Both the position numbers and the translations under genes were made by a program. A DNA stretch of 64,000 bases from Bacteroidota bacterium (GTDB taxonomy: Bacteria; Bacteroidota; Bacteroidia; Bacteroidales; Paludibacteraceae), in NCBI GenBank assembly GCA_021779195.1, contig JAJYBB010000010.1, positions 45,199 to 109,198 of the forward strand, read 5' to 3'. Under the pieces are notes generated by a model that searched no databases, was not told the origin of the DNA, and was given only the letters and a program-made list of their open reading frames with translations. Of the stretch, positions 1 to 64,000 are shown one piece after another; the stretch's first letter is position 1, and each line of letters starts with the position of its first letter.

Positions 1-1
1 A

Positions 2-1900
2 TTAAATATAAGTCCCGGAAGTTACATGTATCAATTGGTTCTCGATACTGCTCAGAATGCCGATCCCAATAATCCGGACAAAGTAGACAACGGGTATGGA
101 AAATTTAATTCCATACTTCAGATTGCAGGCAATAATGATAAATACCCCAAAATTTATACCGACAAATTTAATAATAAAACCATCAAACTCCTCACTTTAA
201 ACGATATAAAACAAGTATTTATTTATTGGCAAAACTACCTGTTACCGGCAAATTTTATTGACATTGATGAAGGCGAAATATATTTTAAAATTCCAATCGA
301 AGCTAAAAAATTACGACGCTCGTTTATCCGGGTTTGGGCAGAAAATGATTATGGCGTAAGCAATGACCTCCTTATTCCTCTTGAAAATGGAGAAGTACTC
401 ACCCGTTCATCTGATTTGACACGCGAAGATAAACAAACTCAAATCATGTATTTCGCCTTAATCGATCGGTTTAAAGATGGTGATATAACAAATGATCATC
501 CCTTAAACAGACCCGATGTAAACCATAAAGTGGATTTTTGGGGAGGCGATTTAGCTGGTATAAAACAGGAAATTGATAATAACTATTTCAAAAATTTAGG
601 GGTGAATACCATATGGATTTCGCCTGTAAATCAAAATCCTTTAGATCCATGGGGATACTATGCTCCAATGAAAACCAAATTTTCGGGATATCACGGTTAT
701 TGGCCCATTTCTTCATCAAAAGTTGATTTTCGGTTCGGTACAAACAATGAATTGAAAAGCCTGGTTTCGGATGCTCATAAAAACAATATCAATGTTTTAC
801 TCGATTACGTAGCACATCATGTACATATCGAACATCCGTTCTACAAAGAACATCCCGGGTGGACAACCCCCTTGCACTTACCTGATGGAACTTTAAACAC
901 CGAGCGATGGAACGACCACAGGCTGACTACTTGGTTCGACACATTTTTACCTACGCTTGACCTTTCGAATCCAAAAGTAGTAGATATGATGACAGACTCC
1001 GCTATGTTCTGGATTAAAAATTTCAATTTAGATGGATTCCGCCACGATGCCACTAAACACATTACCGACCAGTTCTGGCGTGAATTGACCCTCAAAATTA
1101 AAAAATTTAACCACGGAACAAGTCTTTACCAGATTGGCGAAACTTACGGAAGCCCTGAATTAATAAGCAGTTACCTCACCACAGGCATGTTGGATGGTCA
1201 ATTTGATTTCAATGTGTACGACATTGCCAACACTACTTTTGCAGGAGTAGGCGGTAGTAATCTTCAACAGGTGAACACCATTCTCAATGCAAGTTTATAT
1301 ACGTATGGAAGTCACAATTTAATGGGAAATATATCGGGGAACCACGATAAACCACGTTTTATGGCGTATGCTTCGGGAGATTTAAAATTTGGAGAAGATT
1401 CAAAAACAGCCGGTTGGATGCGAAATATTGGGATCACCGATTCTACTGCCTATGACAAATTATTCTTGATGCATACATTCAATATGACCATTCCGGGCAT
1501 TCCTGTCATTTTTTATGGCGACGAAATCGGATTAACCGGTGCCAATGATCCCGACTGTAGACGGATGATGGTATTTGATGGTTGGAACAATCGCGAGAAA
1601 AAACTTTGGAATGAAGTTTCAACACTGACGCATCTACGGGCAGAACATCCGGTGCTCGTTTACGGTGATTTGATAAACATTCAGAATTTTGCTCACAGTT
1701 GGATTTATGCAAGAAAATATTTTGGGCAAACAGCGATTATCATTATCAATAATTCATCTAAAATTAAGCATCTCGAAACCGAATTACCTGATTTCTTGAA
1801 TACCGATGAATTAAATGCAACCTTTCATAACCCTTTTGTGATAAAAAAACATAAAATCAGCATTACGCTGCAGGCTTACAGTGCAGAGATTTTAATATAA
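2..1900 (+). CDS. GH13 alpha-amylase family glycosidase, 5' end outside the window
   Basis: Predicted alpha-glucan hydrolase of glycoside hydrolase family 13. The ORF track starts at an ATG at 26, but the frame stays open to base 2 and reads LNISPGSY before it. That looks like the middle of an N-terminal E-set/CBM48-type domain (YQLVLDTAQNADPNNPD), so the true start lies upstream. The four GH13 regions are present (numbered from the ATG): DYVAHH near 258, GFRHDATKH near 336-344 with the nucleophile Asp, GETYG near 370 with the acid/base Glu, and GNHDK near 437. A C-terminal beta domain closes the protein. Substrate (starch, glycogen or maltodextrin) cannot be fixed from sequence. malQ at 6.7-9.4 kb fits an alpha-glucan theme. 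The GH13 call is firm; the exact activity is inference. Confidence 0.9.
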   Translation, partial: LNISPGSYMYQLVLDTAQNADPNNPDKVDNGYGKFNSILQIAGNNDKYPKIYTDKFNNKTIKLLTLNDIKQVFIYWQNYLLPANFIDIDEGEIYFKIPIEAKKLRRSFIRVWAENDYGVSNDLLIPLENGEVLTRSSDLTREDKQTQIMYFALIDRFKDGDITNDHPLNRPDVNHKVDFWGGDLAGIKQEIDNNYFKNLGVNTIWISPVNQNPLDPWGYYAPMKTKFSGYHGYWPISSSKVDFRFGTNNELKSLVSDAHKNNINVLLDYVAHHVHIEHPFYKEHPGWTTPLHLPDGTLNTERWNDHRLTTWFDTFLPTLDLSNPKVVDMMTDSAMFWIKNFNLDGFRHDATKHITDQFWRELTLKIKKFNHGTSLYQIGETYGSPELISSYLTTGMLDGQFDFNVYDIANTTFAGVGGSNLQQVNTILNASLYTYGSHNLMGNISGNHDKPRFMAYASGDLKFGEDSKTAGWMRNIGITDSTAYDKLFLMHTFNMTIPGIPVIFYGDEIGLTGANDPDCRRMMVFDGWNNREKKLWNEVSTLTHLRAEHPVLVYGDLINIQNFAHSWIYARKYFGQTAIIIINNSSKIKHLETELPDFLNTDELNATFHNPFVIKKHKISITLQAYSAEILI

Positions 1901-2012
1901 ACACCTTGAAGAAAACGATTTTTCCGATTGGAGTTTCAGGCAATATTATTTAACGAAAATATTTTTCCAGCGCAATCGGGCAACTCAAAACTTAACATAT
2001 TTAATCAAAAAT

Positions 2013-2510
2013 ATGATCAAACTTAAAAACAGTGATTTGGCTACCGAAGCCAAAAAAGGAATGGACGAATTTCTACGCTTATTCACGGATGCTTACCTCC
2101 AAACCGTTGGAGGTAGATTATCGTCCGAAAACATGCAATTATTAAACAGTAGCCAACATACGTTGCTGGCTTATCGTTTTTTTCAGGACGAAATGCGTGA
2201 AGGCGGTTTTGTACAACTTATCCAAAACGGGTATGGCGGATATATTTTCGGAAATCCTTTTGCCAAAGCCTTAAAACAATTTGGAGCTATCGAAATGGGA
2301 AAACTCATTTATAAAGCCCGCGAAATATATGACCCGAATAAAACGATTCTCGAACGAGAAACAACCGATGAAGAGTTTAATGCAATGTATGTAGATTTTC
2401 AAGAATTTGATGAACTTGAAGAAATTTATTTTGATATAGAAGAAGATCAAACCGCTTTAATTGCATCCTATGTCGATGAACACATTGAAAATTTTGCAGA
2501 AATCATCTAA
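2013..2510 (+). CDS. DMP19/DUF4375-family protein
   Basis: A 165-residue soluble protein with no signal peptide or membrane segment. The central part (LLAYRFFQDEMREGGFVQLIQNGYGGYIFGNPF) matches my recollection of the DMP19 (DUF4375) family, in which a short helical protein carries a conserved GGFxQ...NGYG motif. The C-terminal third is very acidic (FQEFDELEEIYFDIEEDQ), and DNA mimicry has been suggested for this family. It sits 112 bases after the GH13 gene on the same strand, and a bidirectional hairpin follows it, so it may end that transcript. The biological role is unknown. Confidence 0.65.
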   Translation: MIKLKNSDLATEAKKGMDEFLRLFTDAYLQTVGGRLSSENMQLLNSSQHTLLAYRFFQDEMREGGFVQLIQNGYGGYIFGNPFAKALKQFGAIEMGKLIYKAREIYDPNKTILERETTDEEFNAMYVDFQEFDELEEIYFDIEEDQTALIASYVDEHIENFAEII

Positions 2511-2529
2511 AACGTAAATTATTAAAACT

Positions 2530-2562
2530 AAAACGCGAACCGTTTCACCCGATTCGCGTTTT
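2530..2562. terminator. Bidirectional rho-independent terminator between the DMP19 gene and thrS
   Basis: AAAACGCGAA pairs perfectly with TTCGCGTTTT around a 13-base loop. The stem begins with A's and ends with T's, so it can work for the + strand gene ending at 2510 and the - strand thrS ending at 2589. Confidence 0.8.
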
Positions 2563-2588
2563 TTATCTTGATTCTTGTCTCTATATAA

Positions 2589-4538
2589 TTAGATCGCTTC
2601 TGCTTGTTTGATTAAACTATCCACCTCATTGGTAATCAGTTTGGCAAAGTCAGCTACTTTCATGGTTCCTTTGTCTCCTTCACCCTGACGGCGAACGGAA
2701 ACTTCAGCATTTTCGGCTTCTTTTTCACCAACGATAAGCATATACGGAATACGTTTCAATTCGTTATCACGAATTTTACGCCCAATTTTTTCGTTACGGT
2801 CGTCAACCGTTACACGAATATCCTGCATATTCATTTCTTTGGCAATCTGGAATGCATAGTCGTTGAATTTTTCGCTGATAGGCAACACAACAACCTGATC
2901 GGGAGTTAACCACAACGGAAATTTACCGGCAGTATGCTCGATCAGTACAGCCACAAAACGCTCCATCGAACCAAACGGTGCACGGTGGATCATTACTGGG
3001 CGGTGCTTTTGGTTGTCGTCGCCGGTATATTCCAGCTCAAAACGTTCGGGTAAATTATAATCCACTTGTATGGTTCCCAACTGCCACTTACGACCAATAG
3101 CATCACGTACCATAAAGTCAAGTTTCGGTCCGTAAAAAGCAGCTTCACCAGTTTCGACTTTAGCTTTCAAACCTTTTTCGGCACACGCTTCCACAATGGC
3201 ACTTTCTGCTTTTTCCCAATTTTCATCAGAACCAATATATTTCTCTTTGTTGTTCGGATCGCGCAACGAAATCTGAGCTTCAAAGTTTTTAAATTCCAAT
3301 GCATTAAAAATAATAAAGATAATATCCATTACTTTCAGGAATTCATCCTTCACTTGGTCGGGACGGCAGAAAATGTGTGCATCGTCCTGCGTGAAACTGC
3401 GTACACGAGTCAATCCGTGCAACTCACCGCTTTGTTCGTAACGATAAACCGTTCCAAATTCAGCAAAACGCAACGGTAGGTCTTTGTACGAACGGGGTTT
3501 GAACTTGTAAATCTCGCAGTGGTGTGGACAATTCATTGGTTTCAACAGGTATTCTTCACCTTCTTCGGGAGTATGTATCGGTTGGAACGAATCCTTGCCG
3601 TATTTGGCATAGTGACCGGAAGTAACGTATAATTGTTTATTTCCGATATGTGGAGTCATTACCTGTTGGTAATCAAAACGACGTTGGATTTTTTTCAAAA
3701 AATCTTCCAATCGTAAGCGTAAAGCTGTTCCACGAGGCAACCACATGGGTAGTCCTTTGCCTACCATTTCGGAGAACATGAACAGTTCCAATTCCTTACC
3801 TATCTTACGATGATCACGCTTTTTTGCTTCTTCAAGCAACACCAGGTATTCATCCAGCATTTTCTTTTTAGGGAAACTAATACCGTAAATGCGGGTTAGC
3901 ATTTTTCGTTTCTCGTCGCCACGCCAGTAGGCTCCGGCAACGCTCAATATTTTAATAGCTTTAATTTCACCGGTGTTCGGCAAGTGCGGACCGCGACAAA
4001 GATCAGTAAAATTACCTTGTGTATATAATGTAATTGTTCCGTCTGTCAAATCATTAATCATCTCTGTTTTGTACACCTCACCTATATCACCAAAACGTTT
4101 CAACGCATCAGCTTTACTAATATCACTGCGTACAATTGCTTCTTTGCGAGAGGTAAGTTCAATCATTTTGGCTTCAATGGCAGGCAAATCAGTTTCTTTA
4201 ATTGAAACTTCACCCGGATCCACGTCGTAGTAGAAACCGTTTTCGATTGCCGGACCGATACCGAATTTTATGCCCGGATACAACTCCTGAAGGGCTTCGG
4301 CCATTAAGTGGGCAGACGAATGCCAGTAAGCATGTTTTGCTTCTTCATCGTCCCATTTATGCAATTTAATGGTTGCATCGGTTTCGATAGGACGGGTTAA
4401 ATCCCAAATTTCGTTATTTACTGTTATTGCAAGCACTTCCTGTGCTAAGCGTGAGCTGATACTTTCAGCCAATTGGAGTCCGGTTATGCCTTTGGCAAAT
4501 TCGCGAACCGAACCATCGGGGAATGTTACTTTAATCAT
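2589..4538 (-). CDS. thrS: Threonyl-tRNA synthetase
   Basis: Cytoplasmic class II aminoacyl-tRNA synthetase that charges tRNA-Thr. At 649 residues it has the full bacterial architecture. An N-terminal TGS domain covers about 1-62. The editing domain carries [11 protein letters not shown] near 72-82. The catalytic core includes [11 protein letters not shown] near 336 and the motif 2 region [21 protein letters not shown]. The C-terminal anticodon-binding domain ([14 protein letters not shown] onward) follows. The ATG at 4538 gives the typical [10 protein letters not shown] start. A TATCTTTGC promoter element lies about 40 bases upstream, so the gene probably has its own promoter although trpA precedes it on the same strand. 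The infC-rpmI-rplT genes that often follow thrS are absent. No T-box leader was seen. Confidence 0.98.
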
Positions 4539-4577
4539 GTTTTTTGAACCTTACAAATGGTTTTTAAATGTTGAAAT

Positions 4578-4586
4578 GCAAAGATA
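4578..4586 (-). promoter_or_regulatory. Predicted thrS promoter -7 element
   Basis: The - strand reads TATCTTTGC, an exact match to the Bacteroidota TAnnTTTG element, about 40 bases before the thrS ATG. No clear TTG at the ideal -33 distance was seen. Confidence 0.55.
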
Positions 4587-4664
4587 CAATTTTTTTTGCC
4601 GAATATATGTTGACATATCCTGCATTCATCAAAAGATTTTAGAATAAAAAAAGGGGGACAATGG

Positions 4665-5435
4665 CTATTCGTTCAGTCTTTGCATCAAAAGTTTCACGCC
4701 GGTTTTCACATCGTTACTTTCCTGCAATGCTTTAATAAAGGCACTTCCAATGATGGCTCCAGAAGAAAAACGATTGACCATTTTGCGGGTAGCTTTATTA
4801 GAAATTCCAAAACCGATTAAACGCGGATTTTTCAAATGCATATCATTAATCCTATTAAAATACTCCACTCGGTTATCAAACGAACTTTGCGTACCGGTAA
4901 CAGCAGCCGAAGAAACCATGTAAATAAAGCCATTGGTATGAAGATCAATTTCACGGATGCGCGCTTCAGAAGTTTCGGGAGTAATCAGAAAAATAAATTC
5001 CAAACCAAATCGTTCGGAAATCGATTTATATTTGTTCAGAAAATCTGACATAGGCAAATCGGGTATAATCATGCCATCAATACCCACGCGCTGACATTCA
5101 CTACAAAAATTTTCGAATCCAAACTGCATAATCGGGTTTAAATAGCCCATTATAATCAGCGGAATATGTATTTCATTCCGAACAGAAGTAAGTTGCTGAA
5201 ACAATTTTCGGATACTCATACCATTTTGTAACGCCTTATGGCTGCTATTTTGAATAACAATACCATCGGCCATCGGATCGGAAAAAGGCACCCCAATTTC
5301 AATCAGATCAATTCCTTGTTGCTGCAATGCACTGATTACTGGAAGGGTATCTTCCAGCTTCGGGTATCCGGCAGTGAAATATACGGATAAAATTTGTTCA
5401 TTCTTCTGTTCAAATAATCGATTAATTCTATTCAT
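4665..5435 (-). CDS. trpA: Tryptophan synthase alpha chain
   Basis: Cleaves indole-3-glycerol phosphate to indole and glyceraldehyde-3-phosphate, the penultimate step of tryptophan synthesis, normally in an alpha2beta2 complex with TrpB. The 256-residue length is normal for this TIM-barrel enzyme. FTAGYP lies near 20-25. IEIGVPFSDPMADG carries the catalytic pair Glu46 and Asp57. IPDLPM and the late phosphate-binding segment (IGFGIS, GAIIGSAF) are intact. None of the other trp genes is in the window: the neighbours are purM (72 bases upstream) and thrS. It has its own predicted promoter overlapping the purM stop region. Confidence 0.97.
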   Translation of the reverse strand: MNRINRLFEQKNEQILSVYFTAGYPKLEDTLPVISALQQQGIDLIEIGVPFSDPMADGIVIQNSSHKALQNGMSIRKLFQQLTSVRNEIHIPLIIMGYLNPIMQFGFENFCSECQRVGIDGMIIPDLPMSDFLNKYKSISERFGLEFIFLITPETSEARIREIDLHTNGFIYMVSSAAVTGTQSSFDNRVEYFNRINDMHLKNPRLIGFGISNKATRKMVNRFSSGAIIGSAFIKALQESNDVKTGVKLLMQRLNE

Positions 5436-5481
5436 TTTTTGATAATTTATTTATTCTATTCAGAATATTTATTTTGAAATT

Positions 5482-5511
5482 CAAAAATAGAGATTATATC
5501 ATTTAGATCAA
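5482..5511 (-). promoter_or_regulatory. Predicted trpA promoter
   Basis: On the - strand, TTG (5511-5509), exactly 19 bases, then TATTTTTG (5489-5482). This is the canonical Bacteroidota spacing. The upstream half lies inside the 3' end of purM, and the leader to trpA would be about 40 bases. Confidence 0.65.
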
Positions 5512-6674
5512 TACTCAAAACGTCCGAATTCGCTTTCGATCAGTAATTCTTTATTGTCCGAAGCTTCGCAATAGCCAATTATTTGTGCATCGATTCCAAA
5601 TGATTTTGAAACTTCAATAACGGTTGAAGCAAATTCCGAAGGCAGATAAATCTCCAATCGGTGTCCCATGTTAAAAACCTTGTACATTTCTTTCCATTCA
5701 GTTCCGGATTGTTCCTGAATTAACCTGAAAAGTGGAGGAATAGTGAAAAGATTATTTTTTACAACTTTCAAGTTATCAATAAAATGCAGAATTTTAGTTT
5801 GGGCACCACCCGAACAGTGAACCATTCCATGAATTTGCGGACGAATTTCAGCAAGCAATTTTTTAACCACAGGAGCATAGGTTCGGGTGGGAGATAAAAC
5901 GAGTTTTCCGGCATCAATTCCCAACGCTGAAATTTCATCGGTCAATTTATACGAACCCGAATAGGCCAATTCTCGAGGAATATCGGGATTATAACTTTCG
6001 GGATATTTTATGGCTAAATAATTTTCAAAAACATCATGGCGTGCCGAAGTCAAACCATTACTCCCCATACCGCCATTATAGTCCATTTCATAAGTCGCCT
6101 TCCCCGAAGATGACAATCCGACAATCACATCGCCGGCTTGAATATTGCCGTTGTCGATCACATCAGACCGTTTCATGCGACAAGTAACCGTACTATCAAC
6201 AATGATGGTACGAACCAAATCGCCCACATCAGCAGTTTCGCCTCCGGTGGGATAAATATGAACACCCATTTCACTTAACACTTCTACTAACTCATTGGTA
6301 CCATTAATAATGGCAGAAATAACCTCACCCGGAATCAAATTTTTATTTCTTCCAATGGTCGACGAAAGCAAGATATTATCGGTGGCTCCCACGCAAAGCA
6401 AATCATCGATATTCATAATTAAAGCATCCTGGGCAATACCTTTCCAAACGGATAAATCACCTGTTTCGCGCCAATATACGTAAGCCAAAGCAGATTTTGT
6501 ACCGGCTCCGTCGGCATGCATGATGTTACAATATTCAGGGTCATTGCCCAGAAAATCAGGAATTAATTTACAAAATGCCTTTGGATAAAGACCTTTATCA
6601 ATATTTTTGATGGCATTGTGCACATCTTCTTTCGATGCCGAAACTCCTCTTAAATTATACCGTAGATCACTCAT
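5508..6674 (-). CDS. purM: Phosphoribosylformylglycinamidine cyclo-ligase (AIR synthase), Bacteroidales-type PurM
   Basis: Step five of purine biosynthesis: ATP-dependent closure of FGAM to aminoimidazole ribotide. The sequence is the long Bacteroidales PurM form: MSDLRYNLRGVSASKEDVHNA at the start, ADGAGTKS near 60, the glycine-rich PTGGETADVGDLVRT, and MVHCSGGAQTK late in the protein. The ORF-track start is a TTG seven codons upstream. I chose the ATG at 6674 because it gives the family-typical N-terminus, for 388 residues. The gene follows malQ by 41 bases with no terminator seen between them, so the two may be cotranscribed. The family call is firm; full kinetic equivalence to E. coli PurM is assumed. 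Confidence 0.93.
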   Translation of the reverse strand: MSDLRYNLRGVSASKEDVHNAIKNIDKGLYPKAFCKLIPDFLGNDPEYCNIMHADGAGTKSALAYVYWRETGDLSVWKGIAQDALIMNIDDLLCVGATDNILLSSTIGRNKNLIPGEVISAIINGTNELVEVLSEMGVHIYPTGGETADVGDLVRTIIVDSTVTCRMKRSDVIDNGNIQAGDVIVGLSSSGKATYEMDYNGGMGSNGLTSARHDVFENYLAIKYPESYNPDIPRELAYSGSYKLTDEISALGIDAGKLVLSPTRTYAPVVKKLLAEIRPQIHGMVHCSGGAQTKILHFIDNLKVVKNNLFTIPPLFRLIQEQSGTEWKEMYKVFNMGHRLEIYLPSEFASTVIEVSKSFGIDAQIIGYCEASDNKELLIESEFGRFEY

Positions 6675-6715
6675 GATTATTGTTGTTGAATTCAAATTAA
6701 TTGTATATTAGCATA

Positions 6716-9391
6716 TTATCGTCCCGAATCATGGATCATTTTCTGAATTTTCTGATTGAATTTATCCTCTTTCAGTAATTGTTCTAATGTTATATGCATC
6801 CTGTAACACCAAAAATTTCGGGGATTACTGGGCACGTTGATACGTTCGGCAAAAGGATGTTCAAGACAAAGTGTAGATTCTAAAGCCATCCAATCCTGCC
6901 AAGGCAAAATTACAAACATGGCTTTCGAGTCCAAATGTTGCTCAATTATACGCTCAGCAATCCAACTATCGCAAGTTGCAGGTGCAGGTCCTTGTAAACC
7001 CAATGCACGGTTATAAAAACGCTGCGTGATAACCGTATCTTCTTCCCACCATGCCCGTAAAGGATTCATATCGTGAGTAGAAGTAGTACAAACCGAACGG
7101 TATGGCGCATCATCGGGCATGGCAAATTCGGTATTCGGTTTTTTAGGCATTCGTTGAATTTCAAGACTCAGAATTTCTAGAATATCCATCACTTCGGGAA
7201 CCGAATCGGGTACCATGCCTAAATCCTCGCCACAAACCAACATATTGGTAGCCGAAATAAGAGCAGGTAACTTTTTTAATGCTTCCTGCTTCCAAAATTC
7301 AGAATGCCGATGATAAAAATAATCCACGTAAATCCGATCAAGCAAGCGACGAGTTTCATCAGATAAATCTCTGAATGATGCTGTATTGTGCATGACAATA
7401 CGGGGGTGAAATTTATTTATATCATGTAAATCTCTGACAAACAACACCTCGCAATGAAGCATATAAAGTCCATCGCGCACAAGAACTTCTTTATTCCCAA
7501 AATTATATCCAAGCGAAGCAAAATGCGATTCAATCTTTTTTTGAGTATTAAATTCGGGTTTAAACTTATAATTTTGCCATCCATCAGGCTCTAAAAATTC
7601 GCGAATTACATCATCGGTATATTTTCCAAAAGTGGCATATAATACATGTTCTTTTAAATATGGTTTCAGAAATCGATTCTCATCCCAACGCAATCCTTTC
7701 GATTCTAATTCACTCTTTGAAAACGGTAAAGCAGGCTGAAAACTCCCTGTAAGTCCCCAGACTGCATCGACAGGAATACCCCAGATTCTAAAAAAACCAA
7801 GGATATGATCAATCCGATAAGCATCGAAATATTCTGCTAATTTCTGAAAACGCTTTTGCCACCATTGATAACCGTTTGTTGCCATTATCTCCCAGTTATA
7901 AGTTGGGAAACCCCAGTTTTGTCCGGTTGCCGAAAAATCATCAGGAGGAGCTCCTGCCTGCAAATCAGTATTAAACAATTCAGGATCGACCCAGGCATCA
8001 ACACTGCGCGGACTTACACCGATTGGAATATCACCTTTCAATGTAACACCCCTTGAACGTGCATATTCATGCACAGCAACCAATTGTTTATGTAAATGAT
8101 ATTGAAGAAAATAGTGAATGGCGATTTCAGGATAATGGGGCAAATCAGGCGATGAAAATTCTTCAATTTCATTCCAATTAAAATGTTGAAAATTTGACCA
8201 TTTTGAAAATTCAGGAGTTCCGTTTAAATCGCGTAAATATGAAAATGCAGCATAGGGAATAAGCCATTCCTTATTTTTTTTAAAAAAAAGTAAATAATCA
8301 TCAGATGCAAAAACAGTAGGGCTTTCCTGCGGAAAAATGGCTTTAAAAAATTCCCATTTTGCATTCATAACATGCTGATAATCGGAAAATGTTTTGGCAT
8401 TCAGCTCTTTCTTCAGTTTACTAAAATAATCTCTTTGATTTTTTGATTTCAGCTTTCCAAGCCCATCAAGATGAAGATAAATCGGATGCAATGCATATAC
8501 TGAAACTGCATTGTAGGGATATGAGTCGTAATTGGAATGATATAAAATCGTGTCGTTAATTGGCAATGTCTGAATAATCCGCTGATCGGTAAGTTTTGTC
8601 CAATCAATAATTTTATAAAGATCATTAAATTCACCAATACCAAAACCTTCCTGACTACGAAGGGAAAAAACAGGAATTGCAACTCCGGCACCTTTCCATG
8701 AATCGATAATCCGTATAAAATGCTCATCATTAATGATATTCAACGCAGCTGAGTTAATACTCTCCACCAATCGGTTAGGTCCCCCACCCCATGCTAACAC
8801 TTTGTCAGTTTCAGTTTCGACTATTAAGTATTTATATTCGATCGGAAATTTTAATTTTGAAGCATCAATCCCTAAATTCCAGATCGGGAAACGACTTTCA
8901 TCTAACCGAATTTTATTATTCACATCCCAGTTTCCCAATACAGGTTGATTGCCAATGATTGCCAAATGTCTGTTGGGTTCCATTTGAGGACAATTAACCT
9001 GCAATATCAAGTTAATATTTGGGTCAATTGGATGTGTTTCAACAATATTCCTTTTGAAGAAACAATCAGCAAATGCTGTGGTGCAGAATGGACTCTCGCC
9101 GTACGAGCCACGCCAATTATCAACAATTATAACCTCAGATTTTAAAACCGGAAAAATCATTTTACGTATATTCCCATATTCTAAAAACATGGTTTGATCT
9201 GGGTTTTGAACAGCATATTGATATGAAATTTCTTGAAGCGGAATATCCACACTCAGTTCTAATGACCATTCCGAGTTTTTCCCAAATTGCATCGGCAAAA
9301 CCTTATATTGTTCATTATCTGATTGATGCCAAAGCAATATAACCGTTTGACCCCATTTGGTGATAAAATGAATTTTGAAATGAATTTTCAT
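6716..9391 (-). CDS. malQ: 4-alpha-glucanotransferase (amylomaltase), GH77 with N-terminal CBM20 domains
   Basis: Transfers alpha-1,4-glucan segments between maltodextrins; a cytosolic enzyme of maltose, starch and glycogen metabolism. The 891-residue length matches the long MalQ/DPE2-like form. Two starch-binding CBM20-type domains occupy about 1-115 and 120-240 (the second has the GNQPVLGNWD signature). The GH77 catalytic domain fills the rest. Catalytic residues appear as the nucleophile Asp in AYRIDHILGFFRIWG near 527, the acid/base Glu in CGEDLGMVPDS near 721, and the stabilizing Asp in TSTHDMNPLRAWW near 774. There is no signal peptide. The protein pairs functionally with the GH13 enzyme at the window start. 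A TAAATTTG promoter-like element lies 26 bases upstream. Confidence 0.95.
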   Translation of the reverse strand: MKIHFKIHFITKWGQTVILLWHQSDNEQYKVLPMQFGKNSEWSLELSVDIPLQEISYQYAVQNPDQTMFLEYGNIRKMIFPVLKSEVIIVDNWRGSYGESPFCTTAFADCFFKRNIVETHPIDPNINLILQVNCPQMEPNRHLAIIGNQPVLGNWDVNNKIRLDESRFPIWNLGIDASKLKFPIEYKYLIVETETDKVLAWGGGPNRLVESINSAALNIINDEHFIRIIDSWKGAGVAIPVFSLRSQEGFGIGEFNDLYKIIDWTKLTDQRIIQTLPINDTILYHSNYDSYPYNAVSVYALHPIYLHLDGLGKLKSKNQRDYFSKLKKELNAKTFSDYQHVMNAKWEFFKAIFPQESPTVFASDDYLLFFKKNKEWLIPYAAFSYLRDLNGTPEFSKWSNFQHFNWNEIEEFSSPDLPHYPEIAIHYFLQYHLHKQLVAVHEYARSRGVTLKGDIPIGVSPRSVDAWVDPELFNTDLQAGAPPDDFSATGQNWGFPTYNWEIMATNGYQWWQKRFQKLAEYFDAYRIDHILGFFRIWGIPVDAVWGLTGSFQPALPFSKSELESKGLRWDENRFLKPYLKEHVLYATFGKYTDDVIREFLEPDGWQNYKFKPEFNTQKKIESHFASLGYNFGNKEVLVRDGLYMLHCEVLFVRDLHDINKFHPRIVMHNTASFRDLSDETRRLLDRIYVDYFYHRHSEFWKQEALKKLPALISATNMLVCGEDLGMVPDSVPEVMDILEILSLEIQRMPKKPNTEFAMPDDAPYRSVCTTSTHDMNPLRAWWEEDTVITQRFYNRALGLQGPAPATCDSWIAERIIEQHLDSKAMFVILPWQDWMALESTLCLEHPFAERINVPSNPRNFWCYRMHITLEQLLKEDKFNQKIQKMIHDSGR

Positions 9392-9416
9392 ATCAATCGT
9401 TTCTTTAATAACGGTA

Positions 9417-9424
9417 CAAATTTA
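9417..9424 (-). promoter_or_regulatory. Possible malQ promoter -7 element
   Basis: The - strand reads TAAATTTG, matching TAnnTTTG, 26 bases before the malQ start. No TTG at the expected -33 spacing, so support is partial. Confidence 0.35.
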
Positions 9425-9510
9425 CGAAAATAAAATGAACCGAAATAGTGCAAAAAAATTAGAAACATAATCCGTTCAAAATTCATTTGGCGGTTATCAT
9501 GATTAACTAA

Positions 9511-9542
9511 CTTGATAATTCACATCAAATAAGTATATTTGC
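9511..9542 (+). promoter_or_regulatory. Promoter of the surface-glycan cluster
   Basis: CTTG (9511-9514), exactly 19 bases, then TATATTTGC (9534-9542): a near-perfect Bacteroidota housekeeping promoter. It lies 58 bases before the first glycosyltransferase start. Nothing else in the 209-base gap to malQ looks functional apart from the weaker malQ element. Confidence 0.75.
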
Positions 9543-9600
9543 AAGTCAAATTCATAGTTTAACCTATTTAATTGTAAAATTCAAATATCTATCAAAAAGC

Positions 9601-10572
9601 ATGTTTTCAGTCATCATTCCGCTATATAACAAAGCCGCCTACGTCGAAAAAGCCTTACTATCGGTGCTTTCTCAGACTTATCAGGAATTTGAGCTAATTG
9701 TGGTGAATGATGGTTCGACTGATGATGGATTTATTAATTTACAATTTAAAATGCGAAATTTAGAATTTGAACAGCCTGAACAGTTCAAAAAAGTTAAAAT
9801 TATTGATCAACCCAATCAGGGTGTTTCTGCAGCTCGTAACAATGGTGTTCATTCGGCCAATTTCGATTATATCGCATTTTTAGATGCAGATGATTGGTGG
9901 GAATCCACTTATTTACAAGAAATGAAAACCCTGATTGAGGCTTATCCTGAAAGCGGAATATATGGATGCAGTTATTATATTGTAAAAAATGGACGCAAAC
10001 ACATTGCTCCAATTGTCCTGAAACCTGATTTTAAAGCAGGTATTATCAATTATTTCAGGGTTTACGCCAACACACTTTGTATGCCACTCTGGACTGGCGC
10101 AACAATTATCAAAAAGGAGATTTTTGAATCGGAAAAAGGTTTTAAATTGAACCTGAAACTTGGCGAAGATTTCGATTTATGGGTTCGGGTGGCATCGCAT
10201 TATCCTGTTGCATTTCTGAATAAACCTTTAGCATATTATAATCAGGATGTGGAAATGGCAACCAGAGCAATTGGCTTTAAATTGTATGAACCGGAAGAAC
10301 ACATGTTATTTACTGATTATGCTAAGTTGATGAAAAATCCTGATTTTCGGTTATTATTTGAACGATTGGCAGTTTATAGCTTATTGCCTTATTATCTGGC
10401 AGACAAGAATATTCATCAGGTTAATCAAATATTAAGTTGCATTCACTGGAAGTATCACGGCATTAAATATTTTTTATTTTATAAAATTTTTCCTAAATCA
10501 TTTGTTCAGACATGGGTTAACCTCAATATAACTGGTTCTTCGTTGAAAAAAGTCATTTTAAAAAATTTTTAA
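9601..10572 (+). CDS. Family 2 glycosyltransferase
   Basis: Predicted inverting GT-A glycosyltransferase that adds a sugar from a nucleotide donor during surface-glycan assembly on the cytoplasmic face. IPLYNKAAYVEKALLSVLSQ at 6-25 and VVNDGSTDDG at 34-43 form the donor-binding core. FLDADDWW at 93-100 provides the DxD metal site, and LGEDFDLWVRVA is the later acceptor/catalytic region. At 323 residues it is a standard soluble GT2 with a short hydrophobic/basic tail that may touch the membrane. It is first in the cluster and 8 bases from the next gene, so it is cotranscribed with the GT4 gene. Donor and acceptor cannot be read from sequence. Confidence 0.92.
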   Translation: MFSVIIPLYNKAAYVEKALLSVLSQTYQEFELIVVNDGSTDDGFINLQFKMRNLEFEQPEQFKKVKIIDQPNQGVSAARNNGVHSANFDYIAFLDADDWWESTYLQEMKTLIEAYPESGIYGCSYYIVKNGRKHIAPIVLKPDFKAGIINYFRVYANTLCMPLWTGATIIKKEIFESEKGFKLNLKLGEDFDLWVRVASHYPVAFLNKPLAYYNQDVEMATRAIGFKLYEPEEHMLFTDYAKLMKNPDFRLLFERLAVYSLLPYYLADKNIHQVNQILSCIHWKYHGIKYFLFYKIFPKSFVQTWVNLNITGSSLKKVILKNF

Positions 10573-10580
10573 TTGAAAAA

Positions 10581-11690
10581 ATGAGTATAAAAGTTGCTTA
10601 TTTATTGGGTTCTTTAAATCGTGGTGGTACCGAAACGCTGGTACTTGATCTATTCCGGAATGCTTCTAAAAACGAATTAAATGCCATCGGAATTTATCGA
10701 AAAACGGGAGTTTACGAGTCTGATTATATACAAAGCGCTGTTCCAATGCATAAACTTGCCACGGGAAAAAATCCGCTTTTATACCTAAAGAAATTGAGGA
10801 AACTTTTGTTAGAAAACAAAATCAATGTGGCACATGCCCAGCAACCCATCGATGCATTATATGTCCGTTGGGCTACACGTCGAACTGGAATTAACGTAGT
10901 GTTAACTTTACATGGCTACGATTTTAACGAAAATGGAATCAGCCGGGTAATTCTTCAATACATCATCAAAAGATCTACAATCAATATTTTCGTGAGCCAT
11001 ACACAAAAACAATACTATATCGAAAAATATAAATTACAGCCTTCAAAACAAAAAGTAGTTTATAACGGAATTTCTTTAGATAAATTCGATGGATTAAAAT
11101 TAATGAAAGAATCACTTCGGAGCGAACTGCAACTATCTGCTTCGACATTGTTAATAGGTACCGTCGGAAACTTTGTACCTGTTCGGGATCAATTGACAAT
11201 ATGTAAATTTCTAAACCATCTTCGTGAAAAAAATATAGATTTTCATTTTGTATTCGTTGGCAAACGGATTGATAGCGCACCTGAATTGTATGACGAATGT
11301 GTAGATTTTTGTCAAAAAAACGGTTTCATTAGTCGGATTTCTTTTCCTGGCGTTCGAGAAGATGTTCCTGCTATTCTTCATCAGTTAGATGCATTTATCT
11401 ATTCCACTAACCACGATACGTTTGGAATCGCAGTGATAGAAGCCATGGCAGCTGGCTTACCTGTTTTTGTAAACGATTGGGCTGTAATGAAAGAAATTAC
11501 AGCCGATGGAAAATATGCCACCATTTATGAAACAAAAAATGAAAATGATTTACTCCGGCAATTTATGTTATTTTTGCAAAATAAAAAGCCAAATGAACAA
11601 AAGGCTATTCAAGCTAAATTATTTGTTCATCAAAACTTCAGCATTGAAAAACATATAATCAATTTAAAAAAAATATATTCAGGTCTCTGA
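10581..11690 (+). CDS. Family 4 glycosyltransferase
   Basis: Predicted retaining GT-B glycosyltransferase. The N-terminal acceptor domain begins AYLLGSLNRGGTETLVLDLF with the glycine-rich loop typical of GT4. LTLHGYDFNENG lies in its middle, IGTVGNFVPVRDQ near 192 opens the donor domain, and TFGIAVIEAMAAGLPVFV near 275-293 is the E-x7-E-like donor motif. The length of 369 residues is normal. It starts 8 bases after the GT2 stop and is followed 39 bases later by the GT-C-like membrane protein. The sugar transferred is unknown. Confidence 0.92.
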   Translation: MSIKVAYLLGSLNRGGTETLVLDLFRNASKNELNAIGIYRKTGVYESDYIQSAVPMHKLATGKNPLLYLKKLRKLLLENKINVAHAQQPIDALYVRWATRRTGINVVLTLHGYDFNENGISRVILQYIIKRSTINIFVSHTQKQYYIEKYKLQPSKQKVVYNGISLDKFDGLKLMKESLRSELQLSASTLLIGTVGNFVPVRDQLTICKFLNHLREKNIDFHFVFVGKRIDSAPELYDECVDFCQKNGFISRISFPGVREDVPAILHQLDAFIYSTNHDTFGIAVIEAMAAGLPVFVNDWAVMKEITADGKYATIYETKNENDLLRQFMLFLQNKKPNEQKAIQAKLFVHQNFSIEKHIINLKKIYSGL

Positions 11691-11729
11691 CAATTCTTTA
11701 TCTTTGTCCGAAATCCATAAGCAAACAAC

Positions 11730-13145
11730 GTGCTAAATTATTTTCCTAAATATTTCACCTCCAAGGCTATATTGCTCTATATAGCTTTATTATTGGTGTG
11801 TAGTTCTGTTTTTTATAATTACATTCTTCCACCGGTATGGTGGATTTTTGGAATTGTGGAGGCAGTTGGATTTTTCTATTTCAGCAACCGGTTAACCCTT
11901 AATTGGAAAAACTATACAGAAAAGAAATTTCTTAAGAAACTTTTCATTACAGCATTGACTATTAGGTTAGTATGGGTAGTCTTCAGTTATTGGTTTTATA
12001 CTTTTATGACCGGAAAACCTTTCGAGTTTAGTGTTGGAGATGCCATGTTTTATCATGAGTCTGGTTCATGGATCAAAGATTTATTAACGAGCGGACAAGG
12101 AATCCAGCCATTTCTGAAAACATTGAAAGGAGGAGGATATTCTGATGCAGGATATGCTATTTACTTAGGCGTACAGTATATTTTCACCGGCAACTCCATA
12201 ATCATAGCCCGTATTTTGAAGGCTTTGTATGGAGCATATACATGCATATTAATTTACCGATTGACTACCCGGAATTTTGGAGAAGAAACAGGACGAATTG
12301 CTTCAATTTTCACTATGTTAATGCCTAATCTGATTTTGTACACAGGGTTACATCTCAAGGAAGTAGAAATGGTATTGATCAGCGTTTGGTATATTGAAAG
12401 AGCCGATTTTTTGCTCCGGAGTACAAAACTATCTTTAAAAACGCTGATTTTTGTCTTATTACTTGCCGGCTCAATGTTTTTTTTTCGTACCGTTTTGGGA
12501 GTAACCGCCCTATTTGCCTTGTTTACTGCACTTATATTTTCATCTAACCATTTGTTAAACATGGGAAAACGAACCATTTTGATCATTTGGGTGCTGGTTA
12601 CTGTTGCGTATTTTGTTGGAGGTAGTATATCCACTGAAGTGGAAAGTGTTTGGAAAGCAAGAAATATAAATCAGGATACATCCATGGAATGGAGATCAGA
12701 AAGGACAAATGGTAATAAATTTTCAAAATATGCATCAGGGGTCATTTTTGCTCCGATGATTTTTGTAATTCCATTTCCTACGGTTGTAAACACACCTGGT
12801 CAGGAAAATCAACAATTAATAAACGGGGGGAATTACGTTAAAAATATCCTCGCTTTTTTCATCTTCTTTGCCCTTTTTATGATTATAAAAGAAAAAAAAT
12901 GGAGAGATTATTTGTTGTTAGGTTCCTTTACGATGGGATATTTATTAGTAATTGCCATGAGTGCCTTTGCCCAATCGGAACGGTTTCATCAGCCTGCTTT
13001 GCCTTTTCTGCTTATATTCGCAGCTGTCGGAATCAGTAAGGTTACAAATAATGAAAAAAAATATTTTAAATGGTGGTTGGCAGTGATTTTTGTGGCTATT
13101 GTTGCCTGGAGCTGGTTTAAACTGGCAGGAAGAGGAATGGTTTAA
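11730..13145 (+). CDS. Polytopic membrane protein, probable GT-C/GT39-like glycosyltransferase
   Basis: A 471-residue integral membrane protein with about 10-12 predicted hydrophobic helices, the first at 14-34. I see an acidic first-loop motif in SVGDAMFYHESG near 105-116, then GYAIYLGVQYIFTGNSIIIARILKALYGA. This order resembles the polyprenol-phosphate-sugar-dependent GT39/GT83 superfamily, in which an acidic residue in the first loop is catalytic. The start codon is GTG; no in-frame ATG offers a better N-terminus. It sits between two GT4 genes. It could instead be a Wzy-like polymerase, since none is otherwise visible in the cluster. Membrane nature is clear; the enzymatic class is inference. 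Confidence 0.6.
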   Translation: MLNYFPKYFTSKAILLYIALLLVCSSVFYNYILPPVWWIFGIVEAVGFFYFSNRLTLNWKNYTEKKFLKKLFITALTIRLVWVVFSYWFYTFMTGKPFEFSVGDAMFYHESGSWIKDLLTSGQGIQPFLKTLKGGGYSDAGYAIYLGVQYIFTGNSIIIARILKALYGAYTCILIYRLTTRNFGEETGRIASIFTMLMPNLILYTGLHLKEVEMVLISVWYIERADFLLRSTKLSLKTLIFVLLLAGSMFFFRTVLGVTALFALFTALIFSSNHLLNMGKRTILIIWVLVTVAYFVGGSISTEVESVWKARNINQDTSMEWRSERTNGNKFSKYASGVIFAPMIFVIPFPTVVNTPGQENQQLINGGNYVKNILAFFIFFALFMIIKEKKWRDYLLLGSFTMGYLLVIAMSAFAQSERFHQPALPFLLIFAAVGISKVTNNEKKYFKWWLAVIFVAIVAWSWFKLAGRGMV

Positions 13146-13175
13146 AACATGAATCATAAATTTGGATACTAAAAC

Positions 13176-14102
13176 ATGAAACTACTTATCGTGTGCAGCA
13201 TAAATTCCGGTCGTGTAGCTCCTTTCGTTGAAGAACAGGGAGATGCATTGGCAGCTGCCGGGGTAGAAGTTGATTATTTTACACTTCGGGGAAAAGGGCT
13301 TTGGAACTATGTCCGTAACCGCAAGCAACTGATAAAAAAAATCAAGGAATTTCATCCTCAAATAATTCATGCCCATTATGGATTATCGGGATTATTAGCA
13401 AATTTGCAACGAAATGTTCCGGTTATAACAACCTATCATGGAAGCGACATAAACGATTCTCAGGTTTTTCTATTTTCCAAAATAGCCGTGATATTGTCAG
13501 CTTACAATATTTTTGTTTCAGAGAAAATCCGGGAAAAAGCCGGTTCTCCAAAAAACAGTTCAATCATCCCTTGTGGAGTCGATTTAAATCTATTTCAGGA
13601 TATAGATAAAACAATTGCGAGAGAAAAACTGGGTATGGATTTACAACAGAAATATATTTTATTTGCAGGTACATTTTCAAATCCGGTAAAAAACGCCGCG
13701 TTGGCTATCAAATCATCAGAAATGTTGGATAATGTTCGTTTACTGGAACTAAAAGGATATACCCGCGAAGAAGTTGCCTTGTTGATGAACGCAGTAGATG
13801 CAGTTTTAATGACGAGTTATTCGGAGGGATCGCCCCAGTTTATCAAAGAAGCCATGGCTTGTGGCTGCCCTGTAGTGTCGGTCGATGTAGGCGATGTTTA
13901 TCAACTAATGAATGAAATTGAAGGTTGTTATGGTTGTTCATATAACAAAGAAGATGTGGCAGCGAAACTTATGAAAGTTTTAGAACGTGGACAACGGACA
14001 GAGGGAAGAAAACGAATAGTCGAACTGCAACTCGATACCGAAAATGTAGCAAAAAGAATCCGGGAAGTCTATAAAATGATTCTCAATACTCGATTTTCAT
14101 AA
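13176..14102 (+). CDS. Family 4 glycosyltransferase, short form
   Basis: GT-B fold glycosyltransferase of 308 residues, shorter than the usual 350-400. The N-terminal half has IIHAHYGLSGLLA near 65 and TTYHGSDINDS near 86-96. The donor half has ILFAGTFSNPVKN near 166 and the GT4 signature SYSEGSPQFIKEAMACGCPVV near 210-230. It starts 30 bases after the membrane-protein gene, in the same direction and presumably on the same transcript. Donor and acceptor are unknown. Confidence 0.9.
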   Translation: MKLLIVCSINSGRVAPFVEEQGDALAAAGVEVDYFTLRGKGLWNYVRNRKQLIKKIKEFHPQIIHAHYGLSGLLANLQRNVPVITTYHGSDINDSQVFLFSKIAVILSAYNIFVSEKIREKAGSPKNSSIIPCGVDLNLFQDIDKTIAREKLGMDLQQKYILFAGTFSNPVKNAALAIKSSEMLDNVRLLELKGYTREEVALLMNAVDAVLMTSYSEGSPQFIKEAMACGCPVVSVDVGDVYQLMNEIEGCYGCSYNKEDVAAKLMKVLERGQRTEGRKRIVELQLDTENVAKRIREVYKMILNTRFS

Positions 14103-14149
14103 TTTCAAGTCAAAGTATTCACTTTAAATGAAAAAAATTAGCATCAAGA

Positions 14150-15148
14150 ATGACCGTTTACAAAACAAGATCAGAAATTGACATTAACGAGTGGGAGGAA
14201 CTTGTTCGGGTTTCACCGAATGCATCATTTTTCCAAACTCCCGAGTGTCATGATTTTTATGTATCATTGTCGTTTTTAGATCCATTCTTAGTTGCAGTAT
14301 CAGAAAATGGACGGATAAGTGGGCTAATTTGCGGGTATGTTATAGCCGATGGAAACCTACTCAAGCAGTTTTTCAGTCGAAGGGCGATTGTCCCCGGCGG
14401 TGCTTTGCTGGCTGTCGATATAAGTGATGAAGCATTGGCAGCCTTGTTGGAAGGCGTAAAAAATCTCCTAAAACACAAAGCGATATACATTGAATTCCGA
14501 AACTTCAATGATTATTCCGCTTATCGTGATAGGTTCGAACAAGTTGGCTTTCAATATCAGCCGCATTTAAATTTTCATGTGGAAACATCTGATTTAGAAA
14601 CTTGTTCAAAACAATTAAGTTCAACAAAGCGTAGAGATGTGAAATTGTCTCGAAAAGGAAAAGCTGATTGGTTGGAAACTTCTACAATCGAAGATATTAT
14701 TGCGTATTATGATCTTCTTTCTTCATTATACAAAGTAAAAGTTAAAACCTCATTATTCCCAGTTGATTTTTTTATTCAATTGATACAACAAAAGGTAGGA
14801 AAGCTATTTATAATTAAGTATGAAAATCAAATTATAGGTGGAAGTGTGTGTGTGTTAATGAGAAATCAGACTGTTTATGAATGGTTTGTTTGCGGAATGG
14901 ATGGAAAATTTAAAAATATTTATCCTTCCACCATGGCAACATGGGCTGCAATTGAATATGCCGCAACGAATGGTTATAAGCGATTTGATATGATGGGAGC
15001 AGGAAAACCAGATGAAAGTTATGGTGTACGTGAATTTAAATCTAAATTTGGCGGAAAACTCGTTGAACATGGTCGGTTTTTATTCGTTTGCCAGCCACTA
15101 TTATATATGTTGGGTAAAAAAGTGGTGGAAATATTAAAAAAAGAGTAA
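14150..15148 (+). CDS. FemAB-like / GNAT-fold acyltransferase
   Basis: A 332-residue soluble protein with the double GNAT-like layout of FemAB and 'acetyltransferase 6' proteins. The N-terminal half (SFFQTPECHDFYVSL, near 24-38) resembles the lipid II:glycine transferase fold. The C-terminal half has IGGSVCVLMRNQTVYEWFVCGMD and KRFDMMGAGKPDESYGVREFKSKFGG, the conserved closing segment of the family. In glycan clusters such proteins add acetyl or aminoacyl groups to sugars, so it may decorate the repeat unit made here. A peptidoglycan cross-bridge role is less likely from context. The donor (acetyl-CoA or aminoacyl-tRNA) is unresolved. Confidence 0.75.
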   Translation: MTVYKTRSEIDINEWEELVRVSPNASFFQTPECHDFYVSLSFLDPFLVAVSENGRISGLICGYVIADGNLLKQFFSRRAIVPGGALLAVDISDEALAALLEGVKNLLKHKAIYIEFRNFNDYSAYRDRFEQVGFQYQPHLNFHVETSDLETCSKQLSSTKRRDVKLSRKGKADWLETSTIEDIIAYYDLLSSLYKVKVKTSLFPVDFFIQLIQQKVGKLFIIKYENQIIGGSVCVLMRNQTVYEWFVCGMDGKFKNIYPSTMATWAAIEYAATNGYKRFDMMGAGKPDESYGVREFKSKFGGKLVEHGRFLFVCQPLLYMLGKKVVEILKKE

Positions 15149-15186
15149 ATAATACAGATAATTTTTCAGAATACTGAATTACAAAA

Positions 15187-16353
15187 ATGATGAACAGACT
15201 ACACCCAGGACTGAATTATACGCTAACATTTCAAGAAATTAAAGCATTGCTCGGTTTAAGCGGAAGGATGAATATCGAATCATTGTCCACTGTAATAGCT
15301 GAAAAAGAAAAAATTTTCTTTTTTGACTATGCCCGTTCAGCATTGCGTGTTGCGTTAATGACATTACCTGCGAGTTCGGTAGTTGGAGTGCAGCCGTTTA
15401 CTTGTCCTACAGTTGTCGAAGCCATTAAAAGTGCCGGTTGCAAGATTGTTTTTATTGACATTAATAACCAATTGGTGATTGAAACTAATGACTTAAAGAA
15501 AAAAGCATCGAGGTTAGATGCCTTGATTGTAACTCATACGTTTGGCTATCCAATCGATGTAAAGTCCATTCGTGAAATTATGAAAGATAAAATAATTATT
15601 GAAGATTGTGCTCACGCATTTATGAGTACGTATAAAGGTGAACCAGTAGGACGGGAGGGAGATTTTGCTATCTTTTCATTCGGCTTTGGCAAGTTCCCTT
15701 CTGCAGTGCAAGGCGGATATTTGAAAGTAAATAATCTACATTATGTAAAAGCCATTCAATTAAAATATAACAAAATTTCTTCTTCAGGTATAGTGGCAAA
15801 TGCAAAATTAGTGATAAAAGCTCTGCTTCTGTCTTTTCTACATAAACAATTAGTTTATAAGCTATTTACAGTTTATTTAAAACAACAGAACACGCAGAAG
15901 AACAACTTTCAAAAAAATACACGGAGAGAAAAACAAATTTACAAATGTCATTTCACCGCTTTATCACTCTTGTATTTCGATTTGATACAATCGGAAAAAT
16001 GGTTGCAGCAACAACAGCAAAATGGCAGGAGGATATTGACAGCGTTAAAAAATCAGACACAGTTTAAAATTTGTCAGCAGATTGATGGTATGAATTATTT
16101 TATGATTCCTGTTTTAACAGAAAATCCTGCTGAGTGGATCAATAAAATGGAAAAGGTCGGCATAGAATGGGGGCGACATTTTGTAAAATCAGGAAATATC
16201 ATGCCAAAATTTGGATATTTGATTGGAGATTGTCCAATGTATGATAAGCTATTACCAAAAATATTAACTATTCCATGCCATTATCATTATCCTGAACATT
16301 TGATTCGTCAAATTGAATACTTATTTAAAGAACAAAAAAAGATATTAGAATAA
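15187..16353 (+). CDS. DegT/DnrJ/EryC1/StrS-family PLP-dependent sugar aminotransferase
   Basis: Predicted PLP enzyme that aminates a keto-sugar nucleotide, or a related dehydratase/PLP protein. ALIVTHTFGYPIDV leads to the PLP-contacting IIEDCAHAF near 137-145. The PLP-lysine segment reads FSFGFGKFPSAVQGGY with the Schiff-base Lys at about 169. This differs from the usual SFHxxK(x)TTGEGG but keeps the lysine and the following Gly-Gly. The region at about 200-270, KQQNTQKNNFQKNTRREK in particular, is basic and low in complexity compared with family members. It sits between the acyltransferase and DUF354 genes, consistent with making an amino sugar to be acylated. Confidence 0.8.
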   Translation: MMNRLHPGLNYTLTFQEIKALLGLSGRMNIESLSTVIAEKEKIFFFDYARSALRVALMTLPASSVVGVQPFTCPTVVEAIKSAGCKIVFIDINNQLVIETNDLKKKASRLDALIVTHTFGYPIDVKSIREIMKDKIIIEDCAHAFMSTYKGEPVGREGDFAIFSFGFGKFPSAVQGGYLKVNNLHYVKAIQLKYNKISSSGIVANAKLVIKALLLSFLHKQLVYKLFTVYLKQQNTQKNNFQKNTRREKQIYKCHFTALSLLYFDLIQSEKWLQQQQQNGRRILTALKNQTQFKICQQIDGMNYFMIPVLTENPAEWINKMEKVGIEWGRHFVKSGNIMPKFGYLIGDCPMYDKLLPKILTIPCHYHYPEHLIRQIEYLFKEQKKILE

Positions 16354-16372
16354 TTAAGAATTAATATTAGCA

Positions 16373-17461
16373 ATGAAATATCTCTATCTTATCAGTCATC
16401 CAGCTCATTTTCATATGTTTAAATTTTCAATGAGAGAGTTGGAGCGAAAAGGTCATCAAATTATTGCTGTTATACGTTCCAAAGATGTGTTGGAACAATT
16501 GTGTATTGATTCCGGCTTGAAGTTTATAAAAGTAAAGGATCGACCAAAAAAATTCGGAATTTTTGGATTAATTTATTCAATGATTAATAGAGATATAGAA
16601 GTTTTTGGAATCGTTACTAAACAAAAACCAGACTTACTTATTGGTTCGGACGGAACACTTGCAAGAGTTGGACGTATAAAAAAAATTCCTTCTTTTGAAT
16701 TTAGCGAAGATGATGCTCGGGCAATAAAGCTTTATGCTTTTATTTCTTACACTTTTTTCACTAATATTATTTCACCAAAAGTGGTTGATGCTTGGTTATG
16801 GGAAAAGAAAAAAATTGGTTATTGTGGTTATCAAAAGTTAGCTTATTTACACCCTAAATATTTTAACCCAGATATCGAAATTAAAAAAAAATATATCGTT
16901 GATGATAAATATTTCCTAATTCGATTATCAGCGCTCGATGCTTATCACGACATTGGAATGAAAGGCTTTAATGAGCGTATTATAGATGAAATTATTAATT
17001 TACTAGAACCTCATGGTCGTGTTTATATTTCAAGTGAAAAACCTTTATTAGATAAATATAAACATAATGAATTAAAAATAAACCCATTACATATTCACCA
17101 TATTCTATTTTTTTCAACCATGTTTATTGGTGATAGTCAGTCAATGACTGTAGAATCAGCACTGTTGGGCGTTCCATCTTTTCGTTTAAGCAGTTTTGTA
17201 GGTAAATTAAGTGTTTTGGAGGAATTGGAATATAAGTATCAATTGACTTTTGGGTTTAAACCTGAAGCTGTTAATGAAATGATTGTTAAGATTTCAGAAA
17301 TGATTAATAGTTCAGAATTAAATGATTTTAAAAATAGAAGACTTACATTGCTTAACGATAAAATTGATGTTACCGCTTTTTTTGTCTGGTTTATCGAAAA
17401 CTATCCAGAGAGTGTAAAAATCATGAAAGAAAACCCTGATTATCAATACAAATTCAAATAA
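16373..17461 (+). CDS. DUF354-family GT-B-like protein
   Basis: A 362-residue protein of the DUF354 family: it begins YLYLISHPAHFHMFKFSMRELERKGHQI, the family signature, and has PDLLIGSDGTLARVGRI near 91-107. The fold is related to MurG/UDP-GlcNAc 2-epimerase GT-B proteins, and the second half (HHILFFSTMFIGDSQSMTVESALLGVPSFRL) resembles their donor-site loop. Members occur in capsule and archaeal or bacterial glycan clusters with unproven activity. It lies 19 bases from its neighbours on both sides, so it belongs to the operon. Confidence 0.75.
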   Translation: MKYLYLISHPAHFHMFKFSMRELERKGHQIIAVIRSKDVLEQLCIDSGLKFIKVKDRPKKFGIFGLIYSMINRDIEVFGIVTKQKPDLLIGSDGTLARVGRIKKIPSFEFSEDDARAIKLYAFISYTFFTNIISPKVVDAWLWEKKKIGYCGYQKLAYLHPKYFNPDIEIKKKYIVDDKYFLIRLSALDAYHDIGMKGFNERIIDEIINLLEPHGRVYISSEKPLLDKYKHNELKINPLHIHHILFFSTMFIGDSQSMTVESALLGVPSFRLSSFVGKLSVLEELEYKYQLTFGFKPEAVNEMIVKISEMINSSELNDFKNRRLTLLNDKIDVTAFFVWFIENYPESVKIMKENPDYQYKFK

Positions 17462-17480
17462 ATACTAAGATTTCATTTCA

Positions 17481-18248
17481 ATGAAAGATTTTCTTTTAAT
17501 TACTTACCGGCAGCTTCTTCTTGTCCTTAAGCAGTCAGAATATTCCTTTTATACATTTGAAGAATATTGCACCGGCAAAGCCCAAGGTCGTTATATAATT
17601 TTACGCCATGATGTGGATTTAAAACCAAATCACTCATTATCCGTTGCAAAAATTGAAGCAAAAATGGGGATTCGTGCCACATATTACTTTCGTGTTGTGC
17701 CCCAAAGCAATCAACCTGAAATAATAAAAGCCATTGCGGGTTTAGGACATGAAATCGGGTATCATTACGAGGACTTGTCGCTATACCATGGAAATGAGGA
17801 ACAAGCATTGGAACATTTTAAACAGCAATTAACGTACTTTCGTCAATTTTATCCTGTACATACCATTTGTATGCACGGTAGTCCTGTTTCTAAATGGGAT
17901 AACCGCGATTTATGGAAAACCCATTCTTATCGCGATCATGGTATTATTGGTGAACCTTATTTTGATATCGATTTTAATAAACTTTCATATTTAACAGATA
18001 CTGGAAGATCTTGGAATAACAATAAATTTAACATCCGAGACAAAGTGAAATCAAATCAAAACATAACCTTCAAAAACACGGCCAGTATTATTAAGGCAAT
18101 TCAAACCAATCATTTCCCGAATCAAATAATGATTACCACACATCCGCAACGCTGGACTGACAAAAAAATCGAATGGTTATCGGAAATGATCATACAATTC
18201 ATTAAAAATCAGGTCAAGTTGTTAATGATTCTATTCCGCAAGTCATAA
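17481..18248 (+). CDS. WbmS-like polysaccharide deacetylase (carbohydrate esterase fold)
   Basis: A 255-residue NodB-like protein. YIILRHDVDLKPNHS near 34-48 gives the catalytic and metal-binding Asp pair. GIRATYYFRVVPQSNQPEIIKAIAGLGHEIGYHYEDLS near 68-105 gives the histidine motif in the variant HEIGYHYE form seen in WbmS-like proteins. CMHGSPVSKWDNRD and ITTHPQRW supply the later conserved His residues. The family is thought to remove acyl groups from glycan sugars. There is no signal peptide, so it should act on a cytoplasmic lipid-linked or nucleotide-sugar substrate. In the same operon as the FemAB-like protein, it may set the acylation state of the glycan. Confidence 0.78.
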   Translation: MKDFLLITYRQLLLVLKQSEYSFYTFEEYCTGKAQGRYIILRHDVDLKPNHSLSVAKIEAKMGIRATYYFRVVPQSNQPEIIKAIAGLGHEIGYHYEDLSLYHGNEEQALEHFKQQLTYFRQFYPVHTICMHGSPVSKWDNRDLWKTHSYRDHGIIGEPYFDIDFNKLSYLTDTGRSWNNNKFNIRDKVKSNQNITFKNTASIIKAIQTNHFPNQIMITTHPQRWTDKKIEWLSEMIIQFIKNQVKLLMILFRKS

Positions 18249-18294
18249 TCATGCATTTTTATTCGAAATATTTTTTTTAATCCATCCTATCTAT

Positions 18295-18302
18295 TATTTT
18301 TG
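18295..18302 (+). promoter_or_regulatory. Possible internal promoter before the sugar transferase
   Basis: TATTTTTG matches TAnnTTTG 21 bases before the sugar-transferase ATG, in a 75-base gap. No good TTG at -33 was seen, so the last cluster gene may or may not have an extra promoter. Confidence 0.35.
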
Positions 18303-18323
18303 TAAAAAAAATACCATGAAACT

Positions 18324-19838
18324 ATGAAATTTTTTTATAAACCGGCATATTATTATATTTTAGTTGATTTATCGATTTTATTTCTCAGTTTTTATATTGT
18401 TCTCGCTTGGTTACCTCTCACAACATCTACTCCATTTCAAAAATATTCCGATGTTTCATTCGTTTATTTTATTGTTTGGTTTTTTAATTCTTACATTCTT
18501 AAACGATACCGTCCACTTCATAAACAAAAATATTGGATTTCTATCGTGCGCTTATTTTACACCGTAATCCTCAATTTCATTGTTTTTTGGTTCCTCCTTC
18601 ACAATTTTTTTAAACCTTATTCTGGTTATGTGCTTTTAAGCTTTAGCTTAGGTGTCTTTATTATAAATTATATATCATTATCAATATATTATGCATATCG
18701 CCTCGCCATTGACTACAATGAAATTTATTTTGAACCCAGCGAGCGAGAAGATGCAGCATTGATTTCGCTTCCAAAAGTTGATAAAGAAAGTTATCAGAAA
18801 ATTTGTGAAATCATTAATAACCATTCAGGAACAAGAGTCTTAAGTTATTTAAAAAATCAAGTAGATTTATATAGCGGCAACACATTTTTATATATTAACA
18901 ATTCTTCGGCTAATCTGCAATTAATACCAAAATATCGATTTCAGACCATTGTTCAATTGGAGCCGCTGAACAATACCTTGAATATAAATGAAAATCTTTT
19001 TGTTATTAACGAAAAATTGCCCGATAAAGGTATTTTAATTTGTTGTTACGAATCAAAAAGTACACGAAAAGCCCGAATATTAAAGAAATATCCAATCCTA
19101 ATTAATTATCTGATCTATTTAATAGATTTCATTGTTAAAAGAATGCTCCCAAAGATTTTTCTGACTTCACATTTATATAATTTAATTCGAAACGGCAAAA
19201 ATCAGATTTTATCAAAAGCTGAAGTTCTTGGAAGATTGTATTGCTCAGGTTTTGAATTAGTAAATGAAAAAAAAATAGGAAACTTAAATTTCGTCATCGT
19301 TCAAAGAGTTCATCCACCCCAAAAAGAGCAAGTGCGAGTTTATGGCCCGCTAATACGCTTACATCGAATTGGCAAAAATGGAAAATTAATACAAATTTAC
19401 AAATTTAGAACGATGCATCCTTATTCAGAATATCTTCAATCCTACATTTTTGAACGCAACAACTTAAAACAAGGTGGAAAAATTAAACGTGATATTCGCA
19501 TTACTTCATGGGGATATTTTTTAAGAAAATATTGGTTGGATGAATTACCCATGTTTTTTAACTGGTTCAAAGGCGAAACAAAATTAGTTGGTGTACGCCC
19601 GTTGACTCCTCATTATTATAGTTTGTATACTTCGGAATTACAAAATAAGCGTATTCAACATAAACCGGGATTATTACCTCCATTTTATGTTGATATGCCT
19701 GAAACAATTGACGAAATACAAGCTTCAGAAATGAAATATCTTATTGATTGTGAAACGTATGGCACTTTCAAAACAGATGTAAAATACTTCTTTCGAATTA
19801 TTTACAACATTATTGTAAAAAAAGCAAGAAGCAGCTAA
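18324..19838 (+). CDS. Polyprenyl-phosphate sugar-phosphate transferase, Bacteroidota-type
   Basis: Predicted initiating enzyme of the glycan pathway: transfers a sugar-1-phosphate from a nucleotide sugar to undecaprenyl phosphate at the inner membrane. Residues 1-130 contain about four or five hydrophobic helices. A soluble linker follows, and the bacterial sugar-transferase domain spans about 330-500: IQIYKFRTMHPYSEYLQ, then KRDIRITSWGYFLRKYWLDELPMFFNWFKGETKLVGVRPL. The run HPYSEY replaces the more usual DAE run after KFRSM but is, to my knowledge, normal in this Bacteroidota subfamily. The start ATG at 18324 is fixed because an earlier ATG runs into a stop after three codons. It closes the nine-gene cluster. 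Confidence 0.88.
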   Translation: MKFFYKPAYYYILVDLSILFLSFYIVLAWLPLTTSTPFQKYSDVSFVYFIVWFFNSYILKRYRPLHKQKYWISIVRLFYTVILNFIVFWFLLHNFFKPYSGYVLLSFSLGVFIINYISLSIYYAYRLAIDYNEIYFEPSEREDAALISLPKVDKESYQKICEIINNHSGTRVLSYLKNQVDLYSGNTFLYINNSSANLQLIPKYRFQTIVQLEPLNNTLNINENLFVINEKLPDKGILICCYESKSTRKARILKKYPILINYLIYLIDFIVKRMLPKIFLTSHLYNLIRNGKNQILSKAEVLGRLYCSGFELVNEKKIGNLNFVIVQRVHPPQKEQVRVYGPLIRLHRIGKNGKLIQIYKFRTMHPYSEYLQSYIFERNNLKQGGKIKRDIRITSWGYFLRKYWLDELPMFFNWFKGETKLVGVRPLTPHYYSLYTSELQNKRIQHKPGLLPPFYVDMPETIDEIQASEMKYLIDCETYGTFKTDVKYFFRIIYNIIVKKARSS

Positions 19839-19891
19839 GATACAAGTAATTATATCAAAATTGAAAACTATTTTTATAATCGAATATATAT

Positions 19892-21883
19892 ATGGAAGAA
19901 GAAAAAATTACCGGATTACCCGAAAATGCATCTCGTGAATTACTTGAGGGTGAAGAATATAAACCATTACTCCCCGCTGTTAAAAAATTTCCTGAAGTTA
20001 ATCTCCGATCTGTTTCATGGGGTTTGCTCATGGCAGTACTCTTTTCGGCAGCAGCTGCCTATCTTGGGCTAAAAGTAGGTCAGGTATTCGAAGCGGCAAT
20101 TCCAATTGCCATCATTGCCGTGGGACTCTCGAGTGCTTCGAAACGGAAAAATGCTCTTGGTGAAAATGTGATCATCCAGTCTATCGGGGCAAGTTCAGGA
20201 GTTGTTGTTGCTGGCGCAATTTTCACGTTACCAGCTTTGTACATTTTACAAGCAAAATATCCTGAAATAACTGTTAGCTTTATGCAAGTTTTCCTCAGCT
20301 CATTGTTGGGAGGAATTTTAGGAATTTTATTTCTTATTCCGTTCCGAAAGTTTTTCGTATCCGATATGCATGGCAAATATCCTTTTCCCGAAGCAACAGC
20401 AACCACGCAGGTCCTTGTATCGGGCGAAAAAGGGGGAGATCAAGCCAAACCACTTATCTTTGCAGGAATTATCGGCGGATTATTTGATTTCATTATCGCA
20501 ACTTTTGGTACATGGGCTGAGACATTTACTTCACGTGTATTACCTTATGGAACGGCTCTCGCCGATAAAGCCAAACTCGTATTTAAAGTAAATGTGGGGG
20601 CAGCAGTTTTGGGACTCGGCTATATAGTGGGGCTGAAATATGCAGCTATCATTTGTGCCGGCTCAGCATTGATTTGGTTTATCATTGTGCCGATCCTGCC
20701 ATTGTTAAACGATAGCATCATACATGTATTAAATCCCGGATTTACAGGTGTATTAAGTCATTTGCCACCTGAAGAAATTTTCACCTCATTTGCGCGGCAT
20801 ATCGGCATTGGAGGAATTGCCATGGCCGGAATTATCGGCATTATCAAGTCGAGTAATATTATTAAGAGTGCTATTGGTCTGGCTGCAGGTGAATTTAAAG
20901 GAAAGGGACATTCAGTCAGTGAAGAAGTAAAGCGCACACAACGTGATATTTCCATGAAAATAATTGTAATCGGTGTAATTTTAGCACTTATTACCACTTT
21001 CATTTTCTTTTATTTAGGAGTAGTGCATAATCTTCTTTATGCGGTTGTCGGGATTATTGTGGTTGCGGTGATTGCTTTTTTATTTACTACGGTCGCAGCA
21101 AATGCAATCGCAATTGTTGGTACAAATCCGGTTTCGGGAATGACCTTAATGACTCTGATTCTGGCTTCGGTGATAATGGTGGCTGTAGGATTGAAAGGAA
21201 CTACAGGAATGACCGCAGCTCTGATCATTGGCGGAGTTGTCTGCACGGCGTTGTCGATGGCTGGAGGATTCATTACTGATTTAAAAATTGGATATTGGAT
21301 TGGAACAACTCCAGCCAAACAGGAAACCTGGAAGTTCCTTGGGACTCTTGTATCTGCAGCAACCGTAGGTGGAGTAATTATGATTCTGAATAAAACGTAT
21401 GGGTTTACAGGCGAGAACGCATTAGTGGCACCTCAAGCAAATGCAATGGCAGCGGTCATTGAACCATTAATGTCGGGTGTTGGTGCTCCTTGGTATTTAT
21501 ATGCTGTCGGAGCAATTATCTCATTGGTTCTAAATTTTTTTGGTATTCCCGCTCTTGCATTTGCACTCGGCATGTTTATTCCACTGGATTTAAATACTCC
21601 TTTATTAGTGGGTGGCGCTATTAGCTGGTATGTTTCCACCCGAAGTAAAGAAAAAGCCCTCAATATTGCACGTCAGGAAAAGGGAACTTTACTTGCATCC
21701 GGATTTATTGCCGGAGGTGCATTAATGGGCGTTGTAAGTGCTTCATTGCGTTTTGGCGGAGTAAATTTAATGAATCAAAAATGGGTAGAAAGTACTGGTG
21801 CCGAATGGTTGGCACTCGTTATGTATGGTGCCTTGATCGGGTATCTCATTTGGGATTCTATGCGTGCAAAAGTTGAAAAATAA
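19892..21883 (+). CDS. OPT-family oligopeptide transporter
   Basis: Integral inner-membrane transporter of 663 residues with about 14-16 hydrophobic helices, the size expected for the bacterial OPT superfamily. It has the GKYPFPEATATTQVLVSGEKGGDQAKPL segment typical of these proteins at about 160-187, and NFFGIPALAFALGMFIPLDLNTPLLVGG near 547-574. The family moves small peptides or metal-chelate complexes with protons; the substrate here is unknown. It begins 53 bases after the sugar transferase but looks unrelated in function. It ends in a very strong terminator shared with the convergent asnB. Confidence 0.92.
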   Translation: MEEEKITGLPENASRELLEGEEYKPLLPAVKKFPEVNLRSVSWGLLMAVLFSAAAAYLGLKVGQVFEAAIPIAIIAVGLSSASKRKNALGENVIIQSIGASSGVVVAGAIFTLPALYILQAKYPEITVSFMQVFLSSLLGGILGILFLIPFRKFFVSDMHGKYPFPEATATTQVLVSGEKGGDQAKPLIFAGIIGGLFDFIIATFGTWAETFTSRVLPYGTALADKAKLVFKVNVGAAVLGLGYIVGLKYAAIICAGSALIWFIIVPILPLLNDSIIHVLNPGFTGVLSHLPPEEIFTSFARHIGIGGIAMAGIIGIIKSSNIIKSAIGLAAGEFKGKGHSVSEEVKRTQRDISMKIIVIGVILALITTFIFFYLGVVHNLLYAVVGIIVVAVIAFLFTTVAANAIAIVGTNPVSGMTLMTLILASVIMVAVGLKGTTGMTAALIIGGVVCTALSMAGGFITDLKIGYWIGTTPAKQETWKFLGTLVSAATVGGVIMILNKTYGFTGENALVAPQANAMAAVIEPLMSGVGAPWYLYAVGAIISLVLNFFGIPALAFALGMFIPLDLNTPLLVGGAISWYVSTRSKEKALNIARQEKGTLLASGFIAGGALMGVVSASLRFGGVNLMNQKWVESTGAEWLALVMYGALIGYLIWDSMRAKVEK

Positions 21884-21896
21884 TTTCTTAAATTTT

Positions 21897-21933
21897 AAAT
21901 CGGCTGATTGGAACAATTCCAATCAGCCGATTT
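21897..21933. terminator. Perfect 17-bp hairpin terminator between the OPT gene and asnB
   Basis: AAATCGGCTGATTGGAA, loop CAA, TTCCAATCAGCCGATTT. The stem is perfect, with A's before and T's after, and it lies between two convergent genes. It probably stops transcription from both sides. Confidence 0.92.
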
Positions 21934-21954
21934 AATGTATTTTGAGTTAAGCGT

Positions 21955-23628
21955 TCATTTATTATATCCCTGCTCATGCACACTGCTCACCGAGCGACCC
22001 GATGGATCATTTAGATTTTTAAAAGCTTCATCCCACTCCAAAGCAATTGGTGTACTGCAGGCAACCGATGGAACCGAAGGAACACAACTTGCAGCCGAAT
22101 CAGAAGGAAAAAAATCAGTAAAAATAGTCCTGTAATAATACTCTTCCTTGTTCATTGGTGGATTAATAGGATAAGTTTCATTGACTTTTTCCATTTGCTC
22201 GTCCGAAACCATTTCAGTAGTCATTGCCCGTAAAGTATCAATCCAGTTGTATCCCACACCGTCTGAAAATTGTTCTTTCTGACGCCAGGCAACACTTTCG
22301 GGTAAATAGTTTTCAAACGCTTTTCGCAAGATCCACTTTTCCATTTTTCCATTGCTTCCAGCCATTTTATCTTTGGGATTCAGACGCATAGCCACATCCA
22401 AAAATTCTTTATCGAGAAAAGGAACTCTTCCTTCGACGCCCCATGATGCCAGTGATTTATTGGCACGCAAGCAATCATAAAGATGTAACTTATCAAGTTT
22501 TCGAACCGTTTCTTTATGGAACTCTTCAGGATTTGGTGCTTTATGAAAATAAAGATACCCACCGAATATTTCATCTGCACCTTCTCCCGAAAGAACCATT
22601 TTCACACCCATTGATTTAATAAAACGTGATAATAAATACATGGGAGTACTGGCTCGAATTGTAGTAACATCGTAAGTTTCAACATGATAAATCACATCGC
22701 GAACAGCATCCAATCCTTCTTGAACGGTAAAATGAATTTCATGGTGTATGGTTCCAATGTGATCGGCAACTTTTCGGGCTGCTGCCAAATCGGGCGATCC
22801 TTCAAGTCCTACAGCAAATGAATGTAATTGCGGCCACCACGCATCATCTTTATTCCCAGATTCTATTTTTTTGGCAGCAAATTTTTTGGCTACCGCAGAA
22901 ATTATGGATGAGTCTAACCCGCCCGAAAGCAAAACCCCATATGGCACATCGGCCATAAGTTGCCGTTCAACGGCAGCTTCGAGAGCATCGCGTAATTCGT
23001 CGATACTGGACACATTATCTTTGACGGCGTCATAATTCATCCACTCACGGGAGTACCATTGCGTTGCTTTCCCATCGGGACTATAATAATATTGTCCCGG
23101 AAGAAATTCTTCAATTTTAGTACAATATCCCTCCAGTGCTTTAAGTTCAGATGCAACATAATAAGTTCCATTCACATCCCAGCCTTGATACAATGGAATG
23201 ATTCCGATATGGTCTCGTCCAACAATAAATATATCATTTTCAATATCATAGAGTGCAAATGCAAAAATACCATTCAGGTCTTCTAAAAAATTAGGACCTT
23301 TTTCGCGATAGAGTGCAAGGATCACTTCACAATCTGACTTAGTCAAAAATTCATATTTTCCTTCAAATTTTTTCCTGATTTCCTGATGGTTATAGATTTC
23401 ACCATTTACAGCCAACACCAATTTGCCGTCTTTGCTGTAAAGTGGCTGTTTTCCAGATTCGGGATCAACGATCGAAAGTCGTTCATGCGCTAAAATGGCT
23501 TTATCGCTTGAAAAAATTCCCGACCAATCAGGACCGCGATGTCTGACTTTTTTCGACATTTTAAGGACTTGAGTCCTTAGTGTTTCAGATGATTGTTTTA
23601 AATCAAAGGCACATACTATTCCACACAT
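21955..23628 (-). CDS. asnB: Asparagine synthetase B (glutamine-hydrolysing)
   Basis: Makes asparagine from aspartate, ATP and glutamine. After Met removal the protein starts CGIVCAFD with the N-terminal Cys nucleophile of class II glutaminase domains (about 1-210). SGGLDSSIISAV near 232 is the ATP-pyrophosphatase loop of the synthetase domain. The C-terminus (CVPSVPSVACSTPIALEWDEAF) is the E. coli AsnB type. The 557-residue length is normal. It is the last gene of the nitrogen-assimilation block and lies 120 bases downstream of gltD. The gap holds a near-repeat (AGTTTGAGAGT twice) but no clear promoter, so readthrough from the glt genes is plausible. Confidence 0.97.
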   Translation of the reverse strand: MCGIVCAFDLKQSSETLRTQVLKMSKKVRHRGPDWSGIFSSDKAILAHERLSIVDPESGKQPLYSKDGKLVLAVNGEIYNHQEIRKKFEGKYEFLTKSDCEVILALYREKGPNFLEDLNGIFAFALYDIENDIFIVGRDHIGIIPLYQGWDVNGTYYVASELKALEGYCTKIEEFLPGQYYYSPDGKATQWYSREWMNYDAVKDNVSSIDELRDALEAAVERQLMADVPYGVLLSGGLDSSIISAVAKKFAAKKIESGNKDDAWWPQLHSFAVGLEGSPDLAAARKVADHIGTIHHEIHFTVQEGLDAVRDVIYHVETYDVTTIRASTPMYLLSRFIKSMGVKMVLSGEGADEIFGGYLYFHKAPNPEEFHKETVRKLDKLHLYDCLRANKSLASWGVEGRVPFLDKEFLDVAMRLNPKDKMAGSNGKMEKWILRKAFENYLPESVAWRQKEQFSDGVGYNWIDTLRAMTTEMVSDEQMEKVNETYPINPPMNKEEYYYRTIFTDFFPSDSAASCVPSVPSVACSTPIALEWDEAFKNLNDPSGRSVSSVHEQGYNK

Positions 23629-23748
23629 AGAATTTGTAAGTTTGAGAGTTTGTTTTTTTAGTTTGAGAGTCTCACATAATCATTTTTTCACTTTCACTAA
23701 GCTGAAAATCATGTTGTTTAAAAACTATTTTTTCAAATAATCCAATTA

Positions 23749-25182
23749 TCAAGATTTTAAAAATTCGTGAATATCTTCGGCTACTTTTCGCCCCAAAGCA
23801 ATAGCCCGAACCACCAAACTGGCTCCTATGGCGGCATCGCCGGTAGCAAATACTTTGTTCACTGAACTCTTGTAATTTTTATCGACAAGGACATTGCCTC
23901 GGGCATCAAATTTAATGCCCAACTCAGTAAGCAATCCTTCCTGTACAGGATGTACAAAACCTAAAGCCAAAAAAACCAAATCTGCCTTGATAATTTCTGT
24001 CTTACCGGTCGGTTTCATATTAAATCTACCGGTTTGATCTTTGAACCATTCAACTTCTTCTACCAAAACTTCAGTAACGTTCCCATTTTTACCGTTGAAA
24101 GCCACAGTGTTTAAACTCCATTTTCGATCACAACCTTCGAGATGTGAACTGGACGTTTTCAATATATTCGGATAAAATGGCCAAGGCGTATCGGGGTTTT
24201 TACCTACAGGTGGCTGTGGCAGAATTTCAATTTGTGTAACTTTTACTGCACCTTGTCTGATTGAAGTTCCAACACAATCAGAACCGGTATCGCCACCTCC
24301 AATTACCAACACTTGTTTATTTTTAGCATTAATAACCTCAGGAGCGGTAATTTTTTCACCCATAATCAACTGATTTTGTTGGCTTAAAAACTCCATGGCA
24401 AAATGAATTCCTTTCAAATCGCGTCCTTCAGGATTGATATCTCGGGGTTTACCTGAACCAATGGCAATACAAACCGCATCAAATTTTTCGAGAATTTCTT
24501 TTCCGGAAATATCTTTTCCAACTTCAATGTTTGGTTTAAAAATAATCCCTTCTTCTTCTAATTGGTTCAAACGACGGTCGATAACATTTTTATTAAGTTT
24601 GAAATTAGGAATTCCATAACGCATTAACCCGCCAAATGAATTATCTTTTTCAAATAGCGTAACGTTATGTCCCTTTCGATTCAATTGTTGAGCTGCTGCT
24701 AATCCTGAAGGACCTGAGCCAATCACTGCTACTGTTTTACCGGTACGTATTTTCGGAGGTTGGGCTTTGATTAATCCTTCAATGAAGCCCACTTCGCTAA
24801 CGGCAGCTTCATTTTCGCGTATGGTTACAGGGGCTTCGTGAAGCGATAAAACACATGATTTTTCGCAAGGCGCCGGACATATCCTCCCTGTAAAATCAGG
24901 AAAATTATTTGTATTGTGAAGATTATCAATGGCTTCCTGCCATTTGCCCCGATAAATTAAATCCTGCCATTCGGGCATTAAATTGCCGAGCGGACATCCC
25001 CAGTTACAAAAAGGAATGCCACAATCCATACAACGTGAAGCCTGTAATTTTCGATCCTCACGATTCAACGTCTGTTCTACCTCCCCAAAATCGTAAATTC
25101 GCTCACTTAATGGGCGGTAGCCCGCTTCCTTGCGGGGTATATACATAAATGCTTTTGGATTTCCCATATTTTTTTTCAGCAT
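23749..25182 (-). CDS. gltD: Glutamate synthase small subunit
   Basis: Supplies electrons from NADPH through FAD and two [4Fe-4S] clusters to GltB. Cysteines CMDCGIPFCNWGC at about 51-63 and the CPAPCEKSC region form the N-terminal ferredoxin-like part. VIGSGPSGLAAAQQLNRKGHNVTLFEK is the FAD-binding Rossmann motif, VIGGGDTGSDC the NAD(P)H-binding one, and FATGDAAIGASLVVRAIALGR the closing FAD motif. The track start is a TTG two codons upstream. The ATG at 25182 fits better, with a rare GGAGG ten bases before it. It follows gltB by about 100 bases and is probably cotranscribed. Confidence 0.96.
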   Translation of the reverse strand: MLKKNMGNPKAFMYIPRKEAGYRPLSERIYDFGEVEQTLNREDRKLQASRCMDCGIPFCNWGCPLGNLMPEWQDLIYRGKWQEAIDNLHNTNNFPDFTGRICPAPCEKSCVLSLHEAPVTIRENEAAVSEVGFIEGLIKAQPPKIRTGKTVAVIGSGPSGLAAAQQLNRKGHNVTLFEKDNSFGGLMRYGIPNFKLNKNVIDRRLNQLEEEGIIFKPNIEVGKDISGKEILEKFDAVCIAIGSGKPRDINPEGRDLKGIHFAMEFLSQQNQLIMGEKITAPEVINAKNKQVLVIGGGDTGSDCVGTSIRQGAVKVTQIEILPQPPVGKNPDTPWPFYPNILKTSSSHLEGCDRKWSLNTVAFNGKNGNVTEVLVEEVEWFKDQTGRFNMKPTGKTEIIKADLVFLALGFVHPVQEGLLTELGIKFDARGNVLVDKNYKSSVNKVFATGDAAIGASLVVRAIALGRKVAEDIHEFLKS

Positions 25183-25284
25183 CTTCAACCGTCCTCCCTG
25201 AAAGGAAAAATCGAAGAAAACTTTATTATAAGTTAATAATTTTAATATTTATCCCTCATGTCCGAGTTGGGCATGACGCAAAAT

Positions 25285-28200
25285 TTAATAATCCCGTTCA
25301 ACTTGAGCAATTTTTTTATTGATTGCCTCCATTTTTTCTTCCTGCAATACCTTTTTGTATTCAATCGGAACAACTTTGATGAATTTATCGACATAATCAC
25401 TCCAATGATCAAGAATACGTTTGGCTAAATCACTATTGGTGTACTTGAAATGGTTTTCGATCAACGATTTAAGTTCTTTGCTATCGTGGCTATCTTCAAT
25501 AAGCGATAATTCAACCATTTCCATGTTGCAATAAAAATCAAAATCGCCATCGGCATCCAATACATACGCCACTCCGCCACTCATTCCGGCAGCAAAGTTA
25601 CGACCTGTTTTTCCTAGCACAACTGTTCGCCCTCCAGTCATATATTCACAACAGTGATCGCCTGCTCCTTCGACTACGGCAATTGCTCCGGAATTTCGAA
25701 CACAAAAACGCTCACCCACAATTCCGTTAACATACATTTCGCCTGAAGTGGCACCATACAAAATGGTATTGCCTGCAATAATATTTTCTTCAGGTTTAAA
25801 AGTACTTTCAACGGGAGCTTTAATTACAATTTTACCACCCGAAAGCCCTTTACCCACATAATCGTTTGCTTCTCCAATTAATTCAAAAAAGACACCTTTG
25901 CTCAAAAATGCGCCAAAACTTTGTCCGGCAGAACCATTAAAATGTAAGCGAATGGTATCAGTAGGAAGTCCGGTTTCACCATATCGTTTGGCAATTTCGC
26001 CCGAAAGCATGGCGCCTACGGTTCTATCGGTATTCTTAATTTTAAACGACATTTCTACCGGCATACATAAATCGAGCGAAGGCAATGATTTTTTTATCAA
26101 TTCACGATCAAGAACTTTATCGATTTTGTGATCTTGATCTTTCACATGGTGAAGTGCTGCTTTTGTAGTAAGTCCGGGGGCAAAAAGAATTTTTGATAAA
26201 TCTACTTTTTTTATTTTCGGGTTTGTACCTATTTGTTTGCGTTCAAGCATCTCGGCATGTCCAATAATTTCGTTCATACTGCGATAACCCATTTGTGCCA
26301 AATGTTCGCGAACATCTTGTGCTAAAAACTTAAAGAAGTTAATCAGATATTCGTATCTTCCGACAAAATGTTTGCGAAGTTCTTCATCCTGGGTTGCCAC
26401 ACCAACAGGACAAGTATTAAGATGGCATTTACGCATCATTATACAACCCAACGTAATCAGTGCACTTGTAGCGAAACCAAATTCTTCGGCACCCAATAAA
26501 GCGGCAATAATAATATCGTGTCCTGTTTTAAGTTGCCCATCGGTTTGTAAACGAATTTGACCACGTAAGTTATTCAAGACTAATGTTTGCTGTGTTTCAG
26601 ACAAACCAATTTCCATTGGTAGTCCGGCATGTTTAATCGAGCTGGAAGGACTGGCACCTGTTCCGCCTTCAGCGCCACTTATGAGAATCAAATCGGCTTT
26701 GGCTTTAGCAACTCCGGCAGCAATTGTACCGACACCGGTTTCAGAAACTAATTTTACACTAATAATTGCGTTTGGATTAATATTCTTTAAATCGAAAATA
26801 AGTTGTGCCAAATCTTCGATTGAATAAATATCATGATGAGGCGGAGGCGATATTAATGAAATTCCGGGTATGGAGTGACGGGTTTTCGCAATGATTTTAT
26901 CAACTTTATGTCCCGGCAACTGACCACCCTCTCCTGGTTTTGCACCCTGAGCTATTTTAATTTGGATTTCGTCAGCATTGATCAGATATTCAGCAGTAAC
27001 TCCAAAACGACCCGAAGCAACTTGTTTAATTGCACTTCGTGTACTTAATCCGTCTTCTCGTTTTTTATAACGCTCAGGATCTTCACCACCTTCACCCGTA
27101 TTGCTTCGTCCATGTAAAAAATTCATAGCCATAGCCATTGCTTCATGTGCTTCACGACTGATTGAGCCATAAGACATGGCGCCGGTAACGAAACGTTTTG
27201 TGATATTTTCGATTGGCTCAACTTCTTCGATATCAATTGGATTACGTTTATACTCAATTAAATCGCGAATAAAAATCGGATCTGATTTTTGATCTACAAT
27301 TTTTACGTATTCCTTATATTTTTCGTAACTTCCAGTACGTGTTGCAATTTGTAAACGGGCAATTGTTTCAGGATTCCAGGCATGTGCTTCACCTTGAACG
27401 CGGTAAGCGTAATGACCCAAATTGTATAATGAAGTCGCATCTTCTCCTTCTTCAGGGAAAAATGCCTCACGATGCGGTTGAATTACTTCATTGGCAACAT
27501 CTTCAATATCAATACCTCCAATTGCTGAAGTAATCCCTTTAAAATATTTATCTAATAATTGAGATGAAATACCGATTGCTTCAAAAATATGTGCTCCACG
27601 ATAGCTGCGGAGGGTTGAATTTCCCATTTTCGAAAGAATTTTCAGCAATCCTTTATTAGCCGCTTTGATATAATATTTTTTAGCAGTATCCAAGTCCATT
27701 TGAATATCACCATCTTTAATACGCTCGTTAATTATGGCAAATGCCATGTAAGGATTCACCGCATTAGCTCCAAACCCGAACAGTAAAGCAAAATGCATTA
27801 CTTCACGTGGTTCAGCAGATTCAACAACGATATCGATTTGCATTCGTTTGCGTTTTTCTACTAAATACAAATGCACTGCCGAAACTGCTAATAACGATGG
27901 GATAGGTGCATGGGTTGCATCAACTCCGCGATCGCTCAAAACAATATAATTTTTGCCATCATCAACCGCTTTTTCAACAGATAAACAAAGTTCCTGAATA
28001 GCCGTTTCCAATCCTTTTGATCCTTTCATCGGATCGAATAACATTGGTAATGAGACGGTATAGAATCCTTTATAATTTAGATTCATTAAAATATCGAATT
28101 GCGTATTGGTTAAAACCGGACTTTTAAGCTTTACCATTTTACAAATTTCGTGTGCCGGTTCTAATAAATTTTGATGCACAGAACCCACATAACCGGTGAG

Positions 28201-29814
28201 GGACATTACCAACTCCTCACGAATTGGATCGATAGGCGGATTGGTAACCTGGGCAAATTGTTGACGAAAATAACTGAATAATCGTTGTGGTTTATTTGAA
28301 AATACAGATAATACAACGTCATTTCCCATCGAAGAAGTTGGTTCGTAACCATCCTTTGCCATTGGAATAATCAATCTATCAATATCTTCGGTAGAATATC
28401 CAAACGAGTGTAATAGATTTTTATAATTGTTTAATTCGGTTTTAACATTTCGACCAGATTTAATATCATCCAAGTTTATGCAATTTCGATTTAACCATTC
28501 ACGGTAAGGAAAAGCTTTTGCCAATCCTTCTTTCAATTCATTGTCATAAAAAATTTGACCTAATTCGGTATCAACCATTAACATTTTCCCTGGTTTTAAC
28601 CGCCCTTTTTCTTTAATACGCAAAGGTTCAATCTCAAGTGTTCCTGTTTCGGAAGCAATGACCATCATGTTATCATGTGTAACCAAATATCGAGCAGGAC
28701 GCAATCCATTGCGATCGAGCATTCCACCGGCATATCGTCCATCGCTGAAAAGCAAAGTTGCCGGACCATCCCAGGGTTCCATAAACGTACTGTGATATTC
28801 GTAAAACGCACGCAAATTATCTGAAATTGGATTTTTTTTGTTCCAACTTTCGGGAACCAACATAGCCATGGCATGGGGTAAACTTTTACCCGACATAACC
28901 AAAAATTCCAGTACATTGTCCAAACTAGCACTATCGCTCATTCCTGGTTGAACAATGGGATACAGTTCCTGCAAATTTCCTAAATGATCTGATTTCAAAA
29001 CGCTTTCACGCGATTCCATCCATTGACGGTTTCCACGTATAGTGTTAATTTCTCCATTATGGCCAATCATACGAAATGGTTGAGCTAAATCCCAGGTGGG
29101 AAAAGTATTGGTACTAAAGCGCGAGTGTACCAGTGCAATACCCGAAGTAAAATTTTGATTAGTTAAATCGGGATAATACTCTCGAAGTTGAAGAGAGGTA
29201 AGCATCCCTTTATAAACTATTTGTTTTGTTGAAAGGCTGACGATATAAAAACTTCGTTCATGAGCAATGCTCGATTTCAGGATCGCGTTTTCCGTTTTTT
29301 TACGAACAATATAAAGCTTGTATTCCAATTCATCTTGACTTTGACCACCCGTAACAAAAATTTGTTTGATAGCAGGTTCATTAACTGTTGAAATTTCGCC
29401 TAAAATGTTAGTATTGACAGGAACTTCGCGCACTGTTAATAATTTTAAACCTTCTTTTTCAATTTGTTCTTTTAGAACATTTAAACACAGTTCTGATTTA
29501 ATTTTGTCTTTTGGAAGGAATACCAGACCTGTTCCATATTTTCCTTTTGCAGGAACAGGAATACCCTGAAGAAGAATAAATTCATGGGGAATTTGGATGA
29601 GAATGCCGGCACCATCACCGGTTTTATTATCTGCACTTTCAGCTCCGCGATGCACCATATTTTCGAGAACTTGCAATCCTTTTTCGACAATATCATGCGA
29701 TTTTTCGCCAAATAAGTTTAATACAAGCCCTACACCACAGGCATCATGTTCGTTTTCAAATGAGTACAGCGAACGCTGCTCATATTCATCAATATTAACA
29801 GGGATTGAGTTCAT
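25285..29814 (-). CDS. gltB: Glutamate synthase large subunit
   Basis: Transfers the glutamine amide to 2-oxoglutarate; with glutamine synthetase it forms the GS-GOGAT route. The mature protein should begin at the nucleophile Cys26 of ENEHDACGVG after a short propeptide. Domains in order: glutaminase (about 26-430), central domain, FMN-binding synthase domain with GGEDPERYKKREDG and GAKPGEGGQLPG, the 3Fe-4S cysteines in CIMMRKCHLNTCPVG near 1130, and the C-terminal beta-helix. The ORF-track start is a TTG whose codon overlaps a TAATTTTG promoter element. I use the ATG at 29814, giving 1509 residues, a standard length. It is followed by gltD and asnB. Confidence 0.97.
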   Translation of the reverse strand: MNSIPVNIDEYEQRSLYSFENEHDACGVGLVLNLFGEKSHDIVEKGLQVLENMVHRGAESADNKTGDGAGILIQIPHEFILLQGIPVPAKGKYGTGLVFLPKDKIKSELCLNVLKEQIEKEGLKLLTVREVPVNTNILGEISTVNEPAIKQIFVTGGQSQDELEYKLYIVRKKTENAILKSSIAHERSFYIVSLSTKQIVYKGMLTSLQLREYYPDLTNQNFTSGIALVHSRFSTNTFPTWDLAQPFRMIGHNGEINTIRGNRQWMESRESVLKSDHLGNLQELYPIVQPGMSDSASLDNVLEFLVMSGKSLPHAMAMLVPESWNKKNPISDNLRAFYEYHSTFMEPWDGPATLLFSDGRYAGGMLDRNGLRPARYLVTHDNMMVIASETGTLEIEPLRIKEKGRLKPGKMLMVDTELGQIFYDNELKEGLAKAFPYREWLNRNCINLDDIKSGRNVKTELNNYKNLLHSFGYSTEDIDRLIIPMAKDGYEPTSSMGNDVVLSVFSNKPQRLFSYFRQQFAQVTNPPIDPIREELVMSLTGYVGSVHQNLLEPAHEICKMVKLKSPVLTNTQFDILMNLNYKGFYTVSLPMLFDPMKGSKGLETAIQELCLSVEKAVDDGKNYIVLSDRGVDATHAPIPSLLAVSAVHLYLVEKRKRMQIDIVVESAEPREVMHFALLFGFGANAVNPYMAFAIINERIKDGDIQMDLDTAKKYYIKAANKGLLKILSKMGNSTLRSYRGAHIFEAIGISSQLLDKYFKGITSAIGGIDIEDVANEVIQPHREAFFPEEGEDATSLYNLGHYAYRVQGEAHAWNPETIARLQIATRTGSYEKYKEYVKIVDQKSDPIFIRDLIEYKRNPIDIEEVEPIENITKRFVTGAMSYGSISREAHEAMAMAMNFLHGRSNTGEGGEDPERYKKREDGLSTRSAIKQVASGRFGVTAEYLINADEIQIKIAQGAKPGEGGQLPGHKVDKIIAKTRHSIPGISLISPPPHHDIYSIEDLAQLIFDLKNINPNAIISVKLVSETGVGTIAAGVAKAKADLILISGAEGGTGASPSSSIKHAGLPMEIGLSETQQTLVLNNLRGQIRLQTDGQLKTGHDIIIAALLGAEEFGFATSALITLGCIMMRKCHLNTCPVGVATQDEELRKHFVGRYEYLINFFKFLAQDVREHLAQMGYRSMNEIIGHAEMLERKQIGTNPKIKKVDLSKILFAPGLTTKAALHHVKDQDHKIDKVLDRELIKKSLPSLDLCMPVEMSFKIKNTDRTVGAMLSGEIAKRYGETGLPTDTIRLHFNGSAGQSFGAFLSKGVFFELIGEANDYVGKGLSGGKIVIKAPVESTFKPEENIIAGNTILYGATSGEMYVNGIVGERFCVRNSGAIAVVEGAGDHCCEYMTGGRTVVLGKTGRNFAAGMSGGVAYVLDADGDFDFYCNMEMVELSLIEDSHDSKELKSLIENHFKYTNSDLAKRILDHWSDYVDKFIKVVPIEYKKVLQEEKMEAINKKIAQVERDY

Positions 29815-29859
29815 AATTTTTATTAAGAAGAATTTACCCGTAAAACTTTTTTCACGGAT

Positions 29860-29867
29860 CAAAATTA
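29860..29867 (-). promoter_or_regulatory. Predicted gltB promoter -7 element
   Basis: The - strand reads TAATTTTG, matching TAnnTTTG, 46 bases before the chosen gltB ATG. It overlaps the TTG used by the ORF track, which argues against that upstream start. No clear -33 TTG. Confidence 0.5.
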
Positions 29868-29890
29868 TCTTTTGGTTTTATTGTTGTGAA

Positions 29891-29927
29891 AAATAGTGAG
29901 AGCGCTCCTGAGAGTCTCCCACTATTT
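29891..29927 (-). terminator. Terminator-like hairpin downstream of glnN
   Basis: AAATAGTG pairs with CACTATTT, extended past one mismatch by GAG/CTC, with a small inner hairpin. It lies about 40 bases after the glnN stop and upstream of the gltB promoter, so it should insulate the two transcripts. The trailing T-run is modest. Confidence 0.6.
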
Positions 29928-29937
29928 GATATCAAAT
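29924..29937. promoter_or_regulatory. 14-bp perfect palindrome upstream of gltB
   Basis: ATTTGATATCAAAT is a perfect palindrome about 57 bases upstream of the gltB -7 element. It could be an operator for a dimeric regulator. It overlaps the glnN terminator arm by four bases, so a chance or structural origin remains possible. Confidence 0.3.
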
Positions 29938-29963
29938 GAAAAAATAAATAGTTAGAAAATAAA

Positions 29964-32159
29964 TTATCGAATGAAAAGGAGTTCCCTATATTTGGGTAAA
30001 GTCCATAATTCATCGTCTACAATCAACTCCAACTTATCAGCATTATAACGAATAACATCAAAGTAGGGCAACACTTTATCATGATAAGCTTTTGCTTTTT
30101 CGAATTCATTATCAATTTTATTAATTTGGCGACGTGAGTCGACCATGTCGTCAACAGCATTTTTTATATTTTGAATTCGTTCGCCAATTTCAATAATCAA
30201 CGAACTATCCAACATACCAAGTTTTTCAGCCCGTTCAACAGGAAATGCAGCTTTTATTTTTGTAACATTATCTAACAGGAAACTTTGATAACGAGTGGCA
30301 ACTGGAATAATGTGGTTCATTGACAAATCGCCTAAAACACGGGCTTCAATTTGAACCCATTTGGTATAAGTTTCCCATTTTACTTCATTACGTGCATGCA
30401 ATTCTTTTTCGGTCAACACACCAGTTTCAGTAAACATTTTAACACTTTCGGGTGTCGTAAATGCTTTATAAATTTCCGGAACGCTTGTTTCGCAATCCAA
30501 ACCACGTTTGGCTGCTTCAATTTTCCATTCATCGCTATAACCGTTTCCATCAAAACGAATTGGTTTTGAAGCTTTGATATATGATTTTATAACATCAAAA
30601 ATGGCTTTTTCTTTTAACTCACCAGTAGCCATTTTAGCATCAACTTCAGCTTTAAATTCAAAAAGTTGAGCAGCAACTGCAGCATTCAACGTTGCCATTG
30701 CTGATGAACAGTTTGCCGAAGAACCTACTGCACGGAATTCAAAACGATTTCCTGTGAAAGCAAAAGGAGAAGTTCGGTTACGATCAGTGTTGTCTAACAA
30801 TACTTCTGGAATATGCGCAATGCCAAGGCTAAGTTGCTTTTTACCACTCATAACGATAGCTTCTTCGCTGGTACTGTTTTCAAGTTTATTTAAAACTTCA
30901 GTAATCTGAGTTCCCAAAAATGCTGAAATAATAGCAGGAGGTGCTTCGTTTGCACCCAATCTATGTGCATTTTGAGCCGTCATAATCGATGCTTTTAATA
31001 AAGCATTGTTTTTATAAACAGCCATCAAAACATTTACAAGAATAGTGATAAACTGGAGATTTTCTTCAGGAGTTTTACCTGGAGTTAACAATCCGACACC
31101 AGTATCTGTACCCAGCGACCAGTTATTATGTTTACCAGAACCGTTAATTCCTGCAAATGGTTTTTCATGAAGCAATAAACGGAATCCATGACGACGGGCA
31201 ACGCGTTTCATAATCGACATAACCAACAGGTTTTGATCTACTGCTAAGTTACATTCTCCAAAAATAGGTGCTAACTCAAACTGATTAGGTGCAACCTCGT
31301 TATGACGGGTTTTTAAAGGAATTCCAAATTTATATGCTTCGAATTCCAAGTCTTTCATATAAGAAGCAACGCGTGTTGGAACAGAACCAAAATAATGGTC
31401 TTCCATTTGTTGATTTTTTGCAGATTCGTGTCCTAATAAAGTACGACCAGTCAACATTAAATCCGGACGGGTTGCATATAAATTTTCGTCAACCAAAAAA
31501 TATTCCTGTTCCCAACCCAAGTACGAAAAAACACGCTTTACGTTCGGATCGAACATTTGACAAACTGCAGTAGCAGCTTTATTTACAGCATTTAAGGATT
31601 TCAAAAGGGGCGCTTTCATATCCAATGCTTCGCCGGTATATGAAATAAAAATGGTAGGAATACATAAAGTATCGTCGACAACAAAAGCGGGCGACGATGG
31701 ATCCCAAGCCGTATATCCACGAGCTTCAAAAGTACTGCGAATTCCACCACTTGGGAAAGAAGATGCATCAGGTTCTTGTTGAGCTAAAAGTTTTCCTGAA
31801 AATTCTTCAACGATTGATTCACCGGGTGCTCCAGCATAATCTATAAATGAATCATGTTTTTCAGCCGTACCGTCGGTTAAAGGTTGAAACCAGTGCGTGT
31901 AATGCGTTGCGCCTAATTCCATTGCCCACATCTTCATTCCGGTTGCTACATCATCAGCAATGGTTCTATCCAAGGTCATACCTTTTTCAATCGCATTTTC
32001 CAATGATTTCATTATGTCTTTCGACAAATATTTTGCCATTACCGATTTGGTAAATACAAATTTTCCATAATAATCAGTAGTAAATTTTGAGGGAGCTGAT
32101 ACTTCGACTGCTTTTTTCTTAAAAGCTTCTTCGACTGCTTTGAATCTTAATGATGACAT
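29964..32159 (-). CDS. glnN: Glutamine synthetase type III
   Basis: ATP-dependent ammonia fixation onto glutamate. The protein belongs to the large GSIII class, not GSI: 731 residues from the ATG at 32159 (MSSLRFKAVEEAF), the Bacteroides-like length. AMELGATHYTHWFQPLT near 80-97, EVAPNQFELAPIFGE, KPFAGINGSGKHNNWS and TGNRFEFRAVGSSANCSSAMA are GS catalytic or metal-binding stretches. The track ORF begins 37 codons earlier at a TTG that coincides with the promoter -33 element, so it is rejected. The gene has its own promoter and terminator. Its place between gltB and the glnK-amt cassettes makes it the hub of the nitrogen block. Confidence 0.97.
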   Translation of the reverse strand: MSSLRFKAVEEAFKKKAVEVSAPSKFTTDYYGKFVFTKSVMAKYLSKDIMKSLENAIEKGMTLDRTIADDVATGMKMWAMELGATHYTHWFQPLTDGTAEKHDSFIDYAGAPGESIVEEFSGKLLAQQEPDASSFPSGGIRSTFEARGYTAWDPSSPAFVVDDTLCIPTIFISYTGEALDMKAPLLKSLNAVNKAATAVCQMFDPNVKRVFSYLGWEQEYFLVDENLYATRPDLMLTGRTLLGHESAKNQQMEDHYFGSVPTRVASYMKDLEFEAYKFGIPLKTRHNEVAPNQFELAPIFGECNLAVDQNLLVMSIMKRVARRHGFRLLLHEKPFAGINGSGKHNNWSLGTDTGVGLLTPGKTPEENLQFITILVNVLMAVYKNNALLKASIMTAQNAHRLGANEAPPAIISAFLGTQITEVLNKLENSTSEEAIVMSGKKQLSLGIAHIPEVLLDNTDRNRTSPFAFTGNRFEFRAVGSSANCSSAMATLNAAVAAQLFEFKAEVDAKMATGELKEKAIFDVIKSYIKASKPIRFDGNGYSDEWKIEAAKRGLDCETSVPEIYKAFTTPESVKMFTETGVLTEKELHARNEVKWETYTKWVQIEARVLGDLSMNHIIPVATRYQSFLLDNVTKIKAAFPVERAEKLGMLDSSLIIEIGERIQNIKNAVDDMVDSRRQINKIDNEFEKAKAYHDKVLPYFDVIRYNADKLELIVDDELWTLPKYRELLFIR

Positions 32160-32238
32160 AATTCTTGAATTATTTAATGGTTTATTTACTAATTTTTTTT
32201 TTGAATTGGTTTTCCTTACTTTATGTTCGAATGAGTAC

Positions 32239-32270
32239 GCAAAAATAATAAAAATGAAAGTTATACACAA
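32239..32270 (-). promoter_or_regulatory. Predicted glnN promoter
   Basis: On the - strand, TTG (32270-32268), 20 bases, then TATTTTTGC (32247-32239). The leader to the glnN ATG would be about 75 bases. Confidence 0.65.
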
Positions 32271-32595
32271 CTAATTTTGCTTTTTTAGTTTTTAAGGCAA
32301 TGCTTGTAATGATATGAAATAAATATTACGAGTAATATATAAATTTGTAATCAAAATAACCAATATTCTTACAAACTAGAACCTATCAACGACAATAACA
32401 GCAGGTATTTTATTCAATCATCAGTTAAAATATTGCCACCAATTACTTTACAAAAGTAAGCAATTTAATTGAATTTTGAATAGATTGAAGATAAACTGGC
32501 AATATTTATTATCATTTATTTGTTGTAGGGCATATTTACCATTGTGCAGACTATTGCCTGCAATTTGATCCAAAAAAAACCATAAATCTCAAAAA
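32271..32595. other. Intergenic stretch between glnN and the glnK1-amt1 operon
   Basis: About 325 bases of AT-rich DNA with no ORF of note. The ends hold the glnN promoter and the amt1 terminator. A TAAATTTG on the + strand near 32338 has no gene behind it. I see nothing else. Confidence 0.6.
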
Positions 32596-32626
32596 ATGAT
32601 ACCATACAAAAATTGTAGGGTATCAT
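32596..32626 (-). terminator. Terminator of the glnK1-amt1 operon
   Basis: ATGATACC-A-TACAA, loop AAA, TTGTA-G-GGTATCAT: a 13-bp stem with one mismatch. On the - strand it is followed by six T's, 17 bases after the amt1 stop. Confidence 0.85.
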
Positions 32627-32642
32627 GTTTTTGAATGGAGAA

Positions 32643-34013
32643 TCAATCAAAAAAAGTATATGCCGTTTCGCCATGCTGGGTTTCATCCAAACCAATGGCT
32701 TCGTGTTTGTCTACTGCTCTTATTCCTACTGTTAAATCGGTAATTTTATAAATGATAAATGTACCAACTCCGGAGAATAAAATGGTAATTCCGACTGCAT
32801 ACAACTGAATCCAAAGCTGATGGATATTTCCGTAAAGTGCGCCTGAATGTGCAGACTGAATTAAAGGAGAGGCAAATATTCCAGTCAATATTACACCTAA
32901 TATTCCGCCAATGCCATGAACTCCAAACGCATCTAAAGAATCATCGTAGCCTAACGTTGGTTTTATATAGGCAACCATTATGAAACAGACAATTGCAGCA
33001 ATTACTCCAATCACAATAGCACTATGAACATTAACAAATCCAGAAGCTGCCGTAATAGTGGCTAAACCGGCAATTGCTCCCGTGCTGATACCCACTACAG
33101 TTGGCCGCTTATCAATTATCCATTCCAAAAGTGCCCATGTTAAAGCTGCTACAGATGCTGCTACGTGCGTAACTAATATTGCATTTCCTGCTAAACCATC
33201 CGCAGCCAATCCGCTGCCGGCATTAAACCCAAACCATCCTACCCATAGCATAGCCGCACCGATCACGACATACGTTATATTGTGAGGTGGAAGCGCATGT
33301 CCTTTATAATCACGCCGTTTACCAATTAACACTGCCATAATTATTGCTGCAATGCCGGCACTAATATGCACCACGATTCCACCGGCAAAATCCATGACTC
33401 CCATTTTCATTAACCAACCATCATTTGACCACACCCAATGTGCTATTGGGTTGTATATCAACACGGACCAAAGAATAGAGAACATCAGAAATCCTTTAAA
33501 ATTAATACGTTCAGCAAATGCGCCAATGATCAGGGCAGGAGTTATTACGGCAAACATACCCTGAAACATAATAAAAACAAGGTGCGGAACAGTTCCAATT
33601 TTGCTTCCATCGGCTGCTAATTGCGAATGCGAAATGAAAAACGGACTTAAATCATTGATATGGATATGATTTAAAAATGCCCAGTGAAAACCCCCAATAT
33701 AAGGTTTTAACCATTCGATTGAGTTTGAACCAAATGCATTACTGTAACCCAATACAACCCACTCGGTAGTGATCACAGAAACTAAAAAAAATACCTGCAT
33801 AAAAATATTAAGAACATTTTTTCGGCGTACCAATCCGCCGTAAAATAATGCTAATCCGGGAATAGACATAAACAAGACAAGTGCTGTGGCTACTATCATC
33901 CATGAAGTATCACCGGCATTGATTGTTGGGACGGGATTTGAAGGCAAGTTTTGAGCTTGAATTATAGGGACAAAACCTGTTAAAATCAAAATGATTGATG
34001 CTATTTTTTTCAT
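32643..34013 (-). CDS. amt: Ammonium transporter, first paralogue
   Basis: Amt/Rh-family ammonium channel of the inner membrane, 456 residues. A cleavable signal peptide at 1-20 (IIQAQ) precedes eleven expected transmembrane helices. MSIPGLALFYGGLVRRKNVLN near 54-74 is the family start motif. NGDGW-type loops, HNITYVVIGAAMLWVGWFGFNAGSGLAA and DAFGVHGIGGILG (with the pore-region His) are intact. The C-terminus ends DKHEAIGLDETQHGETAYTFFD, the cytoplasmic tail that PII proteins contact. It is 30 bases downstream of glnK1. The paralogue at 35.2 kb is closely similar. Confidence 0.96.
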   Translation of the reverse strand: MKKIASIILILTGFVPIIQAQNLPSNPVPTINAGDTSWMIVATALVLFMSIPGLALFYGGLVRRKNVLNIFMQVFFLVSVITTEWVVLGYSNAFGSNSIEWLKPYIGGFHWAFLNHIHINDLSPFFISHSQLAADGSKIGTVPHLVFIMFQGMFAVITPALIIGAFAERINFKGFLMFSILWSVLIYNPIAHWVWSNDGWLMKMGVMDFAGGIVVHISAGIAAIIMAVLIGKRRDYKGHALPPHNITYVVIGAAMLWVGWFGFNAGSGLAADGLAGNAILVTHVAASVAALTWALLEWIIDKRPTVVGISTGAIAGLATITAASGFVNVHSAIVIGVIAAIVCFIMVAYIKPTLGYDDSLDAFGVHGIGGILGVILTGIFASPLIQSAHSGALYGNIHQLWIQLYAVGITILFSGVGTFIIYKITDLTVGIRAVDKHEAIGLDETQHGETAYTFFD

Positions 34014-34043
34014 AAACTATTAATGCTTGAAATTTTTAAATTC

Positions 34044-34397
34044 TTAAATATTTTCGGTATTATATAAAGCACCCGGACCTGATTCACGGGTACGAATACG
34101 ATAGGTTTCTTCAATGTCATAAACAAAGATTTTCCCATCACCTTGTTCTCCTGTCCATGCAGAATTTAAAATAGCATTCACTGTTTTTTCTAAATTAACA
34201 TCTCTCACAACTACAGATAACATTCTGCGTTGAATATATCCGGATTTAAATACTTGACCTCTAATTACTTGCTCTTCTGTAGATTTACCTAATCCGGTAA
34301 TATCCCAATACGAAAACCAATCAATGTCGGCTTCGTACAAAGCCTGTTTCACATCTTCGAATTTCGATTTGCGGATTACTGCTTCAATTTTTTTCAT
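34044..34397 (-). CDS. glnK: PII nitrogen-regulatory protein, first paralogue
   Basis: Small trimeric signalling protein (117 residues) that senses ATP/ADP and 2-oxoglutarate and gates Amt. It begins MKKIEAVIRKSKFEDVKQAL as PII proteins do. The C-terminal signature GDGKIFVYDIEETYRIRTRESG is present. In the T-loop the segment EEQVIRGQVF puts Ile at the position of the uridylylated Tyr51 (normally ELYRG), so it cannot be modified there. It differs from the second paralogue at about ten positions. A canonical promoter lies about 250 bases upstream. Confidence 0.96.
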   Translation of the reverse strand: MKKIEAVIRKSKFEDVKQALYEADIDWFSYWDITGLGKSTEEQVIRGQVFKSGYIQRRMLSVVVRDVNLEKTVNAILNSAWTGEQGDGKIFVYDIEETYRIRTRESGPGALYNTENI

Positions 34398-34648
34398 GAT
34401 GAAATCGTTTTATTGTTTGTGTTTTTTAGTTGTAAAATCAAGGAAGAAGATGATCTTATTTTTTGAATAAAATAATATTGCTTTTAATTTAATTACTTAA
34501 CTGTCTAAATTTTATCCTAAAATATACACCTAAATTCATTTGGAATTTAAGAAACTATGATATAATTACTCATCGATTTTCAACTTGTAAAATACTTCAA
34601 TACACACGTCAAAGTAAAATATATAGAATTTGGATAAAAAATTTGGCT

Positions 34649-34679
34649 GCAAAAATATATTAATTTATCGAATTGGCAA
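34649..34679 (-). promoter_or_regulatory. Predicted glnK1-amt1 promoter
   Basis: On the - strand, TTG (34679-34677), exactly 19 bases, TATTTTTGC (34657-34649). The predicted leader to glnK1 is about 245 bases, unusually long for this window. Confidence 0.65.
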
Positions 34680-34797
34680 TTCAAAATGATGTAATTATTG
34701 AATTTTAAAAATGTTTTTGTATGAAAAAGCGAAAATACACTTACAAAAATTAATAAAATTGCTATTATTCATATTCTACTGCACAAAACAAAAAAAA

Positions 34798-34824
34798 CAG
34801 ACTATTCTGTTAATGAATGGTCTG
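34798..34824 (-). terminator. Rho-independent terminator upstream of the glnK1 promoter
   Basis: CAGACTATTC, loop TGTTAAT, GAATGGTCTG (10 bp with one G-T). On the - strand it is followed by seven T's. It is about 350 bases after the amt2 stop, so it ends a long amt2 3' UTR or some other transcript. Confidence 0.8.
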
Positions 34825-34959
34825 CTTTAAAATAGTGAACGTAAATATTCAATGTTTTATTTATGTTCAAATTCAGCAAAGAAATAAGGTATTAAATTAT
34901 TATGAGTATCCGTTTTGGCATCTAATTAATTTTTCAAAGCACTAGCAAATCCTTTTTCC

Positions 34960-35010
34960 GCTGTTCTCTCTTTATTTGGAGAGAGAAACCGAAGGTCGGG
35001 AGAGGTCTTT
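34960..35010. repeat. Possible degenerate interspersed repeat (CTCTC/GAGAG hairpin)
   Basis: TTCTCTC...GAGAGAA with the following GGTCGGGAGAGGTC resembles the CTC/GAG-rich intergenic snippets scattered in many Bacteroidota genomes. No second copy is in the window, so this rests on resemblance only. Confidence 0.25.
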
Positions 35011-35173
35011 GAACTTTTTTGCTACGTTTGTTAGTTCAAGCCAAAAAATGAAGTAGGGCATTAAGGGCGAAGCTCCTGTTATTCAATTTTAGCATTGACA
35101 TAGGTAATAGAACGGATAATCATTTAAATTTTTACAAATCTGCATTTTACAAATTAAAAAAATAACACCCGAA

Positions 35174-36544
35174 TTAATCAAAATAAGTATAAGCTGTTTC
35201 TCCATGTTGCGTTTCGTCTAAACCAATGGCTTCATGTTTATCGGTAGCTCTTATACCCACCAATTTATCGGTAACTTTAAATAATATCCAAGTTCCAATG
35301 CCCGAATAAATAATCGTACTTCCTACAGCAATAAGTTGAACAGCTAACTGATGAAAATTGCCGAAAATTGCACCGCTATAATTCGATTGAACCATTGGGC
35401 TTGCCAAAACACCGGTCAAAATGGCACCCAAAATTCCGCCTACTCCATGAACGCCAAATGCATCCAGCGAATCATCGTAACCAAAACGGGGTTTAACAAA
35501 AGCGACCATTGTAAAACAGACTAAAGAAACTAAAACTCCTATTACCAACGCTCCGCCGACATCAACAAATCCAGCGGCAGGTGTAATAGCTACTAATCCA
35601 CCAACGGCTCCGGTACTAATACCTACTAAGGTTGGTCGTTTGTCGAGTATCCAATCAAGTAATGCCCAAGTAATTGCGGCTGTAGCAGCCGCGATATGAG
35701 TAACCATAAGTGCATTCCCTGCTAAACCATCGGCAGCCAAACCGCTCCCGGCATTAAACCCAAACCAACCAACCCATAGCATGGCCGCACCGATTACTAC
35801 GTAAGTTATGTTGTGAGGTGGAAGTGCATGTCCTTTATAATCACGCCGTTTCCCGATCATAATTGCCATGACTAAGGCTGCAATTCCGGCATTGATATGT
35901 ACCACCGTTCCACCAGCAAAATCCAAGGCACCCAATTTCATTAACCATCCATCAGTTGACCAAACCCAATGTGCTACAGGATTGTAAATAAAAATCGACC
36001 ATAAAATTGAAAACATCAAAAAACCTTTAAAACTAATACGTTCAGCAAAAGCACCAATAATCAAAGCAGGAGTTATAACTGCGAACATTCCCTGAAACAT
36101 GATAAATACGATATGCGGAATAGTTCCAACAGTCGTACCATTGCCTGCTGCTTGGGAATGAGAAATATAATAAGGGCTTAAATCAGTTAATTTAATATTG
36201 TGAAGAAAAGTCCAATCAAATCCTCCAAAATATGGTTTTAGCCAGGTAATTGAACTTGAACCAAAAGCATTACTATAACCTATTACGACCCATTCAACAC
36301 TTATAACTGCAACTAAAACAAATACTTGCATAAATATATTCAATACATTTTTGCGCCTTACCAGTCCCCCATAAAATAACGCCAAGCCGGGAATCGACAT
36401 AAAAAGAACCAATGCTGTAGCTACAATCATCCATGCGGTATCTCCAGCATTAATCGAAGGTTTCAGTAAGTTAGAGTGTGTTTGTCCGCTTACAAACGGA
36501 CTTATCAACGAAAATAAAATTGCGAGGGTTGCTATTTTTTTCAT
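35174..36544 (-). CDS. amt: Ammonium transporter, second paralogue
   Basis: Second close copy of the Amt channel, 456 residues from the ATG at 36544 (MKKIATLAILFSLISPF, a signal peptide). The track ORF extends 42 codons upstream into the end of glnK2 and is rejected. It shares with the first paralogue the GLALFYGGLVRRKNVLN, HNITYVVIGAAMLWVGWFGFNAGSGLAA and DAFGVHGVGGILG segments and the tail DKHEAIGLDETQHGETAYTYFD. Loops facing the periplasm differ (for example HNIKLTDLSPYYISHSQAAGNG), so the copies may differ in affinity or regulation. It follows glnK2 by 31 bases. Confidence 0.96.
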   Translation of the reverse strand: MKKIATLAILFSLISPFVSGQTHSNLLKPSINAGDTAWMIVATALVLFMSIPGLALFYGGLVRRKNVLNIFMQVFVLVAVISVEWVVIGYSNAFGSSSITWLKPYFGGFDWTFLHNIKLTDLSPYYISHSQAAGNGTTVGTIPHIVFIMFQGMFAVITPALIIGAFAERISFKGFLMFSILWSIFIYNPVAHWVWSTDGWLMKLGALDFAGGTVVHINAGIAALVMAIMIGKRRDYKGHALPPHNITYVVIGAAMLWVGWFGFNAGSGLAADGLAGNALMVTHIAAATAAITWALLDWILDKRPTLVGISTGAVGGLVAITPAAGFVDVGGALVIGVLVSLVCFTMVAFVKPRFGYDDSLDAFGVHGVGGILGAILTGVLASPMVQSNYSGAIFGNFHQLAVQLIAVGSTIIYSGIGTWILFKVTDKLVGIRATDKHEAIGLDETQHGETAYTYFD

Positions 36545-36575
36545 AAATTTCTTTTTTGTAAATGTGTAAAAACGA

Positions 36576-36929
36576 TCAAATAATTTCAGAGTTATACAAT
36601 GCTCCGGGACCCGATTCGCGGGTACGGATGCGATAGGTATCTTCAATATCATAAATAAAGATTTTACCATCGCCCTGTTCGCCTGTCCAAGCCGAATCTA
36701 AAATCGCATTGAGGGTTTTATCCAAATTAACATCACGTACAACAATCGAAATCATTCGACGTTGAATGTAGCCAGATTTAAACACCTGACCTCTAACTAC
36801 CTGCTCTTCGGTAGATTTACCAAGTCCGGTAATATCCCAATACGAAAACCAATCAATATCGGCTTCGTATAAAGCCTGTTTTACATCTTCGAATTTCGAT
36901 TTGCGGATTACTGCTTCAATTTTCTTCAT
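36576..36929 (-). CDS. glnK: PII nitrogen-regulatory protein, second paralogue
   Basis: 117-residue PII protein. It is identical to the first paralogue over the first 44 residues and differs at about ten positions overall. The T-loop reads EEQVVRGQVF, with Val at the Tyr51 position, so it also lacks the uridylylation site. The ATP-site segment GDGKIFIYDIEDTYRIRTRESG is complete. It is cotranscribed with the second amt from a canonical promoter about 120 bases upstream. An exact 13-bp inverted repeat lies just beyond that promoter. Synonymous changes between the two cassettes are common, so the duplication is not very recent. Confidence 0.96.
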   Translation of the reverse strand: MKKIEAVIRKSKFEDVKQALYEADIDWFSYWDITGLGKSTEEQVVRGQVFKSGYIQRRMISIVVRDVNLDKTLNAILDSAWTGEQGDGKIFIYDIEDTYRIRTRESGPGALYNSEII

Positions 36930-37057
36930 GTTTTTTGTTTTTATGTTGAATTGTTTTTATACTTACTTGCTGTAACGAAGCTTGAGGTATACTATGAAAA
37001 AAAACACCAATAATTTTTATCTTTTTGCTTATTGCTATCGATTTTATTATTTTCGGT

Positions 37058-37089
37058 GCAAAAGTATATTATAATTATTGAATTACAAA
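37058..37089 (-). promoter_or_regulatory. Predicted glnK2-amt2 promoter
   Basis: On the - strand, TTTG (37089-37086), exactly 19 bases, TACTTTTGC (37066-37058). This is one of the best matches in the window. Confidence 0.75.
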
Positions 37090-37118
37090 GCAATTTGACA
37101 ATATTATTTCAAAAAAAG

Positions 37119-37161
37119 CTACATTTAGGTATTAAATGAGGTATATTCTACCTAAATGTAG
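37119..37161 (-). terminator. 13-bp perfect inverted repeat with T-tail upstream of the glnK2 promoter
   Basis: CTACATTTAGGTA, 17-base loop, TACCTAAATGTAG. On the - strand the stem is followed by seven T's, as in a terminator, but it ends only about 30 bases before the glnK2 -33 box. An operator role is the alternative. Confidence 0.6.
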
Positions 37162-37202
37162 GAAGAAAAAAAAGAACCGAATGATTTTAATAAAGTAAAA
37201 AA

Positions 37203-37252
37203 GAGCAGATATATATAAAACAATGATCTGGATCGTTTGTTTTATATAGCTC
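37203..37252. repeat. Long AT-rich inverted repeat
   Basis: GAGC...TATATAAAACA...GATC TG GATC...TGTTTTATATA...GCTC: an extended imperfect hairpin of about 50 bases in the glnK3-glnK2 gap. Function unknown. Confidence 0.6.
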
Positions 37253-37287
37253 AATAATTGGTAGTTGACGATATATTAAACAAAACG

Positions 37288-37319
37288 AAACAGGCCATTT
37301 CTCACGAAATAGCCTGTTT
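37288..37319 (-). terminator. Terminator-like hairpin downstream of glnK3
   Basis: AAACAGGC-C-ATTTC, loop TCAC, GAAAT-A-GCCTGTTT: 13 pairs with one mismatch. The - strand continues CGTTTTGTTT, a broken T-run. Confidence 0.6.
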
Positions 37320-37511
37320 GAAACAATAAAACTAAAAAACACACGATTAGTTGTATCCAATTTCATCGTGTTTGAGTAAAAATTATTGTATAGAAAAGCG
37401 ATTCAATACAATATTAAAAAAATGGAACTCCGTTACTGTAAAACAAGTCATAATAATGAAAATTTACCATCACAAGAAGTTCCAAAAATATCAATACGCA
37501 CAAAGATAATC

Positions 37512-37549
37512 AGAGAAACCCCTATTAATTTATAAATATGAGTTTCTCT
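37512..37549 (-). terminator. Hairpin directly after glnK3
   Basis: AGAGAAAC and GTTTCTCT flank a 22-base AT-rich loop. It starts 15 bases after the glnK3 stop. There is no strong T-run on the - strand, so its strength as a terminator is uncertain. Confidence 0.45.
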
Positions 37550-37563
37550 TTTTTGAGAAATAA

Positions 37564-37911
37564 CTATTCTTTCATGTACAATGACTCGTCTCCGCTTTCT
37601 TTTGTACGAATACGATAAGACTCTTCAATGGGTGAAACAAAGATTTTTCCATCACCGATTTCTCCGGTATATGCTTTCTCCAAAAGACAATCTACTGTTT
37701 TCTGCAAATTAATGTCGCGAACCACAATAGATAAAGTCAATCGTGATATAAAATCAGTATCAGATGAACCTCGAAATACGTTTTTTCTTTTTCTTTCATT
37801 TCCTACTCCAAAAGTTTCGGTGTAAGTAAAAAAGTCAATATCAATGGCATGTAGCGCTGCTTTAACTTCCTCAAATTTTGAGCGTCTAATAATTGCTTCT
37901 ATTTTTTTCAT
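37564..37911 (-). CDS. PII nitrogen-regulatory protein, divergent third paralogue
   Basis: 115-residue PII protein from the ATG at 37911 (MKKIEAIIRRSKFEEVKAAL). The longer track start adds 16 residues unlike PII. GDGKIFVSPIEESYRIRTKESG keeps the nucleotide-binding signature. The T-loop GNERKRKNVFRGSSDTDF is clearly different from the other two copies and has Phe at the Tyr51 position. It lies downstream of amt3 across a 158-base gap with an 11-bp hairpin and a possible TAATTTTG promoter, the reverse of the glnK-amt order of the other cassettes. It is probably the partner of the third Amt. Confidence 0.94.
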   Translation of the reverse strand: MKKIEAIIRRSKFEEVKAALHAIDIDFFTYTETFGVGNERKRKNVFRGSSDTDFISRLTLSIVVRDINLQKTVDCLLEKAYTGEIGDGKIFVSPIEESYRIRTKESGDESLYMKE

Positions 37912-38021
37912 AACAATTAATGAATTTGGTAAATTTATAATTTTTTTTTGTTGCTCCAATGAATTTCAAAAATAATTCATTTCAATGAAAGTACGTTCAC
38001 TTATTTCAAAATTAATTGGGA

Positions 38022-38052
38022 TAGAATAGAAGTTTTAAAGGCTTCTATTCTA
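38022..38052. repeat. 11-bp perfect hairpin between amt3 and glnK3
   Basis: TAGAATAGAAG, loop TTTTAAAGG, CTTCTATTCTA, in the intercistronic gap. No T-run follows on the - strand, so it looks more like an mRNA-processing or attenuation element than a terminator. A - strand TAATTTTG (38014-38007) lies just downstream. Confidence 0.6.
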
Positions 38053-38069
38053 ATCTGATACTTAAATCG

Positions 38070-39620
38070 TTATTCAGTGTAAGCTTCAGCACCGTGTTCC
38101 CACATATCAAGGCCACCCGGACCTGTTTCTCCTTCGGGTTCAACGCGTAATTTGTAAGGATAAGGCAATTTACTGACCCCAATCATTACGATAAATGAAA
38201 CTATCAAAGTGGCTGCAGTAATCGTAAAACTACCTATTGCCTGGGCTTTAAGAACATCCCATCCTCCTCCGTAGAAAAGACCTTTTACCACACTTGCAGC
38301 TGAGTTGTCAGGACCTAATGGACCGGTAACTCCAAATTGTCCGCTTGCAAATAGTCCGAGCGATAATGTTCCCCAAATTCCTGCAAAACCATGTACAGAT
38401 ACAGCTCCAACGGGATCATCAATACGTAGATATTCCATCAAATAAACACCTCCAAATACCACAAGTCCGGCAACAAGTCCAATCATTATCGATCCAAAAG
38501 GGGTTACCCAATAACATGGAGCAGTGATTGCAACTAAACCTGCCAACATCCCGTTTAAAGCAAAACCTGTATCAAATTTACCTTTAAAAGGACCAATCCA
38601 AAGAGCAGCCAACATGGCAGCCAATGAACCAGTACAGGCTGCAATTGTAGTATTGGCTGCGATACGACCGATTCCTTCGTAATCCATACCTGAAAGCGTA
38701 CTTCCCGGGTTAAAACCGTACCAGCCGAACCAGAGTAAGAAAGCTCCGATCGTTGCCAATGGTAAGCTGTGAGCTGCGGGCAAACCACCACGTTTTTTAT
38801 CATCACGCAAAAAGATACGACCGATTCGCGGACCCAACACAATTGCTCCAGCTAAAGAAACCATTCCTCCAATGGTGTGAACCACAGAAGAGCCTGCAAA
38901 ATCACGAAATCCTTGTCCTAAGGAAGGTAAAAAATGTCCGGGAGTCCCCATCAATGCCAAGAAACCATCAGGTCCCCAAGCCCAGTGACCAATAATCGGA
39001 TAGATTAACGCAGTAACAAAAACACTGTAAATAATGTCACCACGGAAACTTGTACGTCCGATCATTGCACCTGAAGTAATAGTCGATGCAGTATCAGCAA
39101 AAGCAAATTGGAAAATCCAATGTGCTAAAATAGCCACTCCTGTTGCCCCATAAGTTGCCGGAACATTTTGTAAAAAGAAATATTGCATTCCAATAAATCC
39201 ATTACCAGCACCAAACATAAACGCATAGCCGATCGCCCAAAATGAAATACCACAAATGGCTGTATCAAGAACACATTCAACCAGAATATTTACGGTTTCT
39301 CGTTTTCTAGCAAAACCAGCCTCTAACATTACAAAACCAGCTTGCATACCAAACACTAAAAATGCAGCTACAAGCGTCCAAATTGTATTGATAGAATTAA
39401 TTACAGCCGTTTCATGTGCTGTATATGTGTCTGCTGCATGAGCCGGCGTTCCGGAAATCAAGCTGGGCAGAAGTACCATAGCGGCAATAACCGCGGCCAA
39501 ACCTAACATTTTTCCAACAAATACGGTTGCAAAAAGTTTCCAATCTTTTGGTTTTGACATGTTCTCTAATATGGTAGAGAAACGTCGTCCTTTCATGGGA
39601 AGTTCTACTGTCTTACTCAT
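38070..39620 (-). CDS. amt: Ammonium transporter, third and divergent type
   Basis: 516-residue Amt/Rh-family channel of a different subgroup from the two paralogues nearby. It has a long N-terminal region (about 40 residues before the first hydrophobic segment VFVGKMLGLAAVIAAMVLLPSLI, then PAHAAD). The core motifs are FGMQAGFVMLEAGFARKRETVNIL, FAFADTASTITSGAMIGRTSFRGDIIYS and DPVGAVSVHGFAGIWGTLSLGLFASG, with the pore His in SVHGFAG. These resemble cyanobacterial and proteobacterial-type Amt proteins more than the other two copies, so separate ancestry or transfer is likely. It lies 69 bases downstream of the beta-barrel gene and upstream of glnK3. Confidence 0.95.
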   Translation of the reverse strand: MSKTVELPMKGRRFSTILENMSKPKDWKLFATVFVGKMLGLAAVIAAMVLLPSLISGTPAHAADTYTAHETAVINSINTIWTLVAAFLVFGMQAGFVMLEAGFARKRETVNILVECVLDTAICGISFWAIGYAFMFGAGNGFIGMQYFFLQNVPATYGATGVAILAHWIFQFAFADTASTITSGAMIGRTSFRGDIIYSVFVTALIYPIIGHWAWGPDGFLALMGTPGHFLPSLGQGFRDFAGSSVVHTIGGMVSLAGAIVLGPRIGRIFLRDDKKRGGLPAAHSLPLATIGAFLLWFGWYGFNPGSTLSGMDYEGIGRIAANTTIAACTGSLAAMLAALWIGPFKGKFDTGFALNGMLAGLVAITAPCYWVTPFGSIMIGLVAGLVVFGGVYLMEYLRIDDPVGAVSVHGFAGIWGTLSLGLFASGQFGVTGPLGPDNSAASVVKGLFYGGGWDVLKAQAIGSFTITAATLIVSFIVMIGVSKLPYPYKLRVEPEGETGPGGLDMWEHGAEAYTE

Positions 39621-39689
39621 AATGTAAATTTTTAAAATTATTGTATATTCATTTTTTACCTTTAAAAACTAATCTTTATTGCCAACTTT

Positions 39690-40481
39690 TTAGAAGTTTA
39701 TATCTAATTGAGTCGTAAATGAATTTGCATTTACGTTATTCGAATTGTAAAATGCTTTTTTGTTATTATAGATATCATAACCGAAGATTACTGATACATT
39801 TTTAGAGAAAGCCCACGAAAAACCTAAATTTAAAGCTCCCAGATAGTTTTTTCCTCCCTGATAATCCACAGCCAACCATAATTTATCTGAAATTTCGGTC
39901 ATTGCTCTGTCCCAAGAAAGTAACACCCCTGTATTTGCAGTAGCTCCAGTTTCATCCACAAGCAATGCTTTATTTCCAGAATAATAACCAACCGATATAC
40001 GTCCAATTATTGGAATTGTTTTTGCAATAAGTGCATACATGATATTATAATTGGTCAAATTTGATTTCGTACCAAAATTATATGCTCCAATAGCTATGGC
40101 AGGTGCACCTTTAAAAAGTGAATCTTCAGGAAGCGCAATTTTACCATTAAAATAAATTGGATGTAAATCATAATTTTTAGCATTTGATAAATTGTTATCA
40201 CCCATGTTTAAATAATCAATACCAATCTCTGCTTGAACTTTGCTAAAGGGCGATATTCCAGTTGTTAATCCCATGTCGTACATCCCTGAACCAAATACTC
40301 CATTTGCATCGGCTTGTGTTCGGATGTAATTGTCAATTCCTAAATGAACTGTTTTAAAACCTTGGATGTCTGTTGAAGGAATCCAAATTTGAGTTGAACC
40401 TGTTGCCATCGCAACATTTACTATTGAGAATACTGCAATCACACAGATTGCTAAAACTTTCATTTTTTTCATACCTTTCAT
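39690..40481 (-). CDS. Predicted outer-membrane beta-barrel protein linked to amt3
   Basis: 263-residue secreted protein. A signal peptide (MKKMKVLAICVIAVFSIVNVAMA, about 1-26) is followed by alternating hydrophobic/polar strands, and the chain ends with the aromatic FTTQLDINF, the usual C-terminus of an outer-membrane barrel. The mature N-terminus reads TGSTQIWIPSTDIQGFKTVHLG. I do not recognise a named family. A second ATG three codons in (40472) is an equally good start. It is first in a predicted operon with amt3 and glnK3, which suggests a porin-like route for ammonium or a related solute. That function is inference from position only. Confidence 0.7.
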   Translation of the reverse strand: MKGMKKMKVLAICVIAVFSIVNVAMATGSTQIWIPSTDIQGFKTVHLGIDNYIRTQADANGVFGSGMYDMGLTTGISPFSKVQAEIGIDYLNMGDNNLSNAKNYDLHPIYFNGKIALPEDSLFKGAPAIAIGAYNFGTKSNLTNYNIMYALIAKTIPIIGRISVGYYSGNKALLVDETGATANTGVLLSWDRAMTEISDKLWLAVDYQGGKNYLGALNLGFSWAFSKNVSVIFGYDIYNNKKAFYNSNNVNANSFTTQLDINF

Positions 40482-41076
40482 TTTTTTAATTATTGACTAA
40501 TAAAGAATTAATTTCGGATTTAAAATTGATAAAATCAGATAGTATATTTGACGTTTTATCAGTATTTAGCTTCATATTTCGTCATTATGTTTTATTTACG
40601 ATGCAAAGATAACCACTTTGATAGCAATATAAGATAAAAGCTACCACAAAGTAATAAATAAAATTTATGACATTACAATATGATAGTATATTTTAATATT
40701 TAGTTTCGATATGAAACTGTTTTATATGTATTAATGCCGAAATGATATTGGATACGTAAATCAAATTACTAATTTCCAAATAAGCAGTTGGTATTTTAGA
40801 CAATTAATATCATTTATTTTTCATTTGGCAATTAAAAAAATCCAAATTTTGGGTTTATCTTTGACTTTTGGAAAGGGTATTAATGATTTCTCCCTAAAAT
40901 TTACAGGGTTCATCTTTGTATTAGAGTTGAAAAATGCAATATTTCCTCTTCTTCATATTATCTGAAATTGCGCTACTTCATATTTTTACAATTTAAAACC
41001 AATAGGTAGGAATTGCTGCGCTACTGTATTTACATCAGAAGGTTAAAACGCATTCCTGAAAAAAAATCACAAAATA
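40482..41076. other. Intergenic region before the tRNA cluster
   Basis: About 600 bases with no credible ORF. It holds the OMP-amt3 promoter element near 40603, a TATCTTTG on + at 40856-40863 with no gene behind it, and two GCGCTACT copies (40970, 41018). I see no structured RNA I can name. Confidence 0.55.
40603..40611 (-). promoter_or_regulatory. Predicted promoter -7 element of the OMP-amt3-glnK3 operon
   Basis: The - strand reads TATCTTTGC, an exact TAnnTTTG match, about 120 bases before the barrel-gene ATG. No -33 TTG at ideal spacing. Confidence 0.5.
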
Positions 41077-41108
41077 TTTGTCAATTCTCAAAAAGAAAGT
41101 ATCTTTGC
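41077..41108 (+). promoter_or_regulatory. tRNA cluster promoter
   Basis: TTTG (41077-41080), exactly 19 bases, TATCTTTGC (41100-41108): full consensus, about 90 bases before tRNA-Gly. Confidence 0.8.
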
Positions 41109-41195
41109 AGCGCTTAAAAGGAGTGATTCAATTAACAAAACTTGCAACAGGCAAGTAAAAAAATTGCGGTTTTATCATTCATAAGATTTAATTTC

Positions 41196-41268
<73 letters not shown>

Positions 41269-41280
41269 CAATGTATCGTC

Positions 41281-41308
41281 AGCGAAATTGGAGCATTTCG
41301 CTTTTTTT
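41281..41308 (+). terminator. Terminator-like hairpin between tRNA-Gly and tRNA-Leu
   Basis: AGCGAAAT, loop TGGAGC, ATTTCGCT, then seven T's. This is a complete rho-independent terminator shape inside the tRNA cluster, 12 bases after tRNA-Gly. Confidence 0.8.
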
Positions 41309-41337
41309 CTCTCAATCATTTTTAATTCCTGATCAAT

Positions 41338-41421
41338 GCCCAAATGGTGAAATTGGTAGACACGCTAGTTTCAGGGACTAGTGGCCGAAAGGCTGTGCAG
41401 GTTCGAGTCCTGTTTTGGGCA
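41338..41421 (+). tRNA. tRNA-Leu (anticodon CAG)
   Basis: 84-base class II tRNA with a long variable arm. Acceptor GCCCAAA pairs with TTTGGGC, the anticodon stem CTAGT/ACTAG encloses TTCAGGG (CAG), and the variable arm is TGGCCGAAAGGCT. The T-arm has GGTTCGAGTCC. Confidence 0.97.
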
Positions 41422-41440
41422 CAAAATCTAAAAAATATTG

Positions 41441-41524
41441 GCGCAGATGGTGAAATTGGTAGACACGCTACTTTGAGGGGGTAGTGCCGGTTACGGTGTG
41501 TGAGTTCGAGTCTCATTCTGCGCA
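41441..41524 (+). tRNA. tRNA-Leu (anticodon GAG)
   Basis: 84-base class II tRNA. Acceptor GCGCAGA pairs with TCTGCGC, the anticodon loop is TTGAGGG (GAG), with a long variable arm and T-arm GAGTTCGAGTCTC. It shares the D-arm TGGTGAAATTGGTAGACACGC with the preceding tRNA-Leu. Confidence 0.97.
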
Positions 41525-41554
41525 CAAATATTTTTTAGTTTTGATTTCACAATT

Positions 41555-41627
41555 GACTCCGTAGCTCAGTTGGTAGAGCAACAGACTCTTAATCTGTGGG
41601 TCGTGGGTTCGAACCCCACCGGGGTCA
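41555..41627 (+). tRNA. tRNA-Lys (anticodon CTT)
   Basis: 73-base cloverleaf. Acceptor GACTCCG pairs with CGGGGTC, the anticodon stem ACAGA/TCTGT encloses CTCTTAA (CTT), and the T-arm is GTGGGTTCGAACCCCAC. CCA is not encoded. Confidence 0.97.
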
Positions 41628-41662
41628 CAAAAGTAATTGTCAATTAGCGACAATTTAAAGAC

Positions 41663-41698
41663 AAACCATTCTAAATCATTGATTTGGAATGGTTTTTT
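41663..41698 (+). terminator. Terminator of the tRNA cluster
   Basis: AAACCATTCTAAATC, loop ATT, GATTTGGAATGGTTT with one G-T pair, then T's. It is 35 bases after tRNA-Lys. Confidence 0.85.
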
Positions 41699-42150
41699 AC
41701 TTTTATTCTAAGTCAGTAAAAGACAGTTTTAAATCTAAAACAACAATAAATCGTTTCCAATTCATTACCAATTTTTCCCTCCAAGCATTAGGAAATGATT
41801 TATCAAATTTGTCTTATCTAATTACTGCTGATGCACTAAATTTTTAAAATACTTGATATATTATTGATAAACAGCAATATAAAAGTGCTCTTTGATTTGA
41901 CGATTTGAATTGATAAATTTTAATTTTGGGCTTATAGGTCAAATTGGTTGTTAAAAATACATGCAAGCCTTTTTATGATTAGCTTTGCAGCAAATCAAAG
42001 GTTATGAATAAAAAAAATGCTTTTGTTGTTTTAGTTAAATCCATTAACGTTTTAGTGCATCAGCAGTCTTATCTAATATACTAATTGGCAGTAATTCGTC
42101 CACTCGACTTTCATAGATAATATTTATTTTCAACCTATAAATTTCATATT
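41699..42150. other. Gene-poor stretch downstream of the tRNA cluster
   Basis: About 450 AT-rich bases. A TAGCTTTGC promoter-like element at 41980-41988 precedes a 26-codon reading frame (42004-42084, MNKKNAFVVLVKSINVLV), which I do not consider proven. Nothing else is seen. Confidence 0.4.
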
Positions 42151-42520
42151 ATGAAGTCAACATTAAGAGTCCTTTTGTACTTAAAGAAAAATGCGATTCT
42201 AAAGAATGGGAAGACTATTATCAGCTGCTGAACCCGTAAATAATTTTTACTCCCAGAAAAGAAGTGAACGAAAAAAGACGAAAAAAATATAGCCATCTTC
42301 TTAGACTGGCGGATCGGGCTGTCAGCTTTTTGTAAAAATGCTTCCTGGCAGGAAACAAAGCGAGGAGATTTATTCTCAAAATTTGGAAGGTCTGACCTAT
42401 GGAACATGTAAATGGAGGAACTAAAAGATGTTGTATTATCAAAAATCGCATTAGATGCCATATGTTTGGTTTTGACGATTTACTCATGGAACTATCCTAG
42501 GGACTTCACAATTTGAGAAT
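42151..42520 (+). pseudogene. Decayed fragment resembling a Bacteroidota tyrosine integrase N-terminus
   Basis: From the ATG at 42151 the + frame reads MKSTLRVLLYLKKNAILKNG, very like the opening arm-DNA-binding segment of Bacteroidota phage/transposon tyrosine integrases. It then meets several stops. Later pieces of the same frame (AFCKNASWQETKRG, then LKDVVLSKIALDAI) still look like remnants of the following part. No catalytic domain follows before dapF. Its place about 520 bases after tRNA-Lys suits an old integration event. The assignment rests on about 20 residues and is tentative. The - strand ORFs over it are shadows. Confidence 0.45.
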
Positions 42521-42788
42521 TTCGCTGAATATCAACCATATATAATATCAATCGAAATAATGACGGGTACGCATTTCAGAACAATCAAAAAACTTCAAAT
42601 TTGATTACTTTTTTTTAATGAATTATATTCACGAAAAAAAAGTAACCCGAAAAAATCATATTGTAACTATTCTGAAAACTACACAAAATGATTCAAAGAA
42701 TTAAAGCAATATTTATTGCAATTCATAATAAAACTGATTTTTATTCGACGTTTTCGTTATCCCTATCAATTTTACAAAAGATATTTTA

Positions 42789-42797
42789 TAATTTTGC
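42789..42797 (+). promoter_or_regulatory. Predicted dapF-dapL promoter -7 element
   Basis: TAATTTTGC matches TAnnTTTG, 22 bases before the dapF ATG. The -33 region has only a T-rich match. The 42521-42788 interval before it holds nothing else I can support. Confidence 0.5.
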
Positions 42798-42818
42798 ATT
42801 CAACTTTATTTAGCCGAT

Positions 42819-43652
42819 ATGAAATTTACAAAAATGCATGGAACCGGGAACGACTATATTTATGTCAACGGTTTTGAAGAAATTATTGAAAATCCTGCTG
42901 ATTTCGCTATAAAATATAGCGATCGCCACAGGGGAATCGGTTCCGACGGATTAGTTTTAATTTTACCTTCGAAAATATCCGATTTCAGAATGCGAATGTT
43001 CAATGCGGATGGTTCTGAAGCCGAAATGTGTGGAAATGCTTCACGTTGTATCGGTAAATATGTATATGACAAAGGATTAACCACCAAAACCGAAGTTAGT
43101 TTAGAAACCCTTGCCGGTATTAAAATTTTAAAACTATTTAAGGGAAATGATAATAAAATTGAGCAAGTTACAGTTGATATGGGTGAACCAATTCTTGAAG
43201 CTAAATTAATCCCCACAACAATAAAAAAAGACAGAATTATAAACGAACATCAAATTTTCGATAATAATTTAGAATATAATATCACATGCGTGTCGATGGG
43301 CAATCCACATGCCGTAATTTTCACCCAAAATATCCATCAACTGAATTTAACAAAAATCGGTCCTTCCATTGAGAATGCATCAATTTTCCCAAATCGAACC
43401 AACACCGAATTTATTGAAATTCTTTCATCAAATCGTATCAAAATGCGTGTTTGGGAACGCGGATCGGGAGAAACAATGGCGTGTGGTACAGGAGCTTGTG
43501 CATCAGTTGTTGCTGCAGTATTAAATGGATTAACCAAAAGAAAAACGACAGTGGAACTAATTGGAGGTGAATTAACTATCGAATGGAAAGAAATTGATAA
43601 TCACGTATATCTAACTGGACCAGCAATAACTGTCTTCGAAGGAGAAATTTGA
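42819..43652 (+). CDS. dapF: Diaminopimelate epimerase
   Basis: Cofactor-free racemase converting LL- to meso-diaminopimelate for lysine and peptidoglycan. The 277-residue length is standard. The two catalytic cysteines sit in MCGNASRC (Cys71) and ACGTGACAS (Cys222). [13 protein letters not shown] at the start and [14 protein letters not shown] near 215-226 are the family motifs. It is followed 41 bases later by dapL, the preceding pathway step, so the two form an operon. The short gap contains a TTTTCAAA triple near-repeat (43667-43682). The + strand promoter element upstream is its own. Confidence 0.97.
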
Positions 43653-43693
43653 AATTGCTTTCAAATTTTCAAATTTTCAAATTACAATATAAT

Positions 43694-44917
43694 ATGGCAC
43701 AAATAAACGAAAACTTCATTAAGATTCCGGCTACTTATTTATTTTCAGAAATTGCAAAACGTGTTACTCTTCATAAAGAAGAACATCCAGAAGTAAAAAT
43801 CATACGCATGGGGATTGGCGATGTAAGCCTTCCGCTACCCGATGCTTCAGTTGACGCAATGATTAAAGCAGCCGAAGAACAACGAAAATCTGCGACTTTC
43901 AGAGGATATGGTCCCGAGCAAGGATATGCATTTTTGCGAGAAGCGATTGTGGAAAATGATTTTAAGGCAAAAGGCATTAAGTTAGAAGCTGACGAAATAT
44001 TTGTGAGCGATGGAGCCAAAAGTGACACAGGAAATATTGGAGATATATTTGACAAACACAATCGGGTAGCTATAACCGATCCAAGTTACCCCGTTTATGT
44101 TGACACAAATGCCATGGCAGGACGTGCAGGTGAACCCACTGAAAATGGGACATGGACAAATCTAGTATATTTAAAATGCAATGCCGAAAACAACTTTGTT
44201 CCCGCTTTACCGACCGAAAAAGTTGATTTGATATATCTGTGTTATCCAAATAATCCGACAGGAACAACATTAACGAAAGACCAACTTTCGATTTGGGTAA
44301 ATTACGCCAAAGAAAACAACGCAGTAATTTTGTTTGATGCAGCTTACGAAGCATTTATAACTGAAAAAGATGTTCCACACAGTATTTACGAGATTGATGG
44401 AGCTAAAAATGTAGCTATTGAGTTCAGAAGTTTCTCAAAAACAGCAGGTTTCACAGGAACACGTTGTGGTTACACCGTTGTACCAAAACAATTGATGGGT
44501 TTTACATCCGATGGAAGTAAAGTCGCTTTGAATAAATTGTGGAATCGACGCCAAACAACCAAATTCAATGGAACTTCATATGCTGTACAACGAGCAGCTG
44601 AAGGCACTTATAGTATTGAAGGGAAAAAACAGGTACAAACATTAATCGATTTTTATACTGAAAATGCCCGAATTATTCGAGAAGGATTACAGCAAGCTGG
44701 TTATACCGTTTATGGTGGTGTTAACGCACCGTATATCTGGGCTAAATCGCCCGAAGGGTTAGGAAGCTGGGAGTATTTTGATTATTTATTAAAAGAAAAA
44801 AATATCGTAACTACGCCTGGAGCAGGTTTTGGAGCCAGTGGCGAAGGATATGTCCGTTTCTCTGCTTTTAGTAGTCGAGAAGATACAATTGAAGCCATGA
44901 ATCGTTTGAAAAGATAA
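43694..44917 (+). CDS. dapL: LL-diaminopimelate aminotransferase
   Basis: PLP enzyme that makes LL-DAP directly from tetrahydrodipicolinate, bypassing the succinylase and acetylase branches. From the ATG at 43694 ([24 protein letters not shown]) it is 407 residues, the usual length. The track start at 43649 is a TTG overlapping the dapF stop and is rejected. [34 protein letters not shown] and the PLP-lysine segment [16 protein letters not shown] (Lys near 249) are all present. Together with dapF it indicates the DapL variant of the pathway. Confidence 0.97.
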
Positions 44918-45042
44918 TTTAATTATTTTTTCAATTTAAGTTGCCATAAAACTATTTTGAAAATTATTTTGATTTTTTTTTGACGACATTTCGTTCTTAT
45001 AAATTTATTCATACTCTACTCTAAATTTTGTTGTATAAATTC

Positions 45043-45807
45043 CTAATCTACAAGAGAATATTTTTTTGTTTCTTCATTTTTACAAACTACTACTGTGATA
45101 TGAAAACAGGCTTGCTTACGCTCTCGAACGACAAGAAGACGACATTCTTTACGCATTTCAATTAATACGCGGGTAAGCATTTGAATTGCTTCCCAAGAAG
45201 GTACAATCACGTCGGTGGCAGTGTTATAAAAATTTTTATACGAAATATCGACTGTTGTGCCATATAGATGAGCCGATTGAGTTACAGCATTCCGGTTGCG
45301 GTGAGTCAGTTTGGTTTGCATCTCTTCGGTTCGGAGCAACGAACTGACACGAAATCGATAAATTGTATCCCGTTTTTCTTTCAAACGTTGCTGAAAACGA
45401 TATCCAATCTCGTTTAACATGTCGACAGCTTCGGGAATAAGATATGGTTGTGAATTTGTCAACGATTTTATTTCATAAAAGCGATTTTCGGTTACTTTTT
45501 CCAATATTTGTTTTTTAATCATCTTATCTACCTGTTTTAAAAAGGCAGAATCTGTGCTAAAAGGCTTCAATCCGTTTATTTGAGCATGCATTAATTGAAT
45601 GGAATTTGGGTCGTTAAGCTTATTTGATGGACATATGGGTGCCGTTGCATATTTCGATCGGTCACAATCAACTGTTTGAACATGAAGAGGCAACTTATGA
45701 ATTTTTGCAGGTTGAAAAACAAAATAGCCCACAAAAAAAATCAAAATAAGAGCAATAAAAATCAAAACAATACGAACAAAAAAAGTTTTTCTAATATTTT
45801 TCATCAT
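45043..45807 (-). CDS. DUF5715-family, M15-peptidase-like membrane-anchored protein
   Basis: 254-residue protein with one N-terminal membrane segment (about 12-31) and a periplasmic domain. SSLLRTEEMQTKLTHRNRNAVTQSAHLYGTTVDISYKNF near 155-193 and CFHITV near 235-240 have the Ser-x-His-(x)n-Gly-x-x-x-Asp and later His spacing of M15/VanY-type zinc carboxypeptidases. The family is common in Bacteroidota as DUF5715. A role in peptidoglycan trimming is likely by homology but not shown. A TATATTTGC element abuts the start codon. Confidence 0.7.
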   Translation of the reverse strand: MMKNIRKTFFVRIVLIFIALILIFFVGYFVFQPAKIHKLPLHVQTVDCDRSKYATAPICPSNKLNDPNSIQLMHAQINGLKPFSTDSAFLKQVDKMIKKQILEKVTENRFYEIKSLTNSQPYLIPEAVDMLNEIGYRFQQRLKEKRDTIYRFRVSSLLRTEEMQTKLTHRNRNAVTQSAHLYGTTVDISYKNFYNTATDVIVPSWEAIQMLTRVLIEMRKECRLLVVRERKQACFHITVVVCKNEETKKYSLVD

Positions 45808-45816
45808 GCAAATATA
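45808..45816 (-). promoter_or_regulatory. Promoter-like element abutting the DUF5715 start
   Basis: The - strand reads TATATTTGC immediately before ATGATGAAA. If used, transcription would begin at about the start codon. The -33 spacing is not ideal. Confidence 0.35.
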
Positions 45817-46054
45817 AAGTTGAAAGGTCTACAAATGTACGATTAATAAAGCATTTTGACAAAGCAGAAAAAATTAAAAAGGATCTAATTTTAGATATTT
45901 TTTTTACCTTTTCAGTCGTATCCCAAGTATTACAAATCAATATTTTGCAGTTATTCAAAAGCGCATAAAGCATGTAATTCACTTCTCATCTCAATATCTT
46001 CAAAATAGTATGTAAATACCTGCCTATGGATTTCATGAATTAAAAACAAATGCT

Positions 46055-46063
46055 TAATTTTGC
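46055..46063 (+). promoter_or_regulatory. Predicted promoter -7 element of the nucleotidyltransferase-galE group
   Basis: TAATTTTGC matches TAnnTTTG, 27 bases before the ATG at 46090. It overlaps the TTG that the ORF track used as start, supporting the later ATG. Confidence 0.55.
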
Positions 46064-46089
46064 AGCCTAAAATCAATAAAATATTATAT

Positions 46090-46995
46090 ATGAAACCAAC
46101 TTTATTTGTGTTAGCCGCTGGGATGGGAAGCCGATACGGAGGATTAAAACAGTTAGATGGATTAGGACCAAACGGAGAAACCATTATGGATTATTCCATT
46201 TACGATGCTATTCAAGCTGGATTTGGGAAAATTGTATTTGTAATTCGTCAGAGTTTCGAGAAAGAATTTCAAGAAATTGTAGTCGACAAATTCAAAAATC
46301 TGGTCGAAACAGCACTCGTTTTTCAGGATACCAGTAAAGTTCCCGACGGATGTACATATCGCCCCGACAGAGAAAAACCTTGGGGCACTAATCATGCAGT
46401 TTTGATGGGAAAAGATGTAATAAAAGAACCGTTTGCAGTGATCAATGCCGATGATTTTTACGGACAAGAATCGTTTGCAATTTTAGCTGATTTTTTGCGT
46501 AGTGTCGAAGGTAAAAAAAATGAATATTGTATGATTGGTTATCGTGTCGGAAATACGCTTTCAGAAAGCGGAGCGGTAAGTCGCGGTGTATGTGTAGTGG
46601 ACGAAAATAATAACTTGCAGAATGTAGTAGAACGTACCCATATTGAAGAAAAAACCGGAACAATCATCTATCTAGATGAAAAAGGTGAGGAATACCCGCT
46701 TGAACAAAACACACCTGTATCGATGAACATGTGGGGTTTTACTCCCGATTATTTTGAATACTCCGAATCTTATTTCAAAGAATTTTTAGTCGAAAACGGA
46801 CAACAATTAAAATCAGAATTCTATATCCCTTTAGCTGTTAATAACTTAATTGTTGAAGGCAAAGCCAGTTGTAAGGTTTTAGATACGCCATCAAAATGGT
46901 TTGGTGTAACCTATGCAGAAGATCGTCCACAGGTAGTTTTAAAAATTAATGATTTGATCAAAAAAGGGATCTATCCTGAAAAATTATTTAAATAA
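46090..46995 (+). CDS. Sugar-nucleotide-type nucleotidyltransferase
   Basis: 301-residue cytosolic protein from the ATG at 46090. PTLFVLAAGMGSRYGGLKQLDGLGPNGETIMDYSIYDA near 3-40 is the NTP-transferase signature (G-x-G-x-R...K). FAVINADDFYG near 120 supplies the metal-binding Asp region, and VSMNMWGFTPDYF is a later conserved segment. It would join a nucleotide to a sugar phosphate or related alcohol phosphate. galE follows after 77 bases with a hairpin between, and manA comes next, so a sugar-nucleotide supply role is likely. The exact substrate is unknown. Confidence 0.82.
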   Translation: MKPTLFVLAAGMGSRYGGLKQLDGLGPNGETIMDYSIYDAIQAGFGKIVFVIRQSFEKEFQEIVVDKFKNLVETALVFQDTSKVPDGCTYRPDREKPWGTNHAVLMGKDVIKEPFAVINADDFYGQESFAILADFLRSVEGKKNEYCMIGYRVGNTLSESGAVSRGVCVVDENNNLQNVVERTHIEEKTGTIIYLDEKGEEYPLEQNTPVSMNMWGFTPDYFEYSESYFKEFLVENGQQLKSEFYIPLAVNNLIVEGKASCKVLDTPSKWFGVTYAEDRPQVVLKINDLIKKGIYPEKLFK

Positions 46996-47015
46996 AAAAT
47001 AACGAACAATTTTTA

Positions 47016-47048
47016 AATTCCGGGTGTATGAAATATATTCCCGGAATT
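47016..47048 (+). terminator. Hairpin between the nucleotidyltransferase and galE
   Basis: AATTCCGGG and CCCGGAATT enclose a 15-base AT loop. The following bases are ATTTATT, only weakly T-rich, so it may attenuate rather than stop transcription into galE. Confidence 0.55.
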
Positions 47049-47072
47049 ATTTATTAAAAATTTAATAATATT

Positions 47073-48110
47073 ATGGCAAAAATTTTAGTTACAGGCGGGA
47101 CAGGTTATATCGGTTCGCATACAGTGGTTGAATTGCAAAACTCTGGACACGAAGTAGTAATTATCGATAATTTATCAAACTCAAATATTGAAGTCTTGAA
47201 TGGAATTGAAAAAATTTCGGGCATTCGCCCTGCATTCGAAAATATCGATTGTGTGGACTATGTTAGTATGGATAAAATGTTCGAAAAACATCAAAACATC
47301 AAAGCCATTATTCATTTCGCTGCCAGTAAAGCTGTTGGTGAATCGGTTCAGAAACCGCTTGCTTACTACCGCAACAATTTAGTATCGCTTATTAATTTAT
47401 TACAACTTATGCCGATACATCATATCGAAAATATTGTATTTTCTTCATCTTGTACGGTTTATGGTCAGCCCGATCAATTACCAGTTACCGAGAATGCTCC
47501 AATTAAACCGGCTTTATCACCCTACGGCAACACCAAACAAATTGGTGAAGAAATCATTCGCGATACCATACATGCCAACCCGAATCATTATCAAAGCATT
47601 ATTTTACGATATTTTAATCCCATTGGTGCACATCCCACGGCTGAAATAGGCGAACTGCCAAATGGGATTCCCAACAATTTATTACCTTTTGTTACCCAAA
47701 CAGCCATTGGTTTACGCAAACAATTGCAGGTTTTCGGAAATAATTATAACACTCCCGATGGATCGGCTGTCAGGGATTACATTCACGTAGTTGATTTAGC
47801 AAAGGCTCATGTTTTAGCCGTTGAACGTATGTTAATGAATAAGACAAAAAATACCGTTGAAATTTTTAATCTTGGGACAGGACGTGGATTATCTGTACTC
47901 GAAATTATTAACACGTTCGAGAAAGTTACAGGCGTAAAAGTTCCTTACCGAATTGTTGATCGACGTGAAGGAGATATCGAAAAAGTTTGGGCTGAGCCCG
48001 GATATGCTAATTCAGAATTAGGATGGGTTGCCCATGAGACCGTAGAAGAAACCCTTCGTAGTGCCTGGGCTTGGGAATTAAAATTAGCCGAAAAAGGAAA
48101 ACACGAATAG
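47073..48110 (+). CDS. galE: UDP-glucose 4-epimerase
   Basis: Short-chain dehydrogenase/reductase-fold enzyme interconverting UDP-galactose and UDP-glucose (Leloir pathway; also glycan precursors). GGTGYIGSHTVVELQNSGHEVVIIDN at 8-33 is the NAD-binding motif. FSSSCTVYG holds the catalytic Ser, and YGNTKQIGEE (near 151-160) the YxxxK pair. RYFNPIGAHP and RDYIHVVDLAKAH are typical GalE stretches. The 345-residue length is normal. Position just upstream of a predicted galactan PUL makes galactose entry into central metabolism a likely use. Confidence 0.96.
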   Translation: MAKILVTGGTGYIGSHTVVELQNSGHEVVIIDNLSNSNIEVLNGIEKISGIRPAFENIDCVDYVSMDKMFEKHQNIKAIIHFAASKAVGESVQKPLAYYRNNLVSLINLLQLMPIHHIENIVFSSSCTVYGQPDQLPVTENAPIKPALSPYGNTKQIGEEIIRDTIHANPNHYQSIILRYFNPIGAHPTAEIGELPNGIPNNLLPFVTQTAIGLRKQLQVFGNNYNTPDGSAVRDYIHVVDLAKAHVLAVERMLMNKTKNTVEIFNLGTGRGLSVLEIINTFEKVTGVKVPYRIVDRREGDIEKVWAEPGYANSELGWVAHETVEETLRSAWAWELKLAEKGKHE

Positions 48111-48235
48111 CCTTTTGAAAGACATTTATTTCAGTATCAATTTCTTTGACTCTTTAATACTTTATGCTTCCTCTAATAAATATTGGATCAGGCACATCCT
48201 ACAAATTTACAGATAACAATTAATGCATTTGTTAT

Positions 48236-49207
48236 ATGCTTTATCCTTTAAAATTTACGCCGATACTCAAAGATAAAATTTGGGGGGGTACAAAACTTAA
48301 CAATTACTTTGATAAAAAAGCTAAAACTGAAAAATTAGGTGAAAGTTGGGAGCTGTCGGGATATGAAGGCGACGAATCGGTTGTGTCCACAGGTTTTTTA
48401 ACTGGGAATAATTTGACCGAGCTTATAGAAGTCTATATGGGCGACCTAATTGGCGACAAAGTATTTGATCAATTTGGATTATCTTTTCCCTTGCTTTTTA
48501 AATTAATTGATGCCAACGAAAATTTATCCATTCAGGTACATCCCAATGATGAAACAGCTGCCGAACGGCATCATTCATTCGGGAAAACCGAGATGTGGTT
48601 CGTGCTTGATGCTGATCAGGGAGCTGAACTAATCATAGGATTTAAACAAGATTGTTCTCAAGAAAAATACTTGGAAGCATTAAAACAAGGTACTGTAGAA
48701 GATTTGCTTCAAAAAGAAAAAGTTCAGGCAGGAGATGTTTTTTTCATTCCATCAGGCTTGATTCATGCCATTGGAAAAGGAGTAGTTGTTGCTGAAATTC
48801 AGGAAAGCAGTGATATTACTTACCGCATTTATGATTACAAACGTACTGACGACCAAGGTAATGAACGTGAATTACATACCGATCAAGCGTTGGATGTGAT
48901 AAAATTCGAAGCTTCGCGAAATCCAAAAACTCATTACCATGCAGCATTAAATGAAATAACATCCTTAGTACATTGTGAGTATTTTAACACTAATTTAATT
49001 CGGTTCGACTTACCACTTTCACGAAATTATGGTCTAATCGACTCATTCGTGGTCTACATGTGTGTTGAAGGTGAAATAGAAATAGAATGCAATGGTGAAA
49101 AAACATCTTTAATAAAAGGCGAAACAGTTTTAATTCCGGCTCAAATTAATGAAATCGGATTGATTCCAAAAGAAAGTTCCGCTTTGATAGAAGTATATAT
49201 TCCATGA
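48236..49207 (+). CDS. manA: Mannose-6-phosphate isomerase, type I
   Basis: Zinc cupin enzyme interconverting mannose-6-phosphate and fructose-6-phosphate. LSIQVHPND near 95-103 and GKTEMWFVLDADQGAELIIGF supply the metal-binding His/Glu residues. AGDVFFIPSGLIHAIGKGVVVAEIQESSDITYR near 170-202 is the second cupin signature. The 323-residue length is that of the short bacterial form. It follows galE by 125 bases, in the same direction. It would feed GDP-mannose or mannose catabolism. Confidence 0.93.
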   Translation: MLYPLKFTPILKDKIWGGTKLNNYFDKKAKTEKLGESWELSGYEGDESVVSTGFLTGNNLTELIEVYMGDLIGDKVFDQFGLSFPLLFKLIDANENLSIQVHPNDETAAERHHSFGKTEMWFVLDADQGAELIIGFKQDCSQEKYLEALKQGTVEDLLQKEKVQAGDVFFIPSGLIHAIGKGVVVAEIQESSDITYRIYDYKRTDDQGNERELHTDQALDVIKFEASRNPKTHYHAALNEITSLVHCEYFNTNLIRFDLPLSRNYGLIDSFVVYMCVEGEIEIECNGEKTSLIKGETVLIPAQINEIGLIPKESSALIEVYIP

Positions 49208-49351
49208 TATAGAAAAATAATATTATCAGAAAGCATTATATTTATTACCAATTATTTAACACCACGAATACAGCATAATTATTCAAATATATTTTTAAAA
49301 AATCTATTATTTAGTACCGCTCAACTTTTTAATCCTCAAATTAATTCTTTT

Positions 49352-49374
49352 CCGGATTCTATAAAGAAATCCGG
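49352..49374 (+). terminator. Terminator downstream of manA
   Basis: CCGGATT, 9-base loop, AATCCGG, followed by GTTTTG. Seven pairs with a short T-run, between manA and the PUL regulator. Confidence 0.6.
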
Positions 49375-49445
49375 GTTTTGTAATTAAAAACAAGCATAGT
49401 TTTTCAATCCATTCTGTTTTTTAATCTTCCGAACCTGTTTTTTAG

Positions 49446-49453
49446 TATATTTG
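49446..49453 (+). promoter_or_regulatory. Predicted HTCS promoter -7 element
   Basis: TATATTTG lies 23 bases before the ATG at 49477. It overlaps the GTG used as start in the ORF track, favouring the later ATG. Confidence 0.5.
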
Positions 49454-49476
49454 TGTCGAAAAATCCATTCGATATT

Positions 49477-52400
49477 ATGTTGACTTTAAAAATCAGTACA
49501 ATTTGTTTAAAAATTAAACCTTCAAATTTTAATTTGAAAAGTACTTTAATATGGTTTAGTATCTTTTCGAGTTTATATTTGAGAGCACAGACGAATGACT
49601 ACCAAGAATTTAACAACATAACTTTATATCCGAATGCATCAATGATTTATTGTTTTGTGCAGGATGCGCAAAAGATAGTTTGGTTAGGTACCGATAAAGG
49701 ATTATTCAGCTACGATGGCTATTCCATTCAATCACATCAATTTTCAATTAAAGTAAATAAAAACCGCACAAACACAAAAATTAACTGTGGATTATTCATA
49801 GATGCAAACCACCTATATCTGGGAGCCGATAACGGCATGCTCATTTACAATATCCATAATGACCAATATGAAGCAAATCCCATAATTTTCCCCCAAGATA
49901 TCCGGTCATTGGCACTCGATCATCAAAAATTATGGATTGGAACGTTACAAGGATTATTTTGTTATTCGTTGACCAATCATTCGATTGAAAACTTTAGTTC
50001 AAAAAAAAAATATGGAATACCCCACCCTACAATTTACTCAATTATTATTACACAAAAAAAAGACATATTCGTGGGTACATACAACGGACTTTGTTTTAAA
50101 ACACCGGAGGAAACCAAATTCCGTATAATACATTTACCCGTTTTATCATCCAAAAATAGTTTATTAGTCAATTCATTACTCGAAGATACTGCTCAACATT
50201 GCATTTGGGTCGGTACCGAAGGGTATTTATTCCGTTATTTCTCAGATACTAAAAAAATTGACCGAATCAGTGACTTAGACGGAAATTCGATAAAATCCTT
50301 AGCTCTTGATGCTGATGACAATTTGCTGATAGGAACCGACAATGGTTTATACTGGCTTAACAAAAAAAATAATCTTATCTGGCAGGTAGTACATGATTCA
50401 CGTTATTCAAACTCGTTGATCAATAATATAATTTGGAGCATTTACGTTGACAAAGATAAAAATGCTTGGTTTGGAACTGATTATGGTATATCTATGTTTA
50501 AACACAATAAAAACTATCGCTGGATACCTATTTCTGAAATCACCGGATCGGGTGAAGGGAACCAGTTTCAGACAATTTTTAAAGACTCTCACCAAAACTT
50601 ATGGTTTGGCGGTACAAATGGATTAATTTTAATTGATAATAAGAAGCGAAGCTATTGGTTCAAAATGGACAACAAACGTTTCCAGATATCACATAACCGG
50701 GTTCGCTGCATTTATGAAACTCCTGATCATCAGCTCTGGATAGCAACCGATGGCAGTATAAACCGATTTGATTACAACTTACGAAAATTTATTCATTATA
50801 ACATAGTGGACAGTACCCGAAGCCGAAATGCCAATTGGGCTTACCAAGTTTTGGAAGATAAAAAAGGAAGGCTTTGGGTTGCAAGTTGTTTGGGAGGAAT
50901 ATTTGTTGTTAATAAAACAAAACTGCTAAAAAACACGTCGAATCCAAATCTGGCAGAACAAAATTTTTATTTTCATCCAGGAAAAAACAGTCTGTCAGAT
51001 AATTACATTACACATATAGTCAGTGATTTAAGCGGGAATGTGTGGGCATTGACGTACAACAATCAATTAAATAAAATAGATTCGAAAACCGGGAATGTAA
51101 CAAAAATGCAGATATTACCAGACAGCTATCAACTTTCGAATGGAAATGTTTACAGTTTAATCAGCGACCGTGAGGGTATACTTTGGGTTGGTTATAATGG
51201 TGGACTCGCTCGAATCGATCCACGAAGTAATAAAGTACAACAAATCAATTTTGAAGGGCTTAAAAACAACCGCATTCGATTGCTGACTGAAGAAAATAAT
51301 CATATCTGGATTATTGGTTCATCTGGAACATACGTTTTAAATAAAAAGAATTTCAATATTCAATATGTCAACGTATTAAACAAGGATTATTCAAGTAGTT
51401 TTTACGATTCAAAACAAAATCAAATATATTTAGGAGGAGTGGATGGGTATGTAGTATTTTCTCCTCAAATTTTACAAGAAAAATCAACAGCATCAAAAGT
51501 AATTCTTACTTCCTTCTATGTCAATGATAAAGCATTTATTAATGGGATTGATTACAAAGGAAAAAGCATCCGTTATTTGAGCAAAATAATATTAAATTAC
51601 AATCAAAATAACCTGAGTTTTGAATGTTCTGATTTGGGATTCTCACCCGAAGAAAATCCCAAATTCAGTTATCGGTTGGAAGGATTGCAAAATGAATGGC
51701 GTATTTTGACAGAAACACGTAATCGCATATCGTACACAAACTTATCTCCGGGAGAATATACACTTTTAGTTGGCAAAGCCAATGCGGAAGGTAAAGTTCA
51801 AAACGGATATGCATCGATGAAAATAAAAATCAAAGCTCCATGGTATTTCAATATATGGAGTAAATTACTCTATTTTATTTTATTAGCCGGATTTGTTTTG
51901 TGGATATATAACTATTTTCACGAAAAGCACATATTAAAAATTGAACGCATTGAAAAGGAAAAATCAATCGAACTCTCAAAATTGAAAATCGATTTTTTCA
52001 CCAATGTTTCTCATGAATTCAAAACTCCGCTCAGCCTGATTATTGGTCCGTTAAGTAAAATAATCATGGAAACAAAACAACCAATTTTAAAGAAACAACT
52101 TTCGCTTGTTCAGCAAAATGCCTTACGATTAAACGAATTGATTCAACAGATAATTGGTTTTGAGCGGTTTGATGAAAATTCTAATAAGAATATTATCCTT
52201 TCTGATGTGGAATTTGTAGAATTTGCACGGAGTATTTTTTCACTTTACGAAACCTCGTTCCGTAATAAAAATATCCAATCTTATTTCAACACTCAGGAAG
52301 AAGAAATTATTGTACAGGTAGATATTTTGAAAATTGAATCGATACTGAACAATCTAATATCAAATGCTTTAAAATACAGCAATGAAGGAGGCGAAGTAAA

Positions 52401-53487
52401 TTTTGAAATTACAATTGATCCTGAAGAAGAGCAAACAATCATTTTAAAATTAACAGATAACGGCATTGGAATACCCTCAGATGAACTCCCTTATGTATTT
52501 GATCGATTTTTCCAGTCGCGTCAAACTAAATTAAATAAAGACAGTTCGGGAATAGGATTATATTTAGTTAAGAATTTTGTAAAATTACATCAGGGAAAAA
52601 TAAAGATTGAATCAGCAGAACGTGTTGGCACAACCGTTGAAGTGAGGATGCCAGTTATTAAAAATGAAACTAAAATTATAGAATCTGATGAAAAAGAGAA
52701 AATTTCATCGACTCAAAAAGTTATTCCTGAAAAATCCATTTTAATTGTAGAAGATAATTTGGAGATAAGTCAGTTTTTGGTAGAAATTTTAAGCCCCATC
52801 TATCATTGCAAAGTTGCCCACAATGGAAAAACGGCTTTAGATCAACTTGTTCATTTAAAACCCGATTTAATAATTGTAGATGTAATGATGCCAATCATGG
52901 ATGGCATTGAATTCACCCGCCAATTAAAAAAACAAAAAAATCAATCGGATATTCCAATGATTATGCTCACAGCCAAAAACGATAAACGTACCGAAGAACA
53001 AAGTATTTCGCTCGGAATTAACATGTTTATTACTAAACCATTCGACACAAACCTATTATTAATGCGTGTGAATCAATTAATTAAATCTAAACAATTCCTT
53101 GAACAAAAAATTAGGTTGGAACAAATTGCTGTTTTGAAACCTATTGAAATTCAATCGACAGATGAACGATTTTTAGATAATTTAACACGTTTAATTGAAG
53201 AAAAAATTGCTGATCCATCTTTAAACGTAAATTACCTGAGCGAAATCACAGGAATCAGCACAAAACAAATTTACCGCAAAATAAAACAACTTACCAGCTT
53301 GACTCCCGTAGATTATATACGTACCATTCGACTTAAAAAAGCCTCCATGCTGCTATTGCAACGAAAATTCTCTGTCGCCGAAATTATGTACATGGTAGGT
53401 TTTTCTAACGCCTCATATTTTTCAAAATGCTTTCAAAATCAATTTGGTAAGACTCCAAAGCAATACATGGAATCCAACAACAATTAA
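49477..53487 (+). CDS. Hybrid two-component system sensor/regulator of the PUL
   Basis: One-protein signal transducer of 1336 residues from the ATG at 49477. An N-terminal signal/anchor lies near 24-40. Periplasmic Reg_prop beta-propeller repeats (many WIGT/WFGTD-like blades) cover about 55-690, and a Y_Y_Y domain about 725-785. A transmembrane helix is near 795-812. HisKA carries the phospho-His in NVSHEFKTPLSLIIGPL near 846. The HATPase has DNGIGIPSDELPYVFDRFF near 993. The receiver has IIVDVMMPIMDG with Asp near 1132. The C-terminal AraC-type HTH spans about 1230-1336. In known PULs the propeller binds a specific oligosaccharide, so this protein should sense a galactan fragment and activate the downstream susC operon. 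Confidence 0.97.
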   Translation: MLTLKISTICLKIKPSNFNLKSTLIWFSIFSSLYLRAQTNDYQEFNNITLYPNASMIYCFVQDAQKIVWLGTDKGLFSYDGYSIQSHQFSIKVNKNRTNTKINCGLFIDANHLYLGADNGMLIYNIHNDQYEANPIIFPQDIRSLALDHQKLWIGTLQGLFCYSLTNHSIENFSSKKKYGIPHPTIYSIIITQKKDIFVGTYNGLCFKTPEETKFRIIHLPVLSSKNSLLVNSLLEDTAQHCIWVGTEGYLFRYFSDTKKIDRISDLDGNSIKSLALDADDNLLIGTDNGLYWLNKKNNLIWQVVHDSRYSNSLINNIIWSIYVDKDKNAWFGTDYGISMFKHNKNYRWIPISEITGSGEGNQFQTIFKDSHQNLWFGGTNGLILIDNKKRSYWFKMDNKRFQISHNRVRCIYETPDHQLWIATDGSINRFDYNLRKFIHYNIVDSTRSRNANWAYQVLEDKKGRLWVASCLGGIFVVNKTKLLKNTSNPNLAEQNFYFHPGKNSLSDNYITHIVSDLSGNVWALTYNNQLNKIDSKTGNVTKMQILPDSYQLSNGNVYSLISDREGILWVGYNGGLARIDPRSNKVQQINFEGLKNNRIRLLTEENNHIWIIGSSGTYVLNKKNFNIQYVNVLNKDYSSSFYDSKQNQIYLGGVDGYVVFSPQILQEKSTASKVILTSFYVNDKAFINGIDYKGKSIRYLSKIILNYNQNNLSFECSDLGFSPEENPKFSYRLEGLQNEWRILTETRNRISYTNLSPGEYTLLVGKANAEGKVQNGYASMKIKIKAPWYFNIWSKLLYFILLAGFVLWIYNYFHEKHILKIERIEKEKSIELSKLKIDFFTNVSHEFKTPLSLIIGPLSKIIMETKQPILKKQLSLVQQNALRLNELIQQIIGFERFDENSNKNIILSDVEFVEFARSIFSLYETSFRNKNIQSYFNTQEEEIIVQVDILKIESILNNLISNALKYSNEGGEVNFEITIDPEEEQTIILKLTDNGIGIPSDELPYVFDRFFQSRQTKLNKDSSGIGLYLVKNFVKLHQGKIKIESAERVGTTVEVRMPVIKNETKIIESDEKEKISSTQKVIPEKSILIVEDNLEISQFLVEILSPIYHCKVAHNGKTALDQLVHLKPDLIIVDVMMPIMDGIEFTRQLKKQKNQSDIPMIMLTAKNDKRTEEQSISLGINMFITKPFDTNLLLMRVNQLIKSKQFLEQKIRLEQIAVLKPIEIQSTDERFLDNLTRLIEEKIADPSLNVNYLSEITGISTKQIYRKIKQLTSLTPVDYIRTIRLKKASMLLLQRKFSVAEIMYMVGFSNASYFSKCFQNQFGKTPKQYMESNNN

Positions 53488-53640
53488 ACTTAGATTGTAC
53501 ACCGTGTCTGATTTGTGTTATATTTTGTCCTAAATAAACTTGCTGGCACAAAAAATCATTTGTTTATTTGCATCAACATTTTGAGGCTATTTATTTAGAT
53601 CGGATTGTTGATTTAATTTATTCACCAAATTTAATATTTT

Positions 53641-56613
53641 ATGAAAAGAAGCATTTTTCACTCGAAACATGTTCATCGTTGGTTTGAGTTAGCAGCATTT
53701 ATCTGCATTCCTATTTTCATGCAACTCAATCCGCTCAAAGCGCAATCAAACGGACAAGAAAACATCAGAAAACAAATTACCGGAATGATTGTGGACGAAA
53801 AAGGAGAATCCGTGCCAGGTGTCAACATCATGATTAAAGGAACAAAAATTGGCACCTTATCCGACTTGAACGGCAAATTTGCAATTCAATTGCCAAGTAG
53901 CAAATCCGATCTGGTCATTTCTTTTATCGGATATCAAACTCAAACTTTATCTGTTAGCACAAAAAGCATGGTTAAAGTACAGTTAATACCCGATGCAAAA
54001 CAACTAGACGAACTTATCGTCGTTGGTTACGGAACTCAAAAAGCCAAAGATCTCACTGGCAACATTTCAGTGGTAAGTGCGCATGATTTTGAAAAAGCCC
54101 CACTTACAAATGCTGAAAGTTTGATTGCGAACAAAATTTCGGGTGTGCAGGTTTTACCATTCAGTGGAAAGCCCGGTGCAGGTAGTTCATTCCTCATTCG
54201 GGGTGGTGCATCATTAAGTTCAACAAACGATCCATTAATCGTGATTGATAATGTTCCACTTGAAGGATGGAACGGTGGTCCAGGAATGATTAGTCAAATC
54301 AACCCAAACGATATAGAAAGTTTCACTGTATTAAAAGATGCTTCAGCTTCAGCAATTTACGGTTCAAGAGCTTCGAATGGTGTAATCCTCATCACCACTA
54401 AAAAAGGTGGAAAAGGCAAAATGAAAGTCGATTTTATATCCAACCTAAGAATGCAAAGCCTGCGTGAACAAATTCCTGTGCTTACAGCCGATCAGTACAG
54501 AACTATTGTTTCACAAATCGGTAATCCAATGATTGCTCCAGGCACAGCCAATACCAACTGGCAAAAGGAGATATTTCAGGATGCCTTAGCCCACGATTAT
54601 AACCTTAGCCTCAGCGGACAATTAAAATGGCTTCCTTATCGCATTTCCGGAAGTTATCTGAATCAAAACGGAATTTTAGAAACCGGTAATTACGAACGAG
54701 CAACTGCAGCCATCAATTTAAATCCAAGCTTTTTGAAAAATGCTTTAAAAATCAATGTAAGCCTGAAAGGATCCTACGAAAATGAACGTATTGCCAATGC
54801 TAATGCCATTTGGTCAGCTTCCACCTTTGATCCCACACAGCCTGTCCATGTGACTGATCAAACCTATGGTGGTTATTTTCAGTACACTCAATTTGCATCA
54901 AATCCGGCTCTCACAAATCTCAATCCTGTTGCAATGCTTAATCAGGTAAAAGAAACAAACAAAACATTCCGGAGCGTCGGCAATATTCAAGCTGATTATA
55001 GCATGTTCTTCCTCCCAGATCTACATTTAAATGTAAATGCCGGCTATGATATTTCATCTGCTGAATATAATTATTTTACACCTGCCAATAATTTTGCATA
55101 TAATATAGCCGGTGGAAGAATGTACAATGCAAATCCGAACCGGATTACCAGTAACACGCTTTTTGAATCGTATTTATTTTACAGTAAAACATTACCCAAC
55201 ATCAAAAGCAAGTTTGATGTTACCGCAGGATACTCGTACAACAACTTTCTAACTACCAATTACAGTTACCCGAGCTACAACGCAGCTGATAGCTTAGTTG
55301 CTGGAAGTGTGCCGGTATATCCTTTTGACAAACCCAGTCATTCCATTATTTCCTTTTACGGAAGATTGAATTTCGCATTTCAGGAAAAATATTTACTCAC
55401 AGCTTCCCTTCGTGACGATGCTTCATCACGTTTCGCACAAAAACATCGCTGGGGACTATTCCCATCCATGGCATTGGCATGGAAAATTAAAGAAGAAAAA
55501 TTTTTGAAAAACAATTCTACCATTTCAGATTTAAAATTACGTCTTGGCTTTGGTGTTACCGGTCAACAGGATGGTCTTGCAAACTATTATCCGATTCCAC
55601 GTTATACAACAAGCGGTGCAAATTATCAATACTCTGTAGGAAATTCAGCTTATTACACCGTATGGCCACAAGTGTACAACCCCGATTTGAAATGGGAAGA
55701 AACTTCCACCGCAAATATCGGCATCGATTACGGTTTTTTTGACCACCGAATCACAGGAAGTTTGGATGTATATCAAAAAAACACCAAAGATTTATTAAAC
55801 ACCATTACCATCCCTTATGGTATTAGCTTTGGTTCAACCATGACTAAAAACATCGGTTCAATGATAAATAAAGGTATTGAATTTAATATTAAAGCCATAG
55901 CAATACAAACGAAAGATTTTAATTGGGATTTGAGCTTTAACGGCACCTATAACGAAAATAAAATTACACGCATTAGTACCGGAAATGACAATGGTGTAGG
56001 ACTTTTCAGCGATGCAACTTTAGTGAATACGGTTGGTTTCAGTAGAAACACTTTCTATTTGTATCATCAGGTATATGATCAACAAGGACATCCCATTGAA
56101 GATCAAATGTTTGATGTAAACGGCGATGGACTTACAAACGCCAAAGACAGGTACATAACAGGCAAATCATCATTACCCAAATATATGTTTGGATTCAATA
56201 CTAATCTTCAATATAAAAAATGGAGCATTGGCGCTTCTTTCCATTCGAATATTGGAAATTACATTTATTACAAACCACAGGATAATGCTATTGCAATTAC
56301 AGGATGGTCTACTTCACAGAATCTGAGTACGATGTATTATCAATCTTTATTCAGTCATACAAACCAGTATGAAAATTACAGTGATTATTACTTACAAAAT
56401 GCTTCGTTCCTCAAAATGGATAATGCTTATGTTGCTTACGATTTCGGAAATATTATTCCTAAGGACAACGTGCGGTTAAAGTTAAATGCTTCCGTTCAAA
56501 ATATATTCACCATTACCAAGTTTACAGGTCTTGATCCTGAATCGAACAGCGGAACACAAAATGCATATCCAGTTCCCCGCGTTTTTGCAGTTGGTTTGAA
56601 CCTTAATTTTTAA
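53641..56613 (+). CDS. SusC-like TonB-dependent outer-membrane transporter
   Basis: Imports oligosaccharides across the outer membrane. The 990-residue protein has a signal peptide (about 1-35, LKAQS), then a carboxypeptidase-regulatory-like domain (ITGMIVDEKGESVPGVNIMIKGTKIGT, about 46-120). The TonB-box-like DELIVVGYG near 122-130 is followed by the plug (SFLIRGGASLSSTNDPLIVIDNVPLE). The large beta-barrel ends in FAVGLNLNF, the usual aromatic C-terminus. It is paired with a SusD gene 21 bases downstream, the hallmark of a polysaccharide-utilization locus. The gap to the HTCS (153 bases) should hold the regulated promoter; I see no clean housekeeping promoter there. Confidence 0.97.
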   Translation: MKRSIFHSKHVHRWFELAAFICIPIFMQLNPLKAQSNGQENIRKQITGMIVDEKGESVPGVNIMIKGTKIGTLSDLNGKFAIQLPSSKSDLVISFIGYQTQTLSVSTKSMVKVQLIPDAKQLDELIVVGYGTQKAKDLTGNISVVSAHDFEKAPLTNAESLIANKISGVQVLPFSGKPGAGSSFLIRGGASLSSTNDPLIVIDNVPLEGWNGGPGMISQINPNDIESFTVLKDASASAIYGSRASNGVILITTKKGGKGKMKVDFISNLRMQSLREQIPVLTADQYRTIVSQIGNPMIAPGTANTNWQKEIFQDALAHDYNLSLSGQLKWLPYRISGSYLNQNGILETGNYERATAAINLNPSFLKNALKINVSLKGSYENERIANANAIWSASTFDPTQPVHVTDQTYGGYFQYTQFASNPALTNLNPVAMLNQVKETNKTFRSVGNIQADYSMFFLPDLHLNVNAGYDISSAEYNYFTPANNFAYNIAGGRMYNANPNRITSNTLFESYLFYSKTLPNIKSKFDVTAGYSYNNFLTTNYSYPSYNAADSLVAGSVPVYPFDKPSHSIISFYGRLNFAFQEKYLLTASLRDDASSRFAQKHRWGLFPSMALAWKIKEEKFLKNNSTISDLKLRLGFGVTGQQDGLANYYPIPRYTTSGANYQYSVGNSAYYTVWPQVYNPDLKWEETSTANIGIDYGFFDHRITGSLDVYQKNTKDLLNTITIPYGISFGSTMTKNIGSMINKGIEFNIKAIAIQTKDFNWDLSFNGTYNENKITRISTGNDNGVGLFSDATLVNTVGFSRNTFYLYHQVYDQQGHPIEDQMFDVNGDGLTNAKDRYITGKSSLPKYMFGFNTNLQYKKWSIGASFHSNIGNYIYYKPQDNAIAITGWSTSQNLSTMYYQSLFSHTNQYENYSDYYLQNASFLKMDNAYVAYDFGNIIPKDNVRLKLNASVQNIFTITKFTGLDPESNSGTQNAYPVPRVFAVGLNLNF

Positions 56614-56634
56614 TCTTTAAAGAAAATCAAATAT

Positions 56635-58194
56635 ATGAAAATTACAATATACAAATTAAACTCAAAGGTGTTCCTTTTGTTAGCTTTAGCTCTATTCAGC
56701 TTTAGTTCATGTCTAAGCGACTTAGATAAAATGCCTTCTAACGACATTACGGGCACAAAGCAATACAGCACTGTCGAAGGATACAAACAAAGTATGGTTT
56801 CAATCTTTTCGAATTTAGCCTATGGCAGTTTTTTACGGTACTATTGGGGCATGCAGGAATATACTACCGACGAAGCAGTAAGTACTTGGAACGATGATGG
56901 CGGAAATGCAGTATTTCATCAACTGGCATGGAGTGCCGATGCTCCTGCCATTACATATGTCTATTCCACCATGTTGACAACCATTACATATTGCAATAAT
57001 TATTTACTTGAATCGACCGATGCTAAGATTTCAAGTAGAGGATTCAACAGTTCCGAAACAACCCAAATTAAACAATTTAAGGCCGAAGTCCGATATTTAC
57101 GCGCCTATTCGTTTTGGGTATTAATGGATTTATATGGTAATCCACCTTTCCCAACTGAAGAAACTTTAGGTTTTTCAGCTCCGAAACAGATTAAGCGCAA
57201 AGACTTATTTACTTTTATTGAATCTGAGCTGAAAGCAATCGAACCTGATTTGGCACCTGCCAGAACAAATGAATGGGGTCGACCGGATCAAGCTGCCGAT
57301 TGGGCACTGCTGGCACGCATGTATTTAAATGCAAAAATTTATACTGGAACAGAAGACTACACCGATGCTATTACGTTTAGTAAAAAAGTAATTGATGCGG
57401 GTTATTCGTTAGAAAATAATTACAGCTGGTTATTTCTTGGTGACAATCATTTGAATACCAATGAATTTATTTTTACTATCAATTATAATAATTCAAATGA
57501 AACCTGGAATGGTACCAATTTTCTTGCATTGGGTGCTGCGGGTGTTCCTGCTTCAATTAACGGACTATCAGGAAGTTGGAATAACTTCAGAATGACTGAA
57601 CAAATTCCGGCTTTATTTCCTACTGCTGATACAACCGTGGACAAAAGGGCTGAGTTTTATACAACCGGTCAAAACCTTAAAGTGGAAAATATAACTGTTA
57701 GCACTGATGGTTATTCGGCTTACAAATATCGAAATGTAAAAAGAGATGGAAGTATCATTGTACAAAACAATTCGTATAACAACCTATCAGATATTGATTT
57801 TCCTGTATTTCGATTAGCCGAAATGTACCTGATTTATGCTGAATCAGTATTAAGAGGCGGAACAGGAGGCGATATAACTACTGCTTTACAATACATCAAC
57901 AAAATTCGTGGTCGTGCTTATGACAATAATCCGGCATCAACAAAAGGAAATATCACCCAAAATCAACTTACACTCGATTTCATCATTAAAGAAAGAGCAC
58001 GCGAACTTTATTGGGAAGCTCAACGCCGGACAGACTTAGTTCGTTTTAATCTGCTTACAACAGCCGATTATCTCTGGGCTTGGAAAGGGAATGCGTTAGC
58101 AGGAAAAGCGGTAGACAGCAAATACAATATTTTTCCAATTCCAACTTCCGATTTGTTAGCCAATCCAAATCTGGTTCAAAACGATAATTATTAA
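56635..58194 (+). CDS. SusD-like surface glycan-binding lipoprotein
   Basis: Outer-membrane lipoprotein that binds the glycan and caps the SusC channel. The signal peptide ends in the lipobox FSFSSC with lipidated Cys26. The body has the SusD/RagB pattern: the N-terminal helical part with AEVRYLRAYSFWVLMDLYGNPPF near 150-172, and the C-terminal FPVFRLAEMYLIYAESVLRGG, then IKERARELYWEAQRRTDLVRFN. The 519-residue length is typical. It lies between susC and the SusE-like gene on one transcript. Specificity cannot be read directly; the GH53 and GH2 neighbours point to beta-1,4-galactan. Confidence 0.97.
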   Translation: MKITIYKLNSKVFLLLALALFSFSSCLSDLDKMPSNDITGTKQYSTVEGYKQSMVSIFSNLAYGSFLRYYWGMQEYTTDEAVSTWNDDGGNAVFHQLAWSADAPAITYVYSTMLTTITYCNNYLLESTDAKISSRGFNSSETTQIKQFKAEVRYLRAYSFWVLMDLYGNPPFPTEETLGFSAPKQIKRKDLFTFIESELKAIEPDLAPARTNEWGRPDQAADWALLARMYLNAKIYTGTEDYTDAITFSKKVIDAGYSLENNYSWLFLGDNHLNTNEFIFTINYNNSNETWNGTNFLALGAAGVPASINGLSGSWNNFRMTEQIPALFPTADTTVDKRAEFYTTGQNLKVENITVSTDGYSAYKYRNVKRDGSIIVQNNSYNNLSDIDFPVFRLAEMYLIYAESVLRGGTGGDITTALQYINKIRGRAYDNNPASTKGNITQNQLTLDFIIKERARELYWEAQRRTDLVRFNLLTTADYLWAWKGNALAGKAVDSKYNIFPIPTSDLLANPNLVQNDNY

Positions 58195-58235
58195 TTCTGA
58201 AATTTATTGTAATTTCAAAAGATCAATATTCAAAT

Positions 58236-59312
58236 ATGAAAAATATGAAAAAGAATATATTACGATTATCAGCCTTATTATTCAGTTTGATACTCATAGC
58301 TTCTTGCACCGATAATGAAGTTAAATATATGGCACAGCTCCCGAAAACCGGTGATTTTAAACTGAAATCAAGTTCCGATTCAATAATTCTGAGAGATACA
58401 ATGGCAAGTACCCACACCGCTATTGCATTCAACTGGGATTCATTGGTTTATAAAGTATCCACGCCGGTTACATTTACCTTGCAAATGGATACAGCCAACG
58501 GAAATTTTGCAAATCCACTCGAAGAGGATATTCCTTTAAACACGTATAAAACAGCATACACCGACTCCATTTTCAATAAAAAGATGCAAAATTTGTTGAA
58601 ATTGAAACCAAATATCGCTTCACATGTTCAGGTACGGGTGAAAGCTAATTTGGCATTTGGAAATTTACCCGTATTTTCGAACACGTTAAATTTATCTGTT
58701 ACTCCTTACAAAATCGCTAAAATTGTATCTTATCTTTATATGCCTGGACCTTTGAGCGGTGGCTGGAATAACTTTACAAATAAATTATGTTCGCGAAACA
58801 ACGATGGAAATTACGAAGGTTATATAAAAGCCAATCAATGGGATAATTTCAAATTTACCACCAAAGCTGATTACACCGGCTCAACTTATGGAAGTAAACC
58901 AAATTCACTTTACACGTTGGATGCTGCTTCTGATCAATGGAATATTTGGTTTGATGCTGCCGGGTATTTCTTAATTAAAGCCGATTTAAACAATATGAAC
59001 TGGAATAAAACTGCTATCAATTCGTTCTGTGTTACCGGAGATTTTAATAACTGGAGTTTAACTGCAAATCCTATGACTTATGATACTGTCAATAAAGTAT
59101 GGACAGCATCATGCACCATCTCGACCATTGGTTACGGCTTTCAAATTATTGGGAATGGTGATTGGGGCTTCAAATATGGCGACAATGACGGTGGTAAAGA
59201 TGCCGGTGAATTGACCTTTGGTGGTGCTAATATCAAACCAACAAGTACTGGCACTAAAACTATAACAATGGATTTAAGTAATCCTGCTCAGTACACTTAT
59301 AAAATTCAATAA
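58236..59312 (+). CDS. SusE/SusF-like outer-membrane glycan-binding lipoprotein
   Basis: 358-residue lipoprotein with the lipobox LIASC (Cys24). The N-terminal part (FKLKSSSDSIILRDTMASTHTAIAFNWDSLVY) is the SusE-type immunoglobulin-like domain. Two CBM-like domains follow: one starting SYLYMPGPLSGGWNN near 167, the other SFCVTGDFNNWSLTANPMTYD near 266, the arrangement of SusE/SusF binding proteins. It should sit on the cell surface and help hold the polysaccharide for the GH53 enzyme. It is 41 bases after susD. Confidence 0.88.
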   Translation: MKNMKKNILRLSALLFSLILIASCTDNEVKYMAQLPKTGDFKLKSSSDSIILRDTMASTHTAIAFNWDSLVYKVSTPVTFTLQMDTANGNFANPLEEDIPLNTYKTAYTDSIFNKKMQNLLKLKPNIASHVQVRVKANLAFGNLPVFSNTLNLSVTPYKIAKIVSYLYMPGPLSGGWNNFTNKLCSRNNDGNYEGYIKANQWDNFKFTTKADYTGSTYGSKPNSLYTLDAASDQWNIWFDAAGYFLIKADLNNMNWNKTAINSFCVTGDFNNWSLTANPMTYDTVNKVWTASCTISTIGYGFQIIGNGDWGFKYGDNDGGKDAGELTFGGANIKPTSTGTKTITMDLSNPAQYTYKIQ

Positions 59313-59376
59313 TCTGATCAGACAACAGTTTTTTCAACATAATTTTAAATAGTTGAATAACTGTTGTTTATTCAAT

Positions 59377-60411
59377 ATGAATAAAAAAATGAAAACAATA
59401 ATTTTCACCATTTTGCTGTCAATTTCAATATCAGGATTTTCAACTACAAAACAACCAAAAATTGAACCATTTGCCAAAGGAGCTGATATCAGCTGGTTGC
59501 CACAAATGGAAGCTTCAGGTTATAAATTTTACAACGAAAAAGGAAAACCTGAAGATTGTTTAAAAATTTTGAAAAATTACGGCATTAATACCATTAGATT
59601 ACGAACCTTTGTAAATCCGAATGAAAACAGAGCCAGCGGACATTGCAGCAAAGATGAAACCATAGACTTGGCAAAAAGAGCAAAAAAAGAAGGCATGCGC
59701 GTAATGATTGACTTTCATTACAGCGATTCTTGGGCTGATCCGAGTAAACAAAGAAAACCCCAAGCATGGGAAGGTTTAAATTTTGAACAATTGAAAAAAA
59801 CATTGTATGATTATACATTCGATGTAATGAAAGCGTTGAAAAAAGCGGGCGTAAATCCAGAATGGGTGCAGGTTGGTAATGAAATTCCTTCCGGAATGAT
59901 TTATCCGGAAGGAAGTACTGATAACTGGTCGCAATTGGTACAACTGATAAATCAGGGCTATGATGCAATTAAAGCCGTGAGCCCTAAAACTAAAGTAATT
60001 CTCCATATCGATCAAGGAAATAATAATGCCCGTTTCCGATGGTGGTTCGATAATGCCACGAAATATGGTGCAAAATATGATGTAATCGGTATGTCATATT
60101 ATCCATACTGGCTCGAAGGTCATCCCGATTATACCTTGTCTATCGATGATTTAGGTAAAAACCTGAAAGATATGGCTTCACGCTATGGCAAAGATGTAAT
60201 GGTGGTTGAAGTTGGCGGAGAGGATGATAAAATTCAAAATACATACAATATGCTAAAAGCTGTCATAGAAAAAGTGAAGGAAGTACCCCACAATCAAGGA
60301 TTAGGTGTAATTTATTGGGAACCGGAAGGTGCACGTAGCTGGAGTCATTACGCACTAAGTGCATGGGGAAGTGACGGAAAACCGACTAAAGCGATGGAAG
60401 CATTTCGATAG
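59377..60411 (+). CDS. GH53 endo-beta-1,4-galactanase, first copy
   Basis: Predicted arabinogalactan endo-1,4-beta-galactosidase. From the ATG at 59377 it is 344 residues: a signal peptide (about 1-24), then a single GH53 TIM barrel. FAKGADISWLPQMEASG opens the barrel, VQVGNEIPSGM near 167-177 carries the acid/base Glu, and MVVEVGGED near 276 the nucleophile Glu. GVIYWEPEGAR closes it. The track start is a TTG eight codons earlier, giving a poor signal peptide. No type IX tail is present, so it is expected in the periplasm or otherwise anchored. It is followed 21 bases later by a close relative. Confidence 0.93.
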   Translation: MNKKMKTIIFTILLSISISGFSTTKQPKIEPFAKGADISWLPQMEASGYKFYNEKGKPEDCLKILKNYGINTIRLRTFVNPNENRASGHCSKDETIDLAKRAKKEGMRVMIDFHYSDSWADPSKQRKPQAWEGLNFEQLKKTLYDYTFDVMKALKKAGVNPEWVQVGNEIPSGMIYPEGSTDNWSQLVQLINQGYDAIKAVSPKTKVILHIDQGNNNARFRWWFDNATKYGAKYDVIGMSYYPYWLEGHPDYTLSIDDLGKNLKDMASRYGKDVMVVEVGGEDDKIQNTYNMLKAVIEKVKEVPHNQGLGVIYWEPEGARSWSHYALSAWGSDGKPTKAMEAFR

Positions 60412-60432
60412 TATTCAATATTAACAATAATC

Positions 60433-61707
60433 ATGAAAAGAAAACTCACTTTACTAATTCTTTTACTGTTACTTAATTACAACTTCATTTTTAGCCAAAA
60501 TACGATCGCTTTGACTTCAGAATTTGCAAAAGGGGCAGATATCAGTTGGCTGCCACAAATGGAAGCTTCAGGCTATACCTTTTATAATGATAACGGAGCA
60601 GCAGAGGATTGTTTCAAGATAATAAAAGATCACGGTATTAATACAATCCGTTTACGATGCTGGGTAAATCCATCCAACGATTCAAAAAACGGACATTGTA
60701 GTACTTCCGAAACCGTTGCAATGGCTGTTCGAGCTCAGCAATGGGGAATGAACTTAATGATTGATTTTCATTACAGCGATACCTGGGCTGATCCAGGTCA
60801 ACAGACAAAACCTGCTGCATGGGTTGGTGCAAATTTCACTACTTTACTCTCAGATTTATATAATTATACGTTCGATGTAATGTCTGCCTTAAACGCTGCC
60901 GGCGTAACTCCAAAATGGGTTCAGGTTGGAAATGAAATTACAAACGGATTCGTTTATCCTGAGGGTAGCACAAGCAATTGGTCTCAATTGGCACAACTGA
61001 TTAACAAAGGATATGATGCGGTCAAAGCAGTGAGTCCGACCACAAAAGTAATTCTGCACATCGACCAGGGAAATAACAACAGCCGCTTTCGAAACTGGTT
61101 TGATAATGCAAAATTTTACGGTGCAAAATATGATGTGATCGGGATGTCCTATTATCCGTACTGGCTAAGTGGAAGTCCAGATTATACTTTATCAATCAAT
61201 GATTTAGGTAACAATCTGAATGATATGGTTTCACGCTATGGCAAACAAGTTATGGTTGTAGAAGTTGGAGGATTAGCCTCTGCTCCCCAAAACACCTATG
61301 ACCTACTGACAGCAGTAATAAATAAAGTAAAAGCCGTACCGAATAATAATGGTTTAGGAGTCATTTATTGGGAACCGGAAGGTGCCCAAAACTGGAGTGG
61401 ATACCCTTTGAGTGCATGGGGAAATGATGGAAAACCAACATTTGCCTTAAATGCTTTTAACGATTTGACAGCTTTAAAAGCAACCGCTGATTCACAATTA
61501 ATTATGCATCAGGATAAACAAAATGGAATGATTCATTTTAATGAAACTTTATCAAAAATTGAAATTATCAACATCAATGGAACAATTTTATATTCAGTTT
61601 CAAAATCAAATTCAATTTCGTTAAACCAATTGCAAAAAGGAGTATATCTTGTTCGAACCACTGAAAATAACACTTCCAAAGTCTCAGTATTCAAATGTAT
61701 TCAATAA
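60433..61707 (+). CDS. GH53 endo-beta-1,4-galactanase with type IX secretion C-terminal domain
   Basis: Second, clearly related GH53 enzyme of 424 residues. A signal peptide (about 1-22) precedes the barrel: VQVGNEITNGF near 164-174 with the acid/base Glu, and MVVEVGG near 273 with the nucleophile. Unlike the first copy it has an extra tail of about 75 residues (HFNETLSKIEIININGTILYS...LQKGVYLVRT...KVSVFKCIQ), which is a type A Por-secretion (T9SS) sorting domain. It should be exported through the type IX system to the surface or medium. The pair suggests outside cutting by this enzyme and periplasmic cutting by the other. Confidence 0.94.
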   Translation: MKRKLTLLILLLLLNYNFIFSQNTIALTSEFAKGADISWLPQMEASGYTFYNDNGAAEDCFKIIKDHGINTIRLRCWVNPSNDSKNGHCSTSETVAMAVRAQQWGMNLMIDFHYSDTWADPGQQTKPAAWVGANFTTLLSDLYNYTFDVMSALNAAGVTPKWVQVGNEITNGFVYPEGSTSNWSQLAQLINKGYDAVKAVSPTTKVILHIDQGNNNSRFRNWFDNAKFYGAKYDVIGMSYYPYWLSGSPDYTLSINDLGNNLNDMVSRYGKQVMVVEVGGLASAPQNTYDLLTAVINKVKAVPNNNGLGVIYWEPEGAQNWSGYPLSAWGNDGKPTFALNAFNDLTALKATADSQLIMHQDKQNGMIHFNETLSKIEIININGTILYSVSKSNSISLNQLQKGVYLVRTTENNTSKVSVFKCIQ

Positions 61708-61722
61708 CTGAAACTAAATCTT

Positions 61723-64000
61723 ATGAAAAATTTAATTTTATTAATACTACTGATTCCCAATATATTATCTTCACAAAATTGCAGAGAAATATTGAATTTC
61801 AATACCGGTTGGCAATTTCAAAATCAGGAAGATTTTACTTCAACAACTATTCTACCATTTCAATCCGAGTATTCGTTTAACAGTTGGGAAACGGTCAACT
61901 TACCCCATACTGCCAAAATTGAACCTTTAGTGATCGAAAACCCGTGGCAAGGAGTCAGCTGGTACAAAAAAGACTTTGTTGCTAAACCGGAATGGAAAAA
62001 CAAAAAAATTTATATTGAATTTCAGGCGGTTATGCAATTAGCAAAAGTATGGTTAAATGGCAAAAAAATAGCTACTCATTTTGGTGGATACACCCCATTT
62101 ACGATAGACATTTCGAAAATTGTTGATTTTGAGAAAACGAACCGTTTAATTGTCCAAACAGACAATCACGATAACCCTGAAATTCCACCCGGAAAACCCA
62201 TTTCAAAATTAGATTTTTGCTACTACAGCGGCATTTACAGAAACGTTTCACTGATTGTAACCAATCTGTTGCACATTACCGATGCAATAAGCGAGAACCT
62301 TCCTGCGAACGGTGGTATTCGCGTTTGGTATCCTGAAGTTTCCAACCATTTGGCAACTATTGCTATCAAAACTCAAGTGAAGAATGAAAATTCCACCTCT
62401 GAATCGTTTCGATTAGTTTTAAAATTGACTGATAAATCAGGGAAAACCATTAAAATTTTAAAATCTGAAAATCAAACAGTTCAAATCAATAAATCTAAAT
62501 CCATTTTGCAAAATATTTCACTTCAGGAACCATATCTTTGGAATCCAGACCATCCCAATTTATACAAATTAATGGTTGGTATTCAACAACATAATAAAAT
62601 AATCGACGAACAAGAGCTCAATATCGGAATCCGGAAATTTGAAATTAGGGGCGAACGATTATTTTTAAATAAAGAACCATTATTATTAACAGGTACCAAT
62701 CGTCATCAGGAATATCCATATATCGGTAATGCCTTGTCGGACAATGCTCAATATCGCGATGCAGTAAAAATTAAGCAAGCCGGATTTAATATTGTCCGAC
62801 TCTCGCATTATCCCCAATCACCTGCATTTATGGATGCCTGCGACAAATTGGGAATATTAACTATTGCAGCAATTCCAGGTTGGCAATTTGTAGGCGACAG
62901 CATTTTTATGCAACGGTCGTATCAGGATGCCCGTGATTTAATTCATCGGGATCAAAATCATCCATCAGTAGTTTTTTGGGAACTTTCACTCAACGAATCG
63001 GCTATGCCTGATTATTTTATGAAAAAAATGAATGAAATTGCACGAGAAGAATCTCCTGAGTCGAAACTGATTACCTGCGGTTGGATCAATAAATTTTATG
63101 ATGTATGGATTCCAGCACGCCAACATGCCAAATTTCCAACTTACTGGAAAAAATATTCAGGAAAAACACCGTTGTTTACAGGAGAATATGGCGATTGGGA
63201 ATATTTCGCTCAGGATGCTGGTTTAAATCAATCCGGATATGCCGGTTTGAAATCCGATGAACGCACAAGCCGTCAATTTCGTGGTGATGGTGAAAAACGA
63301 ATGCTACAACAAGCTACCAATTTTCAAGAAGCACACAATGACAACCTCCGAAATCCGCATTTGGGAGATGCAAACTGGTTAATGTTTGATTACAATCGAG
63401 GGTATTCTCCTGATATCGAGGCATCGGGTATCATGGACATTTTCCGTTTGCCTAAATTTGCTTATTATTTTTACAGTAGCCAAAGAGAAAAGCCATTTTT
63501 AAAAATTGCATCATTCTGGAATGACACATCCGATTTTCACGACTTGAAAGTATTTTCAAACTGCGATGAAGTAGCTCTTTACCTGAATGAAAAACAAATT
63601 GATCGGAAAACCGTTGAACGGGATAATATTTCGGACAAACTGCCCCACCCGCCTTTCATTTTTCATCTTAAAAATTACCAGGCAGGCAGGCTAAGAGCGA
63701 TTGGATTTATAAATAACAAAAAGATATTGGAGGATATTGTAAGCACTTCGGGCAAACCGGCATACATAAAATTAAGCTACGATCAAAGTGGAAAACCGTT
63801 AAAAGCAGATGGTTCTGACGTAGTATTTGTTTATGCAACCATTTCTGATTCGAATGGAAATCCGGTTTATGATTCAACTATACCGGTTATGTTCGATATC
63901 AAAGGAAATGGAAAATTAATCGGACAAAATCCAATAAAAGCCGAAGCAGGCATTGCTACGATATTGTTACAAGCTGGCACAAGTACAGACAAAATATTAA
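61723..64000 (+). CDS. GH2 beta-galactosidase-like enzyme, 3' end outside the window
   Basis: Not in the ORF track because no stop occurs before the edge; 759 codons are visible. A signal peptide (MKNLILLILLIPNILSSQ) begins the protein. The sugar-binding domain (WETVNLPHTAKIEPLVIENPWQGVSWYKKDF), Ig-like domain and GH2 TIM barrel follow. TGTNRHQEYPYIGNALSDNAQYRDAVKIKQAGFNIVRLSHYPQSP is diagnostic. The acid/base Glu is in FWELSLNESAMP near 425 and the nucleophile Glu in FTGEYGDWEYF near 488. Beta-strand domains continue past 600. Position after two GH53 genes suggests exo-release of galactose from galacto-oligosaccharides in the periplasm. Confidence 0.92.
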   Translation, partial: MKNLILLILLIPNILSSQNCREILNFNTGWQFQNQEDFTSTTILPFQSEYSFNSWETVNLPHTAKIEPLVIENPWQGVSWYKKDFVAKPEWKNKKIYIEFQAVMQLAKVWLNGKKIATHFGGYTPFTIDISKIVDFEKTNRLIVQTDNHDNPEIPPGKPISKLDFCYYSGIYRNVSLIVTNLLHITDAISENLPANGGIRVWYPEVSNHLATIAIKTQVKNENSTSESFRLVLKLTDKSGKTIKILKSENQTVQINKSKSILQNISLQEPYLWNPDHPNLYKLMVGIQQHNKIIDEQELNIGIRKFEIRGERLFLNKEPLLLTGTNRHQEYPYIGNALSDNAQYRDAVKIKQAGFNIVRLSHYPQSPAFMDACDKLGILTIAAIPGWQFVGDSIFMQRSYQDARDLIHRDQNHPSVVFWELSLNESAMPDYFMKKMNEIAREESPESKLITCGWINKFYDVWIPARQHAKFPTYWKKYSGKTPLFTGEYGDWEYFAQDAGLNQSGYAGLKSDERTSRQFRGDGEKRMLQQATNFQEAHNDNLRNPHLGDANWLMFDYNRGYSPDIEASGIMDIFRLPKFAYYFYSSQREKPFLKIASFWNDTSDFHDLKVFSNCDEVALYLNEKQIDRKTVERDNISDKLPHPPFIFHLKNYQAGRLRAIGFINNKKILEDIVSTSGKPAYIKLSYDQSGKPLKADGSDVVFVYATISDSNGNPVYDSTIPVMFDIKGNGKLIGQNPIKAEAGIATILLQAGTSTDKIL

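Follow-up and report, generated by a model that had tools for sequence, protein, structure and literature searches.

An undescribed outer-membrane barrel family beside Amt and Kdp importers, proposed as an entrance for ammonium and potassium ions

Why does a gene for an outer-membrane barrel stand directly in front of a gene for an inner-membrane ammonium transporter? The question is raised by three genes on the minus strand of the window, by which we mean the whole stretch of 64,000 nucleotides that was analysed. An earlier note on this DNA had described a signal-peptide barrel 69 bp before a divergent Amt of 516 residues, with a divergent PII following, and all three open reading frames were confirmed. 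The note had considered the barrel a possible partner in ammonium or methylammonium uptake and the unit a possible separate acquisition. The first of these readings has to be widened and the second given up.

The barrel-amt3-PII3 unit

The features of the unit are:

40481-39690, minus strand: barrel, ORF of 263 aa from the ATG at 40481; named the WIPSTD barrel after its motif W33-I-P-S-T-D38
39620-38070, minus strand: amt3, 516 aa; assigned by PF00909, alignment with amt1 and amt2, and PDB search
37911-37564, minus strand: glnK3 (PII3), 115 aa; assigned by PF00543, orthologues of 115 aa, and alignment
37319-37288, minus strand: intrinsic terminator downstream of glnK3, 14-bp stem with T tail; -20.1 kcal/mol, z -5.4
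40410..40472, minus strand: signal-peptide coding part of the barrel gene; by hhalign the sole 18 columns that align with Gcw_chp-type barrels
40482..40663, minus strand: region upstream of the barrel, kept between species with unrelated mature barrels; blastn against locus L102

The gap between amt3 and PII3 measures 158 bp. No minus-strand terminator was found inside barrel-amt3-PII3, and the hairpin 245 bp past PII3 is the sole strong one near the unit on this strand. The barrel gene has a second ATG at 40472, the start position of its homologues; the encoded protein has a signal helix at its N-terminus and F as its final residue. Amt3 is a member of the Amt/Mep/Rh family (PF00909, E 3.7e-106) and, aligned with Amt1 and Amt2, keeps the pore Asp (D240) and the twin His (H248, H410). 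PII3 is a PII protein (PF00543, E 3.4e-23), and its start is better placed at ATG 37911, giving 115 aa as in the orthologues, than at TTG 37959. With these signatures and the PII partner the unit resembles the AmtB-GlnK cassette, but it differs in the barrel in front and in the order of Amt before PII; in the two adjoining cassettes PII precedes Amt. Amt3 has 31-34% identity to its neighbours Amt1 and Amt2, and its closest PDB relatives are 6eu6 and 8qj3, with E. coli AmtB entries scoring far lower. The earlier description of the unit is confirmed.

A barrel family with Amt and Kdp neighbours across several phyla

The window protein, earlier called barrel-like, belongs by its signal peptide and 12 predicted strands to the outer-membrane beta-barrels. 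The AlphaFold2 model has a mean pLDDT of 88.7 and an N-terminal helix at 5-18. Foldseek returned porins (OmpF, OmpC) and the FapF barrel at E ~1e-6 with modest TM-scores of 0.34-0.51; porins were the best fold matches, and the phospholipase OmpLA was also among them. Relatives were collected from the same genus first and then from other classes of the phylum. Finally 84,980 species genomes were scanned, which gave 220 relatives; the best 80 of these were used (identity 49-85%). By NCBI phylum, these best 80 of 220 comprise Bacteroidota (29), Thermodesulfobacteriota (26, mostly Geobacterales), Elusimicrobiota (9), Nitrospirota (9), Myxococcota (4), Bdellovibrionota (1) and two unplaced genomes. 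Searches of Pfam, NCBIfam and PDB gave no family match for the window barrel or its 81 relatives (82 aligned members); the family is undescribed and has no Pfam or NCBIfam entry.

Six of the best 80 were left out as a contig end adjoins the barrel, and the remaining 74 informative loci derive mainly from Bacteroidota, Geobacterales, Nitrospirota and Elusimicrobiota. At 63 of the 74, the barrel stands beside Amt, PII or Kdp: 55 loci have Amt (including L042, a PII-Amt locus with a barrel cut at its end), five Kdp only, two both and one PII only, and 11 barrels are solitary. Co-occurrence with Amt had been proposed beforehand as the check that might refute a tie to this transporter, and the tie held in several phyla, with 58 of the 74 informative loci. 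The share of Amt and Kdp neighbours on the strand of the barrel was 64/66, a count that also covers the window itself and a small number of additional loci, and the median gap between barrel and neighbour was 72 bp (59 gaps listed). The linked genes do not represent a single fixed block, for their order is free to vary; barrel-Amt-PII, barrel-PII-Amt, PII-Amt-barrel and barrel-kdpABCDE were all observed.

Two control barrel families, scanned with the same reference set, showed almost no such neighbourhood, with 0/30 loci for OMP_b-brl_2 and 1/30 for Porin_O_P, together 1/60 (Fisher p 2e-25 for the window family versus the controls); flanks were 1.5 kb for the controls versus a limit of 2.5 kb for the window family, and nearly all gaps were far below both. 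The sole control positive, a Porin_O_P locus, encodes a BBP2 protein that is matched by both HMMs. BBP2 had itself been run as a negative control; these two families were added after it had turned out to have Amt and Kdp as neighbours.

A tree of the 82 barrels needs seven changes to account for its seven Kdp-linked rows (five Kdp only, two both). One supported group of this tree unites the window barrel, the closest of its Amt-linked relatives and two barrels linked to Kdp. Eight of the 11 solitary members fall in one small clade, mostly Geomonas/Citrifermentans. The linkage of the family to Amt and Kdp is thus shown to be specific, to extend over several phyla and to include repeated switching of the partner. 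The link to Amt in the earlier reading stood, its restriction to ammonium or methylammonium did not: this is too narrow because the family also adjoins kdpABC at seven loci. A plasmid search with the window barrel gave no match. A Desulfuromonadales locus (L076:3545-5211) has both barrel families side by side: after PII-Amt comes first a window-type and next a Gcw_chp-type barrel.

Exchange of barrels upstream of amt3 and kdpA

Of 48 genomes from the genus of the window, ten carry amt3 at an identity of at least 76%. Besides the window's own genome, nine have amt3-PII3 at 76-94%, and several of these also share the neighbouring genes. The gene before amt3 is not constant. A window-type barrel is present in G000, G005 and G017, and a different barrel of 224-261 aa occupies exactly this slot in G829, G015, G007, G821, G035, G019 and G023. 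This alternative barrel is a Gcw_chp/TorF protein: the HMM built from the slot-mates and their relatives recovers all 30 loci of the Pfam Gcw_chp model, with up to 189 bits. By hhalign, only the 18 signal-peptide columns of the two barrel types align, and no homology was found beyond them. On the DNA level, G829 and the window agree to 84% in amt3-PII3 and to about 73% in the promoter and signal-peptide region, and similarity is not detectable between this region and amt3; blastn of the window versus L102 gave 72.5% over 244 bp (40425-40663). Promoter and signal peptide are kept and the mature barrels lack similarity, therefore the mature barrel was swapped behind both. The exchangeable part is the barrel; amt3-PII3 is resident in the genus. 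On this ground a recent acquisition of the whole unit is rejected, and the suggestion that it was acquired separately is not supported. The genome of the window has a second barrel, of the Gcw_chp type, on contig C28 (L182:7689-8393), downstream of an aspS-like ORF and not near Amt, and a sister genome (L183) has the same placement. The same locus of the window's own genome includes a 1441-aa ORF with a Cas9-like start (L182:11384-15709).

The same exchange was observed upstream of kdpA in the window's genus, where a window-type barrel precedes kdpA in G017 and G015 and a Gcw_chp-type barrel in G819, G824 and G821. Consequently, G017 has the window type and G821 the Gcw_chp type at both amt3 and kdpA, and G015 is mixed, a Gcw_chp-type barrel standing before amt3 and a window-type one before kdpA. 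Binning errors cannot produce these adjacencies, because each lies within one contig. The Gcw_chp-type copies beside Amt and Kdp are close to each other, with 77.7% between G821 Amt and G824 Kdp and 79.1% between G019 Amt and G819 Kdp. Ten other kdpA loci of the genus lack a barrel immediately in front, and G019 has its kdp operon and its barrel-amt3-PII3 unit in divergent orientation. A barrel directly upstream of kdpA was absent in 11 of the 16 Kdp operons of the genus with a readable kdpA, hence Kdp does not depend on the barrel.

Gcw_chp-type barrels were found beside Amt beyond the genus as well: in the whole phylum, an Amt or PII gene is at most 1.5 kb away at 26/30 loci. A record of Parabacteroides distasonis has a Gcw_chp-like barrel between kdpC and kdpD. 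About 12 other Bacteroidota kdp operons encode a protein of ~360-460 aa at this place, and the ten that were tested are all BBP2 porins (putative beta-barrel porin-2, OmpL-like). BBP2 adjoins Amt or Kdp at 15/30 loci, a set that includes some loci already met in the kdpA survey. Some Gcw_chp and BBP2 members are located away from both importers. A plasmid search with the Gcw_chp type gave five matches, including one within a kdp operon. Proteins annotated as TorF family putative porin probably also occur in the vicinity of amt and kdp in certain proteobacteria. In one Gcw_chp-type subgroup (L184-L188), the barrel gene has a different partner: next to it come a lipoprotein-like gene and one for a membrane protein of ~1000 aa, and not Amt or Kdp.

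The window barrel was compared with both families as a candidate member and assigned to neither. With Gcw_chp/TorF it shares the amt3 and kdpA slots, a similar size, 12 predicted strands, an acidic predicted lumen and, within the genus, a near-identical signal peptide; however, the models PF09694 and TIGR02001 were unmatched for all 82 members and the profiles align at the signal peptide only. BBP2 resembles it in its position beside kdpC/kdpD or Amt in Bacteroidota, but has about 360 aa and did not match the window family by sequence, and PF07642 was not among the Pfam matches of the 82 members. Three barrel families without detected relationship have the same two partner systems, Amt and Kdp. 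The earlier statement that no outer-membrane channel tied to Amt is described in this phylum is correct for the papers found, yet Gcw_chp/TorF and BBP2 barrels stand widely beside Amt in Bacteroidota.

A proposed entrance for ammonium and potassium ions

Amt is a channel-like transporter, passive or electrogenic, whereas Kdp is a complex of the P-type ATPase kind, and the two are unrelated. They have in common a high affinity and substrates of almost equal radius, NH4+ and K+, and for this reason the barrel most likely acts on the passage of ions across the outer membrane. We propose, with a probability of about 0.72, that the window barrel is a dedicated outer-membrane pore through which NH4+ or K+ would reach a high-affinity importer in the inner membrane. 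The barrel would be made together with the importer, so that the outer membrane would not become limiting for uptake under ion scarcity. In the window it would serve Amt3 with PII3 as regulator; in sister species the same barrel would serve the potassium pump Kdp. The 11 solitary members, the Kdp operons that have no barrel directly upstream, and the Gcw_chp and BBP2 members found away from both importers speak against this proposal. The steps that we infer are the conductance for ions, the preference for cations, the co-transcription of the three genes and a limitation of uptake by the outer membrane. A cation preference is suggested by the predicted lumen, with lumen-facing residues assigned by strand parity, not coordinates, and uncertain at strands 128-137 and 147-156. 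Acids predicted to face the lumen are D50, E85, D89, D191, D206, D236 and D260, conserved at 98-100%, and D69 at 71%; predicted bases are K114, K154 and R161 at 100% (K and R pooled) and R54 at 84%. Seven near-invariant acids would thus face three invariant bases; the mean net charge of the predicted lumen is -3.7 in the window family and also about -4 in the Gcw_chp family.

Small ions are generally taken to cross the outer membrane via general porins. In the strongest competing explanation, the barrel may be a general small-solute porin that is induced in very dilute water, with Amt and Kdp as neighbours through a shared induction by ion scarcity and with no special fit to NH4+ or K+. The hosts are largely organisms of fens, permafrost, lakes and groundwater according to the record titles, solitary copies exist, and three families without detected relationship would do the job. 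This explanation presumes hosts without abundant general porins, and it sits poorly with an adjacency that is specific to just two importer types and almost absent from two common Bacteroidota barrel families; we consider it rather unlikely. Less probable still is a role as envelope partner of Amt or Kdp, for instance as scaffold, sensor or an enzyme such as an acyltransferase or phospholipase, instead of a substrate pore. The invariant residues W33, D38, E119, R192 and E196, outside the predicted lumen, could form a binding or catalytic site, and FapF and OmpLA are among the fold matches. However, the best fold matches are porins, the replacement by two other barrel families points to a generic pore job, and Amt and Kdp have no common fold, which makes one scaffold for both unlikely. 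A neighbourhood by chance or hitch-hiking without shared function could be argued from the 11 solitary copies among 74, but it has hardly any probability left: the Fisher test versus the control barrels and the seven tree changes needed for seven Kdp linkages speak against it, and in our view the linkage counts refute it.

A dedicated outer-membrane pore for NH4+ and K+ would extend a known kind of channel. KdgM, LamB, Tsx and OprP are likewise outer-membrane pores encoded or regulated with one importer, and KdgM also has 12 strands, but their substrates are sugars, nucleosides or phosphate. We know of no substrate-dedicated outer-membrane channel for NH4+ or K+, and a search of the literature, covering open-licence papers, found no outer-membrane channel tied to Amt or Kdp. 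The neighbourhoods, which extend over at least six phyla, suggest that a dedicated entrance in the outer membrane for these two ions of similar size is present in many bacteria. A wider reading is offered tentatively, as it may well be wrong: several phyla would have recruited at least three unrelated-looking barrel families as NH4+/K+-selective pores, each usable with Amt or Kdp because the two ions are nearly the same size, and the outer membrane would be a regulated and selective step of uptake. Three barrel families, either undescribed or labelled as unknown or putative porin, hereby gain a proposed function. An undescribed family linked to both importers, whose slot is taken in some genomes by a second barrel family, represents a natural experiment, in which a limitation of high-affinity NH4+ and K+ uptake by the outer membrane becomes directly testable.

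Some minor observations concern the PII proteins and the genes around the Amt-PII cassettes. Tyr51 in the T-loop is the uridylylation site of E. coli PII, and R47 enters Amt. The PII proteins of the window (37564-37911, 36576-36929 and 34044-34397) apparently lack Tyr51 and keep R47; in PII3, the stretch FRGSSD seems by eye to have no Tyr at the position of Tyr51 in E. coli GlnB. G821 has a PII gene directly after kdpC (L191:11940-12344) in its barrel-kdpA-kdpB-kdpC operon; a link of PII to Kdp would be unusual. Among the Amt-PII cassettes of sister genomes, but not in the window, a gene for a CitMHS/NhaD-like transporter was found (L006:6057-7337, with a match to PF03600, and L102:11906-13195). 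Immediately downstream of the amt1 cassette of the window, an ORF of 768 aa (29964-32270) resembles glutamine synthetase type III.
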